Part shown: one piece after another, positions 1-64,000 of the stretch
Numbering within the stretch: the stretch's first letter is position 1
Layout: the number at the start of each line of letters is the position of its first letter
DNA from: Chloroflexota bacterium
GTDB taxonomy: Bacteria; Chloroflexota; Dormibacteria; Dormibacterales; Dormibacteraceae
NCBI GenBank assembly: GCA_005882135.1
Contig: VBDR01000025.1
Location: 62,001-126,000 of the forward strand
Reading direction: 5' to 3'
Length of the DNA stretch: 64,000 bases
Translations under genes and position numbers: made by a program
Notes under the pieces: model-generated
Told to the model about the DNA's origin: nothing
The model's database searches: none
The model's input: the letters and a program-made list of their open reading frames with translations, nothing else

Positions 1-845
1 CGGTTGATGGGACGGTGGAGATGGTAAGCGCGCTGCAGACGCCTTACCGCCTACGCGTCTTCACGCATGCAAACGCCGGCCCCGCCGCCGCGACCAACCT
101 CGCGGCGAGCCACGCGGAGAACGAGATCCTGGTCCTGCTCGACGACGACCAGATCGCAGCCCCACGCTTGATCGGCGCGCACATTCGCGCCCACCAGCAG
201 TATGGCGACGTCCTGGTTCAGGGGCTCTTCCCGCTGACCGAAGAATCTCGGAAGCGCGGTGCCTCGCTCCTTTATGAGCGACACCTGATGAGCGACATCG
301 CACCGCTCGACGCGGAGCATCCTTTCTCACCGAGGATCTGGAGCGCGAACGTATCCGTCCGGCGGAGCACCTGGAAGCGTGTCGGGGGCCTGGACGAGAG
401 CTTCCGCGAGTACGGCGGCGAGGACACGGACTTCGGCATGCGGGTGGCGGCGGCAGGGTGCCCGGTCGTTTTTGTCCCGGACGCGCTTTCGTACCACGTC
501 CATCTCATCAGCTATCGCTCCGCGCAGCGCCAGCCGTACCACGCCGGCCGGGCGATGGTGCGCCTGGCCGAGAAGTTCGACATGCCGGTGGAGGCGTTTT
601 CGGGTGGGGGCACCCAGTCCGCGGTTGACCGCATCTTGAGTCTGGGCTGGCGGACCAGCCCGCCGGCGATGACGGCGCTTGGCGAGGTGCTGACGTTTGG
701 GCTTCGCGCCTCCGACCTGACGAAATGGAGGCCGGCCCAGCTGCTGGCGGCGCGAGCGGTCCACAGGCTCAACAAGGTCGGCGGTATCACCAGCGAGAAG
801 AGGGAGCTGACGCGGCGCCGCGCGGCAGGCGGGGCCGGGAGCTAG
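1..845 (+). CDS. Family 2 glycosyltransferase, 5' end cut by window edge
   Basis: This is a GT-A fold glycosyltransferase that would move a sugar from a nucleotide donor to an unidentified acceptor. The GTG at 15 is probably not the start. The in-frame codons before it read V-D-G-T, matching the internal DGT segment common after the first strand of this family, so the N-terminus lies off the window. Visible are the donor-side segment LLDDDQIAAP (a DxD-like site) and the acceptor-side GGEDTDFGMR with the usual E-D pair. A roughly 100-residue C-terminal tail follows. Its stop codon shares the palindrome CTAG with the stop of the convergent peptidase gene. The substrate cannot be told from sequence. 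Confidence 0.85.
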   Translation, partial: VDGTVEMVSALQTPYRLRVFTHANAGPAAATNLAASHAENEILVLLDDDQIAAPRLIGAHIRAHQQYGDVLVQGLFPLTEESRKRGASLLYERHLMSDIAPLDAEHPFSPRIWSANVSVRRSTWKRVGGLDESFREYGGEDTDFGMRVAAAGCPVVFVPDALSYHVHLISYRSAQRQPYHAGRAMVRLAEKFDMPVEAFSGGGTQSAVDRILSLGWRTSPPAMTALGEVLTFGLRASDLTKWRPAQLLAARAVHRLNKVGGITSEKRELTRRRAAGGAGS

Positions 846-2104
846 GCCCGGTAGGCTGACGGCGCGCCGGGCGGGAGATAAGGCGCGGGGTTCACAGGCT
901 TCTGGTTGATCCGGAGCTCGAAGTGCAGGTGCGCGCCCGTCGAGTTTCCGGTCGATCCTTCGAGTCCCACCGGCTGGCCCTGGGACACCGACTGGCCGAC
1001 CTTGACCAGGGACGCGGAGAGGTGGCCGTAGAGAGTATCCAGCCCGCCCGAGTGCGCGACCACGACATAGTTGCCATAACCGCTGCTCGTGGCGCCGACC
1101 AGCGCCACGATGCCGTCGTCGGCTGCGTAAACGGGCGAGCCAAAGGGGGCCACCAGGTCGATGCCGGTGTGGAAGTGCGGGTAGCTGCCGTACGGCGGCT
1201 CGAACCAGTACGTGCTGGGGCCGAAAGGCTGGGAGATCTGCGCCTGCGGCTCCGGCCAGATGAAGCGGTACTGGGTCGAGTGGCCCGCGCTGTTGGGGAT
1301 CTGGCCGACGTTGTTGGACTGGGCCCAGAGCTGAACCTGCGTCCAGACCGATTGCATGGCAGCCGCGATGATCGCGTCCTGCTGCTGCTGGAGCATGTCC
1401 GTCACGGCTTGCGCCAGCTGAACCGACTGCGTGTTCAGGCGCCTGAGCTCATATTGCGTTTGAGCGATCTTCACCTGCAGCTTGGCCATCGAGTCCTCCT
1501 GCTGGGCTTGCAGGGCTCGCAGCTGGGACAGCTCGGAGGTGAGCTCATCTCGCTGCTTGAGCTGCTCGTCGCGGGCCGCCTGTTCTTTCTCGCGCTCTTT
1601 CTGGAGCGCGTCGAGATCACGCGCCAGGGCGCTCTTGATCTCGGCCGCGCGCGCGCCGGCGGCGTTGAGGTCGCTGACTCGCGTTAGCAGGTCGCTCAAG
1701 CTCTGCGACTCGGCGAGAACGAGGAGCGCCGACCCAGGTGAGACATAGATCGCCCGCGCCAGCTGCTGAAGCTGTGCCCGTTCTGCCTCGATCCGCTTGG
1801 CCAGGACCGCCTCGCGCCTCTGAGCATCAGCGATCTGGATGTCGAGCGCCGCGATCTTCGCCTGGACGTCGGCGATCTTGCCCTGGAGGGATTGCTGCTG
1901 CGCCGCGTTGTCCTGGAGCGACTGCCGGAGCTGCTGCTGGGCAGCCATCGCATCGGCGAGGTTGCTGCCGAGCTGGGCGCGGATCTGATCGATCACCGCC
2001 AGCTGCTGCTGAGGATCGGATGGGCCGGTGTCAGCGGTGGCGATCGAGCGGTCTGCCCCAAGGACGAGAAACGCCACGATGAGGGCTAACAGCGGCCCCC
2101 TCAC
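842..2104 (-). CDS. Murein hydrolase activator / M23 peptidase with coiled coil (EnvC-like)
   Basis: This is a secreted peptidoglycan hydrolase or hydrolase activator acting with FtsEX at the division site. A signal peptide (about residues 1-24) precedes a long Gln/Ala-rich coiled coil (about 30-260) and a C-terminal LytM/M23 domain (about 295-410). The zinc ligands look intact: HTGID and HLHFE are present, so unlike E. coli EnvC, which is degenerate, this copy may itself be catalytic. The start overlaps the ftsX stop in an ATGA, so the two are translationally coupled. The order ftsE-ftsX-coiled-coil M23 is a known division module in which FtsEX transmits ATP hydrolysis to the hydrolase. Activity is inferred. 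Confidence 0.9.
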   Translation of the reverse strand: MRGPLLALIVAFLVLGADRSIATADTGPSDPQQQLAVIDQIRAQLGSNLADAMAAQQQLRQSLQDNAAQQQSLQGKIADVQAKIAALDIQIADAQRREAVLAKRIEAERAQLQQLARAIYVSPGSALLVLAESQSLSDLLTRVSDLNAAGARAAEIKSALARDLDALQKEREKEQAARDEQLKQRDELTSELSQLRALQAQQEDSMAKLQVKIAQTQYELRRLNTQSVQLAQAVTDMLQQQQDAIIAAAMQSVWTQVQLWAQSNNVGQIPNSAGHSTQYRFIWPEPQAQISQPFGPSTYWFEPPYGSYPHFHTGIDLVAPFGSPVYAADDGIVALVGATSSGYGNYVVVAHSGGLDTLYGHLSASLVKVGQSVSQGQPVGLEGSTGNSTGAHLHFELRINQKPVNPAPYLPPGAPSAYRA

Positions 2105-3048
2105 GCTTCCATGTGCCTCCGCACGCTGACCAGGGATGACCCAGAGCCGAGACCCAGGCCGGCGGCGAAAACCATCGCGCCCACGACCGCAGCCACCGCC
2201 GCGGTGACGCCAGGGGCAAATTGGGTGAAGGTGCCCGAACCGGCGGCGATGCCCGTCATCGCCAGGCCGAAGGTCACCAGGCCGGCAGCCATACCGGCGA
2301 GACCGCCGGTGATCGCGCCTTCGACAACGAACGGCCCGCGGACCATCCAGCGTGGCGCCCCGACGAGCTGCATGATCGAGATCTCGTCTCGACGGGCGTG
2401 GATCGCGGCCTTGATGCTGTTGATCGTCACCGTCACCGCGACGAACCCGAGCATGCTCAGGAGCGCGAAGCCCGCGACGGCCGTGCCGAACAAGACCGCC
2501 TGGATGCGCCGGTAGGCGCCTCGGTCATAGGACGTTGGATAGAGAGGGTCGACGGCGCCATCGTCGCGCGCCATCGCGTCGATCCCGGCCACGTCGTCGA
2601 TGCTCTTGAGCTGCACGTCCAGGCTGGCGGGGAACGGGTTGCTCTCGGTGGCGTCCGCCAGCTCGGGCAGCCCCGGCATGCGCTGAGCTCGCGCGAGGGC
2701 CTGGGATTTGGAGGTGTAGCTGACACTCGCGACGCGCGGGTCGTTCTGCAGTCGGTCCCTGAGCCAGTCGACCTCAACCGGGGCCGCATCGTCCCGTATA
2801 TAGACGTGAAGCAAAGAGGCCTGCGCGGTCTCGACCCGCTCGAGGTTGTGGAGGGCAAAAGCGGTGATCCCGACGAGCCCGGTCATGACAAGCAGCAGCG
2901 TCATCGAGCCCAGCGCCGGCGCCGTGCTGCCTATGTTGCGTGCCCAGTTTCGGGCTGCGCCCCTGAACAGATAGCGAAAGGTGTTCGTCGCGACGATCCG
3001 GAACAGCCTCCGCCTCGGGAAGCGCCCCTTCACGACAACGCCAGCCAA
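2101..3048 (-). CDS. ftsX: Cell division ABC transporter permease FtsX
   Basis: This is the membrane half of the FtsEX complex. It has a basic cytoplasmic N-terminus (about 1-45), a first membrane helix (about 47-68), an extracellular domain (about 70-185) that in homologues contacts the EnvC/RipC/PcsB-type hydrolase, and three further helices in the C-terminal half. Its 315 residues are normal for FtsX. It overlaps the ftsE stop by 19 bp and the peptidase start by 4 bp. FtsX does not transport a known substrate; it relays a conformational change to the peptidase encoded next. Confidence 0.92.
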   Translation of the reverse strand: MAGVVVKGRFPRRRLFRIVATNTFRYLFRGAARNWARNIGSTAPALGSMTLLLVMTGLVGITAFALHNLERVETAQASLLHVYIRDDAAPVEVDWLRDRLQNDPRVASVSYTSKSQALARAQRMPGLPELADATESNPFPASLDVQLKSIDDVAGIDAMARDDGAVDPLYPTSYDRGAYRRIQAVLFGTAVAGFALLSMLGFVAVTVTINSIKAAIHARRDEISIMQLVGAPRWMVRGPFVVEGAITGGLAGMAAGLVTFGLAMTGIAAGSGTFTQFAPGVTAAVAAVVGAMVFAAGLGLGSGSSLVSVRRHMEA

Positions 3049-3746
3049 GCCATCCTCCCGATCTGCCCGGCCGGTTGGTCTCGCACCAGGCGACCCTGGA
3101 CGAGGGTCACGACGCGACGCTGGAGACGGGTGACGATCTCGACGTTGTGGGTGGCGATCAGCACCGCGGTGCCCCAGGCGGCGATGTCCGCGAAGAGGTC
3201 CATGATCTCCCAGGCCGTGTCCTGGTCGAGGTTGCCGGTGGGCTCGTCAGCGATCAGAAGCGGGGGCTGGGCGACAACCGCCCGGGCGAGGGCAACTCGC
3301 TGCTGCTGACCGCCTGAAAGCTGGTCCGGGAAAGCATCGCCACGATCGCCCAGGCCCACCGCCTCGAGGGCGTCGAGGGAGCGGTCGCGAGCCTCCTCGT
3401 CCGAGACGCGGAGGTCGCCGACCTGAAGCCCGAAAGCCACGTTCTCGAGCGCGGTCAGGCGGGGGAGAAGCTTGTAGTCCTGGAAGACGACGCCGACCCG
3501 GCGTCGCAGCTCGGCGATGCGCGACACCTTGAGGTCGTGGGCGGCGATCCCGTCAACCCAGACCTCGCCCCGGGTCGGCCGGATCTCCCGGTTGATCAGC
3601 TTGAGGAGGGTGGTCTTGCCGGCGCCGCTGGGGCCGACGAGAAAGGTCAGCTCTCCCGGCTGCAGCGCCAGGTGAACTTCGTCCAGCGCAAGCCTGGCTC
3701 CATAGGCTCGCGTCACGCCTGTGAGCTCGACGATTGGGCGCACCAC
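3030..3746 (-). CDS. ftsE: Cell division ATP-binding protein FtsE
   Basis: This is the cytoplasmic ATPase partner of FtsX. The Walker A GPSGAGKTT, the signature LSGGQQQRVALARA, the Walker B LLIADEPTG and the switch ATHN are all present, and 238 residues is near the family length. Two GTG codons are adjacent (3746 and 3743); either could be the start. It is the first gene of the ftsE-ftsX-M23 operon. A near-perfect 17-bp palindrome lies 4 bp upstream of the start. Confidence 0.93.
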   Translation of the reverse strand: MVRPIVELTGVTRAYGARLALDEVHLALQPGELTFLVGPSGAGKTTLLKLINREIRPTRGEVWVDGIAAHDLKVSRIAELRRRVGVVFQDYKLLPRLTALENVAFGLQVGDLRVSDEEARDRSLDALEAVGLGDRGDAFPDQLSGGQQQRVALARAVVAQPPLLIADEPTGNLDQDTAWEIMDLFADIAAWGTAVLIATHNVEIVTRLQRRVVTLVQGRLVRDQPAGQIGRMAWLALS

Positions 3747-3750
3747 TCCG

Positions 3751-3767
3751 TTTCCGGTAACGGGAAA
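3751..3767. promoter_or_regulatory. 17-bp imperfect palindrome upstream of ftsE
   Basis: TTTCCGGTAACGGGAAA pairs at seven of eight positions about its central A. It lies in the divergent gap between ftsE and the zinc finger gene, close to the ftsE start. An operator is possible, but no regulator is identified. Confidence 0.35.
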
Positions 3768-3838
3768 TCAGACGAATCCCTGCCGTCGTTTCGAACTGGG
3801 CCCGAACTGGCCGCGCCAAAGGCACTGCGAGGACCGCC

Positions 3839-3844
3839 TAAGCT
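3839..3844 (+). promoter_or_regulatory. TANNNT -10 box, leaderless-type
   Basis: TAAGCT ends 6 nt before the GTG at 3851, so transcription would begin at or next to the start codon. No convincing -35 is seen. The same spacing recurs at 50781 and, with 7 nt, at 50714. Confidence 0.4.
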
Positions 3845-3850
3845 GGCTAT

Positions 3851-4087
3851 GTGAGCAGGGGCTTTCGCGACGCTGACACCACCCAGGCCATGAGCGACAG
3901 GGCTGTCGCCGCCGCCATTGACAAGATCCTGCATCAGGATCGCGAGCAGGGGGTCAGTGCAGAGGGCGGCGACGGTCGTTGCTCGGATTGCCGAGAAGAG
4001 ATCGGCGCTGAGCGGCTGGCGGCCATTCCCTCAGCCATGCGTTGTGTCCGCTGCCAGGCGGCGTGGGAGCTGGCGAGCCGGCACTAA
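3851..4087 (+). CDS. Small TraR/DksA-type C4 zinc finger protein
   Basis: This 78-residue protein has the C-terminal DksA/TraR zinc finger: CSDC and CVRC lie about 23 residues apart, with the IPSAMRC segment typical of the family. The long coiled coil of true DksA is absent, leaving only about 35 N-terminal residues, so it resembles the short phage/TraR-like forms. Such proteins bind the RNA polymerase secondary channel; that role here is inference. The start is GTG 3851 (leaderless-type box upstream) or ATG 3890. It is divergent from ftsE. Confidence 0.75.
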   Translation: MSRGFRDADTTQAMSDRAVAAAIDKILHQDREQGVSAEGGDGRCSDCREEIGAERLAAIPSAMRCVRCQAAWELASRH

Positions 4088-4385
4088 ATTCGCGTCCTTG
4101 AACCTGCGCCGTGAACAGGCTTAAGGGCGCGCGACTGTTGCGACCCGCCAGAGCAATCGGCCAAACCGTCGGACGTCGAACCCTGTGCGAGAGGAAGGCT
4201 ATTTTCCAACCACTCGGTGATGGCTCAGCGCAGAGCCACTGACGCAGATCCGGCGGGCGCGCGGACGGCGCAGCCGAGGACGATTTGGCCCAGGCCTCAG
4301 GCCCCGCATTTCTGGTTGATGCGCTTCGAGCCATAACGCGTCGGAGGGCCTGGAACCTCGGTTCGCCGGCCGGAGTACGTGTGGA
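4088..4385. other. Intergenic region without a recognised gene
   Basis: I see no gene, tRNA or clear terminator in these 298 bases. One small stem, GGCTC/GAGCC, lies near 4222-4237. The promoter of the following ABC exporter pair presumably sits here. Confidence 0.5.
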
Positions 4386-5057
4386 GTGACGGCTGTCATC
4401 CAGATCGAGGACGCGTGGAAGACGTACCGGGTTCGAGACCAGGACGTTGACGCCCTGGCCGGCGTCGACCTCGCCGTGGGACCAGGTGAGTGGTTGGCCG
4501 TGTGCGGACCATCGGGCTCCGGCAAGACGACGCTCCTCAACGTCGCGATCGGTCTGGACCGTCCCACCCAGGGGACCATCAATCTATTCGGCAGAGATCT
4601 GAACGCCATGCGCCAGGAGGCGCTGGCGCGCTTTCGGGCCGACTGCGTGGGCATCGTTTTCCAGGACCCCTTGCTTCTCCCTGGCCTCACCGCGCTCGAG
4701 AACGTGGTCGCAAGCCGGCTGCCCCATTCGAGATGGAAGTCTCTCGAGCGGCGAGCGCGGGAAATCCTGGACATGGTGGGCTTGGGCCAGCGTCTCAACT
4801 TCGCGCCGAGCCGGCTGTCCGGCGGCGAACGCCAACGAGTTGCCATCGCTCGTTCCCTGGTGGGCGGGCCTCGCCTGCTGGTGGCGGACGAGCCCACAGG
4901 TCAGCTCGACGCTGAGTCGACCGTGCGCTTGCTCGACCTCATCGAAAGCCTGAAGGTCCAGCTCGGCTTCACATTCGTCGTGGTCACCCACGACCCCATC
5001 GTGGCCGCTCGTGCAGGCAGAATCGTCAGTCTTCACGCGGGTCGGGTCAGCGCCTGA
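4386..5057 (+). CDS. ABC transporter ATP-binding protein, MacB/LolD type
   Basis: This is the ATPase for the large FtsX-family permease that follows. The Walker A GPSGSGKTT, the signature LSGGERQRVAIARS, the Walker B LLVADEPTG and the switch VVTHD are intact. At 223 residues it is the compact single-domain form used by MacB, LolCDE and similar mechanotransmission ABC systems. The start is GTG. The permease GTG at 5059 follows the stop after one base. No MacA-like adaptor is nearby, so export of a hydrophobic or envelope-linked compound is a guess. Confidence 0.88.
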   Translation: MTAVIQIEDAWKTYRVRDQDVDALAGVDLAVGPGEWLAVCGPSGSGKTTLLNVAIGLDRPTQGTINLFGRDLNAMRQEALARFRADCVGIVFQDPLLLPGLTALENVVASRLPHSRWKSLERRAREILDMVGLGQRLNFAPSRLSGGERQRVAIARSLVGGPRLLVADEPTGQLDAESTVRLLDLIESLKVQLGFTFVVVTHDPIVAARAGRIVSLHAGRVSA

Positions 5058-5058
5058 C

Positions 5059-7662
5059 GTGCTTCGCCTCGCGTTCCGGGAGCTGATCGGACGTCGACTC
5101 GCGAGCGGGCTTGCGTTGGCCGGCCTGTGCACCGCCTGCCTCGGGTTTGCGCTGATGACGAGCGGGGCGCAGTACACGCAAGCCCGCCTTTCAAGCGACC
5201 TGAGCAAGGCATGGAACGGGCGCTACGACTTGCTGGTCAGGCCGTCGTACTCGGTTGGAGCGGCCGAGCAGCAGCTCGGGCTCATTCCACAGAACTTCAG
5301 CACCGGCTCATCGGGCGGCATCACCTACGCGCAGCTCGAGGCAATCCGCTCGCTTGCGGGCGTGGAGGTGGCGGCGCCACTGGTGATGGTCGGCAGCGTC
5401 AACTGGGACCTGGGTTCCTTCACCGTTGATCTCTCGGCGCCGGCCGCCGGCCTCACGGCTTACCGGGTGACGTACACCGAGCGCATCGATGCGGGGCTGG
5501 TCACTTACGGCATGGACGATCACATCGCGCTGGTCGCACATGATGGCTCGATCAACTTTCCTCCCCGCGGCCGCACTCCAACCCTGACCACCGGCGGCCG
5601 GACCATCGAGTGCGCGTACCCGCTCTTTTGCTGGGCGCCGACATTGTGCGAATCCGGACAGTGCGCGCCATATCCGGATCGTCCAAGCGACGGCATCGAG
5701 ATCTGGCAGCCGATCCCGATCGCAGGGGTCGACCCGGTGGCCGAGGCGCAGCTGGTCGGCCTCGACCAATGTGTCAAGTCTGGGCGCTACCTATCAGCCG
5801 CAGACCTTCCCCGATCCGATCCGGATCCGCCGGGCACCGACATTCCTGTGCTGGTCAGCTCGAGGTCATTTGTGGGCACGGACTTTGCCGCCAACATCTC
5901 GGCGTGGCCCGTCGTAGCGGTGACGACACCACCTTCGCTCGGCCCACTCCCGGCCAACGCAATGCCGCTGACCACGCGCACCTTCTCCTCCAACGATCTG
6001 TACCAGTCGCACCTGCAGGCGGTCGGCAGCGACGTCGACTTCTGGCCGATCTGGCGGGTCGGCCAGGCTGCCTACGAACGGTTGGGGAACGGCCGACTTC
6101 AGCCCTTGAGCGTCGCCGCCGATTCGTCGATCTACGCCCACCCGAACTTCACGCTTCTGGGTGGCAGCCCGGATGAGCTGAGGGTTCCTCCTGAATCGCG
6201 CTCGGGCTGGTATCGCCCGGTCGAGGCGAGCTATTACCGCGGCGTCTCGGGCGACCGGCGATGGCAGGTGGTCGGCACGTATGAGCCTGCCTGCTTGCCT
6301 GGATTCGACGCGCTGTCGCGAGCTGGCATGGAGACATATGCCGCGCCTCAGGTCACCCTTGGCGACGGAACTGTCCTGCGGCCCGATCGATCGGTAGGCG
6401 GCTACATCGCCAGCCCGCCCCTTCTTCTGACGAACCTCGCGGGCGCCGGCTGGTTGATGGATGGAACCCGATTTCAGGGCCAGAATTCGAGGGCTCCCAT
6501 CAGCAGCATTCGCATCCGGATTCGTTCCCTGCCCACGAACCTCGATCGGGCCCAGCGCCGCCTGGAGCAGGTGGCGGTGGAGATCCGCGACCAAACGGGG
6601 CTCAAGGTCGACCTGGTCCGCGGCAGCAGCCCCCAGTCGGTGCCGCTTCAGCTGCAGCTGGCCGGCACGGGTTATCCGGCGACCGAGGTCTGGACCAAAA
6701 AGGGCGTGGTCATCGAGTTCGACCGCGCCGTGACCGCACAGACCCTCGCGTTCCTGGCCGAGGCCGCGTCGCTTGGCGCGCTGCTCACGATGCAGACGGG
6801 TTTCACGGCCGTGAGGCGGCGGCGGCGTGAGTTCGGCATGTTGCGAGCCCTGGGTTGGAGCCCGTTCGATTCTTTTCGTCTCGTCCTGATCGAGCTGGGT
6901 GCGCTGGGGGCGCTCGCGACCTTGCTGGCCGTGCTGGTCTTGCTGGGGGCGAAGCTCGTTGTGCCCCAGCTGCAGGGCTACGTCCTGGCGGCGCCCCTGG
7001 TTGGTGTGGCAGCCGCAGCGGTCGGCGGCTTGATACCCGCCGCGATAGGAGCCCGGGCGCGGCCTGCCGAGGCGCTCGCCCATGGACGGTGGGCGGGCCT
7101 GAGCCGGAGGTTCAACTCCAGGCTTTTGGTGGGGGCGCTGGAGCTCTGGCGAGCATTCCGCGTTGAGGTGGTGACGTCGGCGATCCTCATCGGAGCCGGC
7201 TCGGCAACGGTGGGCGCGGTCGTCGCCGCAGCGAGTTCGTTCCTCCAGCGCCTGGACACCTCATGGCTGGGCTTCTACCTGGGCGGGCAGGTGAGGCCAT
7301 TCCACACCATCCTCGCGGTGACGGCCGCCTGCATCGCCGCCCTGGCCGCCGCCCAGCTGGCGACCCTGGCCTACCTGGAGCGGCGCCAAACGCTGGCTGC
7401 GCTGCGAGCGATGGGCTGGAGCAGGCTCGACGTGCTCATCTTCATCACCGGCGGAGGGCTGCTCATCTCGCTGCTGGGCATCGTGCTTGGCGCCGGCTGC
7501 CTGGCGGGCGCTGCGTTGGTGATGGGGACGCCGATCAGCGCGGTCATACTCCCGGCCGAGTTAGCGGCCCTCACGGGATTGATCTGCGGGCTGCTGGCCA
7601 TCGTGTGTCCCGCGGTGCTCGCCCTGCGGGCCAACCCCGCCGCCCTCCTGCGGGGCGAGTAA
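5059..7662 (+). CDS. Large ABC permease, FtsX/MacB family
   Basis: This 867-residue membrane protein has one N-terminal helix (about 10-35 of the mature frame), a very long extracytoplasmic region of some 530 residues, and two sets of FtsX-type helices. The first set carries the conserved cytoplasmic turn R-R-R-R-E-F-G-M-L-R-A-L-G-W (about 585-600). The second repeats the theme with A-L-R-A-M-G-W. It therefore looks like a fused two-lobe permease working with the ATPase just upstream. An in-frame codon at 5011 could also start it, but that would overlap the ATPase by 47 bp; GTG 5059 fits better. The substrate is unknown. Confidence 0.82.
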   Translation: MLRLAFRELIGRRLASGLALAGLCTACLGFALMTSGAQYTQARLSSDLSKAWNGRYDLLVRPSYSVGAAEQQLGLIPQNFSTGSSGGITYAQLEAIRSLAGVEVAAPLVMVGSVNWDLGSFTVDLSAPAAGLTAYRVTYTERIDAGLVTYGMDDHIALVAHDGSINFPPRGRTPTLTTGGRTIECAYPLFCWAPTLCESGQCAPYPDRPSDGIEIWQPIPIAGVDPVAEAQLVGLDQCVKSGRYLSAADLPRSDPDPPGTDIPVLVSSRSFVGTDFAANISAWPVVAVTTPPSLGPLPANAMPLTTRTFSSNDLYQSHLQAVGSDVDFWPIWRVGQAAYERLGNGRLQPLSVAADSSIYAHPNFTLLGGSPDELRVPPESRSGWYRPVEASYYRGVSGDRRWQVVGTYEPACLPGFDALSRAGMETYAAPQVTLGDGTVLRPDRSVGGYIASPPLLLTNLAGAGWLMDGTRFQGQNSRAPISSIRIRIRSLPTNLDRAQRRLEQVAVEIRDQTGLKVDLVRGSSPQSVPLQLQLAGTGYPATEVWTKKGVVIEFDRAVTAQTLAFLAEAASLGALLTMQTGFTAVRRRRREFGMLRALGWSPFDSFRLVLIELGALGALATLLAVLVLLGAKLVVPQLQGYVLAAPLVGVAAAAVGGLIPAAIGARARPAEALAHGRWAGLSRRFNSRLLVGALELWRAFRVEVVTSAILIGAGSATVGAVVAAASSFLQRLDTSWLGFYLGGQVRPFHTILAVTAACIAALAAAQLATLAYLERRQTLAALRAMGWSRLDVLIFITGGGLLISLLGIVLGAGCLAGAALVMGTPISAVILPAELAALTGLICGLLAIVCPAVLALRANPAALLRGE

Positions 7663-7664
7663 TT

Positions 7665-7710
7665 CACCTCCCCACCCTGTGGGGAGGTGCCGCCGAAGGC
7701 GCCGGAGGGG
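7665..7710 (+). repeat. Dispersed two-hairpin repeat, copy A
   Basis: A perfect 10-bp stem (CACCTCCCCA / TGGGGAGGTG, loop CCCTG) is followed by CGCCGAAGGCGCCGGAGGGG, which holds a second short stem. The same two-part design recurs at 33941 and 52562. It follows the permease stop closely and could also act as a transcription end or RNA-stabilising element. Confidence 0.7.
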
Positions 7711-7805
7711 CAGGACGGCGGGACGCGCCGGGGAGGGAAGGTCCGCGTCCCATTGGTATCGCGGCGCAGAATCGACCTGGGTAGGAGTGAGGTGCTGGGT
7801 GCGGC

Positions 7806-9050
7806 ATGGCTAAGGCCCGTGAGGGCGGTCCGATCGTGGTCCTGGGCTCGGGGATGGCCGGTGGGGTCGCGGTCAAGACGCTGCGCGAGGAGGGCTACGG
7901 CGGGCGTCTGGTCTTGATCGGGCCCGAGCCGACCTTGCCGTTCGGCCGACCGCCCCTTTCGAAAACCTACCTGCGAGGGGAAGAACAGCTTTCCGGCTGG
8001 CTCGTCAATCCGCCTGGCTGGTATGCGGAGAATGACGTCGAGCTGGTCGCGGCCACGGCTATTCGCCTCGACACCGCGGCGCGGCGGGTCGAGCTCGATT
8101 CGGGTGAAGCAGTTGGCTACGCCAAGCTGCTGCTCACCACGGGCGGCCGCAACCGGCGCCTGGAGGTTGCCGGCGCCGGCCTGGCGGGCGTCCACCAGCT
8201 GAGGACGGTCGCCGAGTGTGACTCGATCAAGAACGCCGTACGTGCGGGTGGCCGCGCGGTGGTGGTCGGCATGGGGTTCATCGGTTCAGAGGTCGCCGCC
8301 TCGCTGCGACAGCTCGGCATGGAGGTGATCGCAGTCCTCCCCGGCGGCGCACCGCTCGAGACCGTCCTCGGCGCCGAGATGGCCGAGGTCATGGCGGGTA
8401 TTCACCGTGACGCAGGTATCGAGCTGATCACGCAAGACCAGGTGGTCCGATTCGAGGGCGCCGCGCGGGTCGAGCGCGCGGTCACGAAAATCGGCCGCAG
8501 GCTGGACTGCGACCTTGCCGTCGTGGCAGTCGGCATCCAGGCTGACGTCGAGATCCTCAAGGGCACCGAGGTCGCGGTTGACAACGGGGTGGTCGTCGAT
8601 GCCCGATGCCAAACCAATATCAGCGAGATCTTTGCCGCGGGCGACGTGGCCAACCACCTGCATCCGCTGTTCGGCCGGATCCGCGTCGAGCACTACAACA
8701 ACGCCGAGAAGCAGGGCGCGGCCGCGGCCAGGTCCATACTCGGCTCAACGGCCGGGTACGGCTACCTCCATACCTTCTGGTCGGACCAGTACGAGCACAA
8801 GCTGGAGTACGTCGGGCACGTCCGCAGGTGGGACGAGTTCGTCGTCCGCGGCTCGACCCGGAACCGAAAGCTGGTCGGCTTCTACCTCGCGGAAGGGGTG
8901 CTGAGGGCGGCGGTGGGTCTCGATCGAGGCGGTGACCCCGAGTTGGACGAACACGGGGAGATGGCGGCCGCGGGCCGGCTGATCGCCAGAGGCGCCCGGC
9001 CCAGCCCGGCAGCGCTGGCCGACGACGACCAGGACCTCGACCGGCTATGA
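7806..9050 (+). CDS. FAD-dependent pyridine nucleotide-disulfide oxidoreductase, ferredoxin-reductase-like
   Basis: This 414-residue flavoprotein is of the ferredoxin/rubredoxin reductase type (BphA4-like). It has an N-terminal FAD-binding GSGMAGG (about 14-20), a central NAD-binding VVVGMGFIGSEVAAS (about 155-169), the second FAD motif with AAGDVANH (about 278-285) and a C-terminal reductase domain from about 320. There is no redox CxxxxC, as expected for this branch. It would pass electrons from NAD(P)H to a ferredoxin or Rieske protein, but none is encoded nearby. It stands alone, preceded by repeat copy A. A TGGGTAG heptamer lies at 7778-7784. Confidence 0.85.
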   Translation: MAKAREGGPIVVLGSGMAGGVAVKTLREEGYGGRLVLIGPEPTLPFGRPPLSKTYLRGEEQLSGWLVNPPGWYAENDVELVAATAIRLDTAARRVELDSGEAVGYAKLLLTTGGRNRRLEVAGAGLAGVHQLRTVAECDSIKNAVRAGGRAVVVGMGFIGSEVAASLRQLGMEVIAVLPGGAPLETVLGAEMAEVMAGIHRDAGIELITQDQVVRFEGAARVERAVTKIGRRLDCDLAVVAVGIQADVEILKGTEVAVDNGVVVDARCQTNISEIFAAGDVANHLHPLFGRIRVEHYNNAEKQGAAAARSILGSTAGYGYLHTFWSDQYEHKLEYVGHVRRWDEFVVRGSTRNRKLVGFYLAEGVLRAAVGLDRGGDPELDEHGEMAAAGRLIARGARPSPAALADDDQDLDRL

Positions 9051-9106
9051 CATCCGGTGCCGGAAAAGAAATGACCAGCGATCCGTCCGGCTTGCGCCCT
9101 TCGAAC

Positions 9107-9168
9107 CACTGGCCAATTTAATTTTTGCACTGGCCGAAAAAGATTTCAAGTCGGGATTTTGTGGCCAG
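9107..9168. repeat. AT-rich pocket with repeated CACTGGCC
   Basis: CACTGGCC occurs at 9107-9114 and 9128-9135, 21 bp apart (two helical turns), with an inverted GTGGCCAG at 9161-9168. The tract between is AT-rich (AATTTAATTTTTG), unlike its surroundings. It lies between convergent genes, so it is not an obvious promoter for either. Confidence 0.45.
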
Positions 9169-9177
9169 GCAACGTTG

Positions 9178-9201
9178 GGTAGCTAAGTGACATTAGCTAC
9201 C
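9178..9201 (-). terminator. Stem-loop at the end of the FAH gene
   Basis: GGTAGCTAA and TTAGCTACC form a perfect 9-bp stem with loop GTGACA. The stem overlaps the stop codon of the minus-strand hydrolase gene. There is no adjacent T tract on either strand, so it may be an RNA 3'-end stabiliser or a Rho-type end rather than an intrinsic terminator. Confidence 0.45.
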
Positions 9202-10069
9202 GGGCGCGGTGGCGCAGAACGGGGTTGCGCAGCTCGCCGATGCCGTCGATGCGAATCGCCACCACGTCGTCCTGCTGCAGGCTGAAATCCGACGGCGGGA
9301 CGATGCCGGTCCCCGTCAGGAGGACGCAGCCGGAATCAAAGCGCTGGTCGCGGCCGAGGTATTCGACCAGCTCAGGTATGGCCCGACGCATCGCTGACGT
9401 CGATGTGTCGGACCGGAAAACGACTTTTCCGGTCCGGATGATCTCGAGCTCGATCTTCCGATCCGAGGGTGAGAAATCCCACGCCAAGGCGACGGCCGGC
9501 CCGAGCGCGCAGCATCCATCGAACACCTTCGCCTGGGGCAGGTAAAGCGGGTTCTCGCCTTCGATGCTCCGGGAGCTGACATCGTTGCCGATGGTGTAAC
9601 CGACAACCTCGAGCCGGCTGTTGCAGAGCACGGCCAGCTCCGGCTCGGGCACGTCCCATGTCGAGTCGGAGCGAACAAACACCGCCTCGCCGGGTCCTCG
9701 CACGCGGCCGGCGGTGGCCTTGAAGAAGAGCTCGGGTCGGGGGGCGCTGTAGACCAGGTCATACGGGTCTGAGCTGACGGCTTCGTCGGCGCGCGCCTCG
9801 AGGCTGCGCTTGTAGGTGACCCCGGCGGCCCACACCTCCTGGCTCTGGATCGGCGCTCCGATGACGGCGCCCTCACGCAGGTCGATCGCCGCCCGCTGTT
9901 CGTCCAGGAGCTCGCGTAGCTCTGGGAGCGGCAGTCTCAGCAGGGCGTCGATCGAATATCCCTCGAGAGGACTCCACCTCCCGTCCTTCTTTATATGCGC
10001 GGCTCCATCGACCTGGACCAGGTGCAGGCCGGCGGCCGGCACGATTGCAGCGCTCAGGCGGTCCTCCAT
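9197..10069 (-). CDS. Fumarylacetoacetate hydrolase family protein, probable 2,4-diketo-3-deoxy-L-fuconate hydrolase
   Basis: This is an FAH-superfamily C-C hydrolase of 290 residues. The metal-site region is present (DVPEPELAV, about 152-160, and GYTIGNDVSSRSIEG, about 172-186). It is the last gene of the fucose operon and overlaps the fuconate dehydratase by 16 bp. In the non-phosphorylating L-fucose route, an FAH-family enzyme splits 2,4-diketo-3-deoxy-fuconate into pyruvate and lactate. The operon position next to the dehydratase and a matching SDR makes that the best assignment. The family call is firm; the substrate is inferred. Confidence 0.8.
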   Translation of the reverse strand: MEDRLSAAIVPAAGLHLVQVDGAAHIKKDGRWSPLEGYSIDALLRLPLPELRELLDEQRAAIDLREGAVIGAPIQSQEVWAAGVTYKRSLEARADEAVSSDPYDLVYSAPRPELFFKATAGRVRGPGEAVFVRSDSTWDVPEPELAVLCNSRLEVVGYTIGNDVSSRSIEGENPLYLPQAKVFDGCCALGPAVALAWDFSPSDRKIELEIIRTGKVVFRSDTSTSAMRRAIPELVEYLGRDQRFDSGCVLLTGTGIVPPSDFSLQQDDVVAIRIDGIGELRNPVLRHRAR

Positions 10070-11355
10070 GCCGGGCCGGAGGGGTACTCGAACTCACCGA
10101 TGGACTCCGGGCGCATCGTGATGCTCCAGCCAGGCGCTTGCGGCGCGACATAGCAGCCGTCCCGGATTATCACCGGGTCGAGGAAATGCTCATGCAGGTG
10201 CTCCACATACTCCAGGACCCGGTTCTCGAGCGATCCGCTCACGGCGATGTAGTCGAAAAGAGACACGTGCTGCACGTACTCACACAGCCCGACCCCGCCG
10301 GCGTGCGGGCAGACCGGCACCCCGAATTTCGCGGCAAGGATGACGACCGCGAGCACCTCGTTGAGTCCACCCAGCCGGCAGGCGTCGAGCTGGCAGAAGC
10401 CGATCGCGTCCGCCTGGAAGAGTTGCTTGAAGATGACCCGGTTCTGGCAATGCTCGCCCGTGGCGACTTTGATCGGTGCGATCGCGCGCGCGATGGTGGC
10501 ATGGCCGAGCACGTCGTCGGGGCTTGTGGGCTCCTCGATCCAGAAAGGGTCGAATTCGGCTAGCAGCTTGACGTTGGCGATCGCCTCGCCGACCTCCCAC
10601 ACCTGGTTCGCGTCCATCATCAGGCGGCGGCCCGGGCCGATCTCCTCGCGCACGATGCGGGCGCGGCGGACATCGTCTTCTATCCTCTGGCCTACCTTCA
10701 TCTTGAGGTGCGACCAACCCCCGGCGACTGCCTCGCGGCACAACGCCCTCACCTTCTCGTCCGAGTAGCCAAGCCATCCCGCCGACGTCGTGTACGCCGG
10801 ATACCCGGAACGCACCATCTCCGCTTCACGCTGGGCGCGCGTCGGCGCCATGCGCTGGAGGATCTCCAGCGCTTCATCAGGCGTCACCGCGTCGCTTATG
10901 TAGCGGAAGTCGATGCACGACACAAGCTGTTCGGGGCTCATGTCGACGATGAGCTTCCACAGCGGCTTGCCTTCGACCTTTGCGTACAGATCCCACACCG
11001 CGTTGATGAGTGCGGCCGAGGCGAGATGGATCGCGCCTTTCTCGGGTCCGATCCACCGCAGCTGCTGCTCGCCCGTGATCGCCCGCCAGAACCCCCGCAT
11101 ATCGGACGTGATGGACTCGAGCGTCCGCCCGATCACGATCGGCGCGAGCGCGTTGATCGCGGCCACGCATACCTCGGTGCCCCGGCCGAGCGTGAAGGTG
11201 AGTCCGTGGCCTTCGAGATGGTCACCTGCGTCGGTCGTCAGGACGACGTAGGCGGCCGAGTAGTCCGGTGTCGTGTGCATGGCGTCAGACCCGGCGAGCG
11301 TGCGGGAGGTCGGGAAGCGCACGTCATGCGCGGTGACCCCGATGATTCGATGCAC
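10054..11355 (-). CDS. fucD: L-fuconate dehydratase, enolase superfamily
   Basis: This enzyme removes water from L-fuconate to give 2-keto-3-deoxy-L-fuconate. The N-terminus contains DVRFPTS and DYSAAYV, which are characteristic of fuconate dehydratases. The barrel has the base-containing KMKVG, metal ligands in DANQVW, EEPTSPDD and TGEH, and the terminal PHAGG. The length is 433 residues. I place the start at GTG 11355, two bases after the permease stop; the frame stays open much further upstream, but that part is a shadow of the permease. The sequence is strong enough for a specific call. Confidence 0.9.
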   Translation of the reverse strand: MHRIIGVTAHDVRFPTSRTLAGSDAMHTTPDYSAAYVVLTTDAGDHLEGHGLTFTLGRGTEVCVAAINALAPIVIGRTLESITSDMRGFWRAITGEQQLRWIGPEKGAIHLASAALINAVWDLYAKVEGKPLWKLIVDMSPEQLVSCIDFRYISDAVTPDEALEILQRMAPTRAQREAEMVRSGYPAYTTSAGWLGYSDEKVRALCREAVAGGWSHLKMKVGQRIEDDVRRARIVREEIGPGRRLMMDANQVWEVGEAIANVKLLAEFDPFWIEEPTSPDDVLGHATIARAIAPIKVATGEHCQNRVIFKQLFQADAIGFCQLDACRLGGLNEVLAVVILAAKFGVPVCPHAGGVGLCEYVQHVSLFDYIAVSGSLENRVLEYVEHLHEHFLDPVIIRDGCYVAPQAPGWSITMRPESIGEFEYPSGPAWRTA

Positions 11356-11357
11356 GT

Positions 11358-12401
11358 CTAGCCCTTGACCGCACCGACAAGCAGGCCGCGAGCGATGAAG
11401 CGCTCGAGCGCGATCGCCATCGCGATCACCGGCCCGATCATGATCAGGATGAGCACGGACATGTACCACCACTGCGGTCCTCGGGTCGCGTTCTGCGCGG
11501 CCACCGTCAGCGGCAGTGTCTGAGCGTTGGCGCTGGTGAGGAACAGCGCGATCAGGTACTCGTTCCAGGCAAAGACGAGGACGAAGAGGAACGTGGCGAC
11601 GAGGCCTGGCACCGCCAGTGGGAGCACGATCGACCGGAAGATCCGGTAGGGCGACGCCCCATCGATCGCGGCGCTCTCTTCGAGCTCGATCGGCACGCTC
11701 TGGAAGTAGTCGCGCATCAGCCAGACCACGATCGGGAGGTGCGATGCGGTGTAGGCGATTATCAGCGCGCCCCACGTATCGAGCAGCTGGAGCTGCTGAA
11801 AAAAGATGTAGATGGGGATGATGGTCGCGACGGGTGGCAGCATGCGCTGGGAGATCATCCAGAACGCGATATCGTCGTTGCCGGCCCCGCGCCTGAAACG
11901 TCGAGCGACAGTCTGCAGCAGCAGCACGAACACCCCGGTCCCGGCTGCCACGCCGAGCGGCCACGGCCCGCCCGCAATCACGACCACGACCGTGATCGCG
12001 ACCGCGACCGCGAAAGACCCGATTGCGCCAAGCCCGACCCGGTAGCGCATGCGCACCAGGCCGTAGGCGGCCATCGAGCCGAGCAAAACGGTGATCGCCG
12101 TGCTCGTCAGCCCGACCACCACGGTGTTGAGGTAGGGCCGGAACGTGTCCTCTCGAAGGTCGAAGAAGATGTAGTGCCAGGAATCGAGCGTCGGCTGGAA
12201 GTCGCGCCACGGTACGTAGAACGGTCCGCCGTTGACATCGAGGGGCGTCTTGAGCGCGGTCACGGCCAGCCAGTAGAGAGGGAAGAGGACCACAAAGGTC
12301 CACGCGAAGAGGGCGATGTACGAAAGCGTCATCGCCGGAAATGGGACCGTCGTGGTGGAGACGGACCCGCGGCGTCTTCGAATGATGGCCATCGCGCTCA
12401 C
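11358..12401 (-). CDS. Carbohydrate ABC permease (MalG type) with hydrophobic insertion
   Basis: This is the inner half of a CUT1 sugar importer. The EAA loop EESAAIDGASPYRIF is clear (about 235-250). At 347 residues it is about 50-60 longer than usual. The extra length is one block after MAAYGLVRMRYR (about 125-185) rich in V, A, G and L, enough for two additional membrane spans, ending just before the normal ISQRMLPPVA helix. The start GTG overlaps the upstream permease stop as GTGA. The partner permease also carries an insertion. Confidence 0.85.
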   Translation of the reverse strand: MSAMAIIRRRRGSVSTTTVPFPAMTLSYIALFAWTFVVLFPLYWLAVTALKTPLDVNGGPFYVPWRDFQPTLDSWHYIFFDLREDTFRPYLNTVVVGLTSTAITVLLGSMAAYGLVRMRYRVGLGAIGSFAVAVAITVVVVIAGGPWPLGVAAGTGVFVLLLQTVARRFRRGAGNDDIAFWMISQRMLPPVATIIPIYIFFQQLQLLDTWGALIIAYTASHLPIVVWLMRDYFQSVPIELEESAAIDGASPYRIFRSIVLPLAVPGLVATFLFVLVFAWNEYLIALFLTSANAQTLPLTVAAQNATRGPQWWYMSVLILIMIGPVIAMAIALERFIARGLLVGAVKG

Positions 12402-13576
12402 GCCATCGCCGTCACCCGACGGCGGAACAGGTTGACGTAGGAGATGCCGACGAAGGTCACGACGATCAGCAGCATGTAGGCAACCGCCGCGGAACCACCG
12501 ATGTCCAGCGCTCGCCAGATGGTGTAGGCGTGAAGGGTCAGCGATTCGGTGGCGGTTCCAGGCCCTCCGTTGGTCAGGACATTGGGCAGGTCGACGATCT
12601 TGAAGCCTTCGATGATGCGAATCAGCACCACCGTGGTGGTCGCCGGAAGGATCTGCGGAAACGTGATCCTCCAGAAGACTTGCCAGCGGTTCGCGCCGTC
12701 GACGACCGCCGCTTCGGTCAGCTCATGGGGCAGGGTCTCGATCGCAGCCAGCAAGACGATGAAGATGAACGGCGTCCACTGCCATACGTCGCCGATCATC
12801 ACCGCCAGCCGCGCGCCCCAAGGATTTGTGACCCAGGACACGTCGGTCAATCCGAAATGGGCCCACAGCGGATAGAGCGGTCCCTTGCTCGTATCCGTGA
12901 GCATCCGGAACAGGTACGCAACGCCGACGGGCGTGATCATCATCGGCAGCAGGAAGACCACGCGGAAGAAGCGCCGGCCTGGGAGGTGCTGGACCACGAG
13001 CAAAGCGAGGCCGAGCCCGAGCAGGTACTGGACGGACACGTCGACGGCGACGTAGACGATCGTCACGACCAGAGTGCCTGGACGGCCGCTCGTCAGGATC
13101 GTATTGACGATCAGCCAGACAAGCGCCCCGGCGATTGCGGTCGTCACAACGCGGCCGGCAAGCCCTCCCAGAGTGCGGTTGGGGCCGCGCGCGTACCGAT
13201 AGAGGAGGACGGCGAACAGGCCGTAGATCACGAGCAAGACCGCGATACCGACGGGCGTTAGCGGGCGGGTCACGCCGAGAAAGTGCGGCTGGTCGATGCC
13301 GAACAGCAGCTTTGCGTAGTTGCCGAAGCCGACGAACTTCAGCTCCACGCCGCCCTCCGAGAAGCCCAGGCGTGAGAGGGACACATAAAGCGAGGCGAGC
13401 AGCGGGAAGATCGAGAAGGCGAGAATGACCACCACCGCCGGGAGGATGAACACCAGGCTTGCACCGCGGTCGAGTCGCGCCCCGACCGGACGCCACCATG
13501 ACGCGGCGGTCCTCAGCGCGCGCGGCGACGCATGAATGCTCACGGAGACGGAATCCTTTTCATCAGTTCCTGGCAC
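12398..13576 (-). CDS. Carbohydrate ABC permease (MalF type) with hydrophobic insertion
   Basis: This is the partner permease of the same CUT1 importer. The EAA loop ELTEAAVVDGANRWQVF is present (about 285-300). It has 392 residues against about 290-310 for ordinary members. The surplus sits between KLLFGIDQPHF and QYLLGLGLALLV (about 95-185), includes R-Y-A-R-G-P-N-R-T, and is mostly hydrophobic. It follows the binding-protein gene after a 48-bp gap holding a strong stem-loop. No ATPase is encoded in the locus, so a shared MsmX/UgpC-type ATPase elsewhere is likely. Confidence 0.85.
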   Translation of the reverse strand: MPGTDEKDSVSVSIHASPRALRTAASWWRPVGARLDRGASLVFILPAVVVILAFSIFPLLASLYVSLSRLGFSEGGVELKFVGFGNYAKLLFGIDQPHFLGVTRPLTPVGIAVLLVIYGLFAVLLYRYARGPNRTLGGLAGRVVTTAIAGALVWLIVNTILTSGRPGTLVVTIVYVAVDVSVQYLLGLGLALLVVQHLPGRRFFRVVFLLPMMITPVGVAYLFRMLTDTSKGPLYPLWAHFGLTDVSWVTNPWGARLAVMIGDVWQWTPFIFIVLLAAIETLPHELTEAAVVDGANRWQVFWRITFPQILPATTTVVLIRIIEGFKIVDLPNVLTNGGPGTATESLTLHAYTIWRALDIGGSAAVAYMLLIVVTFVGISYVNLFRRRVTAMA

Positions 13577-13591
13577 TGAATGGGATGAGGA

Positions 13592-13618
13592 GGGCGGCGA
13601 GGCGTGACCTCGCCGCCC
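13592..13618 (-). promoter_or_regulatory. Intercistronic stem-loop after the binding-protein gene
   Basis: GGGCGGCGAGG and CCTCGCCGCCC form a perfect 11-bp stem with a 5-nt loop between the binding-protein and permease genes. No T tract follows on the minus strand. Such elements after binding-protein genes usually protect the upstream mRNA and lower permease expression; that role is inferred by analogy with malE-malF. Confidence 0.65.
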
Positions 13619-13624
13619 CTGTCG

Positions 13625-15124
13625 CTACTTCGTGATGCTCAGGCTGGATTTGTAGGCGTCTAGCTGGCCTTGGCGCCCGATCTCATCGGTCTTCGAGTTC
13701 CACTGGTTTGTGATCTGAGTCATGGTCTGGTTCAGCGAGATCTCGCCCGCAAGAAACTGCGCCAGCGCCTGGTCGAGAGCTGTCTGTTCGTAGAAGGCCG
13801 ACTGTGGGATGCGAAGGTCGAGGACCATGTTCGGGCTCTGCAAACTCGACTTGATGGCCCCGAGGTAGTCATTTGCCGCCTGAGTGCTCATCCCGGCCTT
13901 GGTCCAGTTGTCGAGGTTGGTGAACTGTGAGGTCCTGTACGGGTTGAAGCCCGTCTTGCCTATCGTCACATCCTCACCAGACTGCTTTGGGGCGGACATG
14001 TAGGAGAGGAAGGCGAACGCGGCGTCCTTCACCTTTGCCGAGGATGCCTTGTTGATCGCACCCGACCAGCCGCCGAAAGCAGCGAAAGGTGCGTGGTTGA
14101 CCCCGTTCACGGCATTCGGGCACAGCGTGGCGTTGCAGTCGGCGAGCTGGTTGGTCGAGCGGTCCAGGACCCGCTTGGAGCCGGGCAGGATAACCGCCCC
14201 GACCTTGTCCTGAACCTTGGACTGCGTTGGGTCGATTGCGAGCGTACCGATGTCGCCCCAGTCGAGAGAGAGGGCGCACCGACCGGTCACGAACAGACCG
14301 CGGGAGTCGCCGACGTCGTTGTTCAGCTGGTCGGGAGGACCGATCTTGGAAAGCTGCTTGTACACATCGAGGGCCGCGGCCGCCCCCGGGTTGTTCGTCA
14401 GCGGCTGCATATTGTCGGTGTTGAAGAACGCGCCCTGCTTTGTCCCTTTGCTCTGCAGGTACGCCGCCGCGATCGAGATCCACGCCCAGTACGACTGCGC
14501 GCTGCGCTTCATCGCCAGGCAGGAGCCGTAGTCGTTCTTGCCGTCGCCGTTCAGGTCCTTGCCCTGGAAGTGCTTGGCGATGCTGATGTAGTCATCCCAG
14601 GTCGCTGGCGGCTGCAGGCCGTCTTTCTGGAGGAGGTCCTTGCGGTAGTAGACCATCTGGAAGTCGCCGTCGAGGGGGACGGTGTAGACCTTGCCTTTGA
14701 ACGTGGCGCTGAAGTCGCGGAAGAAGGGAGCGATGTCGTTCCACTGCAGCGAGGAGTCCTTTTGCACGCGATCGGTCAGGTCCTCGAGGTAGCCGGGCGG
14801 CACGTAGTCGCCCATCCACTGCGGGTCGAAGACGGTCGCGTCATATGAATTCGTCTTCGTCGCGAAGTCGGTGAGCAGCTTCTGGTACAGGTCGGCGAAC
14901 GGGACCGTGATGACCTGCACCTTGGCGCCCGTCAGTTTCTCGAAGTCGGGCGCGCGCCGCTGCAGCGGCTCGGCGATCTGGGGTCCGGTGAACGTCACGA
15001 CGCGGATAGTCGTGCCGCTGAAGTTGGTGCTGGAGGATGTGTTGTTGCTCGACCCGCTCGTGCAACTCACGATCAACCCCACGCCCGCCACCAGGACCAG
15101 GGCTTTGGCCAGGAATCGCCTCAT
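13625..15124 (-). CDS. Sugar ABC transporter substrate-binding lipoprotein
   Basis: This is an extracellular family 1 solute-binding protein of 499 residues with a lipoprotein signal (LIVSC, Cys about 21) and a Ser/Thr/Asn-rich linker. Features of the fold include IRVVTFTGPQ at the first strand, the KVYTVPLDGDFQMVYYRKDLL segment (about 145-165) and a DLNGDGKNDYG turn (about 190-200) resembling a calcium-type loop. It is preceded by GAGGGGA as ribosome site and by a good promoter at 15192-15220. It is the only binding protein for two permease pairs in this locus. L-fucose or a fucoside is the likely ligand by context. Confidence 0.88.
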   Translation of the reverse strand: MRRFLAKALVLVAGVGLIVSCTSGSSNNTSSSTNFSGTTIRVVTFTGPQIAEPLQRRAPDFEKLTGAKVQVITVPFADLYQKLLTDFATKTNSYDATVFDPQWMGDYVPPGYLEDLTDRVQKDSSLQWNDIAPFFRDFSATFKGKVYTVPLDGDFQMVYYRKDLLQKDGLQPPATWDDYISIAKHFQGKDLNGDGKNDYGSCLAMKRSAQSYWAWISIAAAYLQSKGTKQGAFFNTDNMQPLTNNPGAAAALDVYKQLSKIGPPDQLNNDVGDSRGLFVTGRCALSLDWGDIGTLAIDPTQSKVQDKVGAVILPGSKRVLDRSTNQLADCNATLCPNAVNGVNHAPFAAFGGWSGAINKASSAKVKDAAFAFLSYMSAPKQSGEDVTIGKTGFNPYRTSQFTNLDNWTKAGMSTQAANDYLGAIKSSLQSPNMVLDLRIPQSAFYEQTALDQALAQFLAGEISLNQTMTQITNQWNSKTDEIGRQGQLDAYKSSLSITK

Positions 15125-15191
15125 CTCATTTCCCCTCTGAATTGACGAAAAGCCGCGACCCGCGTCGACGGCCTACCCGATGAATATGGGA

Positions 15192-15220
15192 TGTTTAACG
15201 TGTTAGGAGGCGTTTGTCAA
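15192..15220 (-). promoter_or_regulatory. Promoter and putative operator for the sugar-binding protein gene
   Basis: On the minus strand TTGACA (15215-15220) and TAAACA (15192-15197) are 17 bp apart. An inverted repeat, TAACACGTTA (15196-15205), overlaps the -10. The heptamer CTAACAC and the string TTGACAAAC recur at the promoter of the SDR gene (17773-17802), as expected if one regulator, probably the adjacent FadR-type protein, binds both. Confidence 0.65.
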
Positions 15221-15277
15221 GGCTCGACTGGCCTGGGGTCACCCTGTTGAAGCTCTAGTCATCGGATGTATATCGTT

Positions 15278-16105
15278 TTAAGCGCCGGTTCCCGCACCCA
15301 GGCTGAAGCGATCGAGAACGCCATGGAAGAGCCCGACGAGCACCGCCACCGGTCCCAGGGAGACGATCAGGGCCGCGGCGGCGGTGGGCCAGTCGAGCTC
15401 ACGCTCGAAGGTGAAGAAATCGCTCATCGCGACAGGGATGGTCTTGATCTCGCCTGAGGTCAGGACGAGCGGGACGAGGAGCATGTTCCAGTCGAGCACG
15501 AACAGGACGACCGCGGTCGCGGCGACGGTGGGCGTGAGCAGCGGCAAGATGACACGGCCGACCACCTGCAGCAGTCCCGCGCCGTCGAGCACGGCTGCTT
15601 CCTCCCATTGGACCGACAGCTGCGCGATGGCTCCATAGAGGACGAAGACCGCGAGCGGCGCTGTGACCGCCGCCTCGCTCAAGACAACCCCGGCAAGCGT
15701 GTCGAGCAGGTGGACCCGGCGAAGCACGTCACTCAACGGGATCACGTATGCCATCGCGGGGAGGCTCGCGAGGACCAGAAATCCCTGCGTCACCCCACGG
15801 TTGGCGCGAAACGATGATCGGGCAAGGCCATAGGCGGCAAAAAAGCTGACCGCCACGGCGAGCGTCGCGGCGCACGCGGCCGCTATCGTGCTGGTCGCGA
15901 GCTCCTGCCAGAAGGTCGGTTCGGCGATGCCGATCTCGGAGAAGTGCTCGAGCGTGGCCGGTCCGGTCCACGACGGGGGACGCGTGCTGTTGTCCGGCAG
16001 CAGCCCTATCGACGCGAGCGCCGTCCACGCCAGGGGCGCGAGGAATACGACCAGCATCGCGGCCAGCAGCAGGACCCGGGTCGCATCGCGGCGCCGCGCC
16101 GTCAC
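15278..16105 (-). CDS. Carbohydrate ABC permease (MalG type), second pair
   Basis: This 275-residue CUT1 permease has the EAA loop EEAAVLDGAGLLQVV (about 190-204) and no insertion. The start is GTG 16105, overlapping the preceding permease stop as GTGA. The open frame upstream of it is only a shadow of that permease. It ends 153 bp before the binding-protein gene, with a separate promoter between them. It may share that binding protein, or use one encoded elsewhere. Confidence 0.87.
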   Translation of the reverse strand: MTARRRDATRVLLLAAMLVVFLAPLAWTALASIGLLPDNSTRPPSWTGPATLEHFSEIGIAEPTFWQELATSTIAAACAATLAVAVSFFAAYGLARSSFRANRGVTQGFLVLASLPAMAYVIPLSDVLRRVHLLDTLAGVVLSEAAVTAPLAVFVLYGAIAQLSVQWEEAAVLDGAGLLQVVGRVILPLLTPTVAATAVVLFVLDWNMLLVPLVLTSGEIKTIPVAMSDFFTFERELDWPTAAAALIVSLGPVAVLVGLFHGVLDRFSLGAGTGA

Positions 16106-16971
16106 TCGACGTTGCGGACGGTGGCCAGCCGAAGATAGATCGCACCGGCAGCAAGCACGCCGGCCGCGATCAGCCATCCAGAGGTAGCACCGACAGGCCA
16201 GTCGTTGGTGCCGAAGGCGCGTCCGTAGCTGTAGAGCGCGGGCGTCAGTGTCGCTGTACCCGGACCTCCCCCGGTCAGGATGAGCACAGTGTCGAAGGTG
16301 CCGAAAGCCAGGCCGACCAGCAGCATCGTGATCGTCAGCAGAAGCGGCGCCACGGATGGAATGGCGACCTTCACCAGCCGTCCCGCGAGCGAGGCTCCCG
16401 CGAGGGTCGCCTCGTCCCATCGTTCGCCGGGAATCGCCGACAGGCTCGGCAGCAGTAGAAATGTGACGAACGGCGCCACGCGCCAGACCTCGACCGCGAT
16501 GGCCGTCGGCAGCGCGAGTCGGAGGTCGCCGGCGGGCGACTGCAAATCTGGCTGCCCGAGCCAGCCCAGGACGAAGTCGAGGACGCCGGTGGCGCTGCCG
16601 AACAGAAAGTGCCACATGACGCCGCTTGCGATGGGGCTGACCAGCCACGGCAGCAGCAGGAGCATCCGCCACAGCGACCGACCCCGGAGCGGGCGGCGCA
16701 GGAGATAGGCGATTCCGAAACCGATCACGAGCTCGAGCGGAACGGCGACGACGGTGAAGACTGCGATGTTGCGCGCCGCGGCGCCGAACTGAGGGTCAGA
16801 CAGGATCGTGGCGTAGTTGGCAAGCCCGGCGAATCGGACAGTGGCGGTGAATGGTGAGTAGTTGGTGAACGTCGCCAGCAGGCCTAGCAAAGCGGGCAGC
16901 ACCAGCCAGCCGGTCAGCAGAATCGCTAGCGGCGTAAAGAGGACGATTCGATCCCGTCCACTCATTCGCAT
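16102..16971 (-). CDS. Carbohydrate ABC permease (MalF type), second pair
   Basis: This 289-residue CUT1 permease has the EAA-type loop RWDEATLAGASLAGRLV (about 195-211), slightly divergent from the consensus, and about six membrane helices. It lies 22 bp downstream of the SDR gene and is coupled to the next permease by GTGA. Unlike the permeases at 11358-13576 it has no inserted block. Confidence 0.87.
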   Translation of the reverse strand: MRMSGRDRIVLFTPLAILLTGWLVLPALLGLLATFTNYSPFTATVRFAGLANYATILSDPQFGAAARNIAVFTVVAVPLELVIGFGIAYLLRRPLRGRSLWRMLLLLPWLVSPIASGVMWHFLFGSATGVLDFVLGWLGQPDLQSPAGDLRLALPTAIAVEVWRVAPFVTFLLLPSLSAIPGERWDEATLAGASLAGRLVKVAIPSVAPLLLTITMLLVGLAFGTFDTVLILTGGGPGTATLTPALYSYGRAFGTNDWPVGATSGWLIAAGVLAAGAIYLRLATVRNVE

Positions 16972-16993
16972 CGGATCACCGCATTAGGGTCGC

Positions 16994-17761
16994 CTACTTG
17001 GTGCCGCTCACACCGCCGTCGACTACCAATCCCGTCGCCATCACGAACCTGGACTCGTCCGAGGCCAGGTAAAGCGCCGCGCCGGCCACGTCCTCGGGCC
17101 GGCCCAGATCATTGGTCAGCTGCCGCTTTCGAATCGCCGCCATTCCCTCTTCCGGGTCGGCATAGGAGTCCTTGAGGTAGCGTTCGACAAAAGGCGTCAG
17201 GATCGTTCCGGGGAGCAGCGCGTTGACCCGAATTCCATGCGGCGCCAGGTCGACCTGCATCGACTTCGTCATCGAGAGCACGGCGCCCTTGGAGGCGGCG
17301 TACGACACGCGACGGGCCAGCCCGATCTCGGCGATGCAGGATGACATGTTGATGATCGATCCGGATCGCTGCCTGATCATCTGCGGTATGACCGCGCGGC
17401 TTACCAGGTACACGCCGCGCACGTTGACCCGCATCACGCGGTCGAACAGCTCGGGCTCCGTCTCCACGATATCGCCGACGCCGCCGATGCCGGCATTGTT
17501 GAAAAGCACGTCGATACGCTCGAATCGCCTGACCACCCTCTCCGCCAGGGCAACGGTCTGTGCCTCGTCGGTCACATCGACCTGCTCCGCCACCGCCTCG
17601 CCGGCGGCGCCGATCGCCTCGACCGTGCCCTGCGCGGCCTCGAGGTCGACGTCGGCGACCACGACGCGCCCGCCCTCGCTCACAAAAAGCGAGGCGCTGG
17701 CCCGGCCGATCCCAGAGCCGGCGCCGGTGATCACGCACACCTTGCCGTCGAGTCTGCCCAT
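16994..17761 (-). CDS. SDR oxidoreductase, probable 2-keto-3-deoxy-L-fuconate dehydrogenase
   Basis: This is a classical short-chain dehydrogenase of 255 residues. It has the cofactor motif TGAGSGIG (about 12-19), an acidic D in VVADVD (about 36-41) favouring NAD, the NNAGIGG motif (about 88-94) and the catalytic S with YAASK (about 153-157). It opens the minus-strand fucose operon. In the non-phosphorylating fucose pathway an SDR oxidises 2-keto-3-deoxy-fuconate at C4, between the dehydratase and the FAH-type hydrolase. An alternative is the first sugar dehydrogenase step, but the aldo/keto reductase fits that better. The substrate is inferred from context. Confidence 0.82.
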   Translation of the reverse strand: MGRLDGKVCVITGAGSGIGRASASLFVSEGGRVVVADVDLEAAQGTVEAIGAAGEAVAEQVDVTDEAQTVALAERVVRRFERIDVLFNNAGIGGVGDIVETEPELFDRVMRVNVRGVYLVSRAVIPQMIRQRSGSIINMSSCIAEIGLARRVSYAASKGAVLSMTKSMQVDLAPHGIRVNALLPGTILTPFVERYLKDSYADPEEGMAAIRKRQLTNDLGRPEDVAGAALYLASDESRFVMATGLVVDGGVSGTK

Positions 17762-17772
17762 CTGTGGTGTTA

Positions 17773-17802
17773 GCTATATGCTGAAGCTCCGATGTTTGTC
17801 AA
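17773..17802 (-). promoter_or_regulatory. Promoter of the fucose SDR operon
   Basis: On the minus strand TTGACA (17797-17802) and TATAGC (17773-17778) are 18 bp apart. CTAACAC follows the -10. The -10 ends 11 nt before the ATG, so the leader would be only about 5 nt. It lies in the 62-bp gap shared with the divergent regulator gene. Confidence 0.6.
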
Positions 17803-17823
17803 CCGGCCGCACTCGCACCGGCG

Positions 17824-18594
17824 GTGTTTCCAAGCTCGGAACCGATGAACGTCCGACCTCTGGCCGCCAACGGGTCCAGGCGCCGTCGGCGCGCCGACCG
17901 CGCGCCCAGCGTGACGGACGACGCCATCGACAAGATTCGGGAGCTCATCGTGTCGGGCGCCTGGGGCCCTGGCGATCGGCTGCCGAAGGAGAGCGAGCTG
18001 GCGGCTCAGCTCGGCCTGTCCCGCAACTCGCTACGCGAAGCGGTGCGCGCGCTCTCCCAGCTGCGTGTCCTCGAGGTCAGGCAGGGCGACGGAACGTATG
18101 TCAGCAGCCTTGAACCTGGCCTGCTGCTCGAGAGCACCGGGTTCATCAGCCACCTCCTGCTCGGGGAGACGGCGGTCGCGCTGTACGAGGTCCGTCGCAT
18201 CCTAGAGGCGGCCGCCGCCGCCCTGGCCGCGGCGCGAATCGACGAGAAGGGAAAGCGGGACCTGGAGCTCAGCCTCGAGCAGATGCGTCAAGCGCAAGGG
18301 GTCGAGGAGCTGGTCGAGGCTGACGTCGCCTTTCATGCGGTGATCGCGCGCGCGACCGGCAATCCTGTCCTCACCTCGCTGCTGGCGAGCCTGGCCACGC
18401 GAACCCTGCGCGTCCGGCTCTGGCACGGCCGGACTGCGGACGACGCGCTCGAGGTCACGCGCGAAGAGCACCGGCGGATCTATGAGGCGATCATGCAAGG
18501 CGACCCTGAGCTCGCACGCGCGGCCGCGACGGCGCACATCGCCAGCGGCGAGCGATGGTTGCGACGACAGGTCGCGACGGGAGCATCGGCCTGA
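17824..18594 (+). CDS. FadR-subfamily GntR transcriptional regulator (FCD domain)
   Basis: It has a winged helix at about 25-95 (typical GDRLPKESELAAQLGLSRNS and VRQGDGTYV) followed by an all-helical FCD ligand domain (about 110-240). The FCD metal ligands are plausible in the D-x-x-F-H segment (VEADVAFHAVIARATGN) and in the late TAHIASGE. FCD regulators usually sense sugar acids or other carboxylates, which suits a fuconate or keto-deoxy-fuconate sensor. It is divergent from the transporter and catabolic operon and leads the aldo/keto reductase operon. The start is GTG 17824 or ATG 17845. Confidence 0.85.
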   Translation: MFPSSEPMNVRPLAANGSRRRRRADRAPSVTDDAIDKIRELIVSGAWGPGDRLPKESELAAQLGLSRNSLREAVRALSQLRVLEVRQGDGTYVSSLEPGLLLESTGFISHLLLGETAVALYEVRRILEAAAAALAAARIDEKGKRDLELSLEQMRQAQGVEELVEADVAFHAVIARATGNPVLTSLLASLATRTLRVRLWHGRTADDALEVTREEHRRIYEAIMQGDPELARAAATAHIASGERWLRRQVATGASA

Positions 18595-18704
18595 TGCAGG
18601 TCGGCCTGCACACCAGGCATGTGATTTTTCGCGACGGCCCCGACCTGTTTCATGGCATCGAGTCTTCGACCGTGGGTGAGGCCCTGGCGGAGCCATCAAG
18701 CTGA
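18594..18704 (+). CDS. 36-residue mini-ORF coupling the regulator to the aldo/keto reductase
   Basis: Its ATG overlaps the regulator stop (TGATG, 18592-18596) and its stop overlaps a CTG (CTGA, 18701-18704) that is in frame with the reductase. The peptide begins MQVGLHTRHVIF and has no membrane segment or known motif. I do not recognise it. It could be a real small protein, a translational coupling device, or chance; the tight fit at both ends favours one of the first two. Confidence 0.4.
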   Translation: MQVGLHTRHVIFRDGPDLFHGIESSTVGEALAEPSS

Positions 18705-19684
18705 AAGCTGGCGAACGCGTCAGGCTTGGCCGGACCGGGCTGATGGTCACGCGTCTTGGCCTGGGGACGGCGCCCCTGGGCGGCCTGTTCCGCGCCGTCG
18801 GCGAGGCCGACGCGTTGCAGGTCGTCGACGGGGCCTGGCAGGAAGGTCTGCGCTTCTTCGACACCGCTCCCCTCTACGGCTTCGGCCTCGCGGAGCGCCA
18901 TCTCGGCCGGATCCTGCGCGAGAAGGCGCGCGCCGACTACACGTTCGCGACCAAGGTCGGCCGGCTTCTTCGCGCCGATGCGCCGCCCGAGCCCGGCCAG
19001 GTGTTCCACGGCGCCCCGGCGCTCAATCCAGTGTTCGATTTCTCCTATGACGGCGTGATGCGGTCGCTCGAGGAGAGCCTCGAGCGCCTGGCCATCGGCC
19101 GGGTCGACATCCTGCACATCCACGACCCCGACGACCACTACGACGAGGCGCTGAGCGGCGCCTACCGCGCGCTCGATGAGCTGCGCCAGCAGGGCGTGAT
19201 CGGTGCTGTCGGCGCCGGCATGAACCAGGCGGAGATGCTGACCCGCTTTGCGAAGGAGGCCGACTTCGACTGCTTCCTGCTGGCCGGTCGCTACACGCTG
19301 CTGGACCAGGTCGCATTGAAAGAGCTGCTGCCGACCTGCCTCGAGCGAGGGGTGGCGATCATCGCCGGCGGGGTGTTCAACAGCGGCATCCTCGCCGACC
19401 CTCGGCCCGGCGCTCACTACAACTACCAGGCGGCGCCGCAGGAGTTGATCGATCGCGCTCAGAAGCTGCGCGCTGTGTGCGAGCGCCATGGCGTGCCCCT
19501 GCGCGCGGCGGCGATCCAGTTCCCGCTCGGCCATCCGGCGGTGCAAACCGTGGTCGTGGGCGCCAGGTCGCTCGAGGAAATTCGCGACTCGGTCCGCATG
19601 TTCGAGGTCGAGATCCCTTCCGCGCTGTGGGAGGAGCTCAAGTCGGAGCAGCTCCTGGCGGAACACACGCCGACACCAGGGTGA
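18701..19684 (+). CDS. Aldo/keto reductase, probable L-fucose (D-threo-aldose) dehydrogenase
   Basis: This is an AKR-family TIM barrel with D-T-A-P-L-Y-G-F-G-L-A-E (catalytic D and Y, about 48-59 from ATG 18743), the K of FATKVG and the H of LHIHDPDD. Oxidation of L-fucose to L-fuconolactone by this subfamily is established. The first ATG is 18743, but the codons just before it read RLGRTGL, the normal AKR N-terminus, so translation probably begins upstream. The only fitting codon is CTG 18701, within a CTGA overlap with the mini-ORF. The start is therefore uncertain by 14 codons. It overlaps the next gene as GTGA. Confidence 0.85.
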   Translation: MKAGERVRLGRTGLMVTRLGLGTAPLGGLFRAVGEADALQVVDGAWQEGLRFFDTAPLYGFGLAERHLGRILREKARADYTFATKVGRLLRADAPPEPGQVFHGAPALNPVFDFSYDGVMRSLEESLERLAIGRVDILHIHDPDDHYDEALSGAYRALDELRQQGVIGAVGAGMNQAEMLTRFAKEADFDCFLLAGRYTLLDQVALKELLPTCLERGVAIIAGGVFNSGILADPRPGAHYNYQAAPQELIDRAQKLRAVCERHGVPLRAAAIQFPLGHPAVQTVVVGARSLEEIRDSVRMFEVEIPSALWEELKSEQLLAEHTPTPG

Positions 19685-20514
19685 TAGCCCGGGTCGACGC
19701 GCACCACCATTTCTGGGATCCGGCCCGGCGCGACTATCCATGGATGGGTCCCGAGCTCGCCGCGATCCGGCGGCCTTTCGGACCTGAAGATCTCAAGCCA
19801 CTGCTCGCGGCCAGCGGAATCGATAGGACCATCCTCGTCCAGACGGTTGGAACGCTGGAGGAGACGCGTGAGTTTCTCGAGATCGCGGCCGCGAACGAAT
19901 TCGTCGCCGGGGTGGTCGGTTGGGTGGACCTCGCCGATCCATCCGTGGCCACGACCATCGCCGGCCTGAAGCGCGGCCCGGGGGGAGGCGCCCTGGTCGG
20001 CATCCGCCACCAGGTTCACGACGAACCGGATCCCGAGTGGCTGCTCGGGGACGAAGTTCAAGGCGGAATCGCCGCCGTGGGCGAAGCCGGCCTTGCCTAC
20101 GACCTCCTCGTGCGCACGCGAGAGCTGCCCGCCGCCCTGGTCACCGTCAGGCGGCACCCAGACGTCAGGTTTGTCGTCGACCACGCAGCCAAGCCCCGCA
20201 TCGTCGACGGCGCGATGGATCAGGCGTGGGCGAAAGCGCTGGCACCGCTGAGCGATGAAGCGAACGTCGTCTGCAAGCTGTCAGGGCTCGTGACCGAAGC
20301 GGACTGGAACGCGTGGACGGCCGAGCAGCTCCGGCCTTACGTGACTCGGGTGCTGGAATGGTTTGGCCCACAACGATGCATGTTCGGCTCCGATTGGCCT
20401 GTATGCCTGGTCGCCGCGTCTTATGAGCAGGTCGTCACCTCGATGCGCGAGATCGTCGGCGACGATGACGATGTCTTCGGTGCCACCGCGCACAGGGTTT
20501 ATCGCCTCAGCTAG
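19681..20514 (+). CDS. Amidohydrolase family 2 protein, probable L-fuconolactonase
   Basis: This metal-dependent hydrolase of 277 residues has VDAHHHFWDP at the N-terminus (metal-binding histidines), central histidines in GIRHQVHDEPD and VVDHAAKP, and the catalytic aspartate in MFGSDWPVC. That pattern, including the W after HHHF, is typical of the COG3618 lactonase group containing L-fuconolactonase and L-rhamnonolactonase. It would open the lactone made by the aldo/keto reductase to give L-fuconate for FucD. The GTG start overlaps the reductase stop. Confidence 0.87.
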   Translation: MIARVDAHHHFWDPARRDYPWMGPELAAIRRPFGPEDLKPLLAASGIDRTILVQTVGTLEETREFLEIAAANEFVAGVVGWVDLADPSVATTIAGLKRGPGGGALVGIRHQVHDEPDPEWLLGDEVQGGIAAVGEAGLAYDLLVRTRELPAALVTVRRHPDVRFVVDHAAKPRIVDGAMDQAWAKALAPLSDEANVVCKLSGLVTEADWNAWTAEQLRPYVTRVLEWFGPQRCMFGSDWPVCLVAASYEQVVTSMREIVGDDDDVFGATAHRVYRLS

Positions 20515-20521
20515 CGGATCG

Positions 20522-20539
20522 CCGCGATCGCGATCGCGG
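20522..20539. repeat. Perfect 18-bp palindrome with two overlapping GCGATCGC
   Basis: CCGCGATCGCGATCGCGG equals its own reverse complement and contains the octamer GCGATCGC twice. It lies in the 47-bp gap between the fuconolactonase and the ABC ATPase genes. Confidence 0.5.
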
Positions 20540-20561
20540 TTCGGCATGCCGCTGATGGGTC

Positions 20562-21305
20562 ATGGGTCAAACTGCGATCAGGTTGATTACACCGACATCC
20601 GGCGGCCTGGCCGCCGCCGGCCTCACCAAGCGTTTCGGCAAGACGCTGGCGGTCGATCATCTCGACTTTGACGTTGCTCCGCATCAGATCCTCGCCCTCC
20701 TCGGCCCGAACGGAGCCGGCAAGACAACGACGCTGATGTGCCTGGCCGGGCTGCTCCGCCCGGACTCCGGCCGCATCACCTGGCAAGGCGTCGAGCTCGG
20801 TCCCACCCGCGGCCGGCAGGTGGCGCTCATCACCGAGACGCCCGAGGTCTACGAGATGCTGACGGTCTGGGAGCACATGGTCTTCGTCGGCCGCAGCTGC
20901 CTGCTGCCGGCAGGCTGGCAGGACCGCGCCGAAAACCTGCTTCAGCGCATGGGCATGGCGGATCAGCGTGACACCATGGGGGAGGCGCTCTCGAAGGGAA
21001 TGCGGCAGCGAGTCCTGATCGCGGCCACCCTGCTTGCGGCGACGCCCATCCTCCTGCTCGACGAACCGATGATCGGCCTTGACCCTCGCGGACAGCACGA
21101 GCTGCGAAATCTCCTTGTCGAGGTCCGCGACCAGGGCACGACGGTCATCGTGAGCACTCATCTGCTGGCCAACGTGCAGTCGTTCTGCGACCGCCTTTTG
21201 ATCCTGAACAAGGGCAGGGCGGTCGCCGCTGGCGGCCTTCAGGAGTTGCTCGATCGCTACGGCCACGACACGCTCGAGGAGACATTCCTCGAAATCGTCA
21301 AATGA
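20562..21305 (+). CDS. ABC-2 type transporter ATP-binding protein
   Basis: This 247-residue ATPase has the Walker A GPNGAGKTT, a signature region altered to ALSKGMRQRVLIAA, the Walker B ILLLDEPMIGLD and the switch STHLL. The K in place of the second G of LSGG is common in the CcmA/NatA-like exporter group. It overlaps the following membrane protein by ATGA, and the two form an exporter of unknown substrate. The Walker and LSKG-type motifs make the family call secure. Confidence 0.87.
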   Translation: MGQTAIRLITPTSGGLAAAGLTKRFGKTLAVDHLDFDVAPHQILALLGPNGAGKTTTLMCLAGLLRPDSGRITWQGVELGPTRGRQVALITETPEVYEMLTVWEHMVFVGRSCLLPAGWQDRAENLLQRMGMADQRDTMGEALSKGMRQRVLIAATLLAATPILLLDEPMIGLDPRGQHELRNLLVEVRDQGTTVIVSTHLLANVQSFCDRLLILNKGRAVAAGGLQELLDRYGHDTLEETFLEIVK

Positions 21306-22945
21306 GCGCGAGACGCCTGAGCGCGCTGATCTGGCTCGATTGGAAGCTGTTCGTCAACCGGATTCGCTCCATCCGGCGCAACCCGCGACGGCTGATCCCC
21401 TGGCTCATCTTCCTCATCTGGCTCATCCCGTCTTTCATCAATCGGCTTGTCATCGGATCCAACCTGGGACGCGGGCCGGCGCTGCGGACGCTGGCTCCGC
21501 TGGTGGGTCCGCTGGGGGACTTCGTACCGGGGCTGGCCGCGCTGGCGCTGGGATTTGCGATCTGGCGCGCCTCCGACCGCCCGCCGGCGGCGTTCCAGTC
21601 GCCCGCGGACGCGCGTTTTGTCATCGGGGCCGGGCTCGATTCACGCGCTGTTTTCACGTGGCTCTCGCTGCGAACCGCACGGCGTCTCATCGTCGGCTTT
21701 CTCTTGCTGCTGGTCCTCTTTCAGGTCCTCTACCTCCCCTGGCTCGGATTCAACCTGCTGAACGCCCTTGCTTTCACGGTCGCGCTGGCGACGTTTGGCG
21801 GAATCGTCTTTGGCGCCCGCCTCCTCGCCTTCAATCTCAAGCGAAAGGTGCCTTGGTTGCCGGTCGGGGGATTCGGATGGCTGACGGGGATCGCCGGCAC
21901 CGGAGCCGCCATGGCGATGCTGGTGGAGATCAGCGGCACGGCGACCATGCCCGCGCCGATCGAGCGCATCAGCGCTGCCTTGCCCCCGGGGAGCTGGATG
22001 CTGAGCGCATTCCATGGCGACCTGGCGGCGGAGCTGCTGCTGCTGGTCTTTGCGGTCGGGTTCACCGTCGTGGGTATCGCGCTGGCAGGGGATTGTTACC
22101 CCGAGCTGTGGGAGACGTCGAGCCGGGTCTTCGCCATGCGCCAGGCGCTCAGGTCCCGGGGTGGCATGTTCGGCTACCTGGGCGCCCGTCCGGCCGATTC
22201 TCGTCAGAACGTCCGCCAGGGCGCCCGCGAACGACGGGCCCGGTCTTCATCCGGGCAGCGGGTGCCTGGGGGCGCTTTGATCGTCTTCTGGACGGAGTGG
22301 CAATCGCTCAAGCGCGGCCGCGGCGGCGTGCCCCTCCAGCTCGCTGTGGTCGCGGCGGCCGGCGTCGTCGGGGTGCTGGTCGGGCTGGCAGCGGCGAAGG
22401 GACTTGCCGCCGGCGGAATCATCGCCGCCAACGTCGTTCTGCTCCTCGTCGTCTGGAGCTGGGCCCTCAGCGTGCAGCTTGGCCGCTATCTTGGCAATCC
22501 GCTCTGGTGGCTGTCGAGCTCTCCACTGTGGAGCCGGCTCGCGGTTTGGACTCTGGCACGCGGCCTGCGGTTCGCCGTTCCGCTGATCCTGTTCATAGAG
22601 GTCGCGATCGCCGTGTTCGGTCGCTATGAGTGGGTCCTCGCCGTCGCTCCGTGGCCGCCCCTGCTGCTGTGCTGGTTGACGCAGGCGATCGGCCTTGCCG
22701 GTTACGCGTTCCTGCCTGCCCGCTCGGACTACCGGCTCGCCTTGACGGTTCGAATGTTTGCCATCTACGCGATCTTCGTGCCCCTGGCCCTGGCCGCGAT
22801 ACCGGGGGCGGTCCTGCGAAGCCCGGCGCTGCTGGTGGCGCTGCCGACGCTGCTGGCGGCGACGATCCTGGTCGGGCTGATCGCATTCGCGACCTGGCGG
22901 ATCGAGGGCAACGGACTGGCGTTCGCGCAAGAGGAACGGCAATGA
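21302..22945 (+). CDS. Polytopic ABC exporter membrane subunit
   Basis: This 547-residue protein has a cytoplasmic N-terminus and some twelve hydrophobic stretches in two groups (about 35-270 and 350-540), separated by a basic, Arg-rich cytoplasmic stretch (about 295-325). No catalytic motif is seen. Its ATGA overlap with an ABC-2 type ATPase identifies it as the membrane partner. It ends 27 bp before a convergent GH3 gene. What it exports is unknown. Confidence 0.72.
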   Translation: MSARRLSALIWLDWKLFVNRIRSIRRNPRRLIPWLIFLIWLIPSFINRLVIGSNLGRGPALRTLAPLVGPLGDFVPGLAALALGFAIWRASDRPPAAFQSPADARFVIGAGLDSRAVFTWLSLRTARRLIVGFLLLLVLFQVLYLPWLGFNLLNALAFTVALATFGGIVFGARLLAFNLKRKVPWLPVGGFGWLTGIAGTGAAMAMLVEISGTATMPAPIERISAALPPGSWMLSAFHGDLAAELLLLVFAVGFTVVGIALAGDCYPELWETSSRVFAMRQALRSRGGMFGYLGARPADSRQNVRQGARERRARSSSGQRVPGGALIVFWTEWQSLKRGRGGVPLQLAVVAAAGVVGVLVGLAAAKGLAAGGIIAANVVLLLVVWSWALSVQLGRYLGNPLWWLSSSPLWSRLAVWTLARGLRFAVPLILFIEVAIAVFGRYEWVLAVAPWPPLLLCWLTQAIGLAGYAFLPARSDYRLALTVRMFAIYAIFVPLALAAIPGAVLRSPALLVALPTLLAATILVGLIAFATWRIEGNGLAFAQEERQ

Positions 22946-22972
22946 ACCTGCATGCTGCGAGGTCCCTCGCTA

Positions 22973-24043
22973 CTAGCCTCCACGAAGACTTTGCAGCGCA
23001 GCCACCGCTGCATCCAGCCTGGTCCGCGGCAGGCGGCCCGACGCAACGGCGGACCTGATCGCGTCGTAGGTCGCGTCGGCGACCGCTAGATGGTGGGCGA
23101 CCATGACCATGTCACCGCCGGCGATCAGAAACTCGACCGCCGCCTTAGGAGTCGGCGTGCTGGCGGCGATCGCGCCCATCTCCATATCGTCGGAGAGGAT
23201 CGCGCCCTTGAAGCCAAGGTCCGACCGGAGCAGGGTCATCGTGGACGGAGACAGGTCAGCGGAACGCTGCGCATCCAGGGCGGGAAAGAAGAGATGGCCG
23301 AGCAGCACGAAATCAGTTCCGTGAGCGACGGCGGCCTGGAACGGCGGCAGGTCGCGGGCCTTGACGGTGGCGAGGCTCTCGTCAATGCGTGGCAGCTGGG
23401 TCTCCGAAGTGACCGCCGTGTTCCCGTGGCCTGGAAAGTGCTTGGCCGCGGAGAGCATGTGGGCGGCATGGATTCCATCGACTACCGGTCCGATGCTGGT
23501 CGCCACGGCGCCCGTGTCGGTGCCGTAGCAGCGGCCCCACATGATCGAAGAGGGTCCAGAACACACATCCGAGACGGGTCCGAGGTCGAGGTCGAATCCC
23601 AGCCCGCGCAGGGCTTGCGCCATCCTCGTCGTCTCCGCGTTGCCCACTGGCATCGGGGCGCACGGGACTGAGCTCACATCCAGACATATCGCGCCGCCTT
23701 CCTGGTCGGTGGCGGCGATCAGGCGGTGTCGAGAAACTCCGCGCAGGGCATTGATCAAGTCGGCGACGTCCGCCCCCGATCCCGCGTTGCGATTCAGGTT
23801 GATGACCAGGAGCCCGCCGAACTGGCGCTGCCTCCAGTCGGCAACCACGGCGTCGGTCAGCGTGCCCTGGAACCCGACCATGATCACCGCGCCGATCTCT
23901 TCGTCCAGCGTCAAGCCGCCGGGCCCGAGCTGCGAGGCGGGGATGGTGGCAGCTGAAGATGGCGACGGTGCCGCCATCGACGCGCCCGCGCACGAAGCCA
24001 AAACGCTGGCGAGCAGCAACAAGATCCCAAGCTTCCGCGTCAT
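22973..24043 (-). CDS. GH3 family lipoprotein, NagZ-like but lacking the His/Asp dyad
   Basis: This is a 356-residue glycoside hydrolase family 3 N-terminal-domain protein with a lipoprotein signal (LASC). The substrate-binding KHFPGHG and the nucleophile region LSDDMEMGA are conserved. However, the NagZ-specific acid/base loop, normally D-T-x-x-D-S-H, reads NTAVTSE here. It may therefore act on another substrate, use another acid/base, or be inactive. It differs from the cytoplasmic NagZ at 37996, which keeps the loop. It is extracellular and membrane-anchored by prediction. Confidence 0.85.
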   Translation of the reverse strand: MTRKLGILLLLASVLASCAGASMAAPSPSSAATIPASQLGPGGLTLDEEIGAVIMVGFQGTLTDAVVADWRQRQFGGLLVINLNRNAGSGADVADLINALRGVSRHRLIAATDQEGGAICLDVSSVPCAPMPVGNAETTRMAQALRGLGFDLDLGPVSDVCSGPSSIMWGRCYGTDTGAVATSIGPVVDGIHAAHMLSAAKHFPGHGNTAVTSETQLPRIDESLATVKARDLPPFQAAVAHGTDFVLLGHLFFPALDAQRSADLSPSTMTLLRSDLGFKGAILSDDMEMGAIAASTPTPKAAVEFLIAGGDMVMVAHHLAVADATYDAIRSAVASGRLPRTRLDAAVAALQSLRGG

Positions 24044-24063
24044 GCCGACGCTGATCTCAACGC

Positions 24064-24089
24064 AAAAGGGAGGCGAGGCGTTCCGCCTC
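24064..24089 (-). terminator. Probable intrinsic terminator after the DUF4242 gene
   Basis: On the minus strand GAGGCG-GAA-CGCCTC forms a 6-bp stem, followed after a short C-rich stretch by TTTT. A further GC-rich stem (GGCGAC/GTCGCC) precedes it. It lies between two minus-strand genes. Confidence 0.45.
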
Positions 24090-24123
24090 TAGCCGCGCGG
24101 CGACGGGGCGTCGCCCCCGACGG

Positions 24124-24372
24124 CTAGGCCTGGACCGGCACCTCAAACACCTGGTCGGTCGGATGGCCCGAGCGCTGGTGGATGCGCTTCACGGCCTCGG
24201 CGTTGGGAGCCTCCGAGAGGCAGAACACCTTCCCCGTCTTCGGGTCCGCCCACGCGTGCTTGAAGTTCACGCCCTCGTCGTCCTGGATGTCGAGATCCGC
24301 CTGGTGCGCCTCCGCCAGCGCCTCCTTCGTGATGCCCATCATGCCCTCGTGGACGTCCATATATTCCGGCAT
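24124..24372 (-). CDS. DUF4242 domain protein
   Basis: This 82-residue ferredoxin-like small protein begins MPEYMDVHEGM and contains the conserved F-K-H-A-W and K-V-F-C-L-S-E-A-P-N-A-E-A-V segments of DUF4242. Some members bind nickel, but a function is not established. It is monocistronic by appearance, with a terminator downstream. A distant paralogue lies at 62617; both keep the FC(L/V)-x-x-A-P-N core. Confidence 0.85.
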   Translation of the reverse strand: MPEYMDVHEGMMGITKEALAEAHQADLDIQDDEGVNFKHAWADPKTGKVFCLSEAPNAEAVKRIHQRSGHPTDQVFEVPVQA

Positions 24373-24563
24373 GGCTTACCTCCCAATCCGAAGCTGATGC
24401 TTGTCGACATCGTCCCACACCAACCGGCACCGGGGAATCCGCCTCGCGGAGCCTGGACACCGGAAGCGGCTAAGCTGAACGGGCTGTGGGCAGACCGATG
24501 GCCGTTTGCATCCTCACGAGGCGACGCGCGATCGATCATGCCGGCTGCACCAGCTGCCTCTGT

Positions 24564-24600
24564 AGTTAGCCCGGTCACGACCGCTTCGACCGCACTAACT
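24564..24600. promoter_or_regulatory. Spaced inverted repeat upstream of carbonic anhydrase
   Basis: AGTTAG (24564-24569) and CTAACT (24595-24600) are perfect inverses 25 bp apart, just upstream of the ribosome binding site AGGAGG (24612-24617). They could be paired operator half-sites or the base of a leader hairpin. Confidence 0.35.
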
Positions 24601-24621
24601 CCAATTCCTTAGGAGGCACAC

Positions 24622-25124
24622 ATGAGCGTTACCGATGAGCTCGTCCGCAACAACGACTCCTATGTCCGTTCGTTCAAGAAGGGCGACCTTCCCCTGCCCC
24701 CGGCCAAGCACGTGGCGGTACTCGCCTGCATGGACGCGCGGCTCGACGTGCACAAGATCCTGGGCCTGCAGGAGGGCGACGCGCATGTCATCCGCAACGC
24801 GGGCGGTGCGGCCACCGAGGATGCGATCCGATCGCTGGCGATATCGCAGCGCCTGCTCGCGACCAAGGAGATCGTGCTCATCCACCACACGGACTGCGGC
24901 ATGCTCACCTTCAAGGACGAGGATCTGAAGCGAAGCATCGAGTCCGAGACCGGCATCCGGCCGGCTTTTGCCTTCGAAGCCTTCAGTGACCTTGCTGACG
25001 ACGTGAAGCAGTCGATCGCGCGGATCAAGGCCAGCCCGTTCATTCCCAACAAGTCGAGCGTGCGGGGCTTCGTCTACGACGTCCACACGGGAAAGCTCAA
25101 CGAGGTGGGGGTGGCCGCCGCCGT

Positions 25125-25128
<4 letters not shown>
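24622..25128 (+). CDS. Beta-class carbonic anhydrase
   Basis: This enzyme interconverts CO2 and bicarbonate. The zinc ligands are visible: C and the D-R dyad in CMDARLD (about 36-42), and H-x-x-C in HHTDCG (about 88-93). At 168 residues it matches the short actinobacterial-type beta enzymes such as Rv1284. An ideal AGGAGG lies 5 nt before the ATG. Its TAG overlaps the stop of the convergent aminotransferase within a CTAG palindrome. Confidence 0.92.
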
Positions 25129-26477
<1,349 letters not shown>

Positions 26478-26523
26478 CCTACAACAGAGCCAGGTCGTGG
26501 ATCGTGGCGGCCGTCACCGCGGG

Positions 26524-27570
26524 TCAGGCCTCGAGGGCGGCGCCTTCCCCCGACATCGTGACCGGCGCACCCCGCCTGGCCGACTCGACCGCCGCGGCCA
26601 TGAAGGCGATGGTGGCAACGTTCTCGCGCCCTGAGCATTCGGGCTCCCGACCCTCGCGGATCGCGTTTGCGAACTCGGTCAGCGTGCCCCAGCGGTCGAC
26701 GCGCATCTCCGGCATCCGGAGCGAGCGCGCCCGGCCCCCGCGCGGCCGCACGGAGACCCAGTCCGCGAGGGCGCCGTTGTCATCCCGGCTCGTCCAGAAC
26801 ACCTCGCCCCGCTCGAACTCCATGCGCCACTCACCGGCCCAGGGCGTGATCGGCGCGGAGCTCACCCAGCTCCCGCGATAGCTCACGACGGCGGGGCCGA
26901 AGGTGATCGACGCGACGGCGGCCGACGGCCCCGCAAAAGCGCTCCATCCAGGGTTCCAGGCCTCGCAGAAGATGCGTTCCGGCTCGCGATTGAGGATCAT
27001 CCGCAGGAGGTCGAAGTGATGGATCGACATGTCGACCAGCAGCGGCTGCTCGTCCTGGTGATGGCGTGCGCGGCCGGTGGCGCTTGCGGCCGAGTAGCGG
27101 CGGAAGTCGATCGACACCTCGTAGACGTCGCCAAGCGACGCCTCCCTGACCAGCCGTGCAACCGTGCGCACGGCGGGGAAGAAGCGGTAGTTCTGGCTCA
27201 CCATCAAGGTCACGCCCCTGTTAGCCGCCGCTCGCACCAGCTCCTGTGCGGTCGCGACGTCGGGGGCAAACGGCTTCTCCACGAGCACGTGAAGGCCGGC
27301 CTCGACGGCCGCCCGGGTCACGGGCGCGTGCCCCGGCAGCGTGGTCGTCACGAGCACCGCTTCCGGATGCGTTGAAGTGATCGCCTCGTTCAACGACTCA
27401 AAGAACATCTCCTGCGCCTTGGGCATCTCCTCATGGAGCAGTTCCAGTGACGAGGGATCGGAGTCGACGTAGCCGACGAGCTCCACCTCTTTGATGTCCG
27501 GGACGATGCGCCACGCCCAATCGCGCCCCCAGCCGCCCAGACCAATTTGCAGCAATCGAATCGGTGTCAC
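26524..27570 (-). CDS. Gfo/Idh/MocA family oxidoreductase
   Basis: This NAD(P)-dependent sugar or inositol dehydrogenase has an N-terminal Rossmann motif, LLQIGLGGWG, the conserved EKPFAPD (about 96-102), whose lysine is catalytic in the family, and a C-terminal alpha/beta domain with DMSIHHFDLLR. I place the start at GTG 27570; the open frame further upstream runs into the divergent gene's start. Only 25 bp separate it from that start, so the two promoters must be very compact. The substrate is unknown. Confidence 0.83.
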   Translation of the reverse strand: MTPIRLLQIGLGGWGRDWAWRIVPDIKEVELVGYVDSDPSSLELLHEEMPKAQEMFFESLNEAITSTHPEAVLVTTTLPGHAPVTRAAVEAGLHVLVEKPFAPDVATAQELVRAAANRGVTLMVSQNYRFFPAVRTVARLVREASLGDVYEVSIDFRRYSAASATGRARHHQDEQPLLVDMSIHHFDLLRMILNREPERIFCEAWNPGWSAFAGPSAAVASITFGPAVVSYRGSWVSSAPITPWAGEWRMEFERGEVFWTSRDDNGALADWVSVRPRGGRARSLRMPEMRVDRWGTLTEFANAIREGREPECSGRENVATIAFMAAAVESARRGAPVTMSGEGAALEA

Positions 27571-27595
27571 CGTTTCGGCAAGAATAAGACAGGTC

Positions 27596-28783
27596 GTGAA
27601 GCCAATCACCGAGATCGGCGCTGCGGTCGTGGGCACTGGGTTCATCGGCGTGGTACATGTCGAAGCGCTGAGGCGTCTCGGCGTGCAGGTTCACGGAGTC
27701 GTCGGTTCGAGCCGCGAGCGAGCGGCGTCCCGGGCGCGCGACCTCGGCCTGCCGCCGGCGTATGAGAGCTATCAAGCGATGCTCGACGACTCGCGCGTCG
27801 ATGTCGTGCACGTCACGTCGCCCAATCACCTCCACCATGAGCACGCAGCGGCGGCGCTGGCGGCCGGCAAGCACGTCGTGTGCGAGAAGCCGCTGGCGAT
27901 GACCTCCGCGCAATCGGCCGAGTTGGTGGAGCTTGCCGCGCGAAGCGGGCGCGTGCACGCGGTGAACTTCAACATTCGGTTCTATCCGGTGAACCAACAC
28001 GTTCACGGCTTGATCGCCGCCGGGGAGCTCGGCGAGATCCGGCTCGTGTCGGGTCACTACCTGCAGGACTGGCTGCTGCTCGAGACCGACTGGAACTGGC
28101 GGCTGGAACCTGATCTCGGCGGCGAGCTGCGCGCCGTCGCCGATATCGGCTCGCACTGGCTGGACCTGACCACGTTTCTCACCGGCAGGCGGATCAGCGC
28201 GGTCATGGCAGACCTGAGCACCTTCATCAAGACGCGCCGGCAGCCGGCCGGGCCCGTGGAGACGTTCGCGACAGACAGGGGCGCGGACTCTGTCGCGCGC
28301 CAGATCAAGACCGAGGACGCGGCGACGATCCTCCTTCGCTACGAGGGCGGTGCGCGCGGGGCGCTGACCGTCTCGCAGGTGAGCCCCGGCCGCAAGAACT
28401 CGCTCGTGTTCGAGATCGACGGCTCCACGGCGGCGGCGTCATGGAACGCCGAGCGGCCGGATGAGCTCTGGATCGGCCATCGTGGCCGGCCCAACGAACT
28501 GCTGCTTCGCGACCCGGCCATCCTCAACGAGGAGGGGCGGAGGGCGGCTGGCCTTCCTGGGGGTCACGCCGAGGGTTTTGCTGATACCTTCAAGGCCCTC
28601 TACGCCGCGGTCTACCGCGCAGTCGCCGAGGGCCGTCCTGGGACCGGCTATCCGACGTTCGCCGACGGCCACGACGAGATGCTCGTCTGCGAGGCGGTCG
28701 CGCGAAGCTCACGCGAAGCGCGCTGGGTCGAGGTCGAACGCGCCGGCGTCGCTCCGGACCCGAGGCTCAAGACGGCCCGATGA
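27596..28783 (+). CDS. Gfo/Idh/MocA family oxidoreductase
   Basis: This is a second, divergent member of the same superfamily, of 395 residues. It has the Rossmann motif AAVVGTGFIG, the catalytic EKPLAMT, and the second-domain histidine segment ADIGSHWLDL. The start is GTG 27596. It is coupled to the following isomerase by ATGA, a pairing seen in operons degrading inositols, glucosides or 3-keto sugars. Together with the neighbouring aminotransferase and oxidoreductase it suggests oxidation and isomerisation of one modified sugar. Confidence 0.83.
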   Translation: MKPITEIGAAVVGTGFIGVVHVEALRRLGVQVHGVVGSSRERAASRARDLGLPPAYESYQAMLDDSRVDVVHVTSPNHLHHEHAAAALAAGKHVVCEKPLAMTSAQSAELVELAARSGRVHAVNFNIRFYPVNQHVHGLIAAGELGEIRLVSGHYLQDWLLLETDWNWRLEPDLGGELRAVADIGSHWLDLTTFLTGRRISAVMADLSTFIKTRRQPAGPVETFATDRGADSVARQIKTEDAATILLRYEGGARGALTVSQVSPGRKNSLVFEIDGSTAAASWNAERPDELWIGHRGRPNELLLRDPAILNEEGRRAAGLPGGHAEGFADTFKALYAAVYRAVAEGRPGTGYPTFADGHDEMLVCEAVARSSREARWVEVERAGVAPDPRLKTAR

Positions 28784-29688
28784 AGCTCGGGCTTTTGACA
28801 GCGGCGTTTCCGGACCTCTCGCTGGAGCAGGTCGCCCAGTGGGCTCATGGCAACGGATTCGAGGCGCTCGAGATCGCCTGCTGGCCGGCGGCGGGCAGCG
28901 AACGGCGCCGGTATGCGGGCGTTGCGCACATCGACGTCGACCATCTCGAACCCAAGCAGGTTCGCGACGTGCTGCGGCGATACAACCTCGAGATCTCCTC
29001 GCTCGCGTACTACCCCAACAACCTGGACCCGGATCAGTCCGCGCGCGAGGCCGCGAACGACCACCTGCGCCGCGTGATCGAGGCCGCAGAACGCCTCGAG
29101 GTTGGCATCGTCGGCACCTTCGTGGGACGCGACCAGGCACGCTCGGTCGCGGACAACTTCGAAGACTTCAAAAGAGTGTGGCCGCCGATCGTCCGCTTCG
29201 CCGCTCAGCACAACGTGAAGGTGGCGATCGAAAACTGCCCGATGATCTTTTCCGCCGACGAGTGGCCGGGTGGCCGCAACCTGGCGTATTCCCCGGCGAT
29301 CTGGCGGCAGATGTTCGAGATCATCCCCGACGAGAACTTCGGCCTGAACTTCGATCCGTCGCACCTTGTCTGGCAGTTCATCGACCATACGCGCGCGCTG
29401 CGCGACTTCGCGCCGCGAATCTTTCACGTCCACGCCAAGGACATGGAGGTTGACCGCGATGGTCTCTACCAGCACGGCGTGCTGTCCGTGGGTGTCGGCT
29501 GGCAGGTGCCGAGGCTCCCCGGTCTTGGCGAGGTTCGCTGGGACCGCTTCATCAGCGCGCTTTACGCGATCGGCTATGACTGGGTTGTATCCGTCGAGCA
29601 CGAGGACCGCAATTTCGAAGGAGGCCTCGAGCTGGTCCAGCGTGGATTCCTGATCGCCCGCAACGCGCTCCGCCCGCTCATCGTCTGA
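28780..29688 (+). CDS. Sugar phosphate isomerase/epimerase family TIM barrel
   Basis: This is a xylose-isomerase-like barrel (AP endonuclease 2 superfamily), 302 residues. The metal ligand pattern is intact: E in VAIENCP, D and H in NFDPSHLVW, H in IFHVHAKD and E in VSVEHED. It acts after the coupled Gfo/Idh/MocA enzyme, probably as an epimerase, isomerase or 3-keto-glucoside-type lyase; these cannot be told apart from sequence alone. Confidence 0.85.
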   Translation: MKLGLLTAAFPDLSLEQVAQWAHGNGFEALEIACWPAAGSERRRYAGVAHIDVDHLEPKQVRDVLRRYNLEISSLAYYPNNLDPDQSAREAANDHLRRVIEAAERLEVGIVGTFVGRDQARSVADNFEDFKRVWPPIVRFAAQHNVKVAIENCPMIFSADEWPGGRNLAYSPAIWRQMFEIIPDENFGLNFDPSHLVWQFIDHTRALRDFAPRIFHVHAKDMEVDRDGLYQHGVLSVGVGWQVPRLPGLGEVRWDRFISALYAIGYDWVVSVEHEDRNFEGGLELVQRGFLIARNALRPLIV

Positions 29689-29749
29689 TCCGACTACCAT
29701 TGGCCGCGCGCCGGCGCTGGTGGGGTGGCAGCAAACCTGGGAGGAATCC

Positions 29750-30613
29750 ATGAGCAGCATCGCCGAGCGGCCAAGCGGGATCACCGAGCACGAGGCCGAA
29801 CAGATCGAACGATCCAACGTCTCCGGCCGCATACCGGTCGTCTTCATCCACGGTCTGTGGCTGCTCCCGAGCAGCTGGGATCGCTGGGCGGCGGTCTTCG
29901 AGGAAGCCGGCTTTACCGCGGTCAAGCCAGGGTGGCCCGATGACCCGGAAACGGTTGCGGACGCAAAGGCGCATCCAGAAGTGTTCGCCGGCAAAAAGGT
30001 GGGCCAGGTCGCGGATCACATCGATGCGGTCATCCGCGGGCTGAGCAAAAAGCCCACCGTGATCGGTCACTCGTTCGGCGGCTTGCTGACCCAGATCATC
30101 GCGGGGCGTGGCCTGTCGTTGGCGTCGGTGGCGATCGACCCGGCGCCTTTCCGCGGCGTGCTGCCGCTCCCGATCTCCGCTCTCAGATCCGCATCACCCG
30201 TGCTGCAGAACCCAGCCAACTGGAACCGGGCCATACCGCTCACATACGAGCAGTTCCGATTCGCCTTCGCCAACGCGGTTAGTGAAGACGAGGCGAAGGA
30301 GCTCTACACGACGTACGCGGTCCCGGCGCCCGGAGCGCCGATCTTCCAGGCCGCGGCCGCCAACGTCAATCCTTGGACCGAGGTCAAGGTCAACACGATT
30401 CATCCTGAGCGCGGCCCGCTGCTGATCATCTCCGGGGAAAAGGACCACACGGTTCCGCGGGCGATCGCCGAGGCATCCTACAAGCGCCAGAAGCGAAACC
30501 CGGGCGTGACCGAGTTCACCGAGATCGCCGGCCGCGGGCACGCGCTGACCATCGACAGCGGATGGCGTGAGGTGGCCGACACGGCGCTCACTTTCATCAA
30601 ACGCTTCGTCTGA
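29750..30613 (+). CDS. Alpha/beta hydrolase
   Basis: This is an alpha/beta fold hydrolase of 287 residues with the oxyanion region VVFIHGLW, the nucleophile elbow IGHSFGG, the late acid in SGEKDHTVP and the catalytic histidine in GRGHALT. The start is ATG 29750, with GGGAGG five to six nt upstream. A long helical cap lies between the elbow and the acid. The substrate is unknown. It appears to be a single gene. Confidence 0.87.
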   Translation: MSSIAERPSGITEHEAEQIERSNVSGRIPVVFIHGLWLLPSSWDRWAAVFEEAGFTAVKPGWPDDPETVADAKAHPEVFAGKKVGQVADHIDAVIRGLSKKPTVIGHSFGGLLTQIIAGRGLSLASVAIDPAPFRGVLPLPISALRSASPVLQNPANWNRAIPLTYEQFRFAFANAVSEDEAKELYTTYAVPAPGAPIFQAAAANVNPWTEVKVNTIHPERGPLLIISGEKDHTVPRAIAEASYKRQKRNPGVTEFTEIAGRGHALTIDSGWREVADTALTFIKRFV

Positions 30614-30623
30614 CGATCCGGCG

Positions 30624-31271
30624 CTAGGCCGTCCTGCGCAGGGCGGCCATTGTCCAGAGCATGCCTTGCTGGTCGGCGATCCGCTTCAGACCGTGCCGCT
30701 CTGACGTCGCCAGGATTTGTTGGGGCGGGTGGAGGAAGATGTGGAACTCGCGCCGCATCATCCACAGCAGCCAGTTGCCCAGCGTGAGCCCGATCTGCGT
30801 CCACCAGGTCAGCCTCGGGTAGCTCAGGACGAGCAGCTGCCGTGCATGATCGGCCGCGGCACCCGCCAGCCGCGGCATATCGGGGTAGCAGCAGATGACT
30901 CGGTTCATGATCACGACGTCGGCGCTCTCGACCTGGCTCGCCGCCTGGGCGAAGTCCATCACCCTGCGCTCGACGCGATCGGTCAAACCAGCCTCGTTTA
31001 GCAAGTCCGAGGCGGCGTCCTCGTAAGTTGGCGTGAGCTCGATGCTGACCGCACGGGCCGCTCCGGCTTTCAGAAGCTCGATCTGGATGCCTCCGATACC
31101 TCCTCCGACCTCGAGCACGGTGCTTCCCTCGACACCCTGAGTCCTCAAGAAATCAACGATCCGGCGTGACGTCGCATCGAGACCGCGGCGGCGGTAGCGC
31201 CGGGCCTCAGCCTGGGCAGATCGCTCGCTGAACACCCACCGGTACCCCTTGGGTGAGCAGCAATTGCTCAT
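30624..31271 (-). CDS. Class I SAM-dependent methyltransferase
   Basis: It has 215 residues with the SAM-binding VLEVGGGIGGIQIEL (about 51-65) and the acidic SIELTP (about 77-82). The N-terminal segment (YRRRGLDATSRRIVDFL) and the late R-E-F-H-I-F-L-H motif resemble Mg-protoporphyrin-methyltransferase-like proteins, but no chlorophyll genes are near. A CC pair (residues 4-5) follows the start. The ribosome site is GGGGGGAG. It converges with the alpha/beta hydrolase. Confidence 0.82.
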   Translation of the reverse strand: MSNCCSPKGYRWVFSERSAQAEARRYRRRGLDATSRRIVDFLRTQGVEGSTVLEVGGGIGGIQIELLKAGAARAVSIELTPTYEDAASDLLNEAGLTDRVERRVMDFAQAASQVESADVVIMNRVICCYPDMPRLAGAAADHARQLLVLSYPRLTWWTQIGLTLGNWLLWMMRREFHIFLHPPQQILATSERHGLKRIADQQGMLWTMAALRRTA

Positions 31272-31409
31272 GGGCTAATACTCCCCCCTTTAAGAGCGCG
31301 GGTCGTGAAGCGACAGGGCATCGTGCTACTCCGCACGCGTTGCGCGTGGCGCGCGCCTCACTGATTGCGATTCCGCGCGCTTTGCCCCTCCGCCGCCGCG
31401 AGCGGCCGT

Positions 31410-32423
31410 TTATATCCAACCCCGGCGGCGGAAAAGATAGAGCTGGATCCCGATCGCGACCAGCATGGTGACGAGCCCGACAACGAATGCGTTGGTAGGC
31501 GTCTCCAGGACGCCGACCAGGTAAGCGAAGTTCATGCCGTAGAAACCCGTGAGGAAGCTCAAGGGAAGGAAGAGGCTCGCGATCACGGTCAGGGCCTTCG
31601 TGGTCTGGTTGAGCCGGTTCGAAACCGTCGAAAGGTACACATCCATCGCGCTCGTCAGCAGGTCGCGGAGAGAATCGGCCGTTTCGTACTGACGCACGAT
31701 GTGGTCGTACACGTCGCGGTAGTACAGCGTCATGTCCTGCTGCTGCAGGTGGATGCCATGCGTGATGAGGCTCTGAAAGACGTCGCGCTGCGTGCCGAGA
31801 AACCTGCGCAGCTGGCTCACGGCGTGCTTCAGGTGGTAGATCCGGCTCAGCGATTCCTGGGTTGCCTTTTCGGTGATCTCGTCTTCCAGCTTGTCGACTT
31901 CCTCGTCGAGGTTGTCCAGCACCGGAAACGTGGCGTCGACGAGCGCGTCGATGGCGAGATACGTGAGGAACGCGGGTTTGCCATGAGTCAGCTCAGGACT
32001 CTTATGGATCCTTTCCTGCAGGTCTTTCAGCTGGGTTGAGGGCTCGTGGTGGACGGTGATGAGGTAGTGGGGACCGACGAACAGGTGGTGTTCGCGGAGC
32101 GCGATATCGTCGTTTTCCCAGACGGCGACGAAGATCACGGTGAAGTTGTAGTCGGCGTACTCGTCGACCTTGGGGCGCTGGTCCTGGTGACGGATGTCCT
32201 CGATGGTCAGGGGATGAAATTTGAACGTGTGCTCGAGCAGCTGGTAGTCAGCGTCGTCAGGCGCCTCGATGTCCAGCCAGAAACCCGCCTCGTGGGCTTC
32301 GCTGAAGCACCGCATGATGTCCTCGACCCGGATCGAGGGCGTCTTGCCGGTGGTCGTCAGCAGGGTTCGCAAAGCGATGCACAGTGTGCCGGAACGGGCC
32401 CCCTCCGGCGCCAACCCTGCCAC
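31410..32423 (-). CDS. corA: CorA-type magnesium/cobalt channel
   Basis: This is a CorA-family divalent cation channel of 337 residues. It has a soluble N-terminal funnel domain, a long helix (about 165-270) and two C-terminal membrane helices separated by the pore signature YGMNF, ending in the basic tail FRRRGWI. The usual E-P-N-S-like periplasmic loop is here LETPTN. It is a single gene. Transport of Mg is inferred from the family. Confidence 0.9.
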   Translation of the reverse strand: MAGLAPEGARSGTLCIALRTLLTTTGKTPSIRVEDIMRCFSEAHEAGFWLDIEAPDDADYQLLEHTFKFHPLTIEDIRHQDQRPKVDEYADYNFTVIFVAVWENDDIALREHHLFVGPHYLITVHHEPSTQLKDLQERIHKSPELTHGKPAFLTYLAIDALVDATFPVLDNLDEEVDKLEDEITEKATQESLSRIYHLKHAVSQLRRFLGTQRDVFQSLITHGIHLQQQDMTLYYRDVYDHIVRQYETADSLRDLLTSAMDVYLSTVSNRLNQTTKALTVIASLFLPLSFLTGFYGMNFAYLVGVLETPTNAFVVGLVTMLVAIGIQLYLFRRRGWI

Positions 32424-32479
32424 GATCGTCGCCGCGGCGCGGGCGCCCTTGCGCCGGCCGACGCAGGGTTACGTGGCGC

Positions 32480-33103
32480 CTACGGCTTCCTGAATCCGCT
32501 GGCGGCCGCGGCCAGGCCAAGCGCGAGGTAGGTGGCGGCGGCGGCGCGGCCGGTTCTTCGCTGGGCGAGCGGGCTTCTGATCAACCGGCCGGAGATGGCT
32601 GCGGCCGTCAGCACGTACGTCGAGTCGATGGCGACCGCGATCGCGATGTAGATGATCCCCAGCACTATCACTTGGGGAGCGATCTGTTGCGCAGGGTTGA
32701 GGAACTGGGGAAGAAACGCGACAAAGAACACCGCCACCTTCGGGTTGAGAAGCTGGGTCACGAAGCCCTGGGCAAAGATGCGGCCGAGCGGCGCCGGCCG
32801 CGGCACGGGAAACTTCTCAACCTGTCGCCAGCGCTGCACGCCGAGGAAGATGAGATAGGCGGCGCCCGCAAAGCGGAGCGCGGTCAGCCCAGCGACGGAT
32901 GCGGAGAGGAGGGCGGCGACGCCGGTCGCGGCGGCAACGATCCACATGATCTCGCCGGACTCGATGCCGAGCATCGACGCAAACCCCGCCCGCCGTCCCT
33001 GGGCCACGCTGCGCGCCGCGACATAGAGCACTCCCGGTCCTGGGGACACAGTCAGGATCGTCGTGGCGACTGCGAACAGCAGGACCGTGGTCAGGCCTGG
33101 CAT
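32480..33103 (-). CDS. LysE/RhtB family amino acid exporter
   Basis: This 207-residue polytopic protein has the family signature near the N-terminus (V-S-P-G-P-G-V-L-Y-V-A-A-R-S) and the conserved GFVTQLLNPKVAVFF helix (about 120-134). It exports amino acids or related metabolites; the substrate cannot be specified. It ends 56 bp upstream of corA on the same strand. Confidence 0.88.
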   Translation of the reverse strand: MPGLTTVLLFAVATTILTVSPGPGVLYVAARSVAQGRRAGFASMLGIESGEIMWIVAAATGVAALLSASVAGLTALRFAGAAYLIFLGVQRWRQVEKFPVPRPAPLGRIFAQGFVTQLLNPKVAVFFVAFLPQFLNPAQQIAPQVIVLGIIYIAIAVAIDSTYVLTAAAISGRLIRSPLAQRRTGRAAAATYLALGLAAAASGFRKP

Positions 33104-33165
33104 GTGTGCTCCACGACGGCAACATCATGCATGAGGGGGTATGACCCGGCGCGAGATGCGGGTAA

Positions 33166-33204
33166 CCAAAAATCGAGACGAGCGCCGGCTCAGCGGCGCT
33201 CGTC
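33166..33204 (-). terminator. Intrinsic terminator after the 56-residue membrane protein
   Basis: GACGAGCGCCG and CGGCGCTCGTC form a perfect 11-bp stem with a 6-nt loop; on the minus strand TTTTT follows shortly after. It ends transcription of the gene at 33223-33393. Confidence 0.8.
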
Positions 33205-33222
33205 CCGACTACAGGTCAGCTG

Positions 33223-33393
33223 TTACCAGCGATACCACCGGCCGCCGCTCGTTCCGCGAAACACGAATCCGAGCGCCCACAGGATCAATCCGATCAGAAG
33301 GATGATCCAGAGGATCTGCAGCGAGGAAGAGATCAGGCCGCCCCCGCCGAACAGCAGGAGCAGGAGCACGAGCACGATCAATGCAACCAGCAT
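33223..33393 (-). CDS. Small hydrophobic membrane protein, 56 residues
   Basis: The protein begins MLVALIVLVLLLLLFGGGG and has two membrane helices followed by a basic aromatic tail, GGRWYRW. It matches the small 'lmo0937-like' membrane proteins often found near stress genes. A strong AAGGAGGT lies upstream of the ATG, and an intrinsic terminator lies downstream, so it is a complete transcription unit. The function is unknown. A truncated YeaQ-like gene lies just upstream on the same strand. Confidence 0.72.
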   Translation of the reverse strand: MLVALIVLVLLLLLFGGGGLISSSLQILWIILLIGLILWALGFVFRGTSGGRWYRW

Positions 33394-33439
33394 CCGGTAC
33401 CTCCTTGGAATTTGATCAGCGAGTTCCTGGACTCGCCGC

Positions 33440-33730
33440 CTATGAAGGAAACAAGCCAGGCGGCATGACTACTTCCGGTCGTTGGCTCCAAGCGCAACGT
33501 CTGACGAGGTAAAAGAACCCGCGGCGATCTGACGCCGCGGGTGTCCTCAACGAGATGACCAGCCCGGTCGGCTGCGTCCCGAAGATGAGAGAGAAGATCA
33601 AGCCGCCCACAAACGAACCCACAACGCCGAGCACGATGTCCCAGATGATTCCGTAGCCGTGGCCGCTCATGATCTTGCCGGCGAGCCAGCCCACGATGGC
33701 CCCCATGATCAGAAACCCGATGAGATGCAT
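33440..33730 (-). CDS. GlsB/YeaQ/YmgE-type membrane protein, C-terminus lost to a terminator
   Basis: Residues 1-60 match transglycosylase-associated (YeaQ) proteins: MHLIGFLIMGAIVGWLAG, then IIWDIVLGVVGSFVGG, then IFGTQPTGLVIS. The normal third helix should follow, but the frame instead reads through an intrinsic terminator (33511-33541) and on to a non-homologous polar tail, total 96 residues. None of the three frames restores the missing helix. Most transcripts would end before the stop codon. It is probably a decayed or truncated gene rather than a functional three-helix protein. Confidence 0.6.
   Translation of the reverse strand: MHLIGFLIMGAIVGWLAGKIMSGHGYGIIWDIVLGVVGSFVGGLIFSLIFGTQPTGLVISLRTPAASDRRGFFYLVRRCAWSQRPEVVMPPGLFPS
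33511..33541 (-). terminator. Intrinsic terminator inside the YeaQ-like frame
   Basis: CCCGCGGCG and CGCCGCGGG form a perfect 9-bp stem with a 6-nt loop; TTCTTTT follows on the minus strand. It falls within the open frame of the gene above. Confidence 0.85.
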
Positions 33731-33861
33731 CTCCGAACCTCCAGTCAGGTGGTGCCCGCCAGGAGGCGAGCCTTCAATCTGTTAACCCGACCCAGGCGAC
33801 GACTACCTGACCGCCTGGCGCTCACCTTCGATGGCTGGAGGCCAGACCTACCCTAGCCAAA

Positions 33862-33879
33862 AAGTGGTATTGACCACTT
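33862..33879. promoter_or_regulatory. DasR/NagR-like operator 1
   Basis: AAGTGGT-ATTG-ACCACTT is a perfect 7-bp inverted repeat with a 4-bp spacer. It matches the TGGT...ACCA core bound by GntR/HutC regulators of GlcNAc metabolism. It overlaps the -35 of the operon promoter, as expected for repression. Confidence 0.75.
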
Positions 33880-33898
33880 GCGCGATCTGTGCTTTACT
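33870..33898 (+). promoter_or_regulatory. Promoter of the amino sugar salvage operon
   Basis: TTGACC (33870-33875) and TTTACT (33893-33898) are 17 bp apart. Transcription would begin near 33905, giving a leader of about 100 nt before the regulator gene. Confidence 0.65.
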
Positions 33899-33916
33899 GG
33901 CGCAGATGAAGGCGCC

Positions 33917-33934
33917 TGGAGGGCAATACCACTT
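33917..33934. promoter_or_regulatory. DasR/NagR-like operator 2
   Basis: The right ten bases, AATACCACTT, repeat operator 1 in inverse orientation exactly; the left half is degenerate, giving 14 matches of 18. The centre lies 55 bp from operator 1, downstream of the start of transcription, so two-site binding or looping is possible. Confidence 0.55.
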
Positions 33935-33940
33935 AACTGT

Positions 33941-33985
33941 CTTCCCCATTCATGGGGAAGTACCCGGCGCAGCCGGGGGATGGGG
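33941..33985 (+). repeat. Dispersed two-hairpin repeat, copy B
   Basis: CTTCCCCAT-TC-ATGGGGAAG is a perfect 9-bp stem; CCCGGC-GCA-GCCGGG follows, then GGATGGGG. It is the same design as copies A and C, but here it lies inside the leader of the GntR gene, between the operators and the start codon. Confidence 0.65.
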
Positions 33986-34003
33986 CTGGGTGGAACCCCA
34001 CTT

Positions 34004-34828
34004 GTGAGCAAACAGGAAGAGACCCGGGACCGCGTGCTCGATCTGGTCGAATCGCTTGAGGTCGGCCGGCCGATCCCTGCCGAGCGCCATCTGGCCGTCG
34101 ACCTCGGGGTTTCACGGCTGACGGTCCGGGCGGCGCTCGACGAGCTGGTCCGCGATGGCTACCTCGACCGTCGCCACGGCAGCGGCACCTACGTCACCGA
34201 GCCGAAGATCGCCCAACCCCTGACGCTGACGTCGTTCAGCGACGACATGCGGCGCCGCGGCATGACACCCGGCAGCCGTACCCTTGAGCTCACGACGACG
34301 CTGGCCGGCGCGCGCCTCGCGCACCGCCTGGCCGTGTCGCCGGAAGCGCGGCTGATCCGGGTCAAGCGCCTCCGCCTGGCGGACTCAATGCCGATGGCGA
34401 TGGAGGTCCTGCACGTGCCCGAGTCGCTCGTGCCCGGCCTGACCCGTGCGGACTTCGAAGACCACTCCTTCTATGAACTGCTTCGCGAGAGGTACGGCAT
34501 CACGATCGCGTCGGGGACCCAGTCGATCGAGCCGACAGTGACCAACGAAGAAGAATCCGAGGTCCTGGGGGTCGCGCTCCACACTCCCGCATTTCTCTTC
34601 GAACGGACGACCGTCACCGAGTCAGGTCGGATCGTCGAGTTCGTCCGCTCGATCTATCGCGGCGACCGTTATCGCCTGGTCGCCGACCTCGTACCGCAGC
34701 GAAGCCGCAACGGGCGCTCGGCCGGCGCACCGCGCGGCTCTTCCGCGGCGCCGAGGAAATCCGGAGGCGACCACCATCCCGGCGCTTCGGCGCCGCATTC
34801 AAGACAAAGGGGGAAATTGCCTGGATGA
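34004..34828 (+). CDS. GntR family regulator with UTRA domain, DasR/NagR-like
   Basis: It has an N-terminal winged helix (about 1-70; IPAERHLAVDLGVSRLTVR) and a UTRA effector domain (about 85-235; PMAMEVLHVPESLVPGL and the late R-S-I-Y-R-G-D-R-Y-R). Family members bind GlcNAc-6-P or GlcN-6-P and repress amino sugar genes. It leads the amino sugar operon behind two matching operators, so autoregulation is likely. The start is GTG 34004. The C-terminal 40 residues are a low-complexity basic tail. The binding protein gene overlaps the stop as ATGA. Confidence 0.87.
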   Translation: MSKQEETRDRVLDLVESLEVGRPIPAERHLAVDLGVSRLTVRAALDELVRDGYLDRRHGSGTYVTEPKIAQPLTLTSFSDDMRRRGMTPGSRTLELTTTLAGARLAHRLAVSPEARLIRVKRLRLADSMPMAMEVLHVPESLVPGLTRADFEDHSFYELLRERYGITIASGTQSIEPTVTNEEESEVLGVALHTPAFLFERTTVTESGRIVEFVRSIYRGDRYRLVADLVPQRSRNGRSAGAPRGSSAAPRKSGGDHHPGASAPHSRQRGKLPG

Positions 34829-36108
34829 AGTTGAGGAAGGCATCGTCAATCGTGGTTTCGATCGCCGCGGCGGTCGTGGTCGCAGCCTGTGGTGGCAGCG
34901 CCCCGAGCACCAACGCGGCAGACCAAACCGGAACACTCACCGTCTGGCTGATGAATGGAAGCGCGCCCGCCAGTGTGATCGACAGCGTCAACGCAGATTT
35001 CAAAGCCAAATATCCAAATGTGACCGTCAAGGTCGAGCTCCAGCAGTGGGGTGACATCGGCACCAAGCTCGACACGGCATTTGTCGGCAGCACCCCACCC
35101 GACGTGGTGGAGCTCGGCAACACGCTGGTGGCCAAGTACGCCGCGGCCGGGGCGCTCGAGGACATCGGCGGCAAGAAATCGAGTTTTGCCAACTCGGGCA
35201 CGTGGCTGCAGTCCCTGACCGACTCCTGCACCGTGAGCAAGAAGCTTTACTGCGTGCCCTACTACGCGGGCAGCCGCGCGATCATCTACCGCAAGGACTT
35301 TTTCGCGGCAGCGAACGTCCAGCCTCCTGACAGCATGGACGGCCTGCTGACCGTGGGTCAGAAGCTCATGGCGGCACACAGCTCCGACCCGAACTTCTCG
35401 GCCCTGTACTACCCCGGCAAATACTGGTACGCGGCGCTGCCGTTCATCTGGGACTTCGGCGGCGATATCGCCACGCAGTCCGGCGGCAAGTGGCAGGGCA
35501 GCCTGAACTCTTCGAGCTCGCAGCAGGGCCTCAACACCCTGACCAACCTCGTCACGACGCTGTCCCGCGCGGACAAGACGGGCGATGAGGCGAAGCAGGA
35601 CGCGGCCTTTGCCCAGGGCCACGTCGCAATGATCGTCGCCAACGGCTGGGAGGTCGGTGTGATCACCGACAAGAAGGCCGGCGACCCGACCCTCACGGAC
35701 AAGCTCGGAGCCTTCCCGATCCCGAGCCACAACTCGGGCAAGACCGCCCCGGTGTTCCTGGGCGGTTCCGACCTAGGCGTTGCGGCCAAGAGCCAGCACC
35801 TGGCGCTGGCCAACGAGTGGGTCGCCATGCTCACCGGCAACAAGCACATGGCTGAGATGGCGACCGTTGGCGGCGTCATCCCGAACAACACGTCGATGCT
35901 CGACCTGGGCACCGGAATCAACGCGACCTTCTACGGAGCGGCCAAGAACAGCAAGTTCGTGCCCAACTCGCAGAACTGGGCCAGCGTCGAGAACGCGAAC
36001 GTCATTCCCGACATGCTCGTCAAGATATTCACGAAGCAGCAGAACATCGCTGACGCCACCAAGGCCGCCAGCGACCGGATCACGACGCTGCTCAACGGCG
36101 GCGGCTAG
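34825..36108 (+). CDS. Amino sugar ABC transporter substrate-binding lipoprotein
   Basis: This family 1 solute-binding protein of 427 residues has a lipoprotein signal (VVAAC). The first strand, LTVWLMNGSAP, and the long C-terminal EWVAMLTGNKHMAEMATVGG segment resemble chitobiose/GlcNAc binding proteins such as NgcE. By operon context the ligand is probably GlcNAc, GlcNAc-MurNAc or chitobiose. It is coupled to the regulator and precedes two permeases. Confidence 0.88.
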   Translation: MKLRKASSIVVSIAAAVVVAACGGSAPSTNAADQTGTLTVWLMNGSAPASVIDSVNADFKAKYPNVTVKVELQQWGDIGTKLDTAFVGSTPPDVVELGNTLVAKYAAAGALEDIGGKKSSFANSGTWLQSLTDSCTVSKKLYCVPYYAGSRAIIYRKDFFAAANVQPPDSMDGLLTVGQKLMAAHSSDPNFSALYYPGKYWYAALPFIWDFGGDIATQSGGKWQGSLNSSSSQQGLNTLTNLVTTLSRADKTGDEAKQDAAFAQGHVAMIVANGWEVGVITDKKAGDPTLTDKLGAFPIPSHNSGKTAPVFLGGSDLGVAAKSQHLALANEWVAMLTGNKHMAEMATVGGVIPNNTSMLDLGTGINATFYGAAKNSKFVPNSQNWASVENANVIPDMLVKIFTKQQNIADATKAASDRITTLLNGGG

Positions 36109-36143
36109 CTTCCGGAAACACGGGTCAAAGGGGGGCTGGTTCG

Positions 36144-37100
36144 ATGGGAGTGGCGATCGCAACGCCTGACCTCGAACCAGACCTCCCGGACTCGCGGCGC
36201 CGCCCGTCCTGGCGAAGCGTCAATTTCCTTCCCTACGCGCTGATCACACCCAGCGTGGCCGTGATCGGCGGTGTCCTCGCCTTCCCGCTCGCGATGCTGG
36301 CCTGGCTTTCTCTGCAGCACTACGGCCTTCGCGAGCTCATAGCCCACCAGGGCGACTGGGTAGGCCTGGGCAACTACCAGGCGATACTGGCCGATCCCCT
36401 CTTTCACCAGGTGATCGTCCGCTCGCTGCTGTTCACGCTGGCATGCGTTGGCCTGACGGTGATTCTCAGCACGTTGATCGCGCTCTTGCTGCTCAAGGTG
36501 CGGCAGGCAGTTCGCGTTCTGGTCATGAGCTCGCTCGTGTTTGTATGGGCCACGCCCGTGATCGTCACCGTCGACATCTGGCAGTGGATGTTCGATTACG
36601 AGTTCGGCGTGATCAACTACGTGCTCACGCAAATCCATGTGGGCAACTTCATCCACCACAACTGGTTCGACAACCCGATCCAGGGGTTTGGTGTTTTCGT
36701 GGCGCTGGTGGTCTGGGGGGCGATCCCGTTTGTCACGATCACGCTGTTCGCCGGTCTGCTGCAGGTGCCCGCAGACGTGGTCGACGCGGCCCGAGTCGAT
36801 GGCGCGGGGCCTTGGCAGACGTTCCGCTTCGTCGTCGCGCCGATTCTCAAACCGATCTTCCTCATCGTGACCTGCCTCTCCACGATCTGGGATTTTGGAG
36901 TTTTCAACCAGATCTACGTAATGCTCAACCAGAGGCCGAGCTCTGACTACTACGTGATCGCGATCTATTCCTACCGCGAGTCGTTCGGGGTCACGCAGTA
37001 CGGCTTGGGTGCAGCCATCGCGGTCGTGATGGTGCTCGTTCTGGTCATCGTCACCTTCTTTTACGTAAGGGAGACGGTCAAGGTGGCGGAGATCGCATGA
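36144..37100 (+). CDS. Carbohydrate ABC permease (MalF type), amino sugar importer
   Basis: This 318-residue CUT1 permease has the EAA loop DVVDAARVDGAGPWQTF (about 210-226) and six helices. It starts 36 bp after the binding protein gene and overlaps the next permease by ATGA. No ATPase lies in the operon, so a shared one elsewhere is needed. Confidence 0.88.
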   Translation: MGVAIATPDLEPDLPDSRRRPSWRSVNFLPYALITPSVAVIGGVLAFPLAMLAWLSLQHYGLRELIAHQGDWVGLGNYQAILADPLFHQVIVRSLLFTLACVGLTVILSTLIALLLLKVRQAVRVLVMSSLVFVWATPVIVTVDIWQWMFDYEFGVINYVLTQIHVGNFIHHNWFDNPIQGFGVFVALVVWGAIPFVTITLFAGLLQVPADVVDAARVDGAGPWQTFRFVVAPILKPIFLIVTCLSTIWDFGVFNQIYVMLNQRPSSDYYVIAIYSYRESFGVTQYGLGAAIAVVMVLVLVIVTFFYVRETVKVAEIA

Positions 37101-37999
37101 TCGCGCCCGGGACCGCTCAAGGCGTCCGGGGAGCTGCGCGCGCCGCCACACAGACGAATCTGCGGGTCGACCTGTGGCAGCGCTCCAGACAGCTGGTGTA
37201 CGACGCGATGGGTGTTGTCGTGGCGCTGGTCATGCTGTTCCCGATCTACTGGATGGTGGCAACCGCTTTCAAGCCGGGCCGCGACATCCTCAGCCTCACG
37301 CCGAAGTGGATCCCCGCGCCCTTCACGCTCCAGAACTTCCAGGACGCAATCGCGCGGCCGTTCTTCATCGACGATGTCAAGAACAGCGTAGTGGTGGTCG
37401 GGGTGATGCTCGTGCTCGCGCTGGCGATCGCGTTCCTGGCGGCGGTCGGCACGGCTCGGTTCGGGTTCCGAGGCCGGACGGCGTTCCTGGTCATGATCAT
37501 CGGCGTCCAGATGGTGCCGTTGAACGCGCTGATCATCCCGCTCTATCTGATGCTCGACCGCCTCGGACAGACCGACGCGCTGGTCGGCGTCATCGGCGTC
37601 TACCTCGCGGTGGTGCTGCCCTTCATGGTCTGGACGCTGCGAGGGTTCGTCGCCAACATTCCGGCAGAGCTCGAAGAGTCCGCCATGATCGACGGCTGCA
37701 CTCGCGTCGGCGCTTTCTGGCGGATCACATTTCCGCTCGTCGGTCCCGGCCTGGTCGCGACCGCCATCTTCGGCTTCATCCAGGCCTGGAATGAGTACAT
37801 CATCGCCTACGTCCTGCTGTCGAGCCCGAACAACCAGACCCTGACCGTGTGGCTTGCCTCGTTCACCACCAACCACGGTCCGCAGTGGGGCCCGCTCATG
37901 GCCGGCGCCACCCTGACGGGGCTTCCCGTGGTCGCGTTTTTCCTGATCCTTCAGCGCTACCTCGCCGGCGGCCTGACCGCGGGGGCCGTCAAGGGATGA
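37097..37999 (+). CDS. Carbohydrate ABC permease (MalG type), amino sugar importer
   Basis: This 300-residue CUT1 permease has the EAA loop ELEESAMIDGCTRVGAF (about 190-206) and the normal GLTAGAVKG end of this family. It is coupled on both sides (ATGA at 37097 and at 37996). Confidence 0.88.
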   Translation: MIAPGTAQGVRGAARAATQTNLRVDLWQRSRQLVYDAMGVVVALVMLFPIYWMVATAFKPGRDILSLTPKWIPAPFTLQNFQDAIARPFFIDDVKNSVVVVGVMLVLALAIAFLAAVGTARFGFRGRTAFLVMIIGVQMVPLNALIIPLYLMLDRLGQTDALVGVIGVYLAVVLPFMVWTLRGFVANIPAELEESAMIDGCTRVGAFWRITFPLVGPGLVATAIFGFIQAWNEYIIAYVLLSSPNNQTLTVWLASFTTNHGPQWGPLMAGATLTGLPVVAFFLILQRYLAGGLTAGAVKG

Positions 38000-39450
38000 C
38001 GTCGGTCGAGGAGCTCGCTCTGCGCTGCTTGTTTCCGGGCTTCGAGGGCTCCGAAGCACCCGATTGGGTGCGCCGCCGGGTGGCGTCCGGCCTTGGCGGC
38101 GTCGTCCTTTTCGCGCGCAATGTCGACGCGCCGGAGCAGCTGACCGCCCTCAGCGACGCGCTGCACGGCGAGCGCCCGCAGCTTGTCATCGCCATCGACG
38201 AGGAAGGGGGTGACGTGACGCGCCTCGAGGCCAGAAGCGGAAGCTCATATCCGGGCAACCTCGCGCTTGGCGTCGCCGATGACGTGGGCCTCACCCGCGA
38301 CGTCGCCGCCGCCATAGGCGCTGAGCTGGCCAGGCGCGGTATCGATCTCGACCTTGCTCCGGTCGCCGACGTGAACAGCAACCCGCTCAACCCTGTGATC
38401 GGCGTCCGCTCGTTCGGCTCCGACGCATCACCCGTGGCAAGACACACCGCGGCCTGGATCGAAGGCTTGCAGAGCACCGGGGTGGCCGCATGCGCGAAGC
38501 ACTTCCCGGGTCACGGCGACACCTCGATCGACTCGCACCTCGCGCTCCCGGTCGTCGACGAGGATCCGCACCTGCGTGCGCTCCAGCCATTCCGGTCGGC
38601 GATCTCATCTGGCGTGAAGGCAATCATGAGCGCGCACATCGTGGCGACCGCGATCGATCGAGCTCCCGCGACGATAAGCCGCAGGATCATGACCGCTCTG
38701 CTGCGCGACGAGCTGGGTTTCAAGGGGATCGCGATCACCGACGGCCTGGAGATGCGGGGCCTCAGCGATGGCGTGGGGATGACGGAGGGCGCGGTCTTGT
38801 CCTTGATCGCCGGCTGCGACGCGCTCTGCATCGGAGGCGGCCTCGCGGGTGAAGACGCGGTGGAGGACATAGTTCGCGCCGTGGCCGCCGCGATCAGGCA
38901 GGGCCGCCTGGCGGAGGAGCGCCTGAACGAAGCGGCCTCGCGCGTGGACGCGCTCGCCGCGTGGTGTTCACATCGAGGAGAAAGCGGCCGGGAATCTCGC
39001 GACATCGGACTGGTCGCCGCTCGCCGCGCGGTCGTCGCCGAGGGACCGATTCGCATCGGCGGCGAGGCGGTGGTCGCTCGCTTCACGACCCCCACCTCGA
39101 TGGTGGCGGGCGGCGTTCCATGGGGGATGGCCGCCGCGCTTTCGACGCAAGGCGTGCGCGTCTCGGCTTTCGACGTCGACGCCGAGGGCGGAGCACATTC
39201 GCTCGAGGCGCCGTTGAGGGTTGCCGCCGGCAAGAGCCTGGTCGCGGTCGTGCGCGACCTCCATCGCCGTCTGGCGCAGCGGGAAGCGATCGACTCGCTG
39301 CTCGGCAGCCGCCCCGACGCCGTCGTCGTCGAGATGGGCCTGCCGCTCTGCAGGCCTGGCGGCGCAATGGCCTACATTGCGACCAACGGATCGGCGCGCG
39401 TGTGCGCCGAAGCCGCGGCTGAGGTCATGACAGGGATGACCGCCCCTTGA
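37996..39450 (+). CDS. nagZ: Beta-N-acetylhexosaminidase NagZ (GH3), cytoplasmic
   Basis: This enzyme cleaves GlcNAc from imported muropeptides or GlcNAc-MurNAc. Residues 1-330 are the GH3 barrel with ARNV, the loop KHFPGHGDTSIDSH (His/Asp acid-base dyad intact) and the nucleophile ITDGLEMRG. There is no signal peptide, so it works inside the cell after ABC import. A further 150 residues form a second alpha/beta domain absent from short proteobacterial NagZ but found in Gram-positive-type enzymes. The start is ATG 37996, overlapping the permease stop. Confidence 0.9.
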   Translation: MTSVEELALRCLFPGFEGSEAPDWVRRRVASGLGGVVLFARNVDAPEQLTALSDALHGERPQLVIAIDEEGGDVTRLEARSGSSYPGNLALGVADDVGLTRDVAAAIGAELARRGIDLDLAPVADVNSNPLNPVIGVRSFGSDASPVARHTAAWIEGLQSTGVAACAKHFPGHGDTSIDSHLALPVVDEDPHLRALQPFRSAISSGVKAIMSAHIVATAIDRAPATISRRIMTALLRDELGFKGIAITDGLEMRGLSDGVGMTEGAVLSLIAGCDALCIGGGLAGEDAVEDIVRAVAAAIRQGRLAEERLNEAASRVDALAAWCSHRGESGRESRDIGLVAARRAVVAEGPIRIGGEAVVARFTTPTSMVAGGVPWGMAAALSTQGVRVSAFDVDAEGGAHSLEAPLRVAAGKSLVAVVRDLHRRLAQREAIDSLLGSRPDAVVVEMGLPLCRPGGAMAYIATNGSARVCAEAAAEVMTGMTAP

Positions 39451-40325
39451 GCGAGAGCCCGCACCCTCGCGCCGATGAGCTCGACGAGCTCACTGCGTTT
39501 GAGTTCGTCGCCCTCATGCACGCGGAGGACGTCGCGGCGGTGAGCGCGATTGGGCCTCAGATCGACCAGGTGGCTCGCGCCGTCGAGGCGATCGCGGAGC
39601 GCCTGCGGGCGGGCGGGCGGCTGCATTACTTCGGCGCAGGCACAAGCGGCCTGATCGCCCGCCTCGACGCAGCCGAATGCCCGGCCACCTTCGGCGTTGC
39701 CCCCGACCTCGTCCAGGCCTACGCCGTCGACGAAGCCGCCGCCGAGGACGATCGCGATCTCGGTCGCGACACGGCGCGCGACGCAGGGATCGGTCCGAGG
39801 GATGCGGTCGTCGGCATCAGCGCCAGCGGTGGCACCGCCTACGTCCTGGGCGCGCTTGACCGCTCCGCCAGTGAGGGCGCGCTCCAAGTTGCGATCACGT
39901 GCCACCCGGGATCGCCCCTCGGCGCCGCGGTCGACATTGCGATCGAGGTCGACACCGGTCCTGAGGTGATCGCGGGCTCGACGCGCCTCAAAGCCGGCAC
40001 GGTCCAGAAGCTGGTGCTCAACATGCTCAGCACTGCGGTTTTGACCCGGCTCGCGCACACCCACCGAGGTCGGATGGTCGGCGTCGTGGCTGCCAACGAC
40101 AAGCTCCGCGCACGGGCCGCGCTCGTGGTGGCGATGCTGGGCGGGGTCTCGGCCGACGAGGCTGCTGCAGCTCTCGAGGCAGCCGCCGGCAGCCCCAAGA
40201 CCGCGATCGTCATGCTGCGTCGGGGCGTCGGCGCGGACGATGCCCGCGAGCTGCTGGATGGGGCCGCTGGCGATCTCAAGATCGTGCTCGCCGCCGGGCG
40301 CGCGCAGGGCGCTTCCGCGGAGTGA
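39447..40325 (+). CDS. murQ: N-acetylmuramic acid 6-phosphate etherase
   Basis: MurQ removes the lactyl ether from MurNAc-6-P to give GlcNAc-6-P and lactate. The SIS-fold signature GAGTSGLIARLDAAECPATF is complete (about 67-86) with the catalytic glutamate, and the second conserved region, TRLKAGTVQKLVLNMLST, is present (about 178-195). The length is 292 residues. The start is TTG within a TTGA overlap. The product feeds NagA, encoded next. Confidence 0.94.
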   Translation: MSESPHPRADELDELTAFEFVALMHAEDVAAVSAIGPQIDQVARAVEAIAERLRAGGRLHYFGAGTSGLIARLDAAECPATFGVAPDLVQAYAVDEAAAEDDRDLGRDTARDAGIGPRDAVVGISASGGTAYVLGALDRSASEGALQVAITCHPGSPLGAAVDIAIEVDTGPEVIAGSTRLKAGTVQKLVLNMLSTAVLTRLAHTHRGRMVGVVAANDKLRARAALVVAMLGGVSADEAAAALEAAAGSPKTAIVMLRRGVGADDARELLDGAAGDLKIVLAAGRAQGASAE

Positions 40326-41452
40326 AGACCTTGCTGCGCGGCGTGCTGCATGGCGCCCGCGGTGCGGACGCGGTGCTGATCGAAGGCGAGCTCATCACCT
40401 GGGTCGGTCGGGGCGAGCCACCGCAGCGACCTGATGAGGAGGTGGTGGCCGGCCTTGGCGAGGTGATCGCCCCAGGCTTCATCGACCTCCAGGTCAACGG
40501 CTACGCCGGACATGACGCGGCCGCCGGAGCCGACGCCATCGCGGCGCTGTCCGAGGCCCTGCCAGCCACCGGCGTCACCGCGTTCCTGCCGACGCTCATC
40601 TCAGCCCCTGTCGAGGTCGGAGCCGAGTTCGCGGCGTCCGTCGGGGCCGCCGCCGAAGCGACCGGCGCGCGGGTGCTCGGCGCGCACATCGAAGGGCCCT
40701 TTCTCAACCCGTCGTTCCGAGGTGCGCACCTTCGCTCGCACCTCGCCGATCCGACACCCGAGAACGTGGACGTCATCCTGGCCGCTCGGCCGCGACTGGT
40801 CACGATCGCGCCCGAGCTGCCCGGAGCGCTTGCCGCCGTCGAGCGTCTGCATGGCGCGGGCGTTGTAGTGGCGGCCGGTCATACGGGCGCCGACTTCGAG
40901 CAGGGCCGCAAGGCGATCGCGGCCGGAGTCCGTTTTGCGACGCACATCTACAACGCGATGCCGTCAGTCCACCACCGCCGGCCGGGCATCGCGCTGGCCC
41001 TGCTGCTCGATCCTCTCGTGACAACCGGCCTGATCGCCGACGGCGAGCATGTGCATCCCGCGGTGTGCGAGGAGCTCCTGCGCATCAAGGGGGGCTCGCG
41101 CATCGCGCTGACGACAGACCAGACCTCCGCCGCGGGCGCGCCGCCCGGCGCCTACGCGCTTTCAGGCCGTCCGGTGGTCAGCGACGGGAGGGTGGTCCGG
41201 CTGCAGGACGGGACGCTGGCCGGGAGCGCGGCCGCCATGCCCGACCTTGTGCGCCTGATTGCGCGTTTGCCCGGCATGACCGTCGTGCGCGCGATCAGCC
41301 TCGCTTCGGCCGTGCCCGCGCGCGTACTTGGCGAGTCACGATTGGGACGCATCAGCGAGGGTTCGTGCGCGGACCTGGTCATCCTGGACGCCGACCTGCA
41401 CGTCCGGCTGACCATGATCCGAGGAGTGGTGAAATTTCGCCGACCCTCCTAG
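40322..41452 (+). CDS. nagA: N-acetylglucosamine-6-phosphate deacetylase
   Basis: NagA makes glucosamine-6-P and acetate from GlcNAc-6-P. The metal glutamate is in HIEGPFLN, the histidines in AGHTGADF and THIYNAMPSVHHR, and the catalytic aspartate in LTTDQTSAAG. At 376 residues it is typical. The GTG start overlaps murQ. The next gene begins 19 bp before its stop. Confidence 0.93.
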   Translation: MKTLLRGVLHGARGADAVLIEGELITWVGRGEPPQRPDEEVVAGLGEVIAPGFIDLQVNGYAGHDAAAGADAIAALSEALPATGVTAFLPTLISAPVEVGAEFAASVGAAAEATGARVLGAHIEGPFLNPSFRGAHLRSHLADPTPENVDVILAARPRLVTIAPELPGALAAVERLHGAGVVVAAGHTGADFEQGRKAIAAGVRFATHIYNAMPSVHHRRPGIALALLLDPLVTTGLIADGEHVHPAVCEELLRIKGGSRIALTTDQTSAAGAPPGAYALSGRPVVSDGRVVRLQDGTLAGSAAAMPDLVRLIARLPGMTVVRAISLASAVPARVLGESRLGRISEGSCADLVILDADLHVRLTMIRGVVKFRRPS

Positions 41453-42306
41453 GTCTGGACATCGGTGGCTCCTCCAGCCGTGCCCGGCTGCGCGCCAACG
41501 GTCACCCTGCCCTGGAGGCTGAAGGTCCGGGCGCCAACGTCGCCACGCTCGATCCGCGCCTCGTCGATGAACGCCTCTCGGCGCTGCTCGGCGAGCTTGG
41601 CGACGTCCATCCCGCGGCCTGCTGCGCCGGCGCCGCGGGTGCGGAGGTCCCGGCTGCGCGCATGCGGCTGCAGAGCCTGCTCGAGCGAATGCTGCCGGGC
41701 TGCCGCTTGAGCGTGGTGCACGACGCGCGCCTGGTCCTCGCGGCGGCCGGGTTGGATGCCGGCACCGCCCTGATCGCCGGCACGGGCTCTGTCGCCTACG
41801 GCCGCAGCGCGGATGGTCGCGAAGCGCAACGCGGCGGATGGGGATGGATGGTGGGCGACGACGGCGGCGGCGCGTGGATCACACGCGAGGCCGCTCGCGA
41901 GGTCATGAGTCGAACCGACGCTGGTCGACCGCAGGGACCGCTGGCGGAGGCGCTTCTGAGGGCGGGCGGAGCCAGCGACCCCAGGCAGCTCGTGGCCAAT
42001 CTGCACGCGATGCACGAGCCAATGCAATGGGCGGCGCTCGCCTCTGCAGTCTTCGCGACCGCCGGCGCCGACCCAGGCTCGACGGAGATCGTATGGCGCG
42101 CGGCGGCGGCGCTGTCTGGATTGGTCGGCGAGGTGCAGGCGTCGCTGGGCCTCGACGGACCGGTGGTGCTGGCCGGGGGACTGCTTCTCCACCAGCCGCT
42201 TCTCGAGACCGCTGTCCGCGAAATGACCGACGCACCTTGCGTGCGGCTCGAACAGCCGCCCGTCGAGGGCGCGCTGCGGCTCGCGGAAGAGGCGTTGCGC
42301 GAGTGA
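41434..42306 (+). CDS. BadF/BadG-type sugar kinase, probable GlcNAc/MurNAc kinase
   Basis: This ASKHA-fold kinase of about 290 residues has phosphate-1 LLGLDIGGSSSRARL, phosphate-2 GTALIAGTGSVAYG and the later VVLAGGLLL. In PTS-free recycling a kinase of this group phosphorylates MurNAc and GlcNAc after import. No ATG, GTG or TTG precedes the conserved N-terminus in frame. The best start is ATT 41434, seven nt after GAGGAG (41421-41426), giving a protein beginning (M)SPTLLGLDIGG. Start certainty is moderate; the family call is good. Confidence 0.82.
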   Translation: MSPTLLGLDIGGSSSRARLRANGHPALEAEGPGANVATLDPRLVDERLSALLGELGDVHPAACCAGAAGAEVPAARMRLQSLLERMLPGCRLSVVHDARLVLAAAGLDAGTALIAGTGSVAYGRSADGREAQRGGWGWMVGDDGGGAWITREAAREVMSRTDAGRPQGPLAEALLRAGGASDPRQLVANLHAMHEPMQWAALASAVFATAGADPGSTEIVWRAAAALSGLVGEVQASLGLDGPVVLAGGLLLHQPLLETAVREMTDAPCVRLEQPPVEGALRLAEEALRE

Positions 42307-43295
42307 GCCGCTTTCGGGCCGAGATCGCGGAGCAGCCCGAGATCGCGGGCCGGCTTCTCGTTCATGGCGCCCCCATCGCGAACAAGATCGCGGCGCGAAT
42401 CCGCCAGGCGGCTTCGAGGGGCTTCGCCATCGCTGCGCGAGGCAGCTCCGACAACGCGGCGCTGTATGCGAAGTATCTCTTCGGGGCAAAAAACCAGGCC
42501 CTCGTGGCCCTGGTCGCGCCGTCGCTGTTCACGCACTACGCACGACCACCTCGACTCGAAGGCCAGTGCGTGCTGGGCATCTCGCAGTCCGGCGAGTCGC
42601 CGGATGTGATCGCTGTCATCGAGGAGGCAGGACGGCAGGACTGCATCACGGTCGCGATCACCAACCAATCGGGGTCGAAGCTCGCTCGTGCGGCCGAGCT
42701 GGTCCTTCCCCTCGACGCGGGACCGGAGGTCAGCGTGCCCGCCTCGAAGACCTATACCGCGAGCCTCTTGGCGCTCGCCATCATCTCCCAAGCGCTGAAC
42801 CCCGACCCCTCCTTCGAAGCAGCCCTCGCCAGCGTGCCGGCGGCGATCACGCGCGTCCTGGAAAAGGAAGCGGAGCTGGAAGCCTTCGTGCCGGGCCTGA
42901 TGGGCCCGCGGGCCATCGTGCTCGGCCGCGGATTCAACTTCTCGACCGCGGAGGAGATCGCATTGAAGCTCAGCGAGACCAGCTACGTCCTCGCACGCGC
43001 GTGGTCGGTGGCGGACTTCGAGCACGGCCCCATCGCCATCGTGGAGGCCGGTCTGCCCGTCGTCATCGTCGACGGAGGGGGGCCGGTGGCCTCAGACCTG
43101 GAGTCGGTCGGGGCGCGCCTCGAAGCCAAGGGCTGCCACGTGCTGCGCCTGTCCGACGAATCAGGCCTTCCGGAAGAGCTGACCCCCATCACGCTGGCCG
43201 TGCGCGGCCAGCTGCTTGCCCACCACGTCGCGGCGGCGCGCGGTATCGACCCCGACCGCCCGCGCACGATTCAGAAGGTCACCCGTACCTGGTAG
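42303..43295 (+). CDS. SIS domain protein, probable glucosamine-6-phosphate deaminase (NagB-II/GlmS isomerase-like)
   Basis: It has two tandem SIS domains in 330 residues, with EIAEQPEIAGRL at the start (as in the GlmS isomerase half), RGSSDNAALYAKYL, GISQSGESPDV and KTYTASLLALA. The glutaminase domain of GlmS is missing, which is the pattern of NagB-II/AgaS-like deaminases converting GlcN-6-P to Fru-6-P and ammonia. It is the last gene of the operon, completing the route to glycolysis. The GTG start overlaps the kinase stop. Confidence 0.88.
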   Translation: MSRFRAEIAEQPEIAGRLLVHGAPIANKIAARIRQAASRGFAIAARGSSDNAALYAKYLFGAKNQALVALVAPSLFTHYARPPRLEGQCVLGISQSGESPDVIAVIEEAGRQDCITVAITNQSGSKLARAAELVLPLDAGPEVSVPASKTYTASLLALAIISQALNPDPSFEAALASVPAAITRVLEKEAELEAFVPGLMGPRAIVLGRGFNFSTAEEIALKLSETSYVLARAWSVADFEHGPIAIVEAGLPVVIVDGGGPVASDLESVGARLEAKGCHVLRLSDESGLPEELTPITLAVRGQLLAHHVAAARGIDPDRPRTIQKVTRTW

Positions 43296-43318
43296 CGCCA
43301 GGTCGTCATCGAGGACGA

Positions 43319-43516
43319 TCATGGCCGCTTCATCACATTCAGGCACTCGAGCGCGTCCTCGACGCCGGACACAGCCTCCACACCGCAGCCGGCTTGCTCC
43401 AGCCACCTCCGCACCTGCTGCCGTTTGCGCGCGCCGGTCAAGACGAGCAGGACCCACGGTGTCGATCGCGGCATCGACCCTTCGCCATCGGTAGGAGAGA
43501 ACGCGACCACGGCCAC
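43319..43516 (-). pseudogene. Broken receiver-domain remnant
   Basis: The 65-residue frame reads like the first half of a response regulator (WVLLVLTGARKRQQVRRWLE, then AGCGVEAVSGVEDALECLN) but lacks the acidic pair and stops before the phospho-aspartate strand. Just beyond, in another frame, MIVLDDDLALPG resembles that missing strand. A frameshift followed by loss of the rest by the convergent sugar operon would explain it. It lies 5 bp downstream of an intact receiver gene. It may instead be a short expressed peptide. Confidence 0.45.
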
Positions 43517-43521
43517 CGCGC

Positions 43522-43890
43522 CTATACCGCCATCAGTCGATTGACCTCCTCACGCAAGAGCGCGAGGTCGACGGGCTTGGCAAGAAAGCTGTCGACGCCG
43601 CTGCCTTCGAGCGACCGCCGCACATCGTCCGAAAGGTCGCCGGTGAGCGCGATGACCTTGATCGGACGCAGCACATACCGTTTCCGCAGCAGCTGCAGGA
43701 CCTCAATGCCGTCGTACATCGGCATATGCACGTCGAGGATCACAAGCTGGAAGTCGCCGCTCGAGCCCATCTCGAGGGCGCGATTGCCATCGAAGGCGGT
43801 CGAGACCGAGAAGCCCTCAGCCTCGAGAAAGTAGGTGAGCAGCTCCGCGCTTGCGGGGTCGTCGTCGGCGACAAGGATCCGGGCGCTCAC
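43522..43890 (-). CDS. Stand-alone receiver (CheY-like) protein
   Basis: It is a single receiver domain of 122 residues with acidic D9-D11, phospho-acceptor D53 (VILDVHMP), T83 (ALTGD) and K105 (AKPVD), all present. It has no output domain. It is coupled to the preceding receiver by ATGA and lies downstream of the hybrid kinase, so it probably accepts phosphate from it. Confidence 0.9.
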   Translation of the reverse strand: MSARILVADDDPASAELLTYFLEAEGFSVSTAFDGNRALEMGSSGDFQLVILDVHMPMYDGIEVLQLLRKRYVLRPIKVIALTGDLSDDVRRSLEGSGVDSFLAKPVDLALLREEVNRLMAV

Positions 43891-44294
43891 TGAGCCGTGA
43901 CGCGCGTCCCATCTCCATTCCCCGCCGCCACGAACTGCCGAACCTCAAAGCCAAACGTCCGCGTGTCGATCGGCTTCGATATATACCCGGCGCATCCCGC
44001 ATTCAACGCCTGCTGGCGGTCGCCGGTCATGGCGTGCGCGGTGAGCGCCACGACCGGGATTGCGGACGTGGCCGGATCTGCTTTGAGCACGCGCGTCACG
44101 GTAAGCCCGTCCTGGCCCGGGAGCTGGATGTCCATGAGGATCAGGTCCGGCACGCACTCGCGAAGCTCATCGAAAACCTCGGGTCCGGAGGCCGCGATCC
44201 GCACCTCGTAACCTTCGAGCTCCAGCACGGCGCGCGCGAGCAGCTGGTTGGCCTCGTTGTCTTCGACGACCAGGATCAGGCTTGGCTTGGTCAT
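43887..44294 (-). CDS. Stand-alone receiver (CheY/DivK-like) protein
   Basis: It is a single receiver of 135 residues with E11-D12, D55 (LMDIQLPG), T85 (ALTAHAM) and K107 (SKPID). The ALTAHAM segment is typical of receivers in phosphorelays. The start overlaps the hybrid kinase stop and its own stop overlaps the next receiver, so the three are made together. Confidence 0.9.
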   Translation of the reverse strand: MTKPSLILVVEDNEANQLLARAVLELEGYEVRIAASGPEVFDELRECVPDLILMDIQLPGQDGLTVTRVLKADPATSAIPVVALTAHAMTGDRQQALNAGCAGYISKPIDTRTFGFEVRQFVAAGNGDGTRVTAQ

Positions 44295-46891
44295 TTCCCT
44301 CCGTTGCGGTGGGCGAGCACGCCTTTGAGCAGCCCGACGATGTCCGACGTCGCGACCGAGCCGCGGCTCAGGATCTGGGAGACTCGACCATTGAGCTGAC
44401 GCATGTCGGCCTCGGTCAGGTTGGCCGCGGTCAGGACCATGATCGGCGTGTCTCGCGTCTTCTCATCGGCGCGCAGCGCCGCGACCACGTCGAAGCCGGT
44501 GACCTCCGGCATGATCAGGTCAAGGAGCACAAGGTCGGGGTTCGACGACTTCGCAATCTCGATCGCCTCCCGGCCGCCTGACGCCGGCAGGACGGTGAAG
44601 CCGGCGGGCTCAAGCGCCTCGGTGAGCAACGTTCGATTGGCCGCCTCGTCGTCGACCACCAGCACTCGGACCTTGCGTGTGCTCGGGCCGCGCTCGACGT
44701 CGGGCCGGCCGAGGCGCTCCACCAGCGCCGAGGTATTAACTGGCTTGACGAAGTAGTCGATCGCGCCCAGCGCGATCCCGAGCTCGGGGTTGTCGACCAC
44801 GCTCACGACAACGATTGGGATGGCGCTTGTCGCATCGTCGCTCTTCAATCTGGTGATCACCTCCCAGCCGTCGAGCTCGGGCATGATGATGTCGAGCGTG
44901 ATCGCCGCCGGCTTGAGCTGGCGCGCGCGCTCCAGCGCCTCGTTCCCGGATCGCGCCACCTCGGTGCGGTAGCCGGCGCTCGCCAGCTGGCGGGTGAGCA
45001 GCTCCGCAGCCGCTGGATCGTCTTCCACCACCAGCACCAGCGGCCCGGAGCCGTGGCCGTTCACCAAGCCGGCGACCGCACGCTCGCTTGGCGTCTGCAC
45101 CCTTGGGTGGAGCGGCAGGACCAGGGTGAAGATGCTGCCCCTGTTGACCTGGCTGGTCACGCGCACATCGCCGCCGTGGAGGGCGGCGAACCGCTTCGTA
45201 AGCGCAAGCCCGAGACCCGTTCCTTCGTGCTTGCGGCCGGGTCCTGGATCAACCTGGTGGAACTCGTGGAAGATCTGTTTCATGTCCTCGTCGGCGATGC
45301 CGATTCCGGTATCGGCAACTGAGATCTCGACCGTGTCCTCCGTGCGCACGGCGCCAATCGTCACCGCCCCACCGTCGGGGGTGAACTTGATCGCGTTGGA
45401 GACGAGGTTCAGCAGCATTTGCTTGAGCTTGCCGGCGTCTGCGATCACCTCTCCCGCGCCGTCCACGTTCGCCCGTAGCGTGATGGCCTTCTTGGCCAGG
45501 AGCGGCTCGACCGTCTTCGCGACCTGGTCGACGGCGTCGGCTACAGACACGGGCTGCAGACGCAACTCCATCTGGCCTGCCTCGACCTTGGAGAGGTCGA
45601 GGATATCGTTGATCAGCCCCAGCAGGTGCTTGCCGCTGGTCAGGATCTGGCCCTGGAAGCGCTTGCGAGTGGCCTCATCAAATTGGCCCTCGCGCGCGTC
45701 GGTGAGGAGCTCGGAGAAACCGATGATCGCGTTCAGGGGCGTGCGCAGCTCGTGGCTCATGTTGGCGAGGAACACGCTCTTGTGGCGGCTCGCTTCCAGG
45801 AGCGCGGAGTTGGTCTGTTCCAGCTGAGTGATCAGGTGGCGGCGGTCGAGAGCGGTCACGAATGCGCTCATGAGCTGCTGGATGCGGTTCATCTCGTCGC
45901 CGCCAAAACCGGGCGTGAAGGGGCCGGCCATGACGACGAGGGTCCCCGAACCGGACAGTCCTGCAATGGGCAGTGCCATCACGCTGCTTTCCGAACTCGA
46001 GAGCGTGATCCTTCTCGGACCGCGACCAAGGCTTGCGAACTGGCCGCCCAGCTCGGCGACCTGCGCCGTGCTGACGCCGCGAACCGCGGTCGGCCGGCCT
46101 GAAGAGTCGAACAGCACGCCGGATGCTCCGCCCACCAGTCGCATCGCCCACTCCAAGGCGCGCCTGGCCAGCGCGTCGCGGTCTTCGCTGAGCTGGAGCT
46201 CTTCCATGAAGGCGCGCAGGCCTTCCTCTTCGGGCGCTCGCCACTGTCTGCGCAGCCACGAGGGCGGCGAGAAGCTGGCGTAGAGCAGCGGGACGATCGC
46301 CAAGGCAACCAGCTCGAAGATGATCTGCACCAGCGGCTGCTTCACGAGCAACGCCACGGGGACGGCGACCACCAGCAACACGACGAATCCGCCGAAGCCA
46401 AGGCTCAGCGAACGCAGCCGCCACCCCTGCACCGCGGGCAGGCTGCGCGCGACGAGCCAGAAACGGACAGTTGGCTCGCCCACGCACGCGCACCAGACGA
46501 CGATCAGGAAGACAAGCGAAGCAATCAATACCCACTGCGGGGCGGCGGTTGCCTGTGCCGCAAGTGGAAAGACGCTGGCAGAGGCCAGCGCGACGATCGC
46601 GACGACATGCCAGCGCCGAGGGAGGGGGATGATGGTGTCTCGGTAGAGGAGGAGCGCGTAGGCCGAGGCCATGAAGCCGGCAAGGTTGATCACGCCGAGC
46701 CAGGGCACCATGACAGGTAGGTGCGCCTGGACACGGCCCAAGCCGGATACCGCAGCCAGCAGGATGATCGCGAGCGCGAGGAAACCGAGCGAGCGGTCAC
46801 GGCGCCTCAGCCAGCTGATCGCGGTCACCAGGCCAAGAGCCACAAACGCGATCGCAACCGCGTCCTGCAGGTAGGGGACGAGATCTTTCAT
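44291..46891 (-). CDS. Membrane hybrid histidine kinase with two C-terminal receivers
   Basis: This 866-residue protein has about seven membrane segments (1-210), a GAF-like region (about 230-345), HisKA with phospho-acceptor H380 (SHELRTPLN), HATPase with N-box N499, DTGIGI (527-532) and GTGLGL (557-562), receiver 1 (about 617-728, D667, K716) and receiver 2 (about 741-858, D791). Receiver 2 has no lysine at the conserved site (ILSRG instead), so its phosphorylation switch may be altered. It signals from the membrane to its own receivers, the coupled stand-alone receivers and perhaps the receiver of the upstream kinase fusion. Confidence 0.9.
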   Translation of the reverse strand: MKDLVPYLQDAVAIAFVALGLVTAISWLRRRDRSLGFLALAIILLAAVSGLGRVQAHLPVMVPWLGVINLAGFMASAYALLLYRDTIIPLPRRWHVVAIVALASASVFPLAAQATAAPQWVLIASLVFLIVVWCACVGEPTVRFWLVARSLPAVQGWRLRSLSLGFGGFVVLLVVAVPVALLVKQPLVQIIFELVALAIVPLLYASFSPPSWLRRQWRAPEEEGLRAFMEELQLSEDRDALARRALEWAMRLVGGASGVLFDSSGRPTAVRGVSTAQVAELGGQFASLGRGPRRITLSSSESSVMALPIAGLSGSGTLVVMAGPFTPGFGGDEMNRIQQLMSAFVTALDRRHLITQLEQTNSALLEASRHKSVFLANMSHELRTPLNAIIGFSELLTDAREGQFDEATRKRFQGQILTSGKHLLGLINDILDLSKVEAGQMELRLQPVSVADAVDQVAKTVEPLLAKKAITLRANVDGAGEVIADAGKLKQMLLNLVSNAIKFTPDGGAVTIGAVRTEDTVEISVADTGIGIADEDMKQIFHEFHQVDPGPGRKHEGTGLGLALTKRFAALHGGDVRVTSQVNRGSIFTLVLPLHPRVQTPSERAVAGLVNGHGSGPLVLVVEDDPAAAELLTRQLASAGYRTEVARSGNEALERARQLKPAAITLDIIMPELDGWEVITRLKSDDATSAIPIVVVSVVDNPELGIALGAIDYFVKPVNTSALVERLGRPDVERGPSTRKVRVLVVDDEAANRTLLTEALEPAGFTVLPASGGREAIEIAKSSNPDLVLLDLIMPEVTGFDVVAALRADEKTRDTPIMVLTAANLTEADMRQLNGRVSQILSRGSVATSDIVGLLKGVLAHRNGGK

Positions 46892-46900
46892 CCGCTCGCC

Positions 46901-48745
46901 TCAGGCCGCGCCCAGGCTTGCGAATGTCGACACGTCGCGGACGAACAGGTCGACCACCTCAGGGTCCCACTGGCACTTCGCGCCCACCGACAGGACCGCG
47001 ACCGCCTCGTCGATCGTCTTTCGCGCCCGATACGGGCGGTCGTTCACGAGCGCGTCGAAGGCGTCGCACACGGAGACGATCCGGGCCAGGCGAGGGATGC
47101 TCGCGCCGGCAAGCCGATCCGGGTAGCCGGTCCCGTCGAAGTGCTCATGGTGGTTGCGGATGATCGGCAGCAGACCGGCGCTAGAGCGCAGTGGCGCGAC
47201 GATGTTGGCGCCGATGATCGGATGCAGTTGCATCCTGGTCATCTCCTCAGCGTCAAGCGGTCCCGGCTTGAGCAAGATCGCATCCGGCACGCCGATCTTG
47301 CCGATGTCGTGGATGAGTCCACCTCTGTACAGGGCTTCCAGGTCGGAAGAGGGGAGTCCCAGGCAGGAGCCGATCCGGCGCGCCGACTCGGCGACTCGCT
47401 GCGTGTGGGCTTCGGTGTACGGATCCTTCGCCTCCACGGCCGCGGCCAGGGCGAAGATGACGTGCTCGGCGCTGTCCAGCGAGTCGTACACGGCCTTGAG
47501 CCGGAGCGCCGAGCCAACGCGGGCGACGAGCTCGATGCGGTCGACCGGCTTGGTCATGTAGTCGTCCGCACCAGACTCGAGGGCGCGTACGCGATCGGCG
47601 GTGCGGTCGAGAGCGGTGATCATCACGACCGGAACCAGCCTGGACGCGGGATTTGACTTGATGCGCCCGCACACTTCGTAGCCGTCCATGCCTGGCATCT
47701 GCACGTCCAGCAGCACCAGGTCGGGGAGCGCCGCATTGATCGCCTTGAGGGCACTGACTCCGTCCTCAGCTGTGCGCACCTGGCACTCCACGCCCGCGAG
47801 GCAGGCTTCGATCAGCTCCCGATTCGCGGCCCCGTCGTCGACCACCAGGACCACTGGCAAACGGTCGGTCCGGGAAAGGCGGCGCGTGACGGGCATCGCG
47901 CCGGCGGTCTCATCGCCCTGGCCGTCAGGCCATGCCGCCGGCTTGAGGGCGGCGATGAACGCGGCCGCCGAGAGGAAACGCTCTTCAGGTCGCTTCGACA
48001 GCGCGCGGCGCAAAACGTCCTCGATGTGCGCGGACAGCTCACCTCTCAGCTCGCGGGTGGCGGGCATCGGTTTGGTCACGTGGGAGAGCAGGACTGCGGC
48101 CGGCGTGTCGGCGCCGAAGGGTACCCGCCCGGTGAGCATCTCGTAGGCAACAATCGCCAGTGAGTAGAGATCCGATGCGGGGCCCATCGGTTCGTCGGCG
48201 GCCTGCTCCGGCGACATGTATTCAGGCGTGCCCATCACGGTTCCGGAGCTGGTCACGCGTCGTATCGAGCCGGCCATCTTGGCCAGGCCGAAGTCCGCCA
48301 GCACCGGCGTGCCGTCTCGGTGCAGGAGGATGTTTGAAGGTTTGATGTCCCGGTGGAGGATGCCCTGCGAGTGGGCGTAATCGAGTGCGCCCCCCAGCTG
48401 CTCGAGCAGCTGGACCGCTTCGCGCAGGGGCATGGGGTGGCCGACCCTGTCGGCCAGCGTGCCGCCCTCGACCAGCTCCAGGACGAGGTAGGCGAGCTCG
48501 TCGTCGTAGCCGAAATCGAAGATTTCCAGGATGTTGGGGTGCCTGAGGCGAGCCACCGAGCGCGCCTCCTGCTGGAAGCGCTCGCGATATCCAGGGTCGT
48601 CGGCAAAGAAGTCGGGCAGGACTTTGATCGCGACGTAGCGGTCCAGACCGGGATGGTAGGCGCGGTACACGCTCGCCATCCCGCCGCGGCCGATGTGCTC
48701 GATCACTCGGTAAGCACCGAGGGTCATGCCTTCGCGGATCTTCAT
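46901..48745 (-). CDS. Ser/Thr protein kinase - receiver - HD-GYP fusion protein
   Basis: It has 614 residues and three complete modules. The kinase (about 12-268) has IGRGGMASVY, K41, HRD (131-133), DFG (151-153) and SPEQAA. The receiver (about 297-412) has D303-D304, phospho-acceptor D347 and K399. The HD-GYP domain (about 425-605) has H447, HD (479-480), HHEHFDGTGYP with GYP at 540-542 and SVCDAFDAL. No residue known to be essential is missing. It has no membrane segment. Phosphorylation input, kinase output and cyclic di-GMP breakdown would meet in one chain. It lies 9 bp upstream of the hybrid kinase and is coupled to a membrane microprotein. Confidence 0.9.
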   Translation of the reverse strand: MKIREGMTLGAYRVIEHIGRGGMASVYRAYHPGLDRYVAIKVLPDFFADDPGYRERFQQEARSVARLRHPNILEIFDFGYDDELAYLVLELVEGGTLADRVGHPMPLREAVQLLEQLGGALDYAHSQGILHRDIKPSNILLHRDGTPVLADFGLAKMAGSIRRVTSSGTVMGTPEYMSPEQAADEPMGPASDLYSLAIVAYEMLTGRVPFGADTPAAVLLSHVTKPMPATRELRGELSAHIEDVLRRALSKRPEERFLSAAAFIAALKPAAWPDGQGDETAGAMPVTRRLSRTDRLPVVLVVDDGAANRELIEACLAGVECQVRTAEDGVSALKAINAALPDLVLLDVQMPGMDGYEVCGRIKSNPASRLVPVVMITALDRTADRVRALESGADDYMTKPVDRIELVARVGSALRLKAVYDSLDSAEHVIFALAAAVEAKDPYTEAHTQRVAESARRIGSCLGLPSSDLEALYRGGLIHDIGKIGVPDAILLKPGPLDAEEMTRMQLHPIIGANIVAPLRSSAGLLPIIRNHHEHFDGTGYPDRLAGASIPRLARIVSVCDAFDALVNDRPYRARKTIDEAVAVLSVGAKCQWDPEVVDLFVRDVSTFASLGAA

Positions 48746-48900
48746 GCGACCAGCCCCAGCAAGACGAGGGCCGCCACGGCCGGTGGCGAGAGCATCAGCC
48801 CCGCCGGCACCACGAGGAGCCCAAGGGTGAGGGCCTGCCGGCGCGCGCGCCGATCATCCGATGCCGCTCGGACTGATCGCCCACCGACAGCCAGCGCCAT
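48742..48900 (-). CDS. 52-residue membrane microprotein preceding the kinase fusion
   Basis: The ATG is at 48900 and the stop overlaps the kinase start as ATGA. A basic N-terminal half (SDDRRARRQ) is followed by two hydrophobic stretches, LTLGLLVVPAGLML and AVAALVLLGLVA, separated by SPP, making a helical hairpin. I do not recognise a family. Coupling suggests equimolar synthesis with the soluble kinase fusion, so a membrane anchor or sensor partner is possible. Confidence 0.6.
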   Translation of the reverse strand: MALAVGGRSVRAASDDRRARRQALTLGLLVVPAGLMLSPPAVAALVLLGLVA

Positions 48901-48977
48901 GTAAAGAACCCAGGCTCCCTTGGGACTGAGGTTAAGAAGTGATGGCTTACCGGTTCACTCTCCGAAGGGCCAATTCC

Positions 48978-48993
48978 CTACCCACATGGGTAG
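48978..48993. promoter_or_regulatory. Perfect 7-2-7 palindrome, NarL/LuxR-type site
   Basis: CTACCCA-CA-TGGGTAG is a perfect inverted repeat with the heptamer spacing used by NarL/FixJ-type HTH proteins. It lies in the 111-bp gap between the LuxR-type regulator stop and the signalling operon start, so it is probably the operator by which that regulator controls the operon. Confidence 0.65.
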
Positions 48994-49011
48994 TTTTGTT
49001 AATCCAGAGGA

Positions 49012-50706
49012 TTAAAGCCAGCCGTCCTTGGCCGCTTGATGGGCCAATTCGGTGCGGTTCGACGCACCCGTCTTCTGGAGGATCTGGCGGACGTGGAATT
49101 TGATCGTGTTCTGGCTCAGGTGGACCTGGGCCGCGATCTCGCGGTTGGTGAGGCCTTCGACCATCAAGCGGATGATCTGGATCTCGAGCAGGCTCAACCC
49201 TTGAGGCGGCGATGGCGCCCGCTGCGGAGCCGCGGTTCCCTGCGACGTCTTACGCAGCCGCTCTTGCATCGCCGCGTTGTCGATTGCGATGGCGGCCACG
49301 CTGCCGAGGGCATCCAGGAACGAGACCCATTCCTGGTCGGGACTCAACGGGGTGCGGTGATACACCTCGAGCGCGCCCAGCAGCTTGCCGCGGGTGATCA
49401 GAGGCACCGCCCCGTAGGCCTTGAAGCCCTCGCGTGCGAACAGGGATCGGCGTCGAAACTGAGAAAAGGCGCTCAGCGCTGTCAGGGTTTCGATCCGCCG
49501 GCCGGTCAAAGCCCGGCCGGGCAGGCCCTCATCGACGGGGAGCCGGTAATCGGGCACCGCGGTGGCCAGGAAACCGGTGCTCGCCGCCAGCGCGAGCATG
49601 TTGTCCGACTCCTCCAGCAGCAGGACGTCCGCCGCATCCACCTTCAGCTGCGCGGTCACCTGGTCGAGGATGACCTTGAGCGTGAGCCTGAGGTCAGGGC
49701 TTGCGCTCAAAGCCAGGCTCAGGCTCTGCAGTGAGCCGAGCCGCTCGAGGCGCACGACGGCGTCCTCGTAGAGCTGGGCGTTTTCGATTGCGAGCGCGGT
49801 CCGATCGGCGATCGCCTGCATCCAGATGATGTCTTTTTCGGTCAGCGGGTTGGAGCTGCGCCGCTCGTACAGGGCAAGTGTGCCGACGACGGCGCCGCGT
49901 GCCCGCATCGGCACGACCATCACACCTGAGGTCTCGATCGGGATCGGCAGCGGGTGTTCCGCCACGTACGCGGCCACCCCCGGCGCGATCATCTCCCAGA
50001 GCTCGCTCATCGGGACCTGTGGCAACAGGAGGGGCTTGCCCGATTCGATGACACGCTGCGAGATCCCGGTGGTCGGCGCCTGGCCCGGGTGGTCAAGCGA
50101 CGCTACGTGCCGGTTGATGTACTCGACGAGCTCCGAGTTGGCGACGTCCGCGGCCACCACCAGCGACGTGCTCGGGTCCTTGTTCAAGAGCGACGCCACC
50201 CAGGTGCCTGGTCTCATCCTGCTCAGGGCGCTCGTGACCACATGGAGGATGGAGTGGGTTTCGAGGCGGGCGTCGGCCAGCTCGCCGACAACCTCGTTGA
50301 CGATGTGCTCCCCGGCGCCGCGGCTGGTCAGCCTGCTGCGCGCGAACAGGTGGGAGACGTCGCACAGGCTGGCCGTCACAAGGGTCACCTCGCCGGCCAC
50401 GTTCAGCTGCGGCACCGCGTCGACCTGGATCCAGATGTCGGTGCCCTCGGGGCGGCTCGCCCTGGCCAGGACGCCGCGGACGGCCTGCAGGCTCTTGAGG
50501 GTTGCGGTGACCGGATGCACGGACATTGGACCTTCGGGCGCTTCGAGGACCAACCACTCGGCGTCCTCCGCGTAGGTCCCGAGGAGGCGGTCGCGGCTGA
50601 GCCCGAGCAGGCCGACGGCGGCGTCATTGGCGTCGATGACCTGGCCGGCCCGGTCATAGATGAGGATCGCGCCGGGAACGTCCTTCCAGCTGAGACTTGC
50701 GGCCAC
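49012..50706 (-). CDS. PAS-GAF-GAF sensor with LuxR-type DNA-binding domain
   Basis: This soluble one-component regulator has 564 residues: an N-terminal PAS domain (about 5-120; GAILIYDRAGQVIDANDAA), two GAF-like domains (about 145-310 and 330-475) and a LuxR/NarL HTH (about 500-560; EGLTNREIAAQVHLSQNTIK). It has no receiver, so it senses a ligand, redox state or small molecule directly. It lies upstream of the signalling operon on the same strand, and a TAATTT box ends 7 nt before its GTG start, suggesting a leaderless mRNA. Confidence 0.87.
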   Translation of the reverse strand: MAASLSWKDVPGAILIYDRAGQVIDANDAAVGLLGLSRDRLLGTYAEDAEWLVLEAPEGPMSVHPVTATLKSLQAVRGVLARASRPEGTDIWIQVDAVPQLNVAGEVTLVTASLCDVSHLFARSRLTSRGAGEHIVNEVVGELADARLETHSILHVVTSALSRMRPGTWVASLLNKDPSTSLVVAADVANSELVEYINRHVASLDHPGQAPTTGISQRVIESGKPLLLPQVPMSELWEMIAPGVAAYVAEHPLPIPIETSGVMVVPMRARGAVVGTLALYERRSSNPLTEKDIIWMQAIADRTALAIENAQLYEDAVVRLERLGSLQSLSLALSASPDLRLTLKVILDQVTAQLKVDAADVLLLEESDNMLALAASTGFLATAVPDYRLPVDEGLPGRALTGRRIETLTALSAFSQFRRRSLFAREGFKAYGAVPLITRGKLLGALEVYHRTPLSPDQEWVSFLDALGSVAAIAIDNAAMQERLRKTSQGTAAPQRAPSPPQGLSLLEIQIIRLMVEGLTNREIAAQVHLSQNTIKFHVRQILQKTGASNRTELAHQAAKDGWL

Positions 50707-50713
50707 CGTGCCG

Positions 50714-50719
50714 AAATTA
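50714..50719 (-). promoter_or_regulatory. TANNNT -10 box, leaderless-type
   Basis: TAATTT on the minus strand ends 7 nt before the GTG at 50706. No clear -35 at normal spacing is seen. Confidence 0.4.
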
Positions 50720-50756
50720 TCCCGAGCCGCGACCTTCGTCTGTTAAGTAAGTCGCA

Positions 50757-50786
50757 TTAACCGACCATCCGGTTCATGCCTAGACT
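50757..50786 (+). promoter_or_regulatory. Leaderless-type promoter for the 95-residue protein
   Basis: TTAACC (50757-50762) and TAGACT (50781-50786) are 18 bp apart. The box ends 6 nt before the GTG at 50793, so the mRNA would start at the initiation codon. Confidence 0.5.
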
Positions 50787-50792
50787 GCTCTG

Positions 50793-51080
50793 GTGGTAAC
50801 CGTGGATGTAGCCCCGAGCGCGAGCGCGGATGGCTGGGTTTGCGAGGTGACAGTCGAGCTGGATGGGGAACGGACCCACCACACGGTCAAGGTGAGCGAG
50901 GCTGACCTCGAGCGCTGGGCCGGCGGCGGCCGGAGGGAGGACGTCGAGGACCTGGTCGCCCGGAGCTTCGACTTCTTGCTTCAGCGCGAGCCACCCGCTT
51001 CGATCCTGCGCCGGTTCGACCTCTCGGCGATCCGTCGCTACTTTCCCGATTACGACGACCAGTTCAAGTTGCAGGCATAA
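50793..51080 (+). CDS. Conserved hypothetical protein, 95 residues
   Basis: It is a soluble acidic protein. The first half is beta-rich (WVCEVTVELDGERTHHTVKV); the second is helical and ends RRYFPDYDDQFKLQA. I do not recognise a named domain. It is followed 10 bp later by the MOSC gene, so the two may be co-transcribed. A leaderless-type promoter precedes the GTG start. Confidence 0.65.
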   Translation: MVTVDVAPSASADGWVCEVTVELDGERTHHTVKVSEADLERWAGGGRREDVEDLVARSFDFLLQREPPASILRRFDLSAIRRYFPDYDDQFKLQA

Positions 51081-51090
51081 TCGGCTTCCA

Positions 51091-51549
51091 TTGAGTGGAT
51101 CAGTCGAACACATACACGTCGCTGAAGTCACCAGCGGCCCCGTGCACGCGGTGGCGTCGGTCGAGGCCGTGGCCGGGGTTGGACTCACAGGCGACCGCAA
51201 CGCGCGGCGCGACGGCGCCAGGATCGACAGCGGTGAGGGCAACGACGTCACGTTGATCGAGGCGGAGGAGGTCGAAGCCCTCGCGCGCTCAGGGATCGAG
51301 CTCGCGCCGGGCGAGAGCCGGCGAAACCTCACGACCCGCGGGATCCGGCTCAACGAGCTCGTGGGCAAAGAGTTCTGGATCGGAGACGTGCTTGCGCGCG
51401 GAATCGAGCTCTGCGAGCCGTGCACGCACCTGGTCGCGCTGACGGGCAAGGCCCTGATCAAGCCGCTGACCCATCGCGCCGGACTTCGCGCGGACCTGCT
51501 CACCACCGGCGTGATCAACATTGGGGACAGGGTCGAGGTCAAGGCGTAG
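51091..51549 (+). CDS. MOSC domain protein
   Basis: This 152-residue protein is a single MOSC domain, the sulfur/molybdenum-cofactor handling fold of molybdenum cofactor sulfurases. GLTGDRN (about 31-37), ESRRNLTTRGI (about 74-84) and the cysteine in CEPCTHL (about 109-115) are the expected conserved places. It would carry sulfur or bind Moco; no molybdenum enzyme is nearby. The start is TTG. Confidence 0.83.
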   Translation: MSGSVEHIHVAEVTSGPVHAVASVEAVAGVGLTGDRNARRDGARIDSGEGNDVTLIEAEEVEALARSGIELAPGESRRNLTTRGIRLNELVGKEFWIGDVLARGIELCEPCTHLVALTGKALIKPLTHRAGLRADLLTTGVINIGDRVEVKA

Positions 51550-51570
51550 ACCTCGGCGGCCGGCTCGCCT

Positions 51571-51843
51571 CTATCTGCGGCTGGTCCTGAGCCAGGCCCT
51601 GACGTCGTCGATGACCGGCTGGGCGAACAACACCGCCAGCAGCGGCGCGCCGACCAGGTTGATGACCTGCCAGAGCTCGATCTGCACTGACGATCCGTTG
51701 CCTGTCTGGGTACCCGCGAACGCGCCGCCGGCGGCGATGATGGCTGAGAGTGTCAGGACGCCGCCTGCTTCGGGGCGAACCTCTCCCGCGGAACGACTAA
51801 GGGCATGGCTCCTCTCCTTTCGCAGTGATGTCTCTATAGGCAA
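51571..51843 (-). CDS. Possible small membrane protein, start uncertain
   Basis: From about residue 28 this frame codes for a plausible two-helix membrane protein (LTLSAIIAAGGAFAG; LWQVINLVGAPLLAVLF) with a basic end. Its upstream part is not convincing. A very good ribosome site (AAAGGAGAGGAG) leads to an ATG in a different frame whose 17-codon ORF ends where the hydrophobic part begins, in a CTGA overlap. That suggests a frameshift or a coupled leader. If it is not real, the 372 bases from 51550 to 51921 hold no other gene that I can see. Confidence 0.35.
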   Translation of the reverse strand: MPIETSLRKERSHALSRSAGEVRPEAGGVLTLSAIIAAGGAFAGTQTGNGSSVQIELWQVINLVGAPLLAVLFAQPVIDDVRAWLRTSRR

Positions 51844-51921
51844 CGTATGCGGTTGGAGCGGGTACCGGCACGTGGGTCTTCACATCTCTACGCCGGAGCG
51901 CGTTGGCGCTAATCTCGCGAG

Positions 51922-52548
51922 GTGGCATCCAGGTTCGGCGGCTGGAAGGGAGACTTCAAAGGCTTCTTTCTAGGCCTGCGCCTGAACAACAACAAGGCCT
52001 ACTTCGAGGCGCACCGACGCCAGTACGAAGATGAGGTGAAGGCGCCGATGCTGGCCCTGCTCGCCGACCTGGAGGCCGAGTTCGGGCCGCCGCATCGCGT
52101 CTCCCGGCCCAATCGCGATATCCGCTTCTCCGCCGACAAGTCGCCATACAAGCTGAACGTTTATGCCGACGTCGAGCGCGGCGGTTACGTGGCGCTTGAC
52201 GCCGAGGGTCTTGTCGCCGCCGGCGGGCGCTACATGGTCAACGACAGGCAGCTGAAAAAGCTGCGCGAGGCGATAGCAGCCGACCGCTCCGGCAAGCAGC
52301 TGGTCGCGATCGTCGCCGAGCTGCGAAAGAAGGGCTACGACGTGGAGGGGCAGGAGCTAAAGCGGGTCCCGCCGCCTTATCCGCAGGACCATCCGCGCGC
52401 CGACCTGCTGCGGCACAAGCGGCTCATCTACTGGAAGCGCTGGCCCGTCGAACCGTGGATCGCAACGCCCCGAGCGCGCGATCGCGTCGCCAAGGCGTGG
52501 CGAGATGGCGCTGCACTGAACGAGTGGTGCGCCAAATTCATGGACTAA
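51922..52548 (+). CDS. DUF2461 family protein
   Basis: It has 208 residues, with family landmarks NNNKAYFEAHRRQYE (about 22-36), R-D-I-R-F-S-A-D-K-S-P-Y-K (about 64-76) and the C-terminal R-H-K-R-L-I-Y-W-K-R-W. DUF2461 proteins have no established function. The start is GTG. Repeat copy C follows its stop. Confidence 0.85.
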   Translation: MASRFGGWKGDFKGFFLGLRLNNNKAYFEAHRRQYEDEVKAPMLALLADLEAEFGPPHRVSRPNRDIRFSADKSPYKLNVYADVERGGYVALDAEGLVAAGGRYMVNDRQLKKLREAIAADRSGKQLVAIVAELRKKGYDVEGQELKRVPPPYPQDHPRADLLRHKRLIYWKRWPVEPWIATPRARDRVAKAWRDGAALNEWCAKFMD

Positions 52549-52561
52549 CGACAGAGGCTCG

Positions 52562-52600
52562 TCCCCATTCATGGGGAGGTGGCGCCGAAGATGCCGGAGG
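52562..52600 (+). repeat. Dispersed two-hairpin repeat, copy C
   Basis: TCCCCAT-TC-ATGGGGA (7-bp stem), then GGTGGCGCCGAAGATGCCGG and AGGGG. It sits between the convergent DUF2461 and DUF72 genes. Confidence 0.7.
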
Positions 52601-52606
52601 GGTCGA

Positions 52607-53608
52607 CTAGGCTTGCATCTGCGCAAGTAGGAGAGCCGCCTCACGCGCGTTGGTTGTCCCGTAGTTGGAGAAGCAGTTGTTGTAGACGACATGCGTCTCC
52701 TTCGTCAACCGGGCCACGCTCGCGATCTTTGGCGTCCAGTCGGCGAGCTCGTCCTCGTCGTAGAGATAGCGAAATCGCTCTGAAGGCGGGATGTCCTTCT
52801 TCTCCCAGTTGTCCTTGTTGCGCCCGTGGAAGCGGAATACCGCGAGCTCGTCGTTGGTCGGGATCACGACCGGCGGCACCGAGCTCTTGAAGCCCTGCGG
52901 CTCGTCCACCGCGACGTAAGGAATCTTGTTGTCCTGGAGGAACTTGACCGTCCGCTCGGCGTTCTTTTCATTGAACCAGCTGCCGTGACGGAATTCGACG
53001 GCGATGGGCAGGTCGAGGCGCTGCCACGTCTCGAGGATGAGCTCGCGTGCCTCGTTGGACGGGAACACCCATTTCGGGAACTGGACGAAAACCGCGCCGA
53101 GCTTGCTCGCCTCGATCAACGGCTCTAGCGCTTCCCGGAACTGCTTGTAGACGGCGTCGAGCAGCTCGACCGGCATGTCCTTCCGGTAGATCCGCCTCTT
53201 TGCCTTCAGCTCGCCTGGCAGCTCTTCCTGGACCGCCTTCGGCAACCGGGTCACCTCGGTCGGCTGTCCCGTCATCAAGGCGTGGGCCTTGATGTCGAAG
53301 ACGAAATCCTTGGGCGTCCGCTCGACCCAGCTCTGCGCGGTCCGCTTGTTGGGGAGCACGTAGTACGTCGCGTCGACCTCGACCACCGGAAACTGGCTGG
53401 CGTAGAAGCGCAGGCGCTCCTCAGCGGTACTGGCGCCCTTCGGATAGAAAACGCCCGGCGCGGTCATGGTCGGATCCGTCCAGCTTGCGGTGCCGAAGCG
53501 GACCTTGCCCTTGCCAACCTTGATTGGCGATCGGGCGGCGTCGCCCGCCTCTTCCGAGCGCCCGCGCGCCGTCTCTACGCCGGGATCATGGGGATCGGTC
53601 TTGGCCAC
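52607..53608 (-). CDS. DUF72 (YecE-like) domain protein
   Basis: This TIM-barrel-like protein of 333 residues has the family landmarks FGTASWTDP near the N-terminus, YYVLPNKRTAQSWVERTP, the FDIKAHALMTGQ strand, GAVFVQFPKWV, and the late VVYNNCFSNYGTTNA with its asparagines. The first 35 residues are a charged extension. No function is established for DUF72. The start is GTG 53608. Confidence 0.87.
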   Translation of the reverse strand: MAKTDPHDPGVETARGRSEEAGDAARSPIKVGKGKVRFGTASWTDPTMTAPGVFYPKGASTAEERLRFYASQFPVVEVDATYYVLPNKRTAQSWVERTPKDFVFDIKAHALMTGQPTEVTRLPKAVQEELPGELKAKRRIYRKDMPVELLDAVYKQFREALEPLIEASKLGAVFVQFPKWVFPSNEARELILETWQRLDLPIAVEFRHGSWFNEKNAERTVKFLQDNKIPYVAVDEPQGFKSSVPPVVIPTNDELAVFRFHGRNKDNWEKKDIPPSERFRYLYDEDELADWTPKIASVARLTKETHVVYNNCFSNYGTTNAREAALLLAQMQA

Positions 53609-53674
53609 CGCCGACCACTATGCCAGCCACTCGGTGATGAAGCGCGAGCTCAGATGGAGGTCCCCAAGCGCGAG

Positions 53675-53968
53675 TCAGCTGCGGCGCGAGGGTCCAGCGC
53701 CCGGGGGTGTGGTCGCGACTCGCCTGTCGTAGCGAGCGGTGTAGAGGATGACCAGCAGGGCGATGATGAAGGTGGGGCCGACGACAAGGCTGTAGGTGAC
53801 CCCGATCGCGACCAGCAAGCTCGCGACGAGCGCGAGCAGCAAGACGAAGGCGCCCGCGACCAGCGGGGGCCTCGTCCGCCGCCTGTACCACGACCGCAGC
53901 ATCATCGCCGCGGCGAGAAGGCACGCCACATCGAGCGCAGCCAGGCCGAACAGGTCGTGCTGGCTCAT
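53675..53968 (-). CDS. Small membrane protein downstream of the acetate-type symporter
   Basis: It has 97 residues with three hydrophobic stretches (GLAALDVACLLAAAMML; VAGAFVLLLALVASLLVAIG; VVGPTFIIALLVILY) separated by a short basic loop. It begins MSQHDLF at ATG 53968, 55 bp after the symporter stop, and is probably in the same operon. I do not recognise a family; it may be an accessory subunit of the symporter. Confidence 0.6.
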   Translation of the reverse strand: MSQHDLFGLAALDVACLLAAAMMLRSWYRRRTRPPLVAGAFVLLLALVASLLVAIGVTYSLVVGPTFIIALLVILYTARYDRRVATTPPGAGPSRRS

Positions 53969-54023
53969 CGCTGAGGGCCGGTCGGGGAGCGGCGCGCGCC
54001 GCTCCCCTTCAAGTGATGACAGG

Positions 54024-55712
54024 TCATCCGGCCGCCGGGACCGGCTCGGCGCCCAGGCCCGTCTGGGCCCGCACGTCGATCTCGTGAAACTTCTGCTCCG
54101 CCAGCCGGTCCGCCCTGGCCAGCTCACCGAGGTAGGTGCCGATGATCGCCAGCGCAAACCCAATGGGGATGCTGACGATGCCGACGTTTTGGAGTGGGAA
54201 GGCTGGGTGCTCGTTCACCGGCACGGTCCAGCCCGGCCCGATGGCGACGAGCCAGATCGTCACCAGCGTGCCGCCGACCAGGGAGGCCACAGCGCCCCAC
54301 GTGTTGAACCGCTTCCAGAAAAGGGTGAACAGGATCGCCGGCAGGTTGGCCGCCGACGCGATCACGAAGGCGACCCCGGCCACGAGGGCTGCCGCGTTGG
54401 CGGTGGCGCCCACACGGGCCGCGAGCCAGATGGACAACAGTCCGACCAGGCCGGCGGTGATCCGCGCGACCGTGACCTGCTCGCGGTCACTGACGTGACC
54501 GTGGAGGATGTGGGTGCGGATGACGTTGACGTAGAAGTCGTGGCTGAATGCACCCGAAGCAGCCAGCGTGAGGCCGGCCACCACAGCAAGGATCGTCGCG
54601 AATGCGACCGCGGCGATGAATGCCAGCAGGAACTCACCACCGGTGCCGCCGAAGAACTGAGTGCCGAGGTATTCAGCCAGGCGTGGAGCCGCGAGGTTGC
54701 TGTTCGGCTTGCAGCCGGCCGTCACTGTGGCGCAGATCTTCGTCTTGCCGACGAGGGTCGCAGCGCCGAAGCCGAGAAACGTGGTCATGATGTAGAACGA
54801 CCCGATCAATCCCATTGCCCAGACCACTGATTGACGCGCGGCTTTGCCGTTGGGCACGGTAAAGAAGCGCATCAGGATGTGGGGTAGGCCGGCGGTACCA
54901 AGGATGAGCGCCATTCCCAGCGAGACGTTGTCGAGCAAGGCGAGGTCGATGCCGAAGACCTGCTTCTGCCCGTACTTGTAGAGGATGCCGGGATCTGTGA
55001 AGTTGAGGCCGGTTGCTTTGTCCTTCACTCCCGCGATCGCGTCGAAGAAACCGCCGAGGTTGAATCCGAAGTGCAGCAGGACCAGGAAGCTGAGCAGCAC
55101 CGCGCCACCCATTAGCAGCACCGCCTTGACGATCTGAACCCACGTCGTGGCGACCATGCCGCCGGCGATGACGTAGACCATCATCAGGAGGCCGACGACT
55201 GTGATCGACGGATCGAGCTTGGTCCCGAACACGGTCCAGTTGAACCATGGTTTGAGCGTCGAGTCCAGGGTCGGGATGAGGATCTTGATCAGGCTGCCCG
55301 CCCCGATCATCTGGGCCATCATGTACGAGGCGCTGACCGCGACGGTCGAAAATGCCGCAGCCGAGCGTACGGGGATCGGCGACATTCGATACGAGAGGAC
55401 ATCGGCCAGTGTGTACTTGCCCGTGTTTCGCATCGGCTCGGCGATCAAGAAGAGCACTGTCAGGTAGGCGACGAGCCACCCGACCGAGTACATGAAACCG
55501 TCGTAGCCGTTGAACGCAATCAGGCCGGCGATGCCGAGGAAAGACGCCGCGCTCATGTAGTCGCCGGCGATGGCGAGCCCGTTCTGCCAGCCTGTGATGC
55601 CGCGGCCCGCGGCCCAGAACTGGACTGTGGTGCGCGTCCTTCGCGCGGCCCATCCGGTGATCACAAGCGTGATCCCGACCACGATCAAAAAGAGTGCCAG
55701 CGTCAGGTTCAT
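54024..55712 (-). CDS. actP: Sodium:solute symporter family protein, acetate permease type
   Basis: It is an SSS-family carrier of 562 residues with about thirteen helices. Landmarks are FWAAGRGITGWQNGLAIAGD (about 32-51), GDYMSAASFLG, and FAAVAFATILAVVAGLTLAAS-like helix 8. Pairing with a DUF485 gene is the hallmark of the acetate/propionate/pyruvate carriers (ActP/MctC). The start is ATG 55712, overlapping the DUF485 stop as ATGA; the open frame upstream is shadow. The exact monocarboxylate is unknown. Notably, the amino sugar and fucose routes in this window release acetate and lactate. Confidence 0.87.
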   Translation of the reverse strand: MNLTLALFLIVVGITLVITGWAARRTRTTVQFWAAGRGITGWQNGLAIAGDYMSAASFLGIAGLIAFNGYDGFMYSVGWLVAYLTVLFLIAEPMRNTGKYTLADVLSYRMSPIPVRSAAAFSTVAVSASYMMAQMIGAGSLIKILIPTLDSTLKPWFNWTVFGTKLDPSITVVGLLMMVYVIAGGMVATTWVQIVKAVLLMGGAVLLSFLVLLHFGFNLGGFFDAIAGVKDKATGLNFTDPGILYKYGQKQVFGIDLALLDNVSLGMALILGTAGLPHILMRFFTVPNGKAARQSVVWAMGLIGSFYIMTTFLGFGAATLVGKTKICATVTAGCKPNSNLAAPRLAEYLGTQFFGGTGGEFLLAFIAAVAFATILAVVAGLTLAASGAFSHDFYVNVIRTHILHGHVSDREQVTVARITAGLVGLLSIWLAARVGATANAAALVAGVAFVIASAANLPAILFTLFWKRFNTWGAVASLVGGTLVTIWLVAIGPGWTVPVNEHPAFPLQNVGIVSIPIGFALAIIGTYLGELARADRLAEQKFHEIDVRAQTGLGAEPVPAAG

Positions 55713-56110
55713 GGCTGCGAACTCCTGCCGCGGGCGGCGCGATCGCGCACCATCGCGGCGAGGCGGTCGAAGACGTTGTTCGCCTTTCGGATGTAGAACC
55801 AGGCGAGGAGCCAGGCCATCACGAACTGCGAGAGCGCGAACAGGTAAGCGATGTTGATATGACCGATGACAGCGGTCCGCATGAAGCCAGGCGCGAGACC
55901 GTTGGCGAGCGGCAGAAGAAAGTAATAGACGAGGAAGAAGACGGTCGCCGGGAGCACGAAGCGCATCCTTGCGGTGACCAGCTGTCGGAACTCGTCTGTG
56001 TGCTCGAGCCCCTCCCAGTACGCGACGTCCTCGATCGTTGACCCAGGCCCCGGCGCCTCTTCCTGCTTGCGCGCAGACGGCTGGGAAGGCAGCGGACTGT
56101 CGATCCCCAT
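55709..56110 (-). CDS. DUF485 family membrane protein, symporter partner
   Basis: It has about 133 residues with a cytoplasmic N-terminus, the helix FVLPATVFFLVYYFLLPLAN, a short loop containing the M-R-T-A-V-I-G segment, and the helix IAYLFALSQFVMAWLLAWFY. DUF485 (YjcH) genes precede actP in many bacteria. ATG 56110 is preferred because GGGGGGAG lies 5 nt upstream; GTG 56116 is the alternative. A stable hairpin directly precedes that ribosome site. Confidence 0.85.
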   Translation of the reverse strand: MGIDSPLPSQPSARKQEEAPGPGSTIEDVAYWEGLEHTDEFRQLVTARMRFVLPATVFFLVYYFLLPLANGLAPGFMRTAVIGHINIAYLFALSQFVMAWLLAWFYIRKANNVFDRLAAMVRDRAARGRSSQP

Positions 56111-56123
56111 GGACACTCCCCCC

Positions 56124-56140
56124 CGCGGGCAAGGCCCGCG
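56124..56140 (-). promoter_or_regulatory. Leader hairpin next to the DUF485 ribosome site
   Basis: CGCGGGC-AAG-GCCCGCG is a perfect 7-bp stem with a 3-nt loop, immediately upstream of the minus-strand ribosome site GGGGGGAG. It could modulate access to that site. This is a structural observation only. Confidence 0.4.
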
Positions 56141-56261
56141 CCAACGTGGCCGTCAGAGGGAGGTCAGATCACCAACCAGGCCCCCGGAATTCGCCACGTC
56201 TGGGCTCGCCCCCCCTTGGCCACCCCGAACGCAATCAGATTAAAGGTTCGATCGCACCTTG

Positions 56262-57701
56262 TCAGGCCGGGGTCCGCGACAGGATCTCCTGGATCAGCCT
56301 TCCCTGTTCGATGAGGTGGCACGGAGTGATGAACTTGCGGATGACCTGCCGCCGGGCTTCCGTCCCCAGCCGCCTCGCCTCCGCCTCGTCCGCGAGCAGC
56401 CGGACCACCGCCTCGCCAAACGCCTGGAGGTCTTTGGGGTCGTCGATCAGGAGGCCGCTTTTGTCGCTCTCGATCTGGTCTTCGATCCCGCCGACACGGC
56501 TCGCCACCACCGGCCGGCCCTTCCACATCGCCTCGGCCACCGTCAGGCCGAAGCCCTCCGCCAGGCTTTTCTGGACGACGACGTCGGCCCGGCGCTGGAG
56601 GGCGTTGACGATCGCGGCGTTTTCGTCGGTGTCCTCCATGGGCAGCTGCGCAATCACGATCCGGGTGCGCACCGAGGACGGCATGGCCTGACGGCGGCGC
56701 GTCAGCTCGTCGAGGATCTCGGGCTGCTCGGGGTCGTCCTTGACCGACGTGGCGGCGGGTCCCGCGAGCACCAGCCATGCGTCGGTGCTCGGCGCGATAT
56801 GGCCGGCAAAGCCGTCCATGACGCCGATCGGGTCTTTGAGCCGATCCCACCGCGAAACCTGCAGCACGATTCGAGCCTCGTAGGGCAGCGCAGTCTCCTC
56901 GAGGTGCGCGGTGCGGACGACGTGACCGCGAGTGCCGTCGTGGCGCTTAAAGGTCGCCTCGCCGTCCCTACCCTGCAGGATGCCGCCCGCGTGCAGGATC
57001 GCAGTCACCGTGTCGCCAGTCAGGTCCTCGTTCTTGGTCGCGAAGGGATCGATGCACGGCGCGATGATGCGGACCCGCGATGGGTCGAGTCCCTCCCAGA
57101 CATAAGCATTCCGGGAGAAGACGCACGCGGCGGCTTTCGTGACATAAGGCCGTAGAAATGTCCACGCATTTCTCACGGCATCGTCTGGCTGGTCGACGCC
57201 GATGTGTGAACGCCAGATGACATGGATGCCTCGCGCGCTGAGAGCCGGGACCAGGCCTGCCGTTTGCGGGTCATGGAGGATGGCGACGTCACCGGGACGG
57301 ATGATCTCAGTGAGAGCAGCCGCGTTGCGGGAGGTGGCTTGCTCATATTGGCGCCGGTCCTCCTCGGTCAGCGCCGCGCCATCCGAGTCGACTCCGTGCA
57401 GCAGCGTATGGATCTTTTTGGTCACGTTGAAAAAGTCGGGTGAGCCTTCGATCACAACCCACCTCTCGTCGATGCCGGCGTCGCGGTCATAAGGGATCAG
57501 GGACGCCAGCAGCTCGGCCACGCCGCCCCCGCGCGCCGTCGAGTTCACGTTCCACAGCACGCGACCGCGCAACGCCGCTACGAGGCCGTCCATCTCCCGA
57601 TCGAGCTCCGACCGCACATCGTCGTCAAGAAGATGCCGGAATCGTTCGATCGGGGCCGACCCGATCTCGACCTGGTTGAGGGCTCCTTTCAGCTCCGTCA
57701 C
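56262..57701 (-). CDS. Trehalose-synthase-type GT4 glycosyltransferase (TreT-like)
   Basis: It is a GT-B glycosyltransferase of 479 residues. The N-terminal G-R-V-L-W-N-V-N-S-T-A-R-G-G-G-V-A-E segment, H-D-P-Q-T-A-G-L and W-R-S-H-I-G-V-D are characteristic of trehalose glycosyltransferring synthase (NDP-glucose plus glucose to trehalose). The donor-side Q-K-S-L-A-E-G-F-G-L-T-V-A-E-A and R-V-G-G-I-E-D are also present. Trehalose production for desiccation tolerance is the likely role. The start is GTG. It may be co-transcribed with the small gene just upstream (29 bp). Confidence 0.83.
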   Translation of the reverse strand: MTELKGALNQVEIGSAPIERFRHLLDDDVRSELDREMDGLVAALRGRVLWNVNSTARGGGVAELLASLIPYDRDAGIDERWVVIEGSPDFFNVTKKIHTLLHGVDSDGAALTEEDRRQYEQATSRNAAALTEIIRPGDVAILHDPQTAGLVPALSARGIHVIWRSHIGVDQPDDAVRNAWTFLRPYVTKAAACVFSRNAYVWEGLDPSRVRIIAPCIDPFATKNEDLTGDTVTAILHAGGILQGRDGEATFKRHDGTRGHVVRTAHLEETALPYEARIVLQVSRWDRLKDPIGVMDGFAGHIAPSTDAWLVLAGPAATSVKDDPEQPEILDELTRRRQAMPSSVRTRIVIAQLPMEDTDENAAIVNALQRRADVVVQKSLAEGFGLTVAEAMWKGRPVVASRVGGIEDQIESDKSGLLIDDPKDLQAFGEAVVRLLADEAEARRLGTEARRQVIRKFITPCHLIEQGRLIQEILSRTPA

Positions 57702-57730
57702 ATCTGGGAGAACGCTGTCGGCCGACTGCG

Positions 57731-58102
57731 CTACGCGACTTCCGCTACGAGATCGTCGTCTCCGACCAGCTCCGATATCGCACCCAGCAGCTCAGTCGCC
57801 ACCGAAAGAGCCTCCTCTCGGGAGAGATGCGCGGGAGAACGGCCCTCGAAGACGAGCCGGACCGGCTCGCCCTCAGTCCGGTTCGAGATCGCCCGGACCA
57901 CACCGCCGAGCTGCGGCGCCGGCGCCCCATCCGCCTGAAGCGTGACGGCGACCAGCACGGCACGGGCGGCCGAGATCGGGACCCCGAACTCGAGCTGTTT
58001 CGTCCGATCGAGCTCGACTGTCTGGCCGCGGTGGCGCGACAGCCACTGCGACACATGGTTCAGGTCGTTGGTGCCTTCAGCCTCGGTTCTGATCGTGTTC
58101 AT
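57731..58102 (-). CDS. Conserved hypothetical protein, 123 residues
   Basis: It starts at ATG 58102 behind GAGGTGAC. The protein has a helical start (NHVSQWLSRHRGQTVEL), then a beta-rich centre (AVLVAVTLQADG, GVVRAISNR, PVRLVFEG) and a helical acidic end (EALSVATELLGAISELV). I do not recognise the family. It precedes the trehalose-synthase-type gene by 29 bp on the same strand, which hints at a shared role. Confidence 0.6.
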   Translation of the reverse strand: MNTIRTEAEGTNDLNHVSQWLSRHRGQTVELDRTKQLEFGVPISAARAVLVAVTLQADGAPAPQLGGVVRAISNRTEGEPVRLVFEGRSPAHLSREEALSVATELLGAISELVGDDDLVAEVA

Positions 58103-58273
58103 GTCACCTCGCAAAGCTATCGACGAGCGCATCCGGCTGGATACGTATGGAGGAACCGAATCTGCCTGGCCTTTATTCGTGGCGCAACGACGTCCCACGC
58201 GCCATTTCTCGCGGGTGGCTTGATAAGCTCATTCGTGGCATTTCGGCGGGCTTTGCGTAAGGGGGATTTGGGT

Positions 58274-59800
58274 ATGCAAGGGACTCTTCGTTTCGTACGT
58301 CTGCGTCCGCGTTCACTGCTGGCGGCGCTCTCGTTGCTGGTCCTGAGCATGCCGGTCATACCGGTCGAGGCTGCGACAACGGGGGCCGTCCAGACATACA
58401 TCGTCACTTACAAGGACGGCGCCTCGTCCGGCAGCGCCGCGTCTGTGATCCAGGGCGCGGGCGGCCAGCTTGCCTACAACTATCAGCAGATCGGCGTGGT
58501 GATTGCGCGCTCCAACCGCAGCGACTTTGCAGCGAACATGCGATCAGTGGCAGGCGTCGATGGCGCGTCGGCCACGGCCCGTTTCGCGACCCGTTTCAAG
58601 GACGACCAGCCTGATGCCGTCGCGGCTGCAACAGTCACTCCGGCCATCCCCACGGGCGGCGACAGCCTGTCCGGGCTGCAGTGGGACATGCCGCAGATCC
58701 ACGCGTTCGAGGCACAGGTGATCGAGAGCGGCAGCCGGGCCGTGACCGTAGGTGACATTGACACCGGCCTCGACTACACGCATCCCGATCTCGCCGCGAA
58801 CGTCGATTTCGCCAACAGCGTGTCTTGCATCAACAACGGCGTACCGGACCCGAATCCGGCGGCGTGGAATGATGAGAACGGGCACGGCACCCACACCGCG
58901 GGCACGATCGCCGCGGCCCACAACGGGATCGGCATCGTAGGCGTGGCTCCGAACGTCAAGGTCGCCGGGATCAGGGCGGGCAACGCCGCTGGTTTCTTCT
59001 TCCCGGAGTCTGTCGTCTGCGCGTTTATGTGGGCGGGCACGCATCACGCGATCAAGGTCACGAACAACAGCTACTTCGCGGACCCGTGGCTGTTCAACTG
59101 CAAGAACGACCCCGGACAGCGGGCGATCTGGAAAGCGGAATCACGTGCGATCAAGTTCGCGATGCAGCAGGGGGTTACCGTGGTTGCGGCGGCAGGTAAC
59201 GAAGCCGACGACCTCGCGCATCCGACCCAGGACGTCACAAGCCCGGATGACACGACGCCCGTAATCCGCCCCGTGGGCAACGAATGCGTCGTCATCCCGG
59301 TGGAGATTCCGGGTGTCATCGGTGTCTCCGCGGATGGCAACTTCGGAATGAAGTCCTTCTACTCCAGCTATGGAGTCGGGGCCGTGCAGGTGACGGCGCC
59401 CGGCGGCGACAGCATCCTGCAGAAGAATCCTCCGTCAAACCCACTTGGCCGCGTGCTTTCGACATGGCCGAGCGCCCTCGTGGGTAACTGCGCCCCAGCG
59501 CGCCGAGTCTTCGAGGGATCGACGCTCTACTGCTATCAGCAGGGCACCTCCATGGCCTCGCCGCACGTGGCTGGGGTCGCCGCCCTGATCGCGAGCCTTG
59601 GCGTCACCCAGGCGGGAAAGGTCCAGGCGCGGGTCGACAACACCGCCGACCCGATGTCATGCCCGACGGTTATTGAGCTCGCGCAGTACGCGTTCTTCCC
59701 GTCGGTCTCCAACGGCGCAGCGCAGCACTGCCAGGGTGGCACCGGCTACAACTCGTGGTACGGCCACGGACAGGTCAACGCCCTGTCCGCCGTCAGCTAG
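58274..59800 (+). CDS. Secreted S8 family subtilisin-like serine protease
   Basis: It has 508 residues with a signal peptide (about 1-33, ending VEA), an inhibitor-like propeptide (about 40-110) and the S8 domain with the full triad: D in GDIDTGLDYTHP, H in GHGTHTAG and S in GTSMASPHVAG; the oxyanion asparagine region is in VAAAGNEAD. Four to six cysteines suggest disulfides outside the cell. The ribosome site is AAGGGGGA. A strong hairpin terminator follows. Confidence 0.9.
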   Translation: MQGTLRFVRLRPRSLLAALSLLVLSMPVIPVEAATTGAVQTYIVTYKDGASSGSAASVIQGAGGQLAYNYQQIGVVIARSNRSDFAANMRSVAGVDGASATARFATRFKDDQPDAVAAATVTPAIPTGGDSLSGLQWDMPQIHAFEAQVIESGSRAVTVGDIDTGLDYTHPDLAANVDFANSVSCINNGVPDPNPAAWNDENGHGTHTAGTIAAAHNGIGIVGVAPNVKVAGIRAGNAAGFFFPESVVCAFMWAGTHHAIKVTNNSYFADPWLFNCKNDPGQRAIWKAESRAIKFAMQQGVTVVAAAGNEADDLAHPTQDVTSPDDTTPVIRPVGNECVVIPVEIPGVIGVSADGNFGMKSFYSSYGVGAVQVTAPGGDSILQKNPPSNPLGRVLSTWPSALVGNCAPARRVFEGSTLYCYQQGTSMASPHVAGVAALIASLGVTQAGKVQARVDNTADPMSCPTVIELAQYAFFPSVSNGAAQHCQGGTGYNSWYGHGQVNALSAVS

Positions 59801-59809
59801 AGAGAAACC

Positions 59810-59840
59810 GAGGGCGGCCGTGCGAATCGGCCGCCCTCTT
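59810..59840 (+). terminator. Terminator-like hairpin after the protease gene
   Basis: GAGGGCGGCCG and CGGCCGCCCTC form a perfect 11-bp stem with a 7-nt loop. The following T tract is short (TT), so it is weaker than a canonical intrinsic terminator. Confidence 0.6.
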
Positions 59841-59894
59841 CGCCCGGCTTGAATCGGGCAGCGATTGCGGTCAGCATTTAGCCCTCCAACTACC

Positions 59895-62513
59895 ATGGCC
59901 CAATCCTCGACTGCAGCCGGACGCGAAGCCAACCTCCTCGAGCGGTCGGCCGAGCTGGCCGCCCTCGCGGAACAGCTCGAGGCGGTGACCTCACGGGCGG
60001 GCGGGCGGCTGGCTTTCGTGGCCGGAGAGGCCGGCGTCGGCAAGACAGCGCTCGTCCGCCGGTTCGCGGCCACGTTGCCCGCCACCGTGCAGCTGATGTC
60101 CGGAGCGTGCGATGCGCTGGTTACGCCGCGGCCCCTGGCGCCATTCCTCGACGTCGCCGCGCTGACCGGAGGCGAGCTCGAGGAGCTCGCGCTCGCGCGA
60201 ACGGGCGCGAAACCGCATGAGTTCGCGGCCGGGCTGATGCGCGAGCTTCGACAGCGCGCGCCGTCGGTGATCGTGCTCGAGGACCTCCACTGGGCCGACG
60301 CCGCCACCCTCGATGTGCTCCGGATCGTCGCTCGCCGCGTGGAGTCGGTGGATTCGCTGATCATCGCCACATTCCGAGACGACGAGCTCGACCGCATGCA
60401 CCCGCTGAGGATGCTGCTGGACGGCCTCGCCGGCGCAGGGGCGGTCACCAGGATCAAGCTGGCAGCCCTTTCCGAGGCGGCGGTCGCGCAGCTCGCCGAG
60501 CCGTACGGGGTCGACGCCACCGAGCTCTATCGCCTGACGTCGGGCAACGCGTTCTACGTGACCGAGGTCCTGGCGGGCGGAACCCATGCCGTTCCGGCGA
60601 CGGTCCAGGACGCGGTGCTGGCGAGGACCGCCAGGCTCAGCTCGGCCGGCCGCACGCTGGTCGAAGCTGCATCCATCGTGCCCGCGGCCGCCGAGCTCTG
60701 GCTCCTCGCGAAGATGTGCCCCGAGGCTGTCGGGAACATCGACGAATGCGTGGCCTCAGGCGTCCTCTCCGCGCAGGCGGATGGAGTCGCCTTCCGGCAC
60801 GAGCTGGCGCGCATGGCGGTGGAGGCATCGCTGCCCCTGAACCGGAAATCTGCGCTCCACTCCGCGGCCATGTCCGCGCTGGCCGATCCACCGCAAGGTG
60901 ATCGCGACCCCGCACGCCTCGCGCACCACGCGGAGGGGGCGGGGGATACCCGGTCGGTCCTGGCCTACGCCTCGGAGGCCGGGGCGCGCGCGTCCGCGCT
61001 TGGCGCTCATCGCGAGGCGGCGGCCCAATACGCGCGGGCGATCCGCGCCGGCAAGCATGCGTCGCCGGAAACGCTGGCGGGGCTTTTTCAGCGCCGGGCC
61101 CACGCGTGCTATCTATGCGGCCAGTTCAACGAGGCATTGGACGCGCAGCTGGCGGCGCTCGATCACTATCGAACGCTGGACGATCGCCGCCGGGCCGGCG
61201 ATTCGCTGTGGTCGCTGTCGCGGCTCTACCGCTATGTGGGCCGGCCGGCGGAATCGTTGGAAACGGCGCAGGAGGCGATCACCATTCTCGAGCAGCTTCC
61301 GGCGGGAGCTGAGCTTGCGATGGCCTACTGCAACCTTTCCCACATCTACGTGAACGCTGACGATGTGGAAGACGCGAGGGTTTGGGGACATCGTGCTCTC
61401 GAGCTCGCTCAGAAGCTCGGTCATCTCGAGGCGCAGGTCTATGCCGAGATCAACCTGGCGGTGGTCGATTACCTGACCACAGGGTCTCCGGGAACCGCGG
61501 CCGAGCTCGAGCGGATCCAGCGGGTGGCACAGGAAAACGGCCTCGACGAGCATGCAGGTCGTGTGCTGGTGGCCCTGACGTGGTGGTCACCGCGTTTCAA
61601 GTCTTACGAGCTGGCCGATCGCTACTACGAGGAAGGGCTCGAATTCTCCAACGACCGGGGTCTCGACCTGTGGCGCCACTACATGCTCGCCTACCGCGCC
61701 CGGTGCGAGCTCGATCGCGGCCGGTGGGATGAGGCGACGCGGCTTGCGGAGATGGTCATCCGCGATCCGCTGTCACCTGTGCCGCGCATCGTGGCCCTGG
61801 TGGTGCTGGGTCTCGTCCGCGCCCGACGCGGCGACCCCGGATTCTGGCCGCCGCTCGATGAGGCCGCCGAGCTGGCCGCCCCGAGCAACGAGCTGCAGCG
61901 ACGCGAGCCGGTTGCCACCGCCAGAGCCGAGGCGCTGTGGCTCGAGGGTCGCGAGGGGGCTATCCCGGATGCGACCGCGCCGACTTTCGAGATCGCGCTG
62001 CACCGGCGCGCCAACTGGGTGATTGGCGAGATGGCTTGCTGGCGGTTGCGGGCCGGCATCAGCGAACCGCCCCCGGATCCGGTTCCGGAGCCATACGCAC
62101 TCGAGCTGGAGGGGCGCCGGCGCGAGGCTTCCGAGGCGTGGCTCAGGCTCGGGTGTCCCTACGAAGCCGCCATCTCGCTTGCGTGGTCGACCGAGGAGGC
62201 AGACCTCCGCCAGGCGCTGAGCGAGTTCCAGCGGCTTGGCGCCCGTCCGGCGGCGGCCATCGTGTCGCGACGCTTGCGCCGGCAGGGTGTGCGCGGCCTG
62301 CCGCGCGGCCCGCGCGCGACCACGCTGCGCAACCGCGCCAACCTGACCGAACGGGAGATGGAGATCCTCGAGCTGGTGGCGAACGGCCATACCAACGCGC
62401 AGATCGCAGAGCGCGTTTTCCTCTCCACCAAGACGGTCGACCATCACGTCTCCGCCATCCTGTCCAAGCTCGGCGTCAAGACCCGAGGCCAGGCCGCAGC
62501 GCAAATTAGGTAG
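59895..62513 (+). CDS. Large ATP-binding LuxR family regulator (LAL/MalT-like)
   Basis: It has 872 residues with an N-terminal STAND-type ATPase (P-loop GEAGVGKTALV about 44-54; Walker B VIVLEDLHWAD about 125-135), a long helical TPR-like middle (about 330-770) and a C-terminal LuxR HTH (about 805-870; LTEREMEILELVANGHTNAQ). Such regulators bind an inducer in the helical region and ATP in the switch. The start is ATG 59895; a TTG at 59865 is less likely. The target is unknown, but a TGGGTAG heptamer sits just after its stop, upstream of the DUF4242 gene. Confidence 0.88.
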   Translation: MAQSSTAAGREANLLERSAELAALAEQLEAVTSRAGGRLAFVAGEAGVGKTALVRRFAATLPATVQLMSGACDALVTPRPLAPFLDVAALTGGELEELALARTGAKPHEFAAGLMRELRQRAPSVIVLEDLHWADAATLDVLRIVARRVESVDSLIIATFRDDELDRMHPLRMLLDGLAGAGAVTRIKLAALSEAAVAQLAEPYGVDATELYRLTSGNAFYVTEVLAGGTHAVPATVQDAVLARTARLSSAGRTLVEAASIVPAAAELWLLAKMCPEAVGNIDECVASGVLSAQADGVAFRHELARMAVEASLPLNRKSALHSAAMSALADPPQGDRDPARLAHHAEGAGDTRSVLAYASEAGARASALGAHREAAAQYARAIRAGKHASPETLAGLFQRRAHACYLCGQFNEALDAQLAALDHYRTLDDRRRAGDSLWSLSRLYRYVGRPAESLETAQEAITILEQLPAGAELAMAYCNLSHIYVNADDVEDARVWGHRALELAQKLGHLEAQVYAEINLAVVDYLTTGSPGTAAELERIQRVAQENGLDEHAGRVLVALTWWSPRFKSYELADRYYEEGLEFSNDRGLDLWRHYMLAYRARCELDRGRWDEATRLAEMVIRDPLSPVPRIVALVVLGLVRARRGDPGFWPPLDEAAELAAPSNELQRREPVATARAEALWLEGREGAIPDATAPTFEIALHRRANWVIGEMACWRLRAGISEPPPDPVPEPYALELEGRRREASEAWLRLGCPYEAAISLAWSTEEADLRQALSEFQRLGARPAAAIVSRRLRRQGVRGLPRGPRATTLRNRANLTEREMEILELVANGHTNAQIAERVFLSTKTVDHHVSAILSKLGVKTRGQAAAQIR

Positions 62514-62528
62514 TCGACCCGCCCAACC

Positions 62529-62535
62529 TGGGTAG
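62529..62535 (+). promoter_or_regulatory. TGGGTAG heptamer after a LuxR-type gene
   Basis: The heptamer of the palindrome at 48978 recurs here, with a degenerate left half (12 of 16 bases agree overall). Both sites immediately follow a LuxR-type gene and precede the next transcription unit. Confidence 0.35.
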
Positions 62536-62616
62536 TCCCTCCGATTTCTCGGTGCACGTGCCGCTCCTACGGTGATCGTGGTCGCACGACCGCATGAAAG
62601 CAAACAGGAGGACAAG

Positions 62617-62889
62617 ATGCCGAGATACGTAGTCGAGCGCACGTTTCCAGAGGGGCTGCACATCCCAGTCAACGTCGACGGCGCGCAGGTCTGCCTTGCC
62701 GTCGTCGGTCGGAACACGGACGAGGGCGTGACCTGGGTCCACACATATGTCAGCGACGACAAGCGGAAGACGTTCTGCGTTTACGACGCGCCAAACCCTG
62801 AGGCGATCAGGAAGACGGCGAGCCGCAACTCGCTGCCTGTTGACACGATCACACAGGTCAGCGTCCTTGATCCCTACTTCTACCGCTGA
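62617..62889 (+). CDS. DUF4242 domain protein, second copy
   Basis: It has 90 residues, starting at ATG 62617 behind AGGAGG. It begins MPRYVVERTFPEGLHIP, then VTWVHTYVSDDKRKTFCVYD and APNPEAIRKTA. It shares the DUF4242 core with the protein at 24124 but is divergent. It precedes a secreted unknown by 10 bp, so the two are probably one operon under the LuxR-type regulator upstream. Confidence 0.85.
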   Translation: MPRYVVERTFPEGLHIPVNVDGAQVCLAVVGRNTDEGVTWVHTYVSDDKRKTFCVYDAPNPEAIRKTASRNSLPVDTITQVSVLDPYFYR

Positions 62890-62899
62890 GAGGAAGCCA

Positions 62900-63388
62900 A
62901 TGTTGAAGCTGATAATCCGCGCTCTCGCAGTGCTCGTACCGGCCGCGCTTCTGATCGCGCCCGTAACGCAGGCCTCGAGCCAGGCCTCGCTCGCCGATGT
63001 CCGACAGGCCACCGCAAAATTCCACGACCTCCACCAGACCACGTCGGCTGGTTACATTCGGCTGCTCCCATGTTTCGACCTGCCAGGCGTGGGTGGGATG
63101 GGCCAACACTACGTGAACACCGGCATGCTCGACGCCACGGTCAACGCGACACAGCCGGAGGCGCTCGTTTACGAAGTTGATGGAAACATGCTCAAGCTCG
63201 TAGCCGTCGAGTACATCATCCCGCTTGACAAGTGGCAATCAACCGCCAAGCCGAGACTTTTCGGCAAGGAGTTCACGCGCATCGACTCGCTCGGTCTATG
63301 GGCTTTGCATGCCTGGATCTGGCGGCCGAACCCGTCTGGAATCTTCGAGAACTACAACCCCAGCGTCAGGATGTGCCCCGGCCACTGA
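62900..63388 (+). CDS. Secreted hypothetical protein, 162 residues
   Basis: A clear signal peptide (about 1-26, LIIRALAVLVPAALLIAPVTQAS) precedes a soluble domain with L-L-P-C-F-D, M-G-Q-H-Y-V-N, LVAVEYIIP, LWALHAWIW and the end RMCPGH. Two cysteines could form a disulfide, and the histidines (H-Y-V-N, L-H-A-W, P-G-H) could bind metal. I do not recognise the family. The start is ATG 62900 behind GAGAGGAAG. Confidence 0.65.
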   Translation: MLKLIIRALAVLVPAALLIAPVTQASSQASLADVRQATAKFHDLHQTTSAGYIRLLPCFDLPGVGGMGQHYVNTGMLDATVNATQPEALVYEVDGNMLKLVAVEYIIPLDKWQSTAKPRLFGKEFTRIDSLGLWALHAWIWRPNPSGIFENYNPSVRMCPGH

Positions 63389-63447
63389 GCGCAATCGCAG
63401 GCGGGCGCGCAGTCAAATCGACCGCGCGCCCCCTGCAGCCCCAGTGA

Positions 63448-63972
63448 CTAGCTCGAAGCCCGCTGGCGATCTTGTGTCGACAGCGCCGCTTCGAGCCGAT
63501 CGAGAAACGTGCTCTGGGCCTGCAGGATCATGCGGCGAGCCGTCTGGAGATTGAACCATGTCGCCCTGTCGACCTCCGGAAACTCCTGCATCCGACCTGA
63601 GCGAGGCGGCCACTCCACGCTGAAGGTGCCGCTTTCGACGCGTTCCACGTCGAGGTCGCCTGGCGCCGCCCACGCATGAACGACCTTGCCGCCGGCCTGG
63701 CGGATGCTGCCGAGCGGTGTGAACGAGCCCTCCGGCGGTGGCTGTCCGAGCTCCTCTTGGAACTCGCGCCGCGCCACCTCGATCGGCCTTTCGCCCTGCT
63801 CGATCTCGCCTTTGGGCAACGACCAGGCGCCCTCCTCGCGCCGCTTCCAGAATGGGCCACCGGGGTGGACCAGGAGCACTTCGAGCGTTCTGTCCCGGCG
63901 CCGGTAAAGCAACAGACCTGCCGATTCCTTGGCCACGCTTCGATTGTGCGTGTCCAGGTGCGGCGGCTGCAT
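63448..63972 (-). CDS. Nudix hydrolase
   Basis: It has up to 174 residues with the Nudix box GEIEQGERPIEVARREFQEE complete (G-x5-E-x7-REUxEExG) and the preceding WSLPKG. AKESAGLLLYRRRD at the N-terminus is typical of NTP pyrophosphohydrolases of the diadenosine polyphosphate/MutT-like branch. The start is ATG 63972 or GTG 63936. The substrate is not assignable. Confidence 0.85.
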   Translation of the reverse strand: MQPPHLDTHNRSVAKESAGLLLYRRRDRTLEVLLVHPGGPFWKRREEGAWSLPKGEIEQGERPIEVARREFQEELGQPPPEGSFTPLGSIRQAGGKVVHAWAAPGDLDVERVESGTFSVEWPPRSGRMQEFPEVDRATWFNLQTARRMILQAQSTFLDRLEAALSTQDRQRASS

Positions 63973-64000
63973 CCAGCGATTCGCGAGTCCGTATAACCTG

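Follow-up and report, generated by a model that had tools for sequence, protein, structure and literature searches.

A Ser/Thr kinase, a receiver and a predicted HD-GYP phosphodiesterase joined in one protein of a Chloroflexota family

The case for cross-talk between Hanks-type Ser/Thr kinases, two-component systems and cyclic di-GMP (c-di-GMP) signaling has usually been made with separate proteins. In other bacteria, Hanks kinases are known to phosphorylate receivers on Ser/Thr, PknB-type kinases are activated by dimerisation, and the HstK-type proteins of cyanobacteria are Ser/Thr kinase-histidine kinase fusions. The window analyzed here, which means the whole 64,000-nucleotide stretch of DNA, contains a gene whose product joins a Ser/Thr kinase, a receiver (REC) and an HD-GYP domain. 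This gene, its domains and its neighbors are as follows.

49012..50706, minus strand: PAS-GAF-GAF-LuxR/GerE transcriptional regulator, upstream of the operon (domain matches)
48978..48993, no strand: CTACCCA-NN-TGGGTAG, an inverted repeat in the gap that separates the operon from the regulator gene
48742..48900, minus strand: small ORF, 52 aa, with one hydrophobic segment (23-52) and a stop codon that shares 4 nt (ATGA) with the start of the fusion gene
46901..48745, minus strand: kinase-REC-HD-GYP fusion gene, 614 aa, complete, in a single uninterrupted frame
47972..48712, minus strand: Hanks-type (PknB-like) Ser/Thr kinase domain, residues 12-258 (Pfam Pkinase, E 9.1e-50)
47852..47971, minus strand: linker, residues about 259-298 (orthologue alignment)
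47516..47851, minus strand: REC domain, residues 299-410 (Pfam Response_reg, E 5.6e-29)
46955..47446, minus strand: predicted HD-GYP phosphodiesterase domain, residues 434-597 (Pfam HD_5, E 1e-34)
44291..46891, minus strand: hybrid histidine kinase, 866 aa (HisKA, HATPase_c, REC, REC), with a multi-pass hydrophobic N-terminus
43887..44294, minus strand: single-domain receiver, 135 aa, with a 4-nt overlap onto the histidine kinase gene

The original prediction gave no strand for 46901-48745; the plus-strand frame across this span is broken by stops. The Pkinase, Response_reg and HD_5 matches follow one another from the N- to the C-terminus, each well beyond its Pfam cut-off, and codon-position GC is similar across the three modules. 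The original prediction had placed three complete modules in one chain and named their key residues, K41, HRD 131-133 and DFG 151-153 of the kinase, D347 and K399 of the receiver, and HD 479-480 and GYP 540-542 of the phosphodiesterase. All of these residues were found at these positions and are invariant in the 19-22 orthologues aligned, which together with the Pfam matches bears out the completeness of the modules.

The kinase domain has all hallmarks of the Hanks type (Gly loop, Lys of VAIK, αC Glu, HRDxxxxN, and DFG), and its core residues G19-G22, K41, E60, H131-R132-D133, N138, and D151-F152-G153 are invariant in 22 orthologues. The activation-loop residues T165 and T173 are likewise invariant in the fused kinases. 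A pseudokinase reading was considered and rejected. The nearest solved chains are PknB, StkP, and PknA. The protein lacks the full PknB-PASTA architecture, since the NCBIfam PknB_PASTA_kin score was 311.6 against a cut-off of 450 with the match confined to residues 10-274, and neither a transmembrane nor any other hydrophobic membrane segment was found in its 614 residues. In the receiver, the acidic pair D303 and D304, the phospho-acceptor D347, T377, and K399 are kept in 50-51 of 51 relatives.

The HD-GYP domain carries the signature HDxGK ... HHExxDGxGYP and the metal ligands (H447, H479, D480, K483, H508, H532, H533, D561, and G540-P542), and these ligand columns are conserved across the 51 relatives; a degenerate HD-GYP reading was considered and rejected. 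The AlphaFold model of the REC-HD-GYP half reached a pLDDT of 92.7 and showed a continuous helix (residues 403-440) running from REC α5 into HD-GYP. The modelled REC superposed on that of PleD with Z 23.2 and rmsd 1.1 over 134 residues, and the modelled HD-GYP matched PmGH (4mcw, Z 24.0), DvhD (23.9), and PA4781 (22.7). The full-length model, built with 19 close orthologues, was poor (pLDDT 59) and was set aside. The position aligned to Glu185 of PmGH, the ligand of the third metal in that structure, is Y443 (Y in 15, F in 5, and H in 1 of the orthologues). The domain thus departs from the trinuclear PmGH type and more probably holds two metals, like PA4781. The best PDB sequence match of the domain is V-cGAP3, a 3',3'-cGAMP phosphodiesterase, and 3',3'-cGAMP is also a possible substrate of HD-GYP domains. 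The predicted substrate can therefore be c-di-GMP or 3',3'-cGAMP. The genome has six GGDEF matches, four of them with an intact GG[DE]EF motif, so that c-di-GMP is probably made in this bacterium.

On the minus strand, the genes lie in the order LuxR-type regulator, 52-aa ORF, fusion, hybrid histidine kinase, and single receiver. The histidine kinase gene starts 9 nt past the stop of the fusion gene and encodes the HisKA motif SHELRTP with H380. Its second receiver is without the usual Lys-Pro near the end (QILSRGS), and the first retains VKP. In most orthologous loci with enough flanking sequence, a LuxR gene precedes and a histidine kinase follows, the exceptions being L034 and L039; the neighboring histidine kinase of the original prediction is thus a conserved partner in synteny. 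Relatives of the single receiver occur at L050, L176, L177, L183, and L184, and at L184, the locus of genus g11, an extra receiver gene lies between the fusion and the histidine kinase. Most orthologues are preceded by a small ORF that shares this 4-nt overlap and measures about 47-60 aa in the genus and more in g2 and g3; both its sequence and its length vary much, with little sequence conservation between genera.

The inverted repeat CTACCCA-NN-TGGGTAG is present as a single copy in the window's genome. Nearly every member of the genus has it, exact or with one to three mismatches and with a varying centre, at about -234 to -254 relative to the fusion gene. At L038 the arms have changed symmetrically, to CTATCC..GGATAG. 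The repeat is a probable operator and a probable site for the adjacent LuxR-type regulator. A second inverted repeat, TTAATCC-TCT-GGATTAA (48999-49015), overlaps the stop codon of the LuxR-type gene.

In the related genera g2, g3, g4, and g9, operons with the same histidine kinase contain a REC-HD-GYP protein that starts directly at the receiver (L176, L177, L181, L182, and L183; 69-72% identity). Because the same operon occurs there with a kinase-less protein, the kinase has been added at the N-terminus of a two-component c-di-GMP module that already existed. Shortly upstream of the L182 gene lies a two-segment small ORF that by eye resembles that of L039, the fused g3 locus, so that loci of this kind seem to switch between having and lacking the kinase. 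The L182 REC-HD-GYP continues without a frame change into the N-terminal portion of the histidine kinase (5571-7808, genome G018), the remainder of which lies in a separate frame; a different fusion or a frameshift would account for this. At L179, the window's own genome also encodes a REC-HD-GYP paralogue that lacks the kinase (66% identity) and, some 5 kb from it, a further HD-GYP protein (5619-6635 and 11843-12532); a different histidine kinase lies between the two.

The fused kinase domains formed one clade (support 81/90), separate from the free-standing kinases of the family (about 55-57% identity). The REC-HD-GYP tree required three changes between the fused and free states, and a single fused clade was not rejected (p-AU 0.12). 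The simplest account, still hypothetical, is a single joining event with later losses or copies. The mixed alignment with free kinases and free REC-HD-GYP proteins was left out because the kinases were misaligned, with about 18% identity to the query.

We favor, with a probability of about 0.5, a model in which the receiver, set by the histidine kinase, governs HD-GYP and, via dimerisation, the PknB-like kinase. The membrane histidine kinase, whose gene begins 9 nt downstream and which is the presumed phosphotransfer partner, would sense a signal and phosphorylate D347. The dimer state of the receiver would shift via the long α5 helix into HD-GYP and set c-di-GMP hydrolysis, and the same rearrangement may bring two kinase domains together, which would phosphorylate each other's activation loops and then other proteins. 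The receiver would be one switch with two outputs, removal of the second messenger and Ser/Thr phosphorylation. The histidine kinase gene adjoins the fusion in orthologues and equally adjoins the kinase-less REC-HD-GYP in related genera, indicating that REC-HD-GYP is its constant partner. Since the pairing persists where the Ser/Thr kinase is absent, the path from the histidine kinase through REC to HD-GYP is likely and is the best supported part of the model. In the comparison of fused with free forms, we found no conserved Ser/Thr clearly special to the fused REC-HD-GYP, although cis-phosphorylation would predict such residues; this favors outside targets. Together with the dimer activation of PknB-type kinases, this favors the kinase as a second output.

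It is possible but rather unlikely that the Ser/Thr kinase is instead a second input, which would respond to another cue, for example via the small membrane protein, and phosphorylate REC, HD-GYP or the neighboring histidine kinase, thereby tuning c-di-GMP hydrolysis. The translational coupling of the small membrane ORF to the fusion in most orthologues is consistent with this, as is the precedent of Hanks kinases acting on receivers, yet the divergence of the small ORF between genera argues against it. T398, which adjoins K399, is T in 15 and S in 5 of the fused forms versus A in 4, S in 2, and T in 1 of the nearest free forms; it is a weak lead in favor, and that no other conserved Ser/Thr clearly special to the fused REC-HD-GYP was found counts against this reading.

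Less probable still, the modules may be independent and joined just for co-expression or co-localisation, without direct regulation between them. This would fit the linker, of which the 20 residues 276-295 have no invariant position in 22 orthologues, and the related genera that manage without the kinase in the same operon; even the window's own genome retains a copy that lacks the kinase. Against it, the fusion is retained by every genus member, and P269-A270-A271-W272 at the end of the kinase is invariant in orthologues. Moreover, fused-specific substitutions cluster in REC α1 (310, 312, 313, 315, 317, and 319), six of nine such positions falling within ten residues. This cluster marks a candidate contact, whose partner could be the Ser/Thr kinase or else the histidine kinase; a changed histidine-kinase specificity would complicate the model of a receiver with two outputs. 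The cluster is no more than a lead, because the compared sequences are related.

An artefact, in which an assembly error, as the original prediction had allowed for, or a frame error had joined two genes, was looked for and can be dismissed, as the same join recurs in 17 separate genomes of the genus and three further genera at 66-85% identity. The fusion was present in 17/17 genomes of the genus, G005 and G014 showing pieces that end at contig ends, and a second copy occurs in G001. When 100 related genomes were searched, full-length matches of 73-85% identity were obtained within the genus, and the fusion also occurs in the same-family genera g2 (G017, G030, and G041), g3 (G031), and g11 (G035). 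This recurrence indicates that it is neither chance nor a joining error. Among the matches listed, at least two named records carry it (VBGP01000007.1 and VBGM01000018.1), both Chloroflexi soil MAGs.

A full-length protein profile was run on about 1,600 genomes of seven phyla, with 400 Chloroflexota genomes and samples from the phyla of a Myxococcales, a Poribacteria, a Planctomycetia, an Acidobacteria, a Desulfotignum, and a Spirulina genome; 13 single genomes were searched as well. In the large samples the best 3-6 candidates per genome were scored, with high thresholds outside Chloroflexota; a long-linker fusion might have been split and hence missed. Within this scope no full-length match was found outside the window's family, and the best matches beyond it were the kinase alone or REC-HD-GYP alone. 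Most other phyla, including Pseudomonadota and Bacillota, were covered just by six short peptide patterns among the matches listed. In the long-frame matches in other phyla (L160, L161, L169, and L170), no match to this kinase was found in the REC-HD-GYP frame. A text search of the literature, which covered subscription papers in part and had the supplementary architecture tables of PMC8846402 outside its range, found no description of kinase-REC-HD-GYP.

That one histidine-kinase-set receiver allosterically switches both Ser/Thr phosphorylation and c-di-GMP removal in one chain, in a single Chloroflexota family so far, is a tentative proposal that we place somewhat below even odds. If true, phosphorelay, Hanks kinase and second messenger would be coupled by allostery within one molecule. 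The mutual action of the three activities put forward in the original prediction is likewise a hypothesis. Related genera keep this operon either with or without the kinase, a clear before-and-after that would allow a direct test of what a Ser/Thr kinase contributes to a phosphorelay-controlled phosphodiesterase.

Among known systems, the fusion resembles the RpfG-type and PA4781 REC-HD-GYP regulators in having REC followed by HD-GYP, an adjacent histidine kinase gene, and the ligand residues except the third-metal Glu of PmGH; it differs in the whole Ser/Thr kinase ahead of the receiver. With PknB, StkP, and PknA it shares the kinase core, the activation loop and the nearest solved structures, but it has a receiver and HD-GYP instead of a transmembrane segment and PASTA repeats. 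Like the HstK-type proteins it joins a Hanks kinase to a two-component module; in HstK that module is the sensor kinase, and here it is a receiver whose output is a phosphodiesterase. A survey from 2005 includes a Clostridium thermocellum protein with Ser/Thr kinase, TPR, and GGDEF (gi 23020879; PMC1262709), which likewise has a domain for c-di-GMP turnover on the same chain as a Ser/Thr kinase, whereas its GGDEF makes c-di-GMP, TPR lies between, and a receiver is not listed (PMC1262709). Since kinase-GGDEF (PMC1262709) and Ser/Thr-His kinase fusions are described, the joining of these signaling systems is not unprecedented. The original claim that the architecture was not known holds for the three-domain order, which in the papers and genomes searched was not found outside one bacterial family, and needs qualifying in view of the related Ser/Thr kinase fusions. 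Kinase-REC-HD-GYP is thus not a new system but a new architecture within a known kind.
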